A DNA stretch of 24,733 bases from a virus: IMG/VR virus record IMGVR_UViG_3300043420_000413, positions 1 through 24,733 of that record. One strand, given 5' to 3'. Under the pieces are notes generated by a model. That model did no database searches, was not told where the DNA came from, and saw only the letters and a list, made by a program, of their open reading frames with translations. Both the position numbers and the translations under genes were made by a program. Shown here in pieces: positions 1 to 24,733 of this stretch; the stretch's first letter is position 1; every line of letters starts with the position of its first letter.

Positions 1-2
1 AG

Positions 3-188
3 GTCATCGACCTTGACGCAGCCACCTTCACCATCGAACGGGACGGCACCGTCGAGTCTTCACGTCCTCTCACCGCAGATGAGGTCGAGGCTTACACTCC
101 GAAGCCTGACCCGCGCGAGGCGGCTCTTGCCAAGTTGCAGGCGCTGGGTCTGACCGAACAGGAAGCCCTCGCACTCATCGGCGGCTGA
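3..188 (+). CDS. 3' end of a hypothetical phage protein (5' truncated by the window)
   Basis: An open frame enters from the left edge and runs 61 codons to TGA at 186-188. The visible part is acidic, then becomes a proline-containing linker (PKPDPREAA) followed by a short helical tail rich in Ala and Leu that ends in IGG. No domain is recognisable. It does not look like a capsid protease or a scaffold, which would be the usual neighbours upstream of a major capsid gene. Its codon use matches the phage genes that follow, so I think it is real coding sequence. The start lies outside the window and the function is unknown. Confidence 0.6.
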   Translation, partial: VIDLDAATFTIERDGTVESSRPLTADEVEAYTPKPDPREAALAKLQALGLTEQEALALIGG

Positions 189-199
189 CCCCCACCCCG

Positions 200-262
200 A
201 TGCCCGAAGGCGACTGGATGTGGGACGAACCCTCCGGCACATGGACCCCGTCGGAGTTTTAA
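200..262 (+). CDS. possible 20-aa ORF upstream of the capsid gene
   Basis: A 20-codon frame opens with ATG 11 bases after the previous stop and ends with TAA. The peptide is rich in Trp and acidic residues (GDWMWDEPSGTW). Short tryptophan-rich ORFs occur in phage structural regions, but there is no visible Shine-Dalgarno sequence before this ATG, and so short a frame can be chance. Listed as tentative, with no function suggested. Confidence 0.3.
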   Translation: MPEGDWMWDEPSGTWTPSEF

Positions 263-373
263 CATCACTCCCACGATTACCTGTTACCATCTTCATGCTG
301 ATACGCCCTACCCACGGGATACACCGGCTCGTCCGGGGCGGCACCCAACCCGATCAGAGGAGGGCGACAGCCC
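263..373 (+). promoter_or_regulatory. capsid gene leader with SD-proximal hairpin
   Basis: This 111-base gap holds no gene. Its 3' end carries a strong purine-rich ribosome binding site, with GGAGG at 359-363. A small hairpin, GGGC (362-365), loop GACA, GCCC (370-373), ends exactly at the capsid ATG and shares two bases with the ribosome binding site. Further up is a weak promoter-like pair, TTTAAC (258-263) and TGTTAC (282-287). I would not rely on that without mapping. The gap is the natural place for a promoter driving the highly expressed capsid gene. Confidence 0.35.
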
Positions 374-1549
374 ATGAACGATTTCATCAAGCGGCAGTAT
401 GAGCTGCGGCAGAATGCGTGGGAGCAGGCCAAGGGTCTCCTTGACACCGCTTTCACGGAGGGCCGTGACCTGACTGCCGACGAGCAGCAGACCTACGACC
501 GCATCAACGAGGACATCGACGCACGCAACGCGACGATTGAGCGTCTTGAGGCCGACTTCGCGCGCGAGGCTCGCGCTGCGGAGCAGCGTCTCTCCGACGG
601 CCCGGTCGTCCGTGAGGAGCGTCAGAGTGACGCGGACATTCTCCGTGCGATGGCGCGCGGCGAGATTCGCGAGTACACCTTTGAGAAGCGTCAGATGACG
701 ACCAGCACCGATGCTGCCGTCGTGCCGCAGGACTTTTGGGGCATGGTGGAGTCGGAGCTGATCACGACCGGACCTGCTCTTGAGCCGGGTGTGTTCACGA
801 TTCTCCGTACCGACGGTGCTGCCCCGATCAAGATGCCGCGTCAGACCGCGTTCTCGCAGGCGACTGCGACTGCGGAGGGCGCTGTGTTCACTGCGTCGAA
901 CCCGACCACGGACTCCGTGACGATTTCGGCGTTCAAGTATGGAACTCTCGTCAGCACCAGCCGCGAGCTTCTTGAGGACGCAGGCGTGGATGTGCAGGCG
1001 TTCCTTGCCCGTCAGATTGGTGTCGCGCTTGGTACTGCCATCAACTCTGTCGTCACGCTTGGTACCGGCACGGTTGAGCCTCGCGGCATCGTCCCGAATG
1101 CTTCGCTTGGTGTGACCGGCGGCACGGGTGTGTCGGGTGCCTTCACGGCGGCGGCACTCATCTCGTTGGCCCACAGTATTGATGCCGCGTACGCCCGTAG
1201 GCCGGGGGTGGGCTTCATGCTGAACCGGAAGACGCTGGGCCAGCTCCGTGCGATTCAGGACGGAGGTGGGGCGTTCGTCTACAACCCGGTTGTCGGTGGC
1301 GCAGAGACGCTGCTCGGCTACCGCGTCATTCAGAACCCGGCGATGGTGGACACCGCAGTCAACGCGAAGAGCGTCCTGTTCGGTGACTTCTCCGCGTTCT
1401 ATGTTCGTACCGCTGGCGGTCTTGAGATCGCGAGGTCGGACGACTACGGGTTCGCGACGGACACGATTACTTGGCGTGCGAGCATCCGGCTGGACTCCGT
1501 CCTGCCAATCGACGACGCGGTCAAGTACTTTGTCGGTGGTACTGCGTAA
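374..1549 (+). CDS. major capsid protein, HK97 fold
   Basis: A 391-residue protein that would form the icosahedral shell. Residues 1 to about 75 are charged and helical with heptad-like spacing (delta-domain type, usually acting as a built-in scaffold). A linker follows, then near residue 108 the mature-type capsid domain starts (TTSTDAAVVPQDFWG and on). The E-loop region around 130-160 and the later SRELLEDAGVDVQAFLARQIG segment are typical of HK97-family capsids of siphoviruses. Total length fits an unprocessed precursor of this family. Cleavage near residues 105-112 is plausible, but no protease gene is visible in the window. The ATG at 374 has a strong ribosome binding site. The next genes are sugar-modifying enzymes, so this protein is a candidate substrate for glycosylation. 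Confidence 0.88.
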   Translation: MNDFIKRQYELRQNAWEQAKGLLDTAFTEGRDLTADEQQTYDRINEDIDARNATIERLEADFAREARAAEQRLSDGPVVREERQSDADILRAMARGEIREYTFEKRQMTTSTDAAVVPQDFWGMVESELITTGPALEPGVFTILRTDGAAPIKMPRQTAFSQATATAEGAVFTASNPTTDSVTISAFKYGTLVSTSRELLEDAGVDVQAFLARQIGVALGTAINSVVTLGTGTVEPRGIVPNASLGVTGGTGVSGAFTAAALISLAHSIDAAYARRPGVGFMLNRKTLGQLRAIQDGGGAFVYNPVVGGAETLLGYRVIQNPAMVDTAVNAKSVLFGDFSAFYVRTAGGLEIARSDDYGFATDTITWRASIRLDSVLPIDDAVKYFVGGTA

Positions 1550-1564
1550 CATCTAGCACGACCG

Positions 1565-1598
1565 CCGGGGGGTGGACAGCGCAGGGTCCACTCCCCGG
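1565..1598 (+). terminator. 12-bp GC-rich hairpin after the capsid gene
   Basis: Arms CCGGGGGGTGGA (1565-1576) and TCCACTCCCCGG (1587-1598) pair over all 12 positions, with one G-U pair, around a 10-base loop. The hairpin begins 16 bases after the capsid stop codon. No T-run follows, so this is not a classic intrinsic terminator. It could be a tail-less terminator, a partial attenuator that lowers expression of the downstream sugar genes, or a 3' stabiliser of capsid mRNA. Confidence 0.6.
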
Positions 1599-1626
1599 CA
1601 CCTGCGACCCTGCGCCGGAGGTTCCT

Positions 1627-2787
1627 GTGCGCTCTCCTGCGATCCTGTGGTGGTCGAACAATCCGACGGCACCGACGGGCTACGGCTCGCAAACGAAGAC
1701 CGTCGTCTCACGGATGGCGAAGGCAGGCCACCCGGTCGCGGTCGCATCCAACTGGGGCACCGAAGGCACGACAAGCGCGTGGCCTTCCCCGTACGGTCAA
1801 AACATCCCGATCTATCCGCGAGGCTACGACGGCTATTCGCAGGATGTCATCGTCGGTCACTACGAGGACTGGGCCGCGCATCATCCCGACATCGGGACGA
1901 CGCTGGTCACTCTCTACGATGTTTGGGTGCTGACGAACCCTCGTCTTGCAGAGCTGCCGCGCTCCATCATCTCGTGGGTGCCTATCGACCATATGCCGGT
2001 CACGAACGCGGTCGCGTCATGGTGTGCCCGTCCGAATGTCCGGCCTATCGCGATGTCCAAGTACGGGCAGGAGCAGTTGGCGCGCAAGGACATCGAATCG
2101 ACCTACATCCCTCACACGATTGAGGATGTGTTCCACTACCGGAAGGATCATGGGAACCTGATGCAGTTCCCTGACGACACTTTCGTGGTGATGATGAACG
2201 CTGCGAACAAGGGTGTCCATCCGAACCGCAAGAGGTGGAGCGAGAACCTGCTGGCCCTGTCGGTGTTCATGAAGAAGCATGAGGATGTCCGGGCGTACTT
2301 GCACACGGAGGCGCAATGTCCTGCCGGGATTGACCTGATGATGTTGGCGCAGGCAGTCGGGCTGCCGTCGGATCGTCTGTCGTGGCCTGCACAGTACACC
2401 TACCGGATGGGCGGCTTCGATGAGAATGCGCTGGCGCGTCTTTACAGTCAGGCCGATGTGCTGCTTGCCGCGTCGGGCGGTGAAGGTTTCGGTATCCCGG
2501 TGATTGAGGCGATGGCGTGTGGTACTCGCACCATCGTCTCTGACTTTTCGGCGCAGCCGGAGTTGGTGAGTGCGGACTGTTACAAGGTCGATGGTCAGCC
2601 GGAGTGGAACCCGACCCAGTTGGGATTCCTGTTCACCCCACGGGTGCAGTCGATTGTCGATGCGCTGGAGGATGCGTACAGCAAGGGGAAGGTGCGTTCG
2701 CAGGCTGCGGTGTCGAAGGCCGGTGAGTACAACGCTGACCGGGTGTTCAAGCAGTCATGGAAGCCTCTGCTGAAGGAGATGGCGTGA
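1627..2787 (+). CDS. glycosyltransferase, GT-B fold, GT4-like
   Basis: A 386-residue enzyme expected to transfer a sugar from a nucleotide donor. The C-terminal half has the GT4 signature: ADVLLAASGGEGFGIPVIE at about 277-294 contains the E-x7-E motif (E286, E294), followed by AMACGTRTIVSDFSAQPEL. The N-terminal half starts with a first-strand motif (AILWWSNN) and the Ser/Gly-rich TGYGSQT turn seen in GT-B enzymes. I chose GTG 1627 because GGAGG lies at 1617-1621. The open frame continues upstream to 1471, but that would overlap the capsid gene and lacks a ribosome site. It is the first of four coupled sugar genes. Acceptor and donor cannot be read from the sequence; a virion protein is the likely acceptor. 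Confidence 0.85.
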   Translation: MRSPAILWWSNNPTAPTGYGSQTKTVVSRMAKAGHPVAVASNWGTEGTTSAWPSPYGQNIPIYPRGYDGYSQDVIVGHYEDWAAHHPDIGTTLVTLYDVWVLTNPRLAELPRSIISWVPIDHMPVTNAVASWCARPNVRPIAMSKYGQEQLARKDIESTYIPHTIEDVFHYRKDHGNLMQFPDDTFVVMMNAANKGVHPNRKRWSENLLALSVFMKKHEDVRAYLHTEAQCPAGIDLMMLAQAVGLPSDRLSWPAQYTYRMGGFDENALARLYSQADVLLAASGGEGFGIPVIEAMACGTRTIVSDFSAQPELVSADCYKVDGQPEWNPTQLGFLFTPRVQSIVDALEDAYSKGKVRSQAAVSKAGEYNADRVFKQSWKPLLKEMA

Positions 2788-3683
2788 ATCTTGTGACGGG
2801 TGGTCTTGGTTTCATCGGATCGTGGCTGGTCGATTCGCTTGTCGCTGACGGTGAGCCTGTCGTCATCGTCGATGATGGGCGCGGCAAGGCGACCTACAAG
2901 CCGCCTGCCGGTGTGGATGTGCTGCGGCACGACATCTCTGCGTTGGGAAGCGACCTCGGACGGCTAAATGCGGTTTGGCATCTTGCGTCGCCGGTCGGCC
3001 CGGTCGGTGTGATTGAGCAGGCCGGTCGTATCACCGGGCAGGTCATCGCCGGGACGCAGGCTGCTATCCGGTACGCGCAGCAGTCGGACTGTCCGCTCAT
3101 TCTCGTGTCCACATCGGAGGTGTATGGCGGCGGAGCTGACGGGCTGTGCGACGAGTTGATGCCGATGCTCGTGTCGTCGTGGTATTCGGCACGGGGCGAG
3201 TATCAGACGGCGAAACTCGCTGCGGAGGTGATGGCGTACAACACGGATGTCGATGTTCGCATCATCCGTCCGTTCAATGTGGCAGGGCCGCGTCAGCGTC
3301 CCGAGGGCGGTTTCGTGCTGGCACGCTGGAAGCAGCAGCATCTTCGTGGCGAACCGATCACGGTGTATGAGCCGGGGACGCAGCGCCGCGCCATGACCTC
3401 CGTGTTCGATGTTGTTGAAGGGATGCGTGTTGTCCGCGAGGAAGGCGATGTCGGCATTTGGAACATCGGCAACCCGGACAATGTGGTGACGATGCTGGAA
3501 CTTGCTGACCTGTGGGTCGATCAGACTGGCGACGAGGTCGCCATCGTGGACCCGATTTCGCTGCATGGCGGTGCGTTCCGTGAGGCTCCCGACAAGTACC
3601 CGGACGCGAGCAAGGCGATGTCGATTGGCTGGCGACCGCAGTACAGCGTCTCCGACATCATTGAGCAGGTGCTGCTCGCATGA
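2784..3683 (+). CDS. NAD-dependent sugar epimerase/dehydratase (extended SDR)
   Basis: A 299-residue extended short-chain dehydrogenase acting on a nucleotide sugar. The N-terminal Rossmann motif GGLGFIG (6-12) and an acidic pair at 30-31 (VDD) indicate NAD binding. The catalytic set is S/T near 110 (STSEVYG) and Y140-x3-K144. RPFNVAGPRQ at about 162-171 is typical of the UDP-glucuronate decarboxylase / dTDP-glucose dehydratase / epimerase group. Start GTG 2784 overlaps the previous stop as GTGA and has AAGGAG about 5 bases upstream; an in-frame ATG at 2757 would add nine residues but has no ribosome site. It probably makes or modifies the donor sugar for the adjacent transferases. The exact reaction (decarboxylase, epimerase or dehydratase) is not resolvable here. 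Confidence 0.87.
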   Translation: MNLVTGGLGFIGSWLVDSLVADGEPVVIVDDGRGKATYKPPAGVDVLRHDISALGSDLGRLNAVWHLASPVGPVGVIEQAGRITGQVIAGTQAAIRYAQQSDCPLILVSTSEVYGGGADGLCDELMPMLVSSWYSARGEYQTAKLAAEVMAYNTDVDVRIIRPFNVAGPRQRPEGGFVLARWKQQHLRGEPITVYEPGTQRRAMTSVFDVVEGMRVVREEGDVGIWNIGNPDNVVTMLELADLWVDQTGDEVAIVDPISLHGGAFREAPDKYPDASKAMSIGWRPQYSVSDIIEQVLLA

Positions 3684-4378
3684 TTCCGGTGCTGGGTGTT
3701 CCCATCCTGAACCGTGCCGACCTTGCCGCACGCATGGTGCGGTCCATCGACCATCCGGTTCGTGAGCTGGTGGTGGTGGTCAACGGCCCGGAGGACGACA
3801 TCGTTCCGGTGATGCAAGATGCAATCACCATGAATCCGAATGTGCTGTCGGTGCTGTGGTGCCGTCCCGGTTTCAACTTGGGCTGCGGCGGCTCATGGAA
3901 CTTCGTCATCCGATCGCGTCCGGCAGGACCGTGGTGGCTCATCGTCAACGCCGACATCGTGTTCGCACCGGGCGACCTTGCGATGCTTGTCGATGACATG
4001 GCTGACCACGGAGGCTTCGCGACCCTGTTTGAGTACGGGGCGTTCGCTTTGGACACGGAGGTCGTTGACCGGGTCGGCTGGTTCGACGAGCATTTCGTAC
4101 CAATGTATTTTGAGGACCGCGACTATGAGCGTCGCCTGCATCTTGCAGGCATCGTCGAACGGCACCTGCCGTCCAAGACGCTGCACGACACCTCGTCCAC
4201 GATCCATTCGGATGCGCGTCTCGCGTTGCGGAACGGTCAGACCTTCGTAGACAACGGCGACTACTTCGTCCTGAAATGGGGCAATCATCCTCGCAGCGGC
4301 GACCTTTATGAGCAGCCGTTCAACGGGGGGCCGTGCCCGGTGTCGTTGAGACAAAGGCTGGTGAGGCAGGCATGGTGA
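3680..4378 (+). CDS. glycosyltransferase, GT2-like (GT-A fold)
   Basis: A 232-residue protein with the layout of small GT2 enzymes: an N-terminal strand with PVLGVPILNR (3-12), the VVVVNGP nucleotide-binding strand (31-37), WLIVNADIVF (86-95), where NAD stands in place of the metal-binding DxD, and GWFDEHFVPMYFEDRDYERR (133-152), a hallmark of rhamnosyltransferase-type GT2 members. The ATG overlaps the epimerase stop as ATGA. It lies in the four-gene sugar cassette downstream of the capsid gene. Loss of the first Asp of DxD is common in this family and does not imply inactivity. Substrate unknown. Confidence 0.82.
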   Translation: MIPVLGVPILNRADLAARMVRSIDHPVRELVVVVNGPEDDIVPVMQDAITMNPNVLSVLWCRPGFNLGCGGSWNFVIRSRPAGPWWLIVNADIVFAPGDLAMLVDDMADHGGFATLFEYGAFALDTEVVDRVGWFDEHFVPMYFEDRDYERRLHLAGIVERHLPSKTLHDTSSTIHSDARLALRNGQTFVDNGDYFVLKWGNHPRSGDLYEQPFNGGPCPVSLRQRLVRQAW

Positions 4379-5118
4379 TTGACGGTGTGATGTGGTACAG
4401 CGAGATTGATGCGTTGGAGTTGCGGCTGCGGATGCTTGACCCGTTCGTCGATGTGTTCGTCGTCGTCGAATCAGACCTGACGCATTCGGGGCTGTTCAAG
4501 ACTTGGCGGCTGGGTGAGCATCGTGACCGTCTCGCGCCGTGGTGGGACGACATCGTTTGGGTGAAGCATCAGCAGCGCCCCCACCCGAACGCTTGGGTGC
4601 TGGAACGCGACCAGCGTCACGCAATCAAGCACGCCGTTTCCGGGCTGGCTGGCGCAGACGATGTAGTCGTCTTCTCCGATGTGGACGAGATTTGGTCGCC
4701 GTCCTGCCTGAAGGTGTGGCAGGAGCGGATCGCAGCAGCGAGCATGGATTTCCGGCTGTTCTCTGTGTATTGGCAATGGCCTGCACGGTGGCGAGGTTCC
4801 ATCGGTGGGCCGTGGAGCGTGATGGAACATAAGGATTGGAACGGGCTGCGAGACATCCGTGCTTCGATGCCGTCGGTCAAGGGCGGCTGGCATTTCTCTT
4901 GGATGGGTGGCACGGAGCAACAGGTCGCCAAGCGCGACTCGTTCGCCCACCGGGAGTTTGCCGATATCGATGTGGTGCCGTTCGCGGCGCAGGGCCGATG
5001 GTTCGACGGCACCGACCTGATTGAGACTGCCGAAGGTCTGCCTGACGAGGTGTTCATCGGGATGCCGCCTGCGTGGTATAGGACGCGCTCCGGTACGATG
5101 CCGCCTGCCGGAGGTTGA
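4372..5118 (+). CDS. glycosyltransferase family 17-like protein
   Basis: A 248-residue protein that I recognise as GT17-like. That family includes the eukaryotic beta-1,4-N-acetylglucosaminyltransferase III and many phage and bacterial relatives. Seen here: EIDALELRLRMLDPFVDVFV (11-30), VVESDLTHSG (31-40) and VVVFSDVDEIWSP (98-110), where SDVDEI is the family's probable metal/nucleotide site. The frame is open back to 4333. I prefer ATG 4372 or GTG 4375, which overlap the preceding TGA as elsewhere in this operon. It is the last gene of the sugar cassette, and the next gene follows after two bases. The bacterial members are poorly characterised, so the transferred sugar is unknown. Confidence 0.8.
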   Translation: MVIDGVMWYSEIDALELRLRMLDPFVDVFVVVESDLTHSGLFKTWRLGEHRDRLAPWWDDIVWVKHQQRPHPNAWVLERDQRHAIKHAVSGLAGADDVVVFSDVDEIWSPSCLKVWQERIAAASMDFRLFSVYWQWPARWRGSIGGPWSVMEHKDWNGLRDIRASMPSVKGGWHFSWMGGTEQQVAKRDSFAHREFADIDVVPFAAQGRWFDGTDLIETAEGLPDEVFIGMPPAWYRTRSGTMPPAGG

Positions 5119-5120
5119 CC

Positions 5121-5723
5121 GTGGCTACCTATGCGACCCTTCAAGAGCTGAAGGCGGCGTTGAACATCGCCGACGCTGTTGACGACACCCAGTTGAATGC
5201 GGCGCTGACCTCTGCGTCCGCATGGGTCGATGGGTACTGCTCACGGACCTTCGGGACCGCGTCGGGAACCGCCACCAAGGATTACGCGCCGACCTCCATG
5301 TATGCGCCGCTCTACATCGACGACGCGACCGCCATCGTTGAGGTGCGGTTGGACGACAACTGCGACGGCACCTTCGCGACGGTCCTTGGCAGCGCGAACT
5401 GGCAGACCGAACCGGTCAATCAGTATGTGGACGGGCTGGCGTATCCCATCAACCGGCTCCGTCCGATCCAAGAGGGCTACTGGCCCATGTCGGTGTTCGC
5501 CGGTCAGGCCACCGTCCGGGTGTCGGCAACCTACGGGTGGCCTGCGGTCCCGGCGGCGGTGAACAGCGCGACCATCATGCAGGCCGCACGGCTGTTCAAG
5601 CGGCTGGACGCTCCGCTTGGTGTCATGGGATTCGGTGACCTTGGGCCGGTCAGGGTGTCGCGCTACATCGACCCGGATGTTGAGGCGCTGCTCGCTCCGT
5701 ACCGTCTCCGCGCCTACCTCTGA
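5121..5723 (+). CDS. head-tail connector / adaptor (HK97 gp6-like)
   Basis: A 200-residue protein with an adaptor-like opening: YATLQELKAALNI followed by DDTQLNAALTSASAWVDGYC (about 17-36), a helical pair common in gp6/gp15-type adaptors that dock under the portal ring. The middle is beta-rich (DATAIVEVRLDDNCDG) and the C-terminus resumes helices. I chose GTG 5121 because GGAGG at 5110-5114 is six bases upstream. A TTG at 5115 abuts the ribosome site and is unlikely. In most siphoviruses this gene directly follows the capsid gene; here four sugar genes intervene, which makes the cassette look inserted. Confidence 0.7.
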   Translation: MATYATLQELKAALNIADAVDDTQLNAALTSASAWVDGYCSRTFGTASGTATKDYAPTSMYAPLYIDDATAIVEVRLDDNCDGTFATVLGSANWQTEPVNQYVDGLAYPINRLRPIQEGYWPMSVFAGQATVRVSATYGWPAVPAAVNSATIMQAARLFKRLDAPLGVMGFGDLGPVRVSRYIDPDVEALLAPYRLRAYL

Positions 5724-6130
5724 TGGCGACCCTCACCGAAATCCGCAACGGGCTAGCGACACGGCTCGCCACCATCTCCGGGCTGCGTGTCTCCGCGACC
5801 CTGCCGGAACAGTTGAACCCACCCATCGCCGTCATCGGCCCGGAAGCAATCACCTACGACCTGAACAACCGCAACGGCCTGCACCAGTACACCATGACGG
5901 TGACGCTGATCGTCGCGCGTGCCGATGCGCGTTCCGCACAGACACAGTTGGATGCCTATGTCGCACCGTCCGGGTCGTCCTCCGTGAAGGCTGCTATTGA
6001 GGGCGACCGGACGCTGGGCGGCAAGGTCGACACCTGCCGGGTCACCACGGTCACCAACTATGCGATGACGGATACCCTTGAGATTCCTTATCTTGGTCTT
6101 GATTTCACCGTGGAGGTTTGGGGAGGATGA
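5723..6130 (+). CDS. tail terminator / head-tail completion protein
   Basis: A 135-residue protein starting at an ATG that overlaps the adaptor stop (TGATG). It opens with a helix (LTEIRNGLATRLATI). A beta-rich body follows (PPIAVIGPEAITYDLN, QYTMTVTLIVARADARSAQTQLDAYV), ending with a strand LDFTVEVWGG. The size, the fold pattern and the position between adaptor and tail tube fit the tail terminator class, which caps the tail tube before head joining. Similarity is by pattern only; a neck protein of another class is possible. Confidence 0.6.
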   Translation: MATLTEIRNGLATRLATISGLRVSATLPEQLNPPIAVIGPEAITYDLNNRNGLHQYTMTVTLIVARADARSAQTQLDAYVAPSGSSSVKAAIEGDRTLGGKVDTCRVTTVTNYAMTDTLEIPYLGLDFTVEVWGG

Positions 6131-6303
6131 GCTGGACTGTCATTTCGGAGCGTCTTGACTGGCCTGTCGGCACGGTCCTGACGGACGACGACCTCGCAGG
6201 CTGTAACATTGACGCGCTGGTGACCGCCGGTCACCTCGCACCGGCTCACAAGCCGAAGGCTGTCAGAGAGAACGACCCGGTTGAGCCGGGTGAGGAGGAC
6301 TGA
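6127..6303 (+). CDS. small hypothetical protein between terminator and tail tube
   Basis: A 58-residue acidic protein: WTVISERLDWPVGTVLTDDD, then NIDALVTAGHLAP and a charged C-terminal tail (VEPGEED). Many phages keep a small ORF of this kind between head-completion and tail-tube genes; I do not know its role. The ATG overlaps the previous stop (ATGA), with a G-rich ribosome site just before it. A TTG at 6118 would add three residues. Confidence 0.6.
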   Translation: MSWTVISERLDWPVGTVLTDDDLAGCNIDALVTAGHLAPAHKPKAVRENDPVEPGEED

Positions 6304-6305
6304 AC

Positions 6306-6713
6306 ATGGCGCGTGTCGTGCTTACGGACGCGATTGTCAAGGTCGGCGGTGTTGACCTGTCAGACCACATTGCCAGCGTGACCTATGAGAGCAGCGTGGA
6401 CGAGGTCGAGACGACCGCGTTCGGGCAGACCGGGCGTACCCGTGTCGGTGGACTGAAGGACGAGTCGGTTTCGCTGTCGTTCCACACCGACTGGGCTGCC
6501 GCTTCGGTCGATGCGACCATCTCGCCGCTCGTCGGTGGGACCGCATCCATCTACCTTGCTGCCGCCGGAACTGCCATCTCCGCGACCAACCCGAAGTACA
6601 CCGGCAATGTCCTCATCACCTCTTGGGGATGGGGCGGCGCTGTCGGTGAGCTGGCGACGGTCGATGTCACTTGGCCTGTCGATGGTGTGCTGACTCGCGG
6701 CACGACTGCTTGA
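6306..6713 (+). CDS. major tail tube protein
   Basis: A 135-residue protein with the short-tail-tube pattern: an N-terminal strand AIVKVGGVDLSDHIASVTYE, a variable loop with VETTAFGQTGRTRVGGLKDE, then SVSLSFHTDWAA, and a late strand pair (PKYTGNVLITSWGWGGAVGE, ATVDVTWPVDG). The DLSDHIASV start and the VDxVETTAFG segment are common in tail tubes of actinophages and related siphoviruses. GAGGAGG at 6292-6298 is a strong ribosome site seven bases from ATG, consistent with high expression. It stacks in hexamers to form the tail tube, and the chaperone genes follow, as expected. Confidence 0.8.
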   Translation: MARVVLTDAIVKVGGVDLSDHIASVTYESSVDEVETTAFGQTGRTRVGGLKDESVSLSFHTDWAAASVDATISPLVGGTASIYLAAAGTAISATNPKYTGNVLITSWGWGGAVGELATVDVTWPVDGVLTRGTTA

Positions 6714-6725
6714 GGAGAATGATTG

Positions 6726-6986
6726 ATGGCAAGACTGCGCGCAGCCGTTGAGTTCTCCGATGGAAGGTCAGCCGAGTATCCGATCACGCCCAAGGTTGAG
6801 GTGGACTTTGAGCGTCAGCGCGGTACTGGGCTGACCAAGGCGTTCGCAGAGTCCCGGCGTGAGGACATCTATCTTCTCGCTTGGATGGCGCACAAGGCTT
6901 CGGGTGAGGGGCCGAAGCCGTTCAACGAGTGGCTTGACGATGTGGTCGATGCCGACCTGATTGCGAACACCGAACGCCCTTTATAG
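6726..6986 (+). CDS. tail assembly chaperone, short form (G)
   Basis: An 86-residue protein with the G-type chaperone pattern: a beta start (RLRAAVEFSDGRSAEYPITP), VEVDFERQRGTGLTKAF, and a helix that includes EDIYLLAWMAHKASG. It lies between tail tube and tape measure. The frame ends at TAG 6984-6986, immediately after a slippery heptamer, so most ribosomes should stop here. ATG 6726 follows GAGGAG at 6713-6718 with suitable spacing; a TTG three bases earlier is unlikely. It binds the tape measure protein and tube subunits during tail assembly in known systems and is not in the virion. Confidence 0.75.
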   Translation: MARLRAAVEFSDGRSAEYPITPKVEVDFERQRGTGLTKAFAESRREDIYLLAWMAHKASGEGPKPFNEWLDDVVDADLIANTERPL

Positions 6987-7159
6987 ACAAGCAGTCAACG
7001 ACATGGCTGATTGCGTCGGTCGCGGTTGAGACGGGCATCCAGCCGTCGGAGTTGATGGCTGACGAACACCTGCTGACCGCGGTGGTGGCGTACCTGAATG
7101 ACCGGGCGCGCCGTCGGGAGCAGGCGAGGGAGAATGGGAAGCGCCGCCGTCGGCGCTAG
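6726..7159 (+). CDS. tail assembly chaperone, long form (G-T) by -1 frameshift
   Basis: Slipping back one base at CCCTTTA (6977-6983) bypasses the TAG stop and continues in the -1 frame to TAG 7157-7159. This adds 58 residues and gives a 144-residue G-T protein. The added part reads IDKQSTTWLIASVAVETGIQ, then an acidic stretch, and ends with an Arg-rich tail (GKRRRRR). It has no ribosome site of its own at its 5' end and is normal coding sequence in composition, which argues for expression by frameshifting. The ratio of short to long form is set by slippage efficiency in known phages. Confidence 0.72.
6977..6983 (+). promoter_or_regulatory. -1 programmed frameshift site CCCTTTA
   Basis: The heptamer is in the exact phase for X_XXY_YYZ slippage relative to the chaperone frame (C CCT TTA), with the zero-frame stop TAG directly after it. 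Both tRNAs can re-pair in the -1 frame (CCC, TTT). I see no strong stimulatory hairpin in the next 40 bases; the adjacent stop codon may be the stimulator. Confidence 0.75.
7140..7157 (+). terminator. GC hairpin across the end of the G-T frame
   Basis: AGCGCCG (7140-7146) pairs with CGGCGCT (7151-7157) around a four-base loop CCGT, ending on the first base of the G-T stop codon. No long T-run follows. It may reduce read-through between the tail chaperone operon and the separate unit starting at 7198. The sequence encodes an Arg-rich tail, which favours such self-complementarity by chance, so confidence is limited. Confidence 0.4.
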
Positions 7160-7197
7160 ATGCCCGTTTCCGGCCCCAAATCGGCTCGTCAGCCTAC

Positions 7198-7227
7198 TTG
7201 ACATTAGGGTCCGACCTGTGCTTCAAT
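7198..7227 (+). promoter_or_regulatory. promoter, sigma-70/sigmaA type, copy A of a repeated module
   Basis: A perfect -35 box TTGACA (7198-7203) is followed after 18 bases by TTCAAT (7222-7227), with TG at 7219-7220 forming an extended -10. It lies in a 118-base gap with no gene. The same arrangement (TTGACG, 18 bases, TAATCT) recurs at 23671-23700, and the downstream leader is conserved between the two sites, which strengthens the call. Confidence 0.6.
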
Positions 7228-7235
7228 CCTCCTAT

Positions 7236-7280
7236 CGGCAAGGGGCCGACGGCAGGACCGACACAGGAGACGGCAAGATG
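7236..7280 (+). repeat. structured leader, copy A (partner at 23709-23751)
   Basis: This leader shares the 13-mer CGGCAAGGGGCCG with the copy at 23709, and the last 21 bases up to and including the start codon match at 19 positions. The 13-mer starts 38 bases after the first base of the -35 box in both copies. It sits in a hairpin TCGGC-AAGGG-GCCGA; in the other copy the closing pair is C-G instead of T-A, a compensatory change. The shared 3' part contains ACAGGAG, the ribosome binding site. Confidence 0.65.
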
Positions 7281-7571
7281 GATACGACCAGCATCCAGCG
7301 AGAGCAAATCGTCCAGCTCTACCACGACATCAAGGTCGCCGTGTTCGAGTGGGGCATGGACCGGCAGGCCGACATCAGCATCGATCGCTGGGAAGACCTG
7401 CATTGGTACTGCGACGCGAACGAGTTCATCGCCTATCTCATCGGGGAGGATGCGTTGATGGACGCAATCCTCCGGGACGACACGACGGAAATCGACACGC
7501 TCATCTCCGGGGTCGATGCTCTGCTCCGCTACGACCCCATTCGTTTCGTCATCAACCCGGACAAGAACTGA
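7278..7571 (+). CDS. hypothetical acidic protein, first gene of an inserted unit
   Basis: A 97-residue protein, acidic and apparently all-helical: a helix at 5-27 (REQIVQLYHDIKVAVFEWGM), DISIDRWEDLHWYCDANEFI (32-51) and a C-terminal helical pair. No catalytic motif is visible and I do not recognise the family. It has its own promoter and leader and sits between the tail chaperone and tape measure genes, an unusual place for a gene of this type. The open frame extends upstream to 7098, but the conserved leader and ACAGGAG ribosome site fix ATG 7278 as the start. Confidence 0.7.
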   Translation: MDTTSIQREQIVQLYHDIKVAVFEWGMDRQADISIDRWEDLHWYCDANEFIAYLIGEDALMDAILRDDTTEIDTLISGVDALLRYDPIRFVINPDKN

Positions 7572-8089
7572 TGTCGAAGGTCGCGACCTCCGTCATGGTC
7601 AGGGGTGAACGGGTGCCCCTGACCGACGGCTGGGTGCTGCGTGATGGTGTGCTGTGTGGCTGCCGTGACCTTCACGGTTCGTTCCCCGAATGTGTCGGGT
7701 CGCGTTCGCCGTATGCGGAGTGGCTTGGGCTGCTGCGTCCGACGGTGGCGCGGCCTCGTCGCCGTCAGCGTGCGGAGGAGACGAACCCGGTCGATTCCGG
7801 TTTGGCAATCCACCCGTCGGAGTTCAAGCGTCGCCGTCGTCTGCCGTTCGGTCGTGCGGAGGTGGAGGCGTGCGACGGGTGTGTGGTCATCCATGAGGGG
7901 TGGCAGTATTGCGAGGAGCATCGTGAGTTGGCGGTGCAGAATGTGCTGGCTGCGGCGGCGAACGATCGGACCATCAGCCGTCTGCACCTGATGGTCGCGG
8001 AGCGTTTCGGATTGGACCCGGTCACCGACCTGTATCCTGCGCCCGTCAAGGAGCGCACGGATGGCGCAGCAGCCAAGGTCGTTCGATAG
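7571..8089 (+). CDS. hypothetical protein with two Cys clusters
   Basis: A 172-residue basic protein coupled to the previous gene by TGATG. It has CGC (29-31) and C41 near the N-terminus, an Arg-rich middle (RPRRRQR, KRRRR), and a second cluster C101-x2-C104...C114-x2-H117 that could hold zinc. A C-terminal helix follows. The Arg-rich stretches suggest nucleic-acid contact, which is inference only. I do not recognise the family. An in-frame upstream extension exists but would lie inside the previous gene. Confidence 0.65.
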   Translation: MSKVATSVMVRGERVPLTDGWVLRDGVLCGCRDLHGSFPECVGSRSPYAEWLGLLRPTVARPRRRQRAEETNPVDSGLAIHPSEFKRRRRLPFGRAEVEACDGCVVIHEGWQYCEEHRELAVQNVLAAAANDRTISRLHLMVAERFGLDPVTDLYPAPVKERTDGAAAKVVR

Positions 8090-8651
8090 GGCGATGCCGG
8101 GAATCTATGGATTCCTGAAGGACATGAACCGGTTCGGGCCGGTCGTCAATGCCGAACTGCGTAAAGGCTCTATCGCTATCGCGAAGATGCTGGTGACGAA
8201 GGCCAAGCAAAACGCGAGGACGATTCAGGAGCTCCGTGTCGCGACCGGCCTGTATGCGAAGCCTGACCGTGTCCCGACGATTCGTGTGTCGAACAGCCGT
8301 GGGTTCGTCTCCAAGTCACGCCCTAATGCGCGGCGTAGTGCGAGGGCGAAGGCCAAGATCATTGATGTGTGGTTCGGTACGGAGTTCGGTGGCGGCAAGT
8401 ACGGCAAGGGGGAGAAGACTCCGGCCCGGTCGTATGCGGACGGCAGGACATTCGGCGGTGGCTACACCACCCAGTTCCGTCCTCACAAGGGCCGCGACGG
8501 GTATTTCTTCTTTCCGACGGTACGCTCCAACTCCAAGCTTATCGACGCGGAATATGGCAGGGCGGTTGATAGGGCGCTGCGTATCGCAAGGGTGGAGCAG
8601 AAGAAGGCCACCGTGATTGACATTGGTCTACGAGGGACAGGGTTGCGCTGA
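8061..8651 (+). CDS. possible HK97 gp10-like minor structural protein
   Basis: A 196-residue basic protein. After an N-terminal helix (IYGFLKDMNRFGPVVNAELR) come IAKMLVTKAKQNARTIQELR, a Lys/Arg-rich loop, then VWFGTEFGGGKYGKGEKTPA and FRPHKGRDGYFFFPTVR. The 'FG(T)EFGG...F.PH..R.GYFFFP' layout resembles HK97-gp10-type tail completion proteins, but the position just before the tape measure is unusual for that class and the match is only by eye. ATG 8061 has AAGGAG seven bases upstream and overlaps the previous gene by 29 bases. It ends in a TGATG junction with the tape measure gene. Confidence 0.6.
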   Translation: MAQQPRSFDRAMPGIYGFLKDMNRFGPVVNAELRKGSIAIAKMLVTKAKQNARTIQELRVATGLYAKPDRVPTIRVSNSRGFVSKSRPNARRSARAKAKIIDVWFGTEFGGGKYGKGEKTPARSYADGRTFGGGYTTQFRPHKGRDGYFFFPTVRSNSKLIDAEYGRAVDRALRIARVEQKKATVIDIGLRGTGLR

Positions 8652-10849
8652 TGGCTGGTGGTCGCACCTTCCTGATTCGTCTGCTTGGCGATAGCAAGGG
8701 TGTTGAGGCTGCGTTCGGCAAGACCTCTGCCAAGATGGCGGCGTTCGCAGCCAAGTCTGCTGTGGCCTCTGCCGCTATCGGTGCGGTGTTCCGTGGGTTC
8801 AAGGCGGCAGCGGACGAGGCGCTGCGTTTTGAGAAGACGCTGATGAACCTGACGACCCAAATCGGGTTGTCGCAGGAAGCAGCGGACGACATCGGCGCGA
8901 GCCTGCTTGGGATGTCAGACCTGCTGGTCGGGCCGCAGCAACTCGCGGAGGCGTACTACTTCGTCGCGTCGGCTGGCCTTGAGGGTGCTGCCGCGATGGA
9001 GGTCGTGCAGTCCTCTGCGAAGGCTGCCGCTATCGGCATGGGCGAGACGGAGACGGTCGCTGACCTGCTGACCTCTGTCCTGAATGCGTATGGGACGGAG
9101 AACATCAACGCTGCGGATGCGACCGACACGCTGCTCAAGGCGGTGCGTGACGGTAAGGCAGAGGCAGCCGACATGGCTGCGACAATGGGTCAGGTCATCC
9201 CGATTGCAGCGTCGATGGGGCTGCGGTTTGAGGATGTGTCTGCGTCGATGGCTGCGCTCACCCGTGCAGGTGTCAGCGCTGCGGAGTCCACGACACAGTT
9301 GCGGTCGTTCCTTGTCGGGCTGTTGCAGCCGTCGAAGGAAGCGGAGGAGGCGCTTGCCAAGTATGGGCTGACCTCGGCAGGGCTGCGTGCCGATCTTGCC
9401 GGTCCCGGTGGCCTCTCGTCGGTCCTCACGCAAATCGAAGATGCGACCGGTGGTAGCTCTGCGGCGTTTGCGGAAATCACCGGGCGTGTTGAGGCGCTGT
9501 CCTTCCTGAACACGATGCTGGGCGATTCGATGGAGGCGAACATCGCCCTGTTTGAGGAGAGTGCAGAGGCTGCCGGTATCACCGATCAGGCGTTCGCAGA
9601 GTATTCGCGAAGCACGGCAGGTCAACTGGATGCGCTCAAGTCGCAGTTTGAGACGACGAAGATTCTTCTTGGTGACGGTTCCGGTGCGGTCGATGTGTAT
9701 GGAGCGTCGGCTTCGGCGCTGGAGACAATCCTGTTCCGTCTGAATGGTGTGCTTCGCGATGGCGCGGAGGACGAAGCGGTCGCGACCCGGATGCGTCGTG
9801 AGGCTGCGGAGGCGCTTGACCGCAACCGTCGGATGCTTGAGGGTGTGACCGGCGCGCAGCGTGAAGCAATCATGCAGTCGGAGGAATACCGGTCCAACCT
9901 TTACACGCTGAACCGCGCGCAGCAACTCGTCAGGTTGAGCGACGAGGATTCCCGGCAGGCTCTTCTTGATTTGAGGGACATCCGAAAGGAGGGTGCCGAT
10001 GTCACGAACGACCTGACGCGCGAACTGCTTGGTTATCTTGGTGCCGAAAAGGGGTTGACTGCTTCGGCTGACCGTTGGGATGCGCTGGCCCGATCCTACG
10101 GCTACACCGCAGACGAGTCGGGGAACCTTCGTACGCAGCAGGAACTCCTGTCGGAGGCGATGTGGGGGAATGTCTCTGCCCTTGAGCAGCAGTTGGACGC
10201 GCAGATGCGGCTGGTCAATCCGCAGCTCAACGCGATTCGCGCGCAAGAGGATTTGGAGAAGGCGACCGCACAGTACGAGGAGTCGCTGACTGACACGACG
10301 CTGTCGGAGCGTGACCGGGAGAAGGCGCTGCTGGAGTTGGTCGCCGCCCAGTTGGAGGCCGATGCCGCCAACGACATCGCCGGTACGACCCTGAACGAGT
10401 TCGTGAACGGCCCGTTGCGCCGCGCGCTTGAGGCGTACGGGTTGCAAAAGGACGAGATTGACGAACTCATCGAAAGCACCGGCAACTACAAGGAAGCGCT
10501 TGAAGACTTGAATGGCACCCGTGTGGTGACCAGTATCGTTGAGCGTCGCGAGACCATCATCGTCAATCCGGGTCAGCCGGAGAATGCGCTGGCGAAGGGC
10601 GGCATCGTTACGGGGCCGCTGTATCCGACGCTGATCGGTGAGGCTGGCCCGGAGGCTGTCATTCCGCTGGAGCGTCTCCCTAGCCTGTTCAATCTTGATG
10701 AAGGTTCGGGTGTGACGATTGAGCCGGGTGCGATTCAGGTGAGTGTGACGGTCAGTGGTGATGCGAAGCCGCGCGATGTCGGGCTGGCGGTTGACCGGTC
10801 GATGAACGATGCGATTGCGCGTCTTGCGCGTGAGCTGGCGGTGGCCTGA
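8651..10849 (+). CDS. tape measure protein (TP901 core type)
   Basis: A 732-residue protein that sets tail length and is expelled at DNA ejection. Residues about 60-340 form the TP901-type core (EKTLMNLTTQIGLSQEAADD, LAEAYYFVASAGLEGAAAME, the MAATMGQVIPIAASMGL segment and the AGVSAAESTTQLRSFLVGLL segment). A long helical region rich in Ala, Glu and Arg follows. Near 650-675 is the late motif GGIVTGPLYPTLIGEAGPEA followed by VIPL, seen in many tape measures. It is modest in length for the family, consistent with a short to medium tail. No lysozyme or peptidase domain is apparent. The ATG overlaps the previous stop (TGATG). Confidence 0.88.
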   Translation: MAGGRTFLIRLLGDSKGVEAAFGKTSAKMAAFAAKSAVASAAIGAVFRGFKAAADEALRFEKTLMNLTTQIGLSQEAADDIGASLLGMSDLLVGPQQLAEAYYFVASAGLEGAAAMEVVQSSAKAAAIGMGETETVADLLTSVLNAYGTENINAADATDTLLKAVRDGKAEAADMAATMGQVIPIAASMGLRFEDVSASMAALTRAGVSAAESTTQLRSFLVGLLQPSKEAEEALAKYGLTSAGLRADLAGPGGLSSVLTQIEDATGGSSAAFAEITGRVEALSFLNTMLGDSMEANIALFEESAEAAGITDQAFAEYSRSTAGQLDALKSQFETTKILLGDGSGAVDVYGASASALETILFRLNGVLRDGAEDEAVATRMRREAAEALDRNRRMLEGVTGAQREAIMQSEEYRSNLYTLNRAQQLVRLSDEDSRQALLDLRDIRKEGADVTNDLTRELLGYLGAEKGLTASADRWDALARSYGYTADESGNLRTQQELLSEAMWGNVSALEQQLDAQMRLVNPQLNAIRAQEDLEKATAQYEESLTDTTLSERDREKALLELVAAQLEADAANDIAGTTLNEFVNGPLRRALEAYGLQKDEIDELIESTGNYKEALEDLNGTRVVTSIVERRETIIVNPGQPENALAKGGIVTGPLYPTLIGEAGPEAVIPLERLPSLFNLDEGSGVTIEPGAIQVSVTVSGDAKPRDVGLAVDRSMNDAIARLARELAVA

Positions 10850-12363
10850 TGCCTATCGTGACTTTGCGTCCGAACGCTGCGTCGGCGGCTGCATTCACCG
10901 CGACTCCTGCCGGTACTGCTGTCGTGGACATCCTCGCCGGTACTGCGGTGGACGACACCCGGTACATCACCCGTACCGATAGCAAGAAGGCCGGGAGCGC
11001 CACCATCAGTTTCGGTACGACGACGGTTGCGTCGAATCAGCGTGTGCGTGGTGTCCGTGTCCGTTTCAGGATGTTCGCGCCGGACAACCGTTCGCTTGCC
11101 ACCTATGCGATCGGATTCCAAAAGGCGGTCGGTCTTTCGGTTTGGAACACCGCCGCGAAGATTGAAGGGAAGACTGCCGCACGCGAAATCAGCGGCTCCT
11201 ATTTCCCTGTGAACGGTGAGCAGCAGGTGTGGTCGCAGTCGGACATCGACTCTTTGCAGGCGCTCATCACCGACCTCGGCACGAAGGCGAACCGTCGTGT
11301 CCGCACCTACCTGCTCTATGCCGATGTCGATATTGCGACGCAGGGTACGGCGACGGTCAGCGCACCGACCGGGACGATCACGGACAGTCCCCGTCCGACG
11401 CTGACATGGTCGTTCGTTGAAGCGGACGGCACCGACCAGTCGTACTACGAGGCGCGCATCTACACCTCTGCGACGGTCGGCGCGTCCGGTTTCACCCCGG
11501 ACGACACGGATTCGTTCCCTCCGGTGTTCGCCAGCGGCGAGGTCGCATCCTCTGTCCGTACCGTACGAAGCGATGTGAGCCTTGAGAACGGCGACTACTA
11601 CGCTTATGTGCGTGCCGGTATCGACATCGCTCTGAACCCGTTTTGGTCGCCGTGGGCGACCTCTGCATTCACGCTGACGGTCCCTGACCTGCCAGCGACT
11701 CCGACGGTGACTGCGACGCAGAGCCTGAACGACGGGTATGTGAGCGCAGAGGCCGCGTACGGTGCGATTGGTACTGCGGATTCATCTCGTACTTTCCAGT
11801 TCCAGCGGTCGCTTGATGGGACGGCATGGTCGTCTATCGGTGACGAGCAGAGCGCCGGGACTGCCGCCGGGACCGCAACCTTCCTTGATTACTTTGCGCC
11901 GCGTGGTGGTACGGCGTACTACCGGGCGCGGCAGCTCGCGGTGCGTGGGGACGACACCCTGATTTCGACTTGGGGTTCGGCGACGGTCAGCGTGGTGAAC
12001 GACAACCGCTGGTGGTTCAAGCCGGTGAACACGCTTGGGAACACGGTCGGTGGTGTCAAGGTGACCGGCGGTTATCAGGCGAGTTTCGCGGAGCAGGCGA
12101 CGGTGTATCAGCCGATCGGGCGTGACGAGAATGTGGTGGTGTCTGCCGGGGTGACCGGGCAGCAGGGTTCTTTCACCATCACGACGGTCGGTGATTCGGA
12201 GTGGACTGCGGTGCTGGATGCTGTCAGCGAGTCCGGCGAGGTGTATGTGGAGTCGCCCGATGGCGAGTCGTGGCGTGTGTGGTTCACCGACCGGTCGTGG
12301 TCTACCGACGGCCTTTCGTCAAATCCTGTGCGTACGGTGAATGTCGGCTGGGTCGTTGTCTGA
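10849..12363 (+). CDS. minor tail protein with FN3-like domains
   Basis: A 504-residue tail-tip protein directly after the tape measure (TGATG junction). Residues 1-160 are beta-rich (IVTLRPNAASAAAF, RVRGVRVRFRMFAPD). Two immunoglobulin/FN3-like repeats follow at about 168-285 (PRPTLTWSF...YYEARIYTS) and 287-395 (PDLPATPTVTATQS...GGTAYYRARQLA). The last 110 residues (WWFKPVNTLGN onward, through WRVWFTDRSWS) resemble a C-terminal unit of actinophage distal tail proteins. It probably forms part of the tail tip or its host-facing surface. No enzyme motif seen. Confidence 0.72.
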   Translation: MPIVTLRPNAASAAAFTATPAGTAVVDILAGTAVDDTRYITRTDSKKAGSATISFGTTTVASNQRVRGVRVRFRMFAPDNRSLATYAIGFQKAVGLSVWNTAAKIEGKTAAREISGSYFPVNGEQQVWSQSDIDSLQALITDLGTKANRRVRTYLLYADVDIATQGTATVSAPTGTITDSPRPTLTWSFVEADGTDQSYYEARIYTSATVGASGFTPDDTDSFPPVFASGEVASSVRTVRSDVSLENGDYYAYVRAGIDIALNPFWSPWATSAFTLTVPDLPATPTVTATQSLNDGYVSAEAAYGAIGTADSSRTFQFQRSLDGTAWSSIGDEQSAGTAAGTATFLDYFAPRGGTAYYRARQLAVRGDDTLISTWGSATVSVVNDNRWWFKPVNTLGNTVGGVKVTGGYQASFAEQATVYQPIGRDENVVVSAGVTGQQGSFTITTVGDSEWTAVLDAVSESGEVYVESPDGESWRVWFTDRSWSTDGLSSNPVRTVNVGWVVV

Positions 12364-13613
12364 TGTACCCGGTGTCGGCTGCTTTCAAGGAGAAGGTGCG
12401 CGGCTCGCACAAGATGGCGTTGCGTGTTGAGGTGTGGCGTGCCGGTGTGAAGCAGGCCGACATCTTCCCTATCGGCGGCGAGGTTGAGGTCGATGCGCGG
12501 CGTACGCATCGCCGTACCTGCACCGTGGTGCTGCCTGCCACGGACGGTGTGGTGCCGGGTGTGAACCTGTCGCTGCTTTCCCCGTACGGCAACGAGCTGC
12601 TGATTTGGCGTGGCGTGTTCATCAACCGATCCACACAGGTGCCAAAGATTTACAAGGGGCTGGCAGACAACTACGCCGATTACGATGCGCTGGACACCGC
12701 GTTCGTCGATTACACCGACCTCGGGGCGGTCATCCTGATTGAGGTTGAGGAGCCGGAATGGGTGCCGCAAGGGGCGTTCATCATCACGGAGGTGGACATC
12801 GACAGCGCCGACGGGGCGACGGTCGTGGTGCGTGGCGTGGACAGGAGTCTGCGTATCTCACGGAACCGGTGGGCTGCCCGATACCGGACGGAGGACGGCG
12901 AGACGCTTGACGATGTCATCATCAACCTGCTGCGTTCCCGGTGGGCTGATGTTCCGCTCAACATCGAAGAGTCTTCGGACACGGTGTCACGGACGGTGCT
13001 TGGGCTGGATGAGGACAACGATCCTTGGGAGGACGCGCAAGGCATCGCAGCATCGAAGGGGTACAGCCTGTTCTTCGACCAGTCCGGGGTGTGTGTCCTG
13101 CGCGGCCCACAGGATTACAGCGTGACGGAACCGGCAGAGGTGTACGAGGAGAACAGCGAAGCGACGGTGCTTGGTGTCGCACGCAACCTGACCTCCGAAC
13201 GGTCGTACAACGGTGCCATCGTCACCGGGGAAGGTACGAAGAACAACACGGTTTTCTCTGCGACCGCATGGGACAACGACCCGAAGAGTCCCACTTTCTA
13301 TCGTGGCCCGTACGGCCCTTATCCGCAGTTTTACACCAGCAGCACGGTGAACAGCGAGTCCGATGCTGCCGCTGCGGCGAACCGTTTGGTTACGCAGACG
13401 AAGGGGCTGGTTGAGAATGTCAACTGGTCGCAGATCGTTGACCCGTCCCTTGACGCGGACGACTATGTGCGTGTGAAGAACACGCTGGCGAACATCGACC
13501 GGTCGTTCGTCATCGACCGGCTGACGATTCCGCTTGACCCGGACACGCCCATGTCTGCGGTCGCACGCACCATCCGCATCGATGGCAGGTTCGATGAGGA
13601 GTTCACGGCATGA
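12363..13613 (+). CDS. tail hub-like minor tail protein
   Basis: A 416-residue protein. The opening MYPVSAAFKEKVRGSHKMAL then RVEVWRAG matches, from memory, the start of actinophage tail proteins labelled DUF5047, which correspond to baseplate-hub or tail-associated proteins. The body is beta-rich, with an inner domain around 180-330 (DDVIINLLRSRW, ...DNDPWEDAQGIAASKGYSLF, typical of hub domains) and a late segment (DYVRVKNTL, SFVIDRLTIPLDP). ATG 12363 overlaps the previous stop as TGATG; an upstream in-frame start at 12201 would lie inside the previous gene and is rejected. Its likely job is to bridge the tail tube end and the receptor-binding proteins. Confidence 0.7.
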   Translation: MYPVSAAFKEKVRGSHKMALRVEVWRAGVKQADIFPIGGEVEVDARRTHRRTCTVVLPATDGVVPGVNLSLLSPYGNELLIWRGVFINRSTQVPKIYKGLADNYADYDALDTAFVDYTDLGAVILIEVEEPEWVPQGAFIITEVDIDSADGATVVVRGVDRSLRISRNRWAARYRTEDGETLDDVIINLLRSRWADVPLNIEESSDTVSRTVLGLDEDNDPWEDAQGIAASKGYSLFFDQSGVCVLRGPQDYSVTEPAEVYEENSEATVLGVARNLTSERSYNGAIVTGEGTKNNTVFSATAWDNDPKSPTFYRGPYGPYPQFYTSSTVNSESDAAAAANRLVTQTKGLVENVNWSQIVDPSLDADDYVRVKNTLANIDRSFVIDRLTIPLDPDTPMSAVARTIRIDGRFDEEFTA

Positions 13614-15259
13614 GCGACCTGTTCCGTATCGCTCAAGAGTTCACCTCGCAGCCTGCGACTATCCGTGCCCGGTTCGGTGAGGTGGTGTCTGTCAACGCCG
13701 ACCACACCATCAATGTGCTTGTCGGTGGGACGGTCACGGACGCGCAAGCGGAGGCTGGCCCATCATCGCTTGGTTCCGCTATCACCGCGTCCGGGGGGAC
13801 GGTCGGGACCGCGACGATTGACGGGGTGGAGTACACGACCCACACCTACACGACGAACGGGACGCTGACGGTTTCCGGTGGGGTGAACGCAGAGCTGGAG
13901 TTCCTGCTGGTCGGTGGTGGTGGTGGCGGTGGTGCGGCGAAGACCGCGACGACCGGCGGTGGTGGCGGTGGCGGTGAGGTGGTGCTGTCCTCGCTGCAAT
14001 GGACTTACGATCCTGATGCTGGCCCTGCCGATTTCCTTGTGACGATTGGTGCTGGTGGCACGGCAGGCACCATCGTTTCTACCAATGCTGCGCGTGGCGG
14101 TGCTGGCGGCGACACTTTCGTTGATGTTCCCTTGACGGGCACTTTTGTCGCGTCGGGTGGTGCCGGTGGTGGTGCCGGTGGGATGTCTGCGCTGCTTGAC
14201 GGTGCTGATGGTGCGTCGGGTGGTGGTGGTGCGACGAACGGCCTGTCTGCCGGAACAGGCGGTGCGACGACAGCGACGGTCGGGTACGGGTCGCAGGGTG
14301 GGCGTGCAGGGTCGGCTGGTACTGCGGCGAACGCGCAGGCAGGTGGTGGCGGTGGTGGTGCCGGAGGTGAGGGCGGTTACGGCACGGGCAGGACTCTGAC
14401 CGTTTCGACCGGTGGTGCCGGTGGTGTCGGATTCCTCACCGATTTCGATGGGACTGCGGCGTACTACGCAGCCGGTGGTGGCGGTGCTGCGTTCGCGAGT
14501 CCCGGTGTCGGTGGTGAGGGTGGCGGCGGTGCCGGTGCGGATGGTTCTTCGTCGGCAGGTGCCGGGACGGCGAACACGGGTGGCGGTGGCGGCGGTGGCT
14601 ATTCGGGGAAGAGCGGCGCGGCTGGAGGTTCCGGTGTTGTTATCGCCCGGTACCTGACCACAATCGACACGGGTGTTGAGATCGACGAGGAGCTGCTGTC
14701 GAACGAGGTCGATGAGGTGCGGTACTTGGGGGCCGGTCGTCCTCTGCCGGGTCAGACGGTCCTGCTTCTTTCTGACGGCAAGGATTTGGTTGCGGTGGAT
14801 TCGCTGGCGCAGGCCGGTTCGACGGTGACGGTGCGGCGCTACCGGGACAGCGACCTTGCTGTGACCGGTTCGACCGATACGGCGGTTTCGTGGGGGACTG
14901 CTGTCGCGAACGACCTGCTCGGCATGGTGAAGACGGAGGTCGGTGAGGACTATTGGACGGAAGCCATCTTTGCGGTGCTTCCCGGCTGGTATCAGGCGGT
15001 CGGTGCGGTCCAATGGGAGAACGAAAACAACGATGTTGATGTGTGGGTTCTCCTGAATAACAGCACGATCCTTGCACGACAGACGGAGATGGTCGAATCG
15101 ACGCAGGTCGTGTATCAGCAGGTGACGACCCCGTCTTTCTACATGGATAGCGGTGATTTCGTGCGGCTGTATGTGAGGCATGACGGGGGTGTTGATGCCG
15201 ACATCGTGTATGTGTCGGAGTATCTGCCTAGTTTGACGCTGACCTATCTTGGGCCGTGA
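13610..15259 (+). CDS. glycine-rich tail-tip protein with C1q-like C-terminus
   Basis: A 549-residue protein with three parts. (a) A split OB-fold-like module: GEVVSVNADHTINVLVGG (23-40) resumes at VRYLGAGRPLPGQTVLLLSD (370-389) and ends DLVAVDSLA. (b) Between these, about 62-348, lies a glycine-rich domain that starts with a strand pair (VEYTTHTYTTNGTLTV), continues with poly-Gly runs and closes with GGSGVVIARY, the ending common to this widespread domain. (c) Residues 410-549 (AVSWGTAVANDLLGM, PGWYQAVGAVQWENENN, DSGDFVRLYVRH) look like a C1q/TNF-type jelly roll, often trimeric and ligand binding. It probably contributes to host recognition. The ATG overlaps the previous stop (ATGA). Confidence 0.75.
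   Translation: MSDLFRIAQEFTSQPATIRARFGEVVSVNADHTINVLVGGTVTDAQAEAGPSSLGSAITASGGTVGTATIDGVEYTTHTYTTNGTLTVSGGVNAELEFLLVGGGGGGGAAKTATTGGGGGGGEVVLSSLQWTYDPDAGPADFLVTIGAGGTAGTIVSTNAARGGAGGDTFVDVPLTGTFVASGGAGGGAGGMSALLDGADGASGGGGATNGLSAGTGGATTATVGYGSQGGRAGSAGTAANAQAGGGGGGAGGEGGYGTGRTLTVSTGGAGGVGFLTDFDGTAAYYAAGGGGAAFASPGVGGEGGGGAGADGSSSAGAGTANTGGGGGGGYSGKSGAAGGSGVVIARYLTTIDTGVEIDEELLSNEVDEVRYLGAGRPLPGQTVLLLSDGKDLVAVDSLAQAGSTVTVRRYRDSDLAVTGSTDTAVSWGTAVANDLLGMVKTEVGEDYWTEAIFAVLPGWYQAVGAVQWENENNDVDVWVLLNNSTILARQTEMVESTQVVYQQVTTPSFYMDSGDFVRLYVRHDGGVDADIVYVSEYLPSLTLTYLGP
13912..14635 (+). repeat. Gly-codon-rich low-complexity DNA (GGT/GGC runs)
   Basis: Runs of GGT and GGC codons, e.g. at 13912-13932, 13961-13978, 14154-14181, 14343-14370 and 14577-14600, encode the poly-Gly stretches of the tail-tip protein. 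The units are not arrayed at a fixed period. Such stretches are prone to slippage and recombination and can mislead assembly. Confidence 0.6.
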
Positions 15260-15269
15260 CGGGTAGAAT
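15239..15269 (+). promoter_or_regulatory. possible promoter before the receptor-binding candidate
   Basis: A good -10 box TAGAAT (15264-15269) lies 18 bases upstream of ATG 15288 in a short intergenic gap. The best upstream -35-like sequence is CTGACC (15239-15244), 19 bases away, which is weak. This would be an extra internal promoter in the tail operon. Confidence 0.35.
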
Positions 15270-15287
15270 CCTGCGTGGAGGTGTCTG

Positions 15288-15947
15288 ATGCCTAGCAATG
15301 TGACTCCGTACAACATCCCGGTTCCGGGTGAGCTTGATCCTGTTGATGTCCCTGCCGATTTGAATGCGATGGCGACGGCGGTCGGGACGGCGCTGGACGG
15401 CAAGCAGCCGTACGAGTATTACCGTCCTTCGTATGTGTCGGGCTACTACTATTCGACATGGTGCGGCATCTCTAATGTTGCCAGCACCCAAGACCGCATG
15501 ATTACGATGCCGTTTTGGGTTCACACGACGAACACCTTCGACCGCATCGGTTTGTATGTGACGGGTGCCGTTGGCGGCTCAACGATTCGGCTCGGCATCT
15601 ACTCGGACCTTGGGACAGAGCCGAAGCCGGATGCGCTGCTGCTAGATGCAGGAACTATCGACTCTTCATCTACTGGCGCGAAGGAAATCACTATCAGCGA
15701 AGCGTTGCCACAGGGTTTGTATTGGATGGCGGCAGTGGCGCAGGGCGGTCAGCCTTCGTTCCACATGTTGGGCAATAATGTCATGGGCATTCCGGGTCTG
15801 GCTGGGCTGGCTACCGACAGTATTTACACTAATACTGCGAACTCCAGCAACTGGCTGAGGGCAGGTGTGAGCGGCGCTTTGCCGGACCCGTCCGGTGTCA
15901 CGAGCATCAGCAACAACGCTCCGCGCATCTTTTTGAGGTCCGCATAA
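15288..15947 (+). CDS. tail-fibre-like / receptor-binding candidate
   Basis: A 219-residue protein. The N-terminal 35 residues (TPYNIPVPGELDPVDVPADL, then NAMATAVGTALD) are a typical short attachment segment of actinophage tail-tip proteins. Residues 70-155 form a beta-sandwich (RIGLYVTGAVGGSTIRLGIY ... LLLDAGTID ... KEITISEALPQGLYWMAAV) seen in small phage distal-tail proteins. The C-terminus is Ser/Asn-rich. It lies at the end of the tail-tip genes just before lysis, where receptor-binding proteins often sit. GGAGG at 15277-15281 supports ATG 15288. Function is inferred from position and pattern. Confidence 0.65.
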   Translation: MPSNVTPYNIPVPGELDPVDVPADLNAMATAVGTALDGKQPYEYYRPSYVSGYYYSTWCGISNVASTQDRMITMPFWVHTTNTFDRIGLYVTGAVGGSTIRLGIYSDLGTEPKPDALLLDAGTIDSSSTGAKEITISEALPQGLYWMAAVAQGGQPSFHMLGNNVMGIPGLAGLATDSIYTNTANSSNWLRAGVSGALPDPSGVTSISNNAPRIFLRSA

Positions 15948-16066
15948 TGGCTATCCACACCGTTACCGTGTACGGGGTCGGCGGCTACGACCCATCGCTT
16001 CCGAACAACAACATCGTCGAACAGTACGAGGTTGAAGTACCGGACGACCTGTTCAACGAGGACTGA
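15947..16066 (+). CDS. 39-aa hypothetical protein
   Basis: ATG at 15947 overlaps the previous TAA (TAATG), and 39 codons run to TGA 16064-16066. The peptide begins MAIHTVTVYGVGGYDPS and ends acidic (EVEVPDDLFNED). Tight coupling on both sides (the next ATG is three bases after the stop) and matching codon use support it as real. Function unknown; it may be a small tail-tip or chaperone partner of the preceding protein. Confidence 0.6.
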   Translation: MAIHTVTVYGVGGYDPSLPNNNIVEQYEVEVPDDLFNED

Positions 16067-16069
16067 CCG

Positions 16070-16384
16070 ATGCCGTGGTATCAGGTCGCTGCCGTCATCC
16101 TCGCCGCATCCGTCTCTCTGATCGTGGTCGGTAAGGCAGCAATCGAAGGTTTCACCCTTGCGGTCGCCTCTGTCATGTCCGACGAGATTCGCGACATCCA
16201 CCGGGCGCTTGACGAACTGGACCGGCAGAATGCCGTCAGGTTTGCATCGGTCGATAACGCGCTCGGGGAGATTCAGGCACAGTTCCAGCCGAACGGTGGC
16301 GAGTCTCAAGCCGACCGGCTCGCCCACCTCACCTCACAAATCGATGCTGTCGCTGCGAAACTGGATCGGATGTCCGGTGCCTGA
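16070..16384 (+). CDS. membrane protein, one TM segment plus coiled coil
   Basis: A 104-residue protein with one hydrophobic segment at 3-21 (WYQVAAVILAASVSLIVVG), a second mildly hydrophobic stretch (FTLAVASVM), then a charged helical region (IRDIHRALDELDRQNAVRFA, AHLTSQIDAVAAKLDRM) likely to form a coiled coil. It starts the three-gene membrane set upstream of the endolysin, so a lysis role (holin partner, antiholin or spanin-like) is plausible. No family is recognised with certainty. Confidence 0.65.
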   Translation: MPWYQVAAVILAASVSLIVVGKAAIEGFTLAVASVMSDEIRDIHRALDELDRQNAVRFASVDNALGEIQAQFQPNGGESQADRLAHLTSQIDAVAAKLDRMSGA

Positions 16385-16637
16385 CTTGCCACCGTGGCGA
16401 TACCGGCGCATCCTCGTCTACGCAGCATTCATCCTTGGTGTGCTGATGGTCGGTGTGGGTGTTTACGCCTTTTTCCTTTCGGAGGCAACCTTCGGGATAG
16501 CATCGGAACTGGTCGTCGGCGGTGTGGCCCTCATCAGCATCGTCCTGTCCGCATATGTCGGCGCAAGCACATGGCAAGACATCAACCTTTGGAAGCAACC
16601 GTCGCAACAGGAGGAACCGACCGATGAGTCTCTCTGA
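16377..16637 (+). CDS. two-TM membrane protein, holin candidate
   Basis: From GTG 16377 the product is 86 residues. A short basic N-terminus (PWRYRR) precedes TM1 (ILVYAAFILGVLMVGVGVYA), a short loop (SEATFGI) and TM2 (ELVVGGVALISIVLSAYVGA). The polar tail ends in EEPTDESL. The size and two-TM layout fit class II holins. The start overlaps the previous gene by eight bases; the ribosome site is weak, suggesting translational coupling. The open frame reaches back to 16158, but that would bury it in the previous gene. Which of the three membrane proteins is the actual holin cannot be decided. Confidence 0.65.
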   Translation: MPDLPPWRYRRILVYAAFILGVLMVGVGVYAFFLSEATFGIASELVVGGVALISIVLSAYVGASTWQDINLWKQPSQQEEPTDESL

Positions 16638-16926
16638 CCTTTGGGCATCTTTCGTCCGTACCGCTGTCCCGACCATTGTCGGTGCGCTGCTCGCCACCCG
16701 TATCGGGCCGTTCATCGATGTGGAGGCTGCGACTGCCGCGTTGACCGCCGGGTTCGCCATCATCTACTACGCCATCGTGCGTGTCCTTGAGATGGTCGGT
16801 GGCCCTGCGTTCGGATGGTTCCTTGGCCTTGCACGCCAGCCGGTCTACATCGAACTGCCGGACACCGGGGACATCGCTGCGGTGCCGGAGTGGGATCAGG
16901 CCGACGCTGACGGCGAGCCGCTTTGA
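16624..16926 (+). CDS. membrane protein, holin-like
   Basis: A 100-residue protein with two hydrophobic segments: RTAVPTIVGALLATRIGPFI (about 10-29) and ALTAGFAIIYYAIVRVLEMV (about 37-56), followed by GGPAFGWFLGLARQPVYIEL and an acidic tail. From memory this arrangement, including the 'W-x-LGLA.QP.Y' ending, recurs in small actinophage membrane proteins next to endolysins and often labelled holin. ATG 16624 is preceded by AGGAGG at 16609-16614. It lies two small genes upstream of the endolysin. Confidence 0.68.
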   Translation: MSLSDLWASFVRTAVPTIVGALLATRIGPFIDVEAATAALTAGFAIIYYAIVRVLEMVGGPAFGWFLGLARQPVYIELPDTGDIAAVPEWDQADADGEPL

Positions 16927-17045
16927 TTCCCTGCGCGCATTGCGTCGTGACGGGTGTCGCTTTGCGTCGCGGTCAGGAAGGTGACCTGCCGAAGATGAAG
17001 GTGCTGCTCGCGCAGGCAGAGCTCTACCGGAGGATGTGCGGATGA
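16923..17045 (+). CDS. 40-aa CxxC peptide between holin and endolysin
   Basis: A TTG start overlaps the holin-like stop (TTGA), and 40 codons end in a TGA that overlaps the endolysin ATG (ATGA). The peptide contains CAHC (4-7) and a C-terminal helix (KMKVLLAQAELYRRMCG). Continuous overlap with both neighbours and phage-like codon use support translation. The CxxC pair could bind metal in a dimer or be redox active. Without this ORF there would be a 115-base gap. Function unknown. Confidence 0.5.
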   Translation: MIPCAHCVVTGVALRRGQEGDLPKMKVLLAQAELYRRMCG

Positions 17046-17692
17046 ACTGGGCGACATGGGAGCGTGCGACCCGTGATGGTCGTGGGCCGCAGCCCGGTCT
17101 TCGTGCGCTTTGGTCGTGGCTGGACACCAACTATCCGGGCATCTACCGCTTCGGCGGCATCTATGTTTACAGGCCCGTCCGGGGCGGCACCTCGCTGTCG
17201 CTTCATGCGGAGGGCCGCGCCCTTGACGCGATGATTCGTCCGGTGAATGGGCGTGGCGACCGTCGCGGTTACGACGCGATTGAGCGCATCGGTCGGCACG
17301 GTTTGCGGCTGGGGATTCAGACGGTCATCTTCGACCGGACGATTTGGTCGCGGAAGAGTCCTGATGGTCGCAGGTACACCGGACAGAATCCTCATTACGA
17401 TCATTCGCATTGGGAGTGTGACCGGCGTGCTGCTGCGACGCTGACCGTTGAGGAAATCACCCGTGTGGTTGGTGGTGAGCTGCCGAAGCCGGTGCGCCGG
17501 ACGCTGCGTCTGACGGCCCCTCTGATGCGTGGTGCGGATGTGGCGCAGGCGCAGGCGGCGCTGGGCCGGGTGACCATCGATGGGGTGTTTGGTCCTGCGA
17601 CACGGGCACGGACGATTGCGTTTCAGCGTGCTTCCGGTCTTGACCCGGACGGGATTATCGGTCGGAAGACTTGGGCTGCGCTTGGTTTGTGA
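17042..17692 (+). CDS. endolysin: M15-like peptidase plus peptidoglycan-binding domain
   Basis: A 216-residue lysis enzyme. The N-terminal catalytic domain has SLSLHAEGRALD (51-62), the S-x-H-x6-D zinc motif of M15-type (VanY / L-alanyl-D-glutamate) peptidases with H55 and D62, and NPHYDHSHWE (116-125), which supplies the last His ligand (H121 or H123). Residues about 155-214 form a PG-binding-1 type domain (APLMRGADVAQAQAALG, TIDGVFGPATRARTIAFQ, GIIGRKTWAALG). No signal peptide, so holin-dependent release is expected. GGAGG at 17031-17035 supports ATG 17042; an in-frame GTG at 17036 abuts the ribosome site. It follows three membrane genes, completing a lysis cassette. Confidence 0.85.
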   Translation: MNWATWERATRDGRGPQPGLRALWSWLDTNYPGIYRFGGIYVYRPVRGGTSLSLHAEGRALDAMIRPVNGRGDRRGYDAIERIGRHGLRLGIQTVIFDRTIWSRKSPDGRRYTGQNPHYDHSHWECDRRAAATLTVEEITRVVGGELPKPVRRTLRLTAPLMRGADVAQAQAALGRVTIDGVFGPATRARTIAFQRASGLDPDGIIGRKTWAALGL

Positions 17693-17713
17693 GTCGCACC
17701 ACCCTGCTACTGT
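17685..17713 (+). promoter_or_regulatory. weak promoter between lysis and DNA modules
   Basis: A -10-like TACTGT (17708-17713) lies in the 48-base gap after the endolysin, with only a poor -35 (GTTTGT, 17685-17690). A few bases on, CCTGACCGAAGGGGC (17721-17735) resembles the core of the leaders at 7231 and 23703. The start of a new functional block makes a promoter likely here, but the boxes are weak. Confidence 0.35.
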
Positions 17714-17740
17714 CAGCGTCCCTGACCGAAGGGGCGATTG

Positions 17741-17968
17741 ATGGCAGACCTGCAAGCATTCCGTGATGCTCAAAAGCAGGTGTCTCATCCCGGCACGAGA
17801 GGCTGGTGGGAGATTGTTGACCTCACCGACGAGCAATGGGAACTCATCCATGCAGCGATGGACGAACCGGGAATCGTAGACCGCGCAATCTCCAAGGTTC
17901 TTGCCGACTGGGGATTCACCGTCTCTTACCATCAGATCGGGCACTACCGGAGGACGCGGCGTGGCTGA
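17741..17968 (+). CDS. small HTH-like DNA-binding protein
   Basis: A 75-residue protein. The C-terminal third, DRAISKVLADWGFTVSYHQI followed by GHYRRTRRG, has the shape of a helix-turn-helix with a basic recognition helix, as in small phage HTH proteins in which a domain reads 'AI.K.L...G..VS...I..YRR'. The middle (LTDEQWELIHAAMDEPGI) is a helical pair. It begins the DNA-processing region, so it could be a regulator or a terminase-type DNA recogniser. ATG 17741 is preferred over TTG 17738. Confidence 0.6.
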   Translation: MADLQAFRDAQKQVSHPGTRGWWEIVDLTDEQWELIHAAMDEPGIVDRAISKVLADWGFTVSYHQIGHYRRTRRG

Positions 17969-19151
17969 CCTGACACCGTTCATCGCGGCGCAGCGTGAGG
18001 TCTCCGAAGCGTCCCGACCGCGCCCGTCACATCCGACCGGATGGGAACCGGGCATCGACACCGCCAAGGGTGTCCTGACCGTGCAGGGCGGCGACCGTCC
18101 TCCGTCGGACTGGGCTGCCATCATCGCTGAACTGGGACTGCCCGACACCTTTGAGGTGGACGACACCCAGCCGGTGCAGGTCAGGTCTTGGGACGGCCCC
18201 GGCGGTCAGCGTCTCTACTACTACCGGGCGACCGTCCGACCTGCCGGAACGCCTGCCGCCCCGGACATCGACGCGCTCATCGCGCAGGTCAAGAAGGTCA
18301 AGCGGACACCTGCGCAGCCGTCCGGTGCCGACCGTGCGCTCGTCGTCGGCCTCGCGGACTGGCAGGCAGGCAAGGCAGACCACGGCGGTCCCGAAGCGCT
18401 ACTGGATCGGCTCTTCCGTCTCCGCGACGCGGTGCCGGAACGCATCCGCGAGTTGAAGCGTGCAGGCACACCTATCGACCGGCTGTATGTCATCGGGCTG
18501 GGCGACATGATTGAGAACTGCGGCAACGACCACTACGCGATGCAGGATTTCAACACGGGCCAGTCCGGTCTTGACCGTCGCACGCAGGTGAAACTGGTGC
18601 GTCGGATGCTGGTGGAGCTGCTGACGGCATGGGCACCGCTGGTTCCGATGATGGTCGTCGGCGCGGTCCCCGGCAATCATGGCGAGAACCGTCGGAACGG
18701 CAAGGCGTACACGACCTTTGAGGACAACGACGATCTTGCGGTGTTTGAGCAGGTCGGTGAGATTCTCGCGGCGAACCCGGTGTTCGACCATGTCAGGTTC
18801 GTGCTGGCTGATGGCGACATGAGCCTGACGCTGGATGTCGCTGGGGTGGTGTGCTGCTTCGTGCACGGGCATCAGTTCCGTGGGTCGGGTAGGCCGCAGC
18901 AGAAAGCGGAGGCGTGGTTGAAGGGGAAGATGGCGGCACGGCATCGTGCCGGGGACGCTGCCGTGCTTTGCTGGGGCCACTATCACCATCTTGTCGCGGT
19001 CGATGATGCGCGTTTCTATGTGCAGGCTCCGGCGTTGGACGGAGGTTCACGCTGGTTTGAGGAGGGCGGTGGCGCGCACACGAAGACGGGGACGGTGTCG
19101 TTCACCTGCAATGCTGACGAGGGCTGGGACAACCTGAAGGTGCTGCGATGA
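17961..19151 (+). CDS. calcineurin-like metallophosphoesterase
   Basis: A 396-residue enzyme. The phosphoesterase domain begins near 125: VVGLADWQAGK (D133, with Gln at 135 where His is usual), GLGDMIENCGNDHY (D182), GAVPGNHGE (N239, H240), CCFVHGHQF (H302, H304) and CWGHYHH (H340, H342, H343), the ordered metal-binding motifs. Residues 1-115 form a separate N-terminal domain (PPSDWAAIIAELGLPDTFEV) seen in actinophage homologues. Such phage proteins are often labelled SbcD-like DNA exonucleases, but a nuclease, a phosphatase or a nucleotidase is possible. GTG 17961 follows GGAGG at 17949-17953 and overlaps the HTH gene. The exonuclease and annealing genes lie downstream. Confidence 0.8.
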   Translation: MADLTPFIAAQREVSEASRPRPSHPTGWEPGIDTAKGVLTVQGGDRPPSDWAAIIAELGLPDTFEVDDTQPVQVRSWDGPGGQRLYYYRATVRPAGTPAAPDIDALIAQVKKVKRTPAQPSGADRALVVGLADWQAGKADHGGPEALLDRLFRLRDAVPERIRELKRAGTPIDRLYVIGLGDMIENCGNDHYAMQDFNTGQSGLDRRTQVKLVRRMLVELLTAWAPLVPMMVVGAVPGNHGENRRNGKAYTTFEDNDDLAVFEQVGEILAANPVFDHVRFVLADGDMSLTLDVAGVVCCFVHGHQFRGSGRPQQKAEAWLKGKMAARHRAGDAAVLCWGHYHHLVAVDDARFYVQAPALDGGSRWFEEGGGAHTKTGTVSFTCNADEGWDNLKVLR

Positions 19152-19294
19152 GCGTGACAACCGTGGATGATTTCGGCTGCCTGTGGTGCGGTCGCGACAT
19201 CAGCGAGACTGATCGGTACTACCCGGCGTGCAGCATCGGCTGCCAAAACGCGCTGATGCGTGACGACAGTTGGTGGCTTGATGACGAAGCCTGA
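19148..19294 (+). CDS. 48-aa zinc-ribbon-like protein
   Basis: ATG at 19148 overlaps the phosphoesterase stop (ATGA); 48 codons run to TGA 19292-19294. Four cysteines, CLWC (11-14) and CSIGC (28-32), with 13 residues between the pairs, could hold one zinc. The tail is acidic and aromatic (DDSWWLDDEA). It overlaps the next gene by 14 bases. Mini zinc ribbons are common in phage early regions as DNA-binding or protein-adaptor modules; the role is unknown. Confidence 0.65.
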   Translation: MSVTTVDDFGCLWCGRDISETDRYYPACSIGCQNALMRDDSWWLDDEA

Positions 19295-19604
19295 CGGTTT
19301 CCCGACGCAGGTCGCTATCGGCCCGTTCGTCTACACGGTCGATTGCGGCCCGAAGGCGACGCTGGAACTCGCACGCGACGGCGATTACGGCGACTGCGAC
19401 CAAGACCACCTGACCATCCGGGTGCGTGGCGATGTTGCTCCAGTCGTCATGTGGGAAACGCTTGCACACGAAACGATTCATGCGGCGTGGGCGCAGACAC
19501 CCCTTCCGGCGATGCTGTCGCAGGAGCAGGAGGAGCAGGTCGTTCGGGCGCTGACACCGATCCTGTTTGCGGTTTGGGGATGTCGTCCCGGTCAGGTAGG
19601 ATGA
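19281..19604 (+). CDS. mini-zincin: HExxH metallopeptidase-like protein
   Basis: A 107-residue protein. WETLAHETIHAAW (58-70) contains HETIH, the zincin active-site motif HExxH with E64 as the general base. Acidic residues in QEQEEQVVRAL (81-91) could supply the third ligand, as in other compact phage zincin-like proteins. A short beta-rich N-terminal part (FVYTVDCG, LTIRVRGD) precedes. ATG 19281 is chosen over an upstream GTG 19260 because it has GGTGG upstream and limits overlap with the zinc-ribbon gene. The substrate is unknown; peptide cleavage has rarely been shown for such small members. Confidence 0.65.
   Translation: MTKPDGFPTQVAIGPFVYTVDCGPKATLELARDGDYGDCDQDHLTIRVRGDVAPVVMWETLAHETIHAAWAQTPLPAMLSQEQEEQVVRALTPILFAVWGCRPGQVG
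19574..19602 (+). promoter_or_regulatory. promoter before the small-HTH operon
   Basis: TTGGGG (19574-19579), 17-base spacer, TAGGAT (19597-19602). The spacing is ideal and the -10 fits TANNNT. It overlaps the last codons of the zincin gene and lies just upstream of the long hairpin at 19609-19680. Transcripts from here would start inside or just before that hairpin. Confidence 0.5.
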
Positions 19605-19608
19605 CGCT

Positions 19609-19680
19609 TGGTGGGGGGGAGGCTCGCCCTACGGCCCGTCTCCCCGGAAAGGCTTGAGCATCCCCTTCTCCCCCCCACCA
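19609..19680 (+). terminator. long-stem structured leader (13-bp G/C-tract stem)
   Basis: TGGTGGGGGGGAG (19609-19621) pairs perfectly with CTCCCCCCCACCA (19668-19680), closing a 46-base internal region that itself folds: GCTC (19622-19625) with GAGC (19656-19659), GCC with GGC, and a small ACG-CGT pair. The region holds no gene. It sits between a promoter and the ribosome site GGAGG (19689-19693) of the next gene. It may be a terminator for upstream transcription, an attenuator or another cis-acting RNA; no T-run follows. Confidence 0.55.
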
Positions 19681-19697
19681 CATCTTTCGGAGGGAAC

Positions 19698-19886
19698 ATG
19701 GCGAGGCTGCGCGACGCTGTCGAACTGCTCATCCAAGAGCGCACGAAGCACGGAAACCTGATGTCCTACCTGATGGCACGCCGCCACGACGGCATCACGC
19801 TGCGTGGCATCTCGTCGGAACTCTACGACCTGACCGGCCTTGCCATCTCCCACGAATCCGTCAGAGCATGGATTGAGGAGGGCTAG
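19698..19886 (+). CDS. small HTH protein
   Basis: A 62-residue protein. After an N-terminal helix (ARLRDAVELLIQERTKHGNL) a likely helix-turn-helix follows: GITLRGISSELYDLTGLAIS then HESVRAWIEEG, with the 'TG..IS.ESVR.W' recognition segment typical of phage and transposase HTHs. ATG 19698 has GGAGGG four bases upstream; the upstream in-frame extension reads through the structured leader and is rejected. The strong leader suggests regulated expression, perhaps of a regulator. Confidence 0.68.
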   Translation: MARLRDAVELLIQERTKHGNLMSYLMARRHDGITLRGISSELYDLTGLAISHESVRAWIEEG

Positions 19887-20102
19887 ATGGAGTACAGCCC
19901 GATGGAATCGGAGTCGCGCCGCGAGTCTGCCGTCATCGAACGGGCAGCACGCGCCGATATGCAGGCCGACATGGATCGGATGCGCGCCCAGTTGGTGAAG
20001 GCAGAGGCGACTGTCGCAGCTCTACGGCAGGATGTGCGTCTGCTGGAAGCGACCATCGCAGAGTACGAACGGCTGGAACGGCAAGCATCGACCGACGAGT
20101 AG
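19887..20102 (+). CDS. small coiled-coil protein
   Basis: A 71-residue acidic protein whose ATG directly follows the previous TAG. From about residue 12 to 66 it is a single helix with heptad spacing (DMDRMRAQLVKAEATVAALR, VRLLEATIAEYERLERQ), so probably a dimeric coiled coil. No other domain. It lies between the HTH and the exonuclease gene; it may be a partner of either. The ribosome site is weak and coupling likely. Confidence 0.6.
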   Translation: MEYSPMESESRRESAVIERAARADMQADMDRMRAQLVKAEATVAALRQDVRLLEATIAEYERLERQASTDE

Positions 20103-20110
20103 GAGACGAC

Positions 20111-20866
20111 ATGACCACACCTGCGCTGGCAACGAATGTGAGGGGCAAGGGGCGGCACTACGAGCATCCTGTGACTGGCGAACTGCTGCCAAGCGTGACG
20201 AACATCTGCGGTGTGTTGGACAAGCCTGCTTTGAGCCGCTGGTCGGCTCGCGTTGTCGCGGAGCAGGCGTGGGACATGAGGAACAGCCTGTCAGGGCTGG
20301 GCCGCGACGAGGCCATCGACATCCTTCGCGGCGCTCCGTGGCGCTCGTCAGGTAGGTCGGCTGCACGCGGCACCACCATCCACGAGTTCATGGAAGCAGG
20401 ACTGAAGGGCGAAGACCTCCCCGACCTTGCAGGTCAGGCTGCCGAGTACCGGGCAGCGGCAGAGTCGGTCCTCGCATGGTTCGACCGGGAAAACATCCGT
20501 CTCATCGCGTCGGAACAGACCGTTTTCGGGGACGGCTACGCAGGCACCTACGATGCTCACCTCCGTTGGCATCACGCAGACGATGCGTGGGAGGATTGGC
20601 TGGTCGATTTCAAGACGGGTGCGTCCGGCCCGTACCCGGAGGTCGCCCTGCAACTGTCTGCGCTTGACGCTGCGAGGACGACCGCTGACGGTAAGGCTGC
20701 ATGGTCGTCGTACGACCGGCTCGTTGCTATCTCCATTCAGCCGAAGGGAAAGTGGGTGTCGGTTGAGGTGGAGGATCGGGCCGCGTCGTACGGTGCGTTC
20801 CGTGGTCTGCTGACCGCATGGCATTGGAAGAACGGAGACAAGGCGTTGAAGGCGGTGGAACTGTGA
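20111..20866 (+). CDS. PD-(D/E)XK exonuclease, RecB/Cas4-like
   Basis: A 251-residue nuclease. Motifs in order: ARGTTIHEFME (85-95, H91), ASEQTVFG (133-140), GTYDAHLRW (145-153, D148), WLVDFKTG (163-170, D166 and K168, the core D-x-K) and VALQLSAL (178-185, Q181). This is the H-D-(D/E)xK-Q pattern of RecB-family and phage recombination exonucleases. GAG at the end of the previous gene and AGGAG just before ATG 20111 support the start. The next gene is a Rad52-like annealing protein, which forms the classic phage exonuclease plus annealase pair for double-strand-break repair or replication. No Cas genes are near, so a Cas4 role is unlikely. Confidence 0.82.
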   Translation: MTTPALATNVRGKGRHYEHPVTGELLPSVTNICGVLDKPALSRWSARVVAEQAWDMRNSLSGLGRDEAIDILRGAPWRSSGRSAARGTTIHEFMEAGLKGEDLPDLAGQAAEYRAAAESVLAWFDRENIRLIASEQTVFGDGYAGTYDAHLRWHHADDAWEDWLVDFKTGASGPYPEVALQLSALDAARTTADGKAAWSSYDRLVAISIQPKGKWVSVEVEDRAASYGAFRGLLTAWHWKNGDKALKAVEL

Positions 20867-21261
20867 GCCAACTGTCGGAGCTGGCACGACGCTTCCCTGA
20901 ATCGCTCGTCAAGCAGAAGCCCGGTGGGAAGTTCGCTGCCGATTTCGTCGGGCACGCGACTATCAACGAACGGCTGCTTGAATGCGTCGGCCCTTTCTCT
21001 TGGGAGATTGTGACGACGGTGACGAACCCTGACGGGACGCTGGTCGGTTGCACCGGGCGGCTCACGGTCACCATCGACGGGCGCGAGGTCACCATCGTTG
21101 AGGCTGGCGATGTGGAGCATCCCGGCCCGAACAACGGCTCCAACCTCAAGGTCGCTGCGAGCGATGCGTTCAAGCGTGCCGCCATGAGGATCGGGCTGGG
21201 CCTGCATCTTTGGAGTCCGTCGTACTTCTTGGACAAGGCATTGGCGAAGCGTGATGGTTGA
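20863..21261 (+). CDS. Rad52-like single-strand annealing protein
   Basis: A 132-residue protein starting at GTG 20863, overlapping the exonuclease stop (GTGA). ATINERLLECVGPFSWEIVT (about 31-50), GTLVGCTGRLTVTIDG (57-72), and the late LKVAASDAFKRAAMRIGLGL (about 99-118) followed by HLW match the Rad52/Rad22-type annealase pattern, in which the SDAFKRAA segment is the best-known landmark. Expected to form rings and anneal complementary ssDNA left by the upstream exonuclease. An ATG at 20818 in the same frame would overlap the exonuclease and is rejected. It is followed without gap by the methyltransferase. Confidence 0.75.
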   Translation: MSQLSELARRFPESLVKQKPGGKFAADFVGHATINERLLECVGPFSWEIVTTVTNPDGTLVGCTGRLTVTIDGREVTIVEAGDVEHPGPNNGSNLKVAASDAFKRAAMRIGLGLHLWSPSYFLDKALAKRDG

Positions 21262-22786
21262 GGTGCTGCACGGGGACTGTGTGGAGTTGATGCGGTCCAT
21301 GCCGGACTCTTCGGTGGACGCGATCGTGACCGATCCGCCGTACGAGTTGGGGTTCATGGGCAAGGCGTGGGACGGCGCTGGCATCGCATACTCGGTGACG
21401 ATGTGGGCCGAGGCGTTGCGTGTGTTGAAGCCGGGTGGTCATCTGTTGGCGTTCGGTGGGACGCGGACCTACCACCGGATGGCGTGCGCTATCGAGGACG
21501 CCGGGTTCGAGATCAGGGACAGCATCCATTGGGTGTACGGGTCGGGGTTCCCGAAGTCGCTGGATGTGTCGAAGGCGATAGACAAGGTGAACGGCGAGGG
21601 TGGTCGTGCGCTCAAGTTCACCGGATGGATGCGGATGACAGGATTGACGGCGCGTCGCCTTGATGAGTTGACGGGTACGAACATGGGCGGGCACTACATC
21701 GCCGCGAAGTCGCAACCTGCAATTCCGACTGCTGAAATGTGGGCTGTTATCCGTCCTCATTGTGGTGAGGTGCCGGAGTGGGTGGACGAGTTAATTGCGC
21801 GTGTCGAGGCAGAGCGTGAGGTGGTGGGGCAGCGTGATGTGCCGGTCGGACATTCCTTTGCGGGTCCGGTGTATGGAGGTGATAGCAGCAGCAAGGAGAT
21901 GAACGTGACCGCGCCGGCGACGGATGAGGCTCGTCGTTGGGAGGGTTGGGGTACGGCGTTGAAGCCTGCTCATGAGCCGGTGGTGGTGGCGCGTAAGCCG
22001 TTGTCGGGGACGGTGGCGGCGAATGTGTTGGAGTGGGGGACGGGTGGGCTGAACATCGACGGCTGCCGGGTCGGGACGGACGGCGGGACGACACGCGGCG
22101 ATGGCGGTGGCAGTTTGTCGCCTCAGGGGGCTTTCACTACGGGACATGAGGTGGACAGGCTGAATGCGGGCCGTTGGCCTGCGAATGTGGTGTTCGACCG
22201 GACGGCAGGAGAAGCACTAGACCGGCAAGGCGGCGAACGACCGAGCGCAGGCGAATACACCAACAGTCTGAGCAGGCCTGAGGGTCCGTGGGCACCGTTC
22301 GGTGGGACTGCTAAGACGGGCAAAACAAGGCGCAGCAATACTTATGCGAATGAGACGGGTGGTGCGTCCCGGTTCTTCACGCAGGCTGACTGGTCTGACG
22401 ATGACTGGCCGTTCGTGTATCAGGCGAAGCCGTCACGGAAGGAACGGAACGCCGGACTCGACGGGCTGCCGAAGCAGGAAGGCGCTGGCAGTTACGAGTT
22501 CCGGCGCGATGCATCGCTGGATGGCAAGCAGACTGCACCGAAGTCCAATGTCCATCCGACCGTGAAGCCTGTCGCGCTCATGCGGCATCTTGTCCGGCTG
22601 GTCACCCCACCCGGCGGCACCGTCCTTGACCCGTTCGCAGGTTCCGGCACCACCCTCGTCGCCGCCATCCTTGAAGGGTTCAACACCATCGGCTGCGAGA
22701 TGACCGACGAGTACCTGCCGATCATCGAAGCACGGGTCGCATGGGCGCAGCAGCAGGCAGCCGCCGAACCCCCGAGACTCCTGTGA
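21254..22786 (+). CDS. orphan DNA methyltransferase, beta-class order
   Basis: A 510-residue enzyme. DPPY (27-30) is motif IV near the N-terminus, and VLDPFAGSGTTLVAAI (457-472) is motif I near the C-terminus, followed by an acidic residue at CEMTDEY. This motif order is that of beta-class MTases. DPPY favours N6-adenine over N4-cytosine but does not prove it. The long middle (about 110-430) holds the target-recognition region and SRFFTQADWS, and KPSRKERNAGLDGLP, seen in phage MTases. No restriction gene is adjacent. ATG 21254 and GTG 21251 are both usable. It probably protects phage DNA from host restriction or marks it. Confidence 0.82.
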   Translation: MVEVLHGDCVELMRSMPDSSVDAIVTDPPYELGFMGKAWDGAGIAYSVTMWAEALRVLKPGGHLLAFGGTRTYHRMACAIEDAGFEIRDSIHWVYGSGFPKSLDVSKAIDKVNGEGGRALKFTGWMRMTGLTARRLDELTGTNMGGHYIAAKSQPAIPTAEMWAVIRPHCGEVPEWVDELIARVEAEREVVGQRDVPVGHSFAGPVYGGDSSSKEMNVTAPATDEARRWEGWGTALKPAHEPVVVARKPLSGTVAANVLEWGTGGLNIDGCRVGTDGGTTRGDGGGSLSPQGAFTTGHEVDRLNAGRWPANVVFDRTAGEALDRQGGERPSAGEYTNSLSRPEGPWAPFGGTAKTGKTRRSNTYANETGGASRFFTQADWSDDDWPFVYQAKPSRKERNAGLDGLPKQEGAGSYEFRRDASLDGKQTAPKSNVHPTVKPVALMRHLVRLVTPPGGTVLDPFAGSGTTLVAAILEGFNTIGCEMTDEYLPIIEARVAWAQQQAAAEPPRLL

Positions 22787-23115
22787 ACCTTCCCGAGCTG
22801 ACTGTCGAATCACGCCGCCTATCCGACCTGCTGGACAACGGCCTCAAGGTGCTGCGAGAATCCTCCATCCGTCTCGCTCATGCGGAGAACGCCTACCGCA
22901 AAGCAATCGCGGTCGCATGGTTGCAGGCTCCCGATGGAATCTCACCGGCCCGTCAAGCATGGGTGGATGCCGAGACTGCCGACCTCCGAACGGAACGCGA
23001 CCTTGCTGATAGCGAACGGTCGGTTGCCTCGCAGGCGGTGAAAGCGCGAGGCATCCAACTGACCCTTATCATGTCGCTGCTGTCGGCCCATAAGGCAGAG
23101 GTGCAGTTGCGATGA
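22783..23115 (+). CDS. hypothetical helical protein
   Basis: A 110-residue, apparently all-helical protein from GTG 22783, overlapping the MTase stop (GTGA). Seen: LPELTVESRRLSDLLDNGLK, LAHAENAYRKAIAVAWLQAP, LRTERDLADSERSVASQAVK, and an ending SAHKAEVQLR. The pattern is familiar from phage early regions, but I know no function. The longer in-frame start at 22741 lies inside the MTase gene and is rejected. No membrane or metal motif. Confidence 0.65.
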   Translation: MNLPELTVESRRLSDLLDNGLKVLRESSIRLAHAENAYRKAIAVAWLQAPDGISPARQAWVDAETADLRTERDLADSERSVASQAVKARGIQLTLIMSLLSAHKAEVQLR

Positions 23116-23390
23116 ACACCCGGCACGAGTACATGGCGCAGTTGTTTTGCCACGGCTGCGAGGAGATGATCATGCTGCCTATCTCGCTCATCCGGGTTGA
23201 GCGTCCGGTGGTGTTCTTCATCTGTGATGAGTGTGGTGAACTGTCGCGCCGGTTCGATTTGCGTGCGGTGGATGCTCTGATTGAGGAGTTCGACCGGGCT
23301 GGTGGGACGCAGGTGTCGGAGCGTGAGGTGGATGCTTTTGCCCGTGAGCTGCGGCGCATCGAACTGCATTTTGACGAGTTGCTTGGTTGA
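23112..23390 (+). CDS. small zinc-finger-like protein
   Basis: A 92-residue protein with CHGC (13-16) and CDEC (38-41), spaced as in a treble-clef or ribbon zinc site, and helical beyond (VDALIEEFDRAGG, VDAFARELRRIELHFDELLG). The ATG overlaps the previous stop (ATGA). It might bind nucleic acid or act as a small adaptor; no family recognised. Confidence 0.65.
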   Translation: MNTRHEYMAQLFCHGCEEMIMLPISLIRVERPVVFFICDECGELSRRFDLRAVDALIEEFDRAGGTQVSEREVDAFARELRRIELHFDELLG

Positions 23391-23395
23391 GGCCG

Positions 23396-23674
23396 GTGTC
23401 GGCGCGTCGCCGTCGGCGTGACGCTTCGTATGGTGCGGCCCGGTCGGCGGTGTGGGATCGGGCTGATGGCGGCTGCGAGGTCGGCTGGGGGTGGGACTGC
23501 ACGGGCCGGTGCGAGCAGGTGCATCATCGGGCCGGTCGGGGTGGGCCGGACCCTCATCGGCTGTCGAACCTGCTGGGCTGCTGCGGCCCTTGCCATGCTG
23601 CTATCCACAGGTGGCCTGTAGAGGCGCGGAAACGCGGTTTCATGGCATCCCGGCTGACCGGTCAGGACAGTTGA
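23396..23674 (+). CDS. HNH endonuclease
   Basis: A 92-residue nuclease from GTG 23396. Seen: VWDRADGGCEV (19-29), VHHRAGRGGPDPHRLSNLLG (42-61) and CCGPCHAAIH (62-71). This is the HNH pattern: H43/H44 at the first strand, N58, and H67/H71, with Cys27, Cys35, Cys39 and Cys62/63/66 likely making a structural zinc site. Basic N-terminus (RRRRR). A TTG at 23387 overlapping the previous stop (TTGA) is an alternative start adding three residues. It may nick or cut DNA during replication, recombination or packaging; it is not inside another gene, so it need not be a homing enzyme. Confidence 0.78.
   Translation: MSARRRRRDASYGAARSAVWDRADGGCEVGWGWDCTGRCEQVHHRAGRGGPDPHRLSNLLGCCGPCHAAIHRWPVEARKRGFMASRLTGQDS
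23654..23665. promoter_or_regulatory. 12-bp palindrome next to promoter B
   Basis: CTGACCGGTCAG is a perfect palindrome ending six bases before the -35 box at 23671. It could be an operator, but it lies in the last codons of the HNH gene, and palindromes of this length are expected a few times by chance in the window. No copy is seen at promoter A. Confidence 0.2.
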
Positions 23675-23700
23675 CGCGGTTCCGGCGATTAGGCTAATCT
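23671..23700 (+). promoter_or_regulatory. promoter, copy B of the repeated module
   Basis: TTGACG (23671-23676), 18-base spacer, TAATCT (23695-23700). It begins at the stop codon of the HNH gene and matches the arrangement at 7198-7227. The spacer sequence differs between the two sites while the boxes and the leader are kept, which is what selection on a promoter-leader module would give. Confidence 0.6.
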
Positions 23701-23708
23701 CGCCTTAC

Positions 23709-23751
23709 CGGCAAGGGGCCGGGGCAAGGCGAGACAGGAGGCGGCAAGATG
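23709..23751 (+). repeat. structured leader, copy B (partner at 7236-7280)
   Basis: Shares CGGCAAGGGGCCG with copy A at the same distance (38 bases) from the -35 box, and the last 21 bases to the start codon match at 19 positions, including ACAGGAG and CGGCAAGATG. The hairpin here is CCGGC-AAGGG-GCCGG; the outer pair is C-G where copy A has T-A. Confidence 0.65.
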
Positions 23752-23952
23752 AACATGAAGGCGACGCGACACGCTCCGGGTCTTTACACGATAGGCGATT
23801 TCGCAATCAGCCGCGAGTGCGAGGACTGGTCGTGCGGGTGCGAACGCTACGCGATTCGTCGTCACTACGGTGACCCGCTCGTTGAGATGGGCGACTGGCT
23901 CGCGACAAGCCGTCTCCTCAAGGACGCGCTCGCTATCGCGGAGACGATGTGA
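23749..23952 (+). CDS. small hypothetical protein with CxC
   Basis: A 67-residue protein that begins exactly at the ATG of the conserved leader. Seen: GLYTIGDFAISRECEDWSCG (11-30) with C24, C29 and C31, and a C-terminal helix (VEMGDWLATSRLLKDALAIA). The first 45 residues look like a small beta-rich unit. It is not similar by eye to the protein behind leader A (7278), so the leader, not the gene, is what is shared. Function unknown. Confidence 0.65.
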   Translation: MNMKATRHAPGLYTIGDFAISRECEDWSCGCERYAIRRHYGDPLVEMGDWLATSRLLKDALAIAETM

Positions 23953-24380
23953 CGATGTACGACTCCCCGATCCGTTCCGTGACCGACGCAATCATCGTCA
24001 AGCACGGACTCAACGGCCCACGCAAGTCATGGGCCTGCGACAAGGCACCCAACCGATTCCACGGACTACACCAGCTCTGTGTGGACCGTGAGAACGAGCC
24101 GTGGTTCAACTGCACCTGCAAGTGCCACGAAGGACGCATCACCGTTCGACCGGCCTCCGACCCGGAGGTCGCCACCAACACCGGAAGGAGCAGGAAGATG
24201 CCTGCGCTCTACATCAGCAACGACACCGACCGCAAGACGATGTGCAAGGCACACCTGACTGGCGAGCAGGCCAAGGCCGGACGGCCCCCTGCGAACATCG
24301 ACCGAGACGGCATCCGCTGGACGCACCTCACGAAGGACGAGGCAGAGTTCCGTGCCTGCGTCGTGTGCCACACCGCATGA
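23949..24380 (+). CDS. hypothetical Cys-rich protein, possible two-start gene
   Basis: A 143-residue protein from GTG 23949 (GTGA overlap; GGAG six bases upstream; ATG 23955 is an alternative). The N-terminal part has CTCKCHEG (about 55-62), a metal-ligand cluster. The C-terminal part begins at Met84 (MPALYISNDTDRKTMCKAH) and ends ACVVCHTA. Just before Met84 lies a strong ribosome site, AAGGAG at 24185-24190, seven bases from an in-frame ATG at 24198, so a 60-residue form may also be made. No family recognised. Confidence 0.6.
   Translation: MTMYDSPIRSVTDAIIVKHGLNGPRKSWACDKAPNRFHGLHQLCVDRENEPWFNCTCKCHEGRITVRPASDPEVATNTGRSRKMPALYISNDTDRKTMCKAHLTGEQAKAGRPPANIDRDGIRWTHLTKDEAEFRACVVCHTA
24198..24380 (+). 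CDS. possible internal-start short form
   Basis: ATG 24198 is in frame with the 143-residue gene and has an ideal AAGGAG seven bases upstream. Its product of 60 residues has C17, C54 and C57 but lacks the N-terminal Cys cluster. It could be a nested protein, or the longer gene could be a fusion of two former genes. Only expression data can decide. Confidence 0.35.
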   Translation: MPALYISNDTDRKTMCKAHLTGEQAKAGRPPANIDRDGIRWTHLTKDEAEFRACVVCHTA

Positions 24381-24538
24381 TTGACCGGACTGTCACGACC
24401 GGCGCTATCGGCACCTGTCCAAGGTGCGGAGGCGAGGAACTGTTTGAGGACGGTCGTTTCTACTGCTACGGCTGGTGCAACGAGAAGACATCCGGGTCGG
24501 ATGGAGGGGAAGCCTCCGGCCCGGACCCTGCCTCCTGA
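24377..24538 (+). CDS. 53-aa zinc-ribbon protein
   Basis: ATG at 24377 overlaps the previous stop (ATGA). The product has CPRCGG (14-19) and CYGWC (29-33), a compact zinc ribbon, then a Ser/Gly/Pro-rich tail. It closes the small-gene operon that starts at promoter B and is followed by three tandem hairpins. A long in-frame extension upstream lies inside the preceding gene and is rejected. Possible adaptor or nucleic-acid binder; unknown. Confidence 0.65.
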   Translation: MIDRTVTTGAIGTCPRCGGEELFEDGRFYCYGWCNEKTSGSDGGEASGPDPAS

Positions 24539-24603
24539 CACCCGTCAGGGGGACCGCTGTGGGAGCGGTCAGGGGGGTGGGTCGCCACCACGGCCCACCC
24601 CCT
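24532..24603 (+). terminator. three tandem hairpins
   Basis: Hairpin 1: CCTGAC (24534-24539) with GTCAGG (24544-24549), loop ACCC, extendable by two pairs. Hairpin 2: GACCGCT (24552-24558) with AGCGGTC (24564-24570), loop of five. Hairpin 3: GGGGGGTGGG (24572-24581) with CCCACCCCCT (24594-24603), all ten pairs with one G-U, around a 12-base loop. They lie between two gene groups; there is no T-run, so a tail-less terminator or a structured leader for the next gene fits best. Confidence 0.55.
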
Positions 24604-24628
24604 GCTCCCGGCACGAAGGAGACGCACG

Positions 24629-24721
24629 ATGAGTACACGCAACCTTGATGTGATGGCGGCGGTCGCCATCTTCACGCTGGTGTTCAGTTGGGCTGCAATC
24701 AGGTTCGGGGGCCGCTGGTGA
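24629..24721 (+). CDS. 30-aa single-TM peptide
   Basis: ATG 24629 follows AAGGAG (24616-24621) with seven-base spacing. The 30-residue product has one hydrophobic segment (VMAAVAIFTLVFSWAAI) and a basic end (RFGGRW). Tiny one-TM peptides are common in phage genomes and can modulate host membrane proteins, but the role here is unknown. Confidence 0.55.
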   Translation: MSTRNLDVMAAVAIFTLVFSWAAIRFGGRW

Positions 24722-24733
24722 GCGCCGAAGAAC
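24718..24733 (+). CDS. start of a further gene (cut by the window)
   Basis: GTG overlaps the preceding TGA (GTGA), as at many junctions here, and five codons (V/M-S-A-E-E) are open to the edge. Too short to identify. Confidence 0.3.

Follow-up and report, generated by a model that had tools for sequence, protein, structure and literature searches.

A sugar-enzyme cassette does lie between the major capsid protein (MCP) gene and the head-tail adaptor gene, and our preferred reading, to which we give roughly two chances in three, is that it encodes a soluble glycan-assembly pathway, made late with the capsid, that acts in the host cytoplasm to put sugars on a structural protein of the phage. 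The window, that is, the whole stretch of DNA analysed, comprises the 24,733 nucleotides of virus record IMGVR_UViG_3300043420_000413. A sequence-only reading had noted four genes on one strand, in the order GT4, SDR, GT2 and GT17, and had taken them for a glycosylation system whose genes are expressed together and which combines a sugar-modifying enzyme of its own with three kinds of transferase. All four, which are coupled, were recovered by profile matches, and the idea of such a module is well supported.

All genes described here are on the plus strand. The MCP gene (374..1549; HK97 fold family, PF05065 7.8e-51, phrog_10 9.4e-61) is followed by the gene for a GT4-type glycosyltransferase, which has a GTG start (1627..2787; PF00534 2.6e-12, phrog_2170 4.8e-35), an SDR-type gene, nucleotide-sugar epimerase/dehydratase-like (2784..3683; PF01370 2.4e-28, phrog_540 4e-36), a GT2-type glycosyltransferase gene (3680..4378; PF00535 5e-6, phrog_29879 4.8e-34) and a GT17-type glycosyltransferase gene (4372..5118; PF04724 2.7e-19). 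The head-tail adaptor gene (5121..5723; phrog_442 3e-22, PF05135 6.2e-7) forms the right flank. The spacing of Shine-Dalgarno sequences and comparison with relatives led to revised starts for three genes. For the SDR gene the probable start is GTG 2784, where GTGA overlaps the GT4 stop and AAGGAG lies upstream, the frame being also open from ATG 2757; likely starts for GT17 and the adaptor are ATG 4372 (also open from GTG 4333) and GTG 5121, with GGAGG some 6 bases upstream (also open from TTG 5115). Besides the gene identities, intact catalytic motifs were seen directly in all four cassette enzymes, and a hydropathy scan of the cassette proteins detected no clear membrane segment. When the first 8 kb of the window were searched against phage records at the nucleotide level, nothing matched.

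The GT4 has both the GT-B fold and the EX7E motif of its family: E286-x7-E294 was invariant across 33 cassette GT4s, and the top PDB matches of its model (pLDDT 93.8) were GT4-type GT-B enzymes. From one structure-prediction input, two rows taken from annotated phage records were left out. Residues D92, E145/D146 and H169 were conserved across 25 cassette GT2s. The nearest solved relative of the SDR enzyme is UDP-glucuronate decarboxylase 1 (103 bits), and its STSEVYG and YxxxK (YQTAK) motifs align with human UXS1, so that the Thr/Ser-Glu and Tyr-x3-Lys signatures of UXS are present. At what we take to be the place of the decarboxylase catalytic Arg (equivalent to ArnA R619) in the alignment, a Phe was found in the window, in loci L003, L033, L166 and L174, and in Microcystis phage Mae-JY09. 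Since the catalytic Arg is missing, identity as a UDP-xylose synthase (UDP-glucuronate decarboxylase) was rejected.

The fourth protein, of about 250 aa, is a predicted transferase that spans positions 74-256 of the 348 in the PF04724 profile. It scored 69.9 bits against a Pfam cut-off of 26, which places it in the GT17 family (eukaryotic MGAT3 type). It shares with this family a DxD(E) motif at 116-119, with D116 and E119 invariant and D118 nearly so, a conserved GGWHxSWMG motif and a GT-A-like model (pLDDT 91.7). Structure matches to this model included many GT-A enzymes, plus nucleotidyltransferases of the same general fold; because ranks do not separate the two, the structure search adds fold, not function. 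No phage record was matched by tblastn with the GT17, and the other viral members found are ∼25-37% identical to it. MGAT3 transfers GlcNAc in beta-1,4 linkage to the mannose of N-glycans. This acceptor is not known from bacteria, so a different one is expected for the phage enzyme.

Relatives were then compared at the MCP-adaptor junction. Both flanks were present in 101 non-redundant loci, 97 of which carried a GT4, always as the first gene after MCP, and 4 of which had an empty site of ∼100 bp or less. Variable sugar genes follow the GT4, giving 42 labelled arrangements, the empty one counted; the fixed position, the constant first GT4, the swappable followers and the empty sites were all observed directly. 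Two samples were drawn without any transferase, one via the adaptor and the other via MCP alone, and GT4 came first in 39/42 and 32/32 loci, respectively. As the order is conserved in ∼100 relatives, a chance arrangement is excluded. Almost all labelled interval genes code for glycosyltransferases, sugar SDRs, methyltransferases, a cytidylyltransferase or a DUF115-like family. A minority of the interval ORFs, 25 in number, have no sugar-related label; some resemble, by eye, homing-endonuclease-type proteins. In two relatives an RmlD-like reductase accompanies an FnlA-like UDP-GlcNAc 4,6-dehydratase, whose 414 bits fall short of the equivalog cut-off; this pairing indicates that the slot serves donor synthesis as well as transfer. 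The wedge pointed out at first is real but less unusual than implied: many actinophages, forming a large group, have it as their normal layout, and cluster J mycobacteriophages were reported in 2013 to carry a similar insertion (PMC3706429). The comparison of gene order that had been proposed, presence or absence of the block as a whole, showed that the whole block is missing in a few relatives and that most keep it with different genes. Hosts are actinobacterial, with WhiB in 15/16 records and Pontimonas phage phiPsal1 among the relatives. The differing enzyme mixes at one spot in ∼100 related actinobacterial phages suggest that these phages coat their own particles with sugars and that the glycans change rapidly.

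Several known systems resemble the cassette. Passages in PMC12363180, PMC11256854 and PMC12619734, citing Freeman 2023, describe the mycobacteriophages Che8, Corndog and Myrna as encoding the glycosyltransferases that glycosylate their capsids and tail tubes. These too are actinobacterial phages with several transferases, including three encoded by adjacent genes in Che8 (gp108-110). The Che8 enzymes are however of GT2 plus methyltransferase, GT2-like and GT25 types, with no GT4, and their genes lie near the right genome end rather than beside the capsid gene. Cassette profiles matched no Che8 gene at E 1e-5, and the Pfam families differ. The cassette would work like mycobacteriophage virion glycosylation, its transferases being likewise phage-encoded, but is set beside that system rather than within it, there being no homology to Che8 gp108-110; that the proven mycobacteriophage transferases belong to other families counts against our preferred explanation. 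In cluster J mycobacteriophages (Thibault, Omega and others), an insertion between the capsid and connector genes (PMC3706429) occupies the same junction and includes several glycosyltransferases and methyltransferases, Thibault gp14 matching a glycosyltransferase family found in the cassettes (E 7e-30). It differs in having 8-10 genes, among them a kinase gene and protease-like genes, and no GT4-first core, and its role was left open by the authors (PMC3706429). Phage phiPsal1 (MG835450), itself reported lost, has MCP (38% identity), GT4 (38.5%) and GT2 (39.6%) in the same order and then the adaptor, but a minus-strand methyltransferase replaces the SDR enzyme and GT17 is lacking. Mae-JY09 (PP395641) has GT4 and SDR genes related to those of the window between MCP and adaptor, although its MCP is absent among the window-MCP matches listed. 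In Synechococcus phage S-CBS4, GT4, GT2 and methyltransferase genes are adjacent, but between portal and protease.

Under the preferred reading, the four enzymes would be made late in infection, alongside the capsid. The SDR enzyme would make a modified donor from a nucleotide sugar of the host, the GT4, probably the first transferase of the pathway, would most likely put the first sugar on the protein, and GT2 and GT17 would extend or branch the glycan, whose nature would be determined by the swappable downstream genes. Both the succession of steps and the identity of the sugar are inferred. It is unlikely that the enzymes act on the surface of the infected host cell, where they might, for instance, keep out superinfecting phages or free progeny from receptors. 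Such a role has been proposed for phage glycosyltransferases and is one of two suggested for freshwater actinophages E7 and F5 (PMC10202952), and the hosts are rich in cell-wall glycosyltransferases (PMC6106888). The cassette proteins however show no clear membrane segment, no flippase or polyprenyl-linked enzyme was found among the annotated ones, and the cassette is constantly placed inside the head operon. Moreover, seroconversion genes are usually prophage-borne, whereas the authors describing phiPsal1 considered it lytic. There is still less to be said for a merely tolerant landing site whose cargo happens to be sugar enzymes, with no virion-tied role: it would fit the varied genes that cluster J phages carry at this junction, a kinase and protease-like proteins among them (PMC3706429), and the interval ORFs that have no sugar-related label, but random cargo is disfavoured by the GT4 being first in 97/97 GT4-bearing loci and by the near-exclusive sugar content. 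Glycosylation of phage DNA as nuclease protection, proposed for freshwater actinophages (PMC10202952) and possible as hypermodification according to a passage of PMC12619734 citing Pyle 2024, is disfavoured like host-wall modification and has the slimmest chance, as the cassette lies in the structural and not the replication region, and the thymidylate synthase/hydroxymethylase family (PF00303) was found in 0/16 records, mostly fragments but including the complete phiPsal1 genome, by a search whose control was positive in 9/14. Phages may also modify DNA by routes other than these enzymes.

Downstream of MCP, on the plus strand, we observed a new element, a strong hairpin (1564..1599) with a 14-bp stem and loop AGCGCAGG (1578-1585), of -32.2 kcal/mol (z -4.37 against dinucleotide shuffles). 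A comparable hairpin is present in 137/140 loci. The proposed loop partner, CCTGCGC (1609..1615, + strand), is a 7-nt perfect complement to the loop and lies directly 5′ of the GT4 Shine-Dalgarno (1617-1621) and GTG start (1627). Across loci the loop is often complementary to the GT4 start region, with some compensatory loop/partner changes. By such pairing, the hairpin, a candidate regulatory RNA element, probably ensures that much less GT4 than capsid protein is made. Intrinsic termination as its sole role would suit those loci that have a T-run (e.g. L006, L046) and leaves the conserved loop unexplained. No Rfam family matched at gathering level; weaker matches (E 0.3-5: traJ_5, microRNAs and others) were taken as chance. 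More tentatively, the junction could be a hypervariable capsid-glycan locus of aquatic actinophages, similar to bacterial O-antigen or capsule loci, in which a fixed GT4 initiator and swappable sugar genes at one site give one lineage different surface glycans, the MCP-side hairpin setting GT4 translation through its loop. If so, a large aquatic phage group would build diverse particle glycans by a modular route, glycan type might switch between close relatives, and phages would have their own equivalent of the surface-polysaccharide diversity of bacteria, with possible effects on how particles adsorb, how stable they are and how many are lost in water. Such loci are simple to recognise in metagenomes by their fixed gene order, and the hairpin is a candidate, open to testing, for a new regulatory RNA element.

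The decoration of the virion put forward by the sequence-only reading stands as the best explanation, but position, soluble enzymes and published precedent are what point to a virion protein, of the capsid, the tail tube or both, as the acceptor; the shielding from animal immunity and the aid to attachment that it also raised are speculative. GT4 divergence correlated with that of MCP in a first test (partial r 0.66). With portal and protease as controls, partial correlations were 0.26 for MCP and 0.30 for portal. The MCP signal being no stronger than that of portal, the proposal that GT4 divergence singles out MCP as the acceptor was dropped; GT4 divergence tracks the whole head module, not MCP alone, which counts against the preferred reading. 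Relatives without the cassette also have the C-terminal serine typical of MCP in these phages, which leaves the cassette with no marker feature in MCP, and C-terminal Ser/Thr of MCP and the tail protein was discarded as a cassette-linked glycosylation mark, cassette-free relatives carrying Ser/Thr too. These C-terminal residues would fit reported C-terminal glycosylation.

The glycosylation locus beside the capsid gene is real, conserved and modular. Gene calls and family matches bore out the gene list of the sequence-only reading: the window (24,733 bases, from IMG/VR) carries the major capsid protein gene (MCP, 374-1549), four sugar genes (GT4, an SDR-type sugar enzyme, GT2 and GT17; 1627-5118) and the head-tail adaptor gene in this order. 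All lie on the + strand and overlap or almost overlap their neighbours, and genes for the tail terminator, the tail tube and the tape measure come next. By Shine-Dalgarno spacing and comparison with relatives, translation most likely begins at GTG 2784 (SDR gene), ATG 4372 (GT17) and GTG 5121 (adaptor). A 511-aa ORF (21251-22786) matches phage DNA methyltransferases; its residues 1-505 are matched to only ~230 positions of the phrog_67 profile, which suggests a long insertion.

About 200 IMG/VR contigs were collected by adaptor-profile, GT4-profile and MCP-profile searches, keeping the best 80 of >500 matches per scan, so that the figures on location describe the window's closer relatives. In the two samples drawn without any transferase, GT4 lay between MCP and adaptor in 39 of 42 and 32 of 32 loci. 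After removal of duplicates it was present in 97 of 101 loci, GT4-profile-fetched ones included, and was always the first gene. In Pontimonas phage phiPsal1, the closest cultured relative, the order is MCP, GT4, methyltransferase, GT2, adaptor; its methyltransferase (L006:8162-8680) is on the minus strand of an otherwise + strand head operon. WhiB, which marks actinobacteria and their phages, was found in 15 of 16 larger records and not in the window, itself a fragment. MCP relatives turned up in contigs of Streptomyces, Agromyces, Galbitalea and Microbacteriaceae.

Behind GT4, the relatives carry GT2, several other GT families, GT17, sugar SDRs, methyltransferases and a cytidylyltransferase. 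A DUF115/MptE-like family occurs there too, and two contigs combine an RmlD-like reductase with an FnlA-like UDP-GlcNAc 4,6-dehydratase. Among the non-redundant loci from these best-80 scans, 42 labelled arrangements were counted, including the empty one, and GT17 occurred in about ten. Relatives differ from the window by one or two genes: one contig (L033) is without GT17, and another (L031) has GT17 with another GT replacing the SDR enzyme and GT2. In other viral contigs (L010-L022), GT17 genes are often tandem pairs, each ~30% identical to the window GT17. The block is dispensable, with the MCP hairpin and the adaptor as its bounds, since relatives with empty sites exist. Three contigs (L076, L082, L100), a single lineage nested in the MCP tree, have 88 bp from MCP to adaptor; two others (L247, L249), binned in a Microbacteriaceae MAG, have gaps of 102 and 63 bp, and a third contig of that MAG carries GT4, DUF115 and GT2.

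By motifs and models, the cassette enzymes look functional. E286-x7-E294 is invariant in aligned GT4s, and the confident GT-B model has a chlorovirus glycosyltransferase as top PDB match. Alignments show metal and acidic motifs retained in GT2, and DxD and GGWHxSWMG in GT17, which scores far over the Pfam cut-off and is modelled as a GT-A-like domain (pLDDT 91.7). The SDR enzyme, whose nearest solved structure is a UDP-glucuronate decarboxylase, has both STSEVYG and YxxxK; it and its nearest relatives align a Phe at the decarboxylase-arginine position. Interval SDRs of other loci have quite different motifs (ASACIYP in L067), pointing to different sugars.

The favoured acceptor is a cytoplasmic virion protein, given the soluble cassette proteins (hydropathy scan), the placement in the head operon and mycobacteriophage precedent. 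Modification of DNA is disfavoured, as a profile search found no PF00303 in 16 records. Phage-encoded virion glycosylation is already known as a principle: three reports (PMC12363180, PMC11256854, PMC12619734) describe glycosylated capsid and tail tube in mycobacteriophages Che8, Corndog and Myrna; the Che8 enzymes belong to families other than the cassette's. Cluster J mycobacteriophages have 8-10 genes, including several GTs, at the same junction, with a role left open by the authors (PMC3706429); one of them, Thibault, encodes in gp14 a homologue of one of the cassette's GT families. In the searchable literature, which most subscription journals fall outside, the GT4-first architecture, actinophage spread, gene turnover and linked RNA element appear undescribed. 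GT4 divergence follows the head module as a whole, and so singles out no one virion protein. Ser or Thr is the last residue in 77% of MCPs from cassette-bearing phages (for example a GGAS end), and tail-tube proteins have short Thr-containing C-terminal tails; both traits are common to cassette-free relatives.

The RNA element is a very stable hairpin directly 3′ of the MCP stop. It occurs in 137 of 140 loci, with a mean z of −4.4 relative to mononucleotide shuffles; the regions behind four other genes give about −0.4 to −0.6. The window copy (1564-1599) has z −4.37 against dinucleotide shuffles. An Rfam search with the hairpin gave no matching family. Stems vary among loci, with an apical G[CT][AG]GG in 110 of 137 (18% in shuffles), and some copies have a T-run. 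Within the 100 nt after the MCP stop, four empty-site loci (L247, L249, L076, L100) keep the hairpin and a CG[CT]AGG loop, while a downstream partner is seemingly absent by eye. The hairpin may be part of the capsid gene, as terminator or processing signal. A complement of the loop is often present 3′ of the hairpin, where GT4 has its ribosome-binding site or start codon; in the window (1564-1627), the loop AGCGCAGG is complementary to bases just 5′ of the GT4 Shine-Dalgarno. We infer that GT4 start regions evolved pairing with the loop, which would lower GT4 output. With C at the second place of the loop motif, 64 loci had CCTGC as partner and no locus had CCTAC; with T, 12 had CCTAC and 1 had CCTGC; 33 loci had neither. 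Thinned at 70% MCP identity, these counts became 19, 0, 2 and 0, with 5 having neither, so that independent compensatory cases are few.
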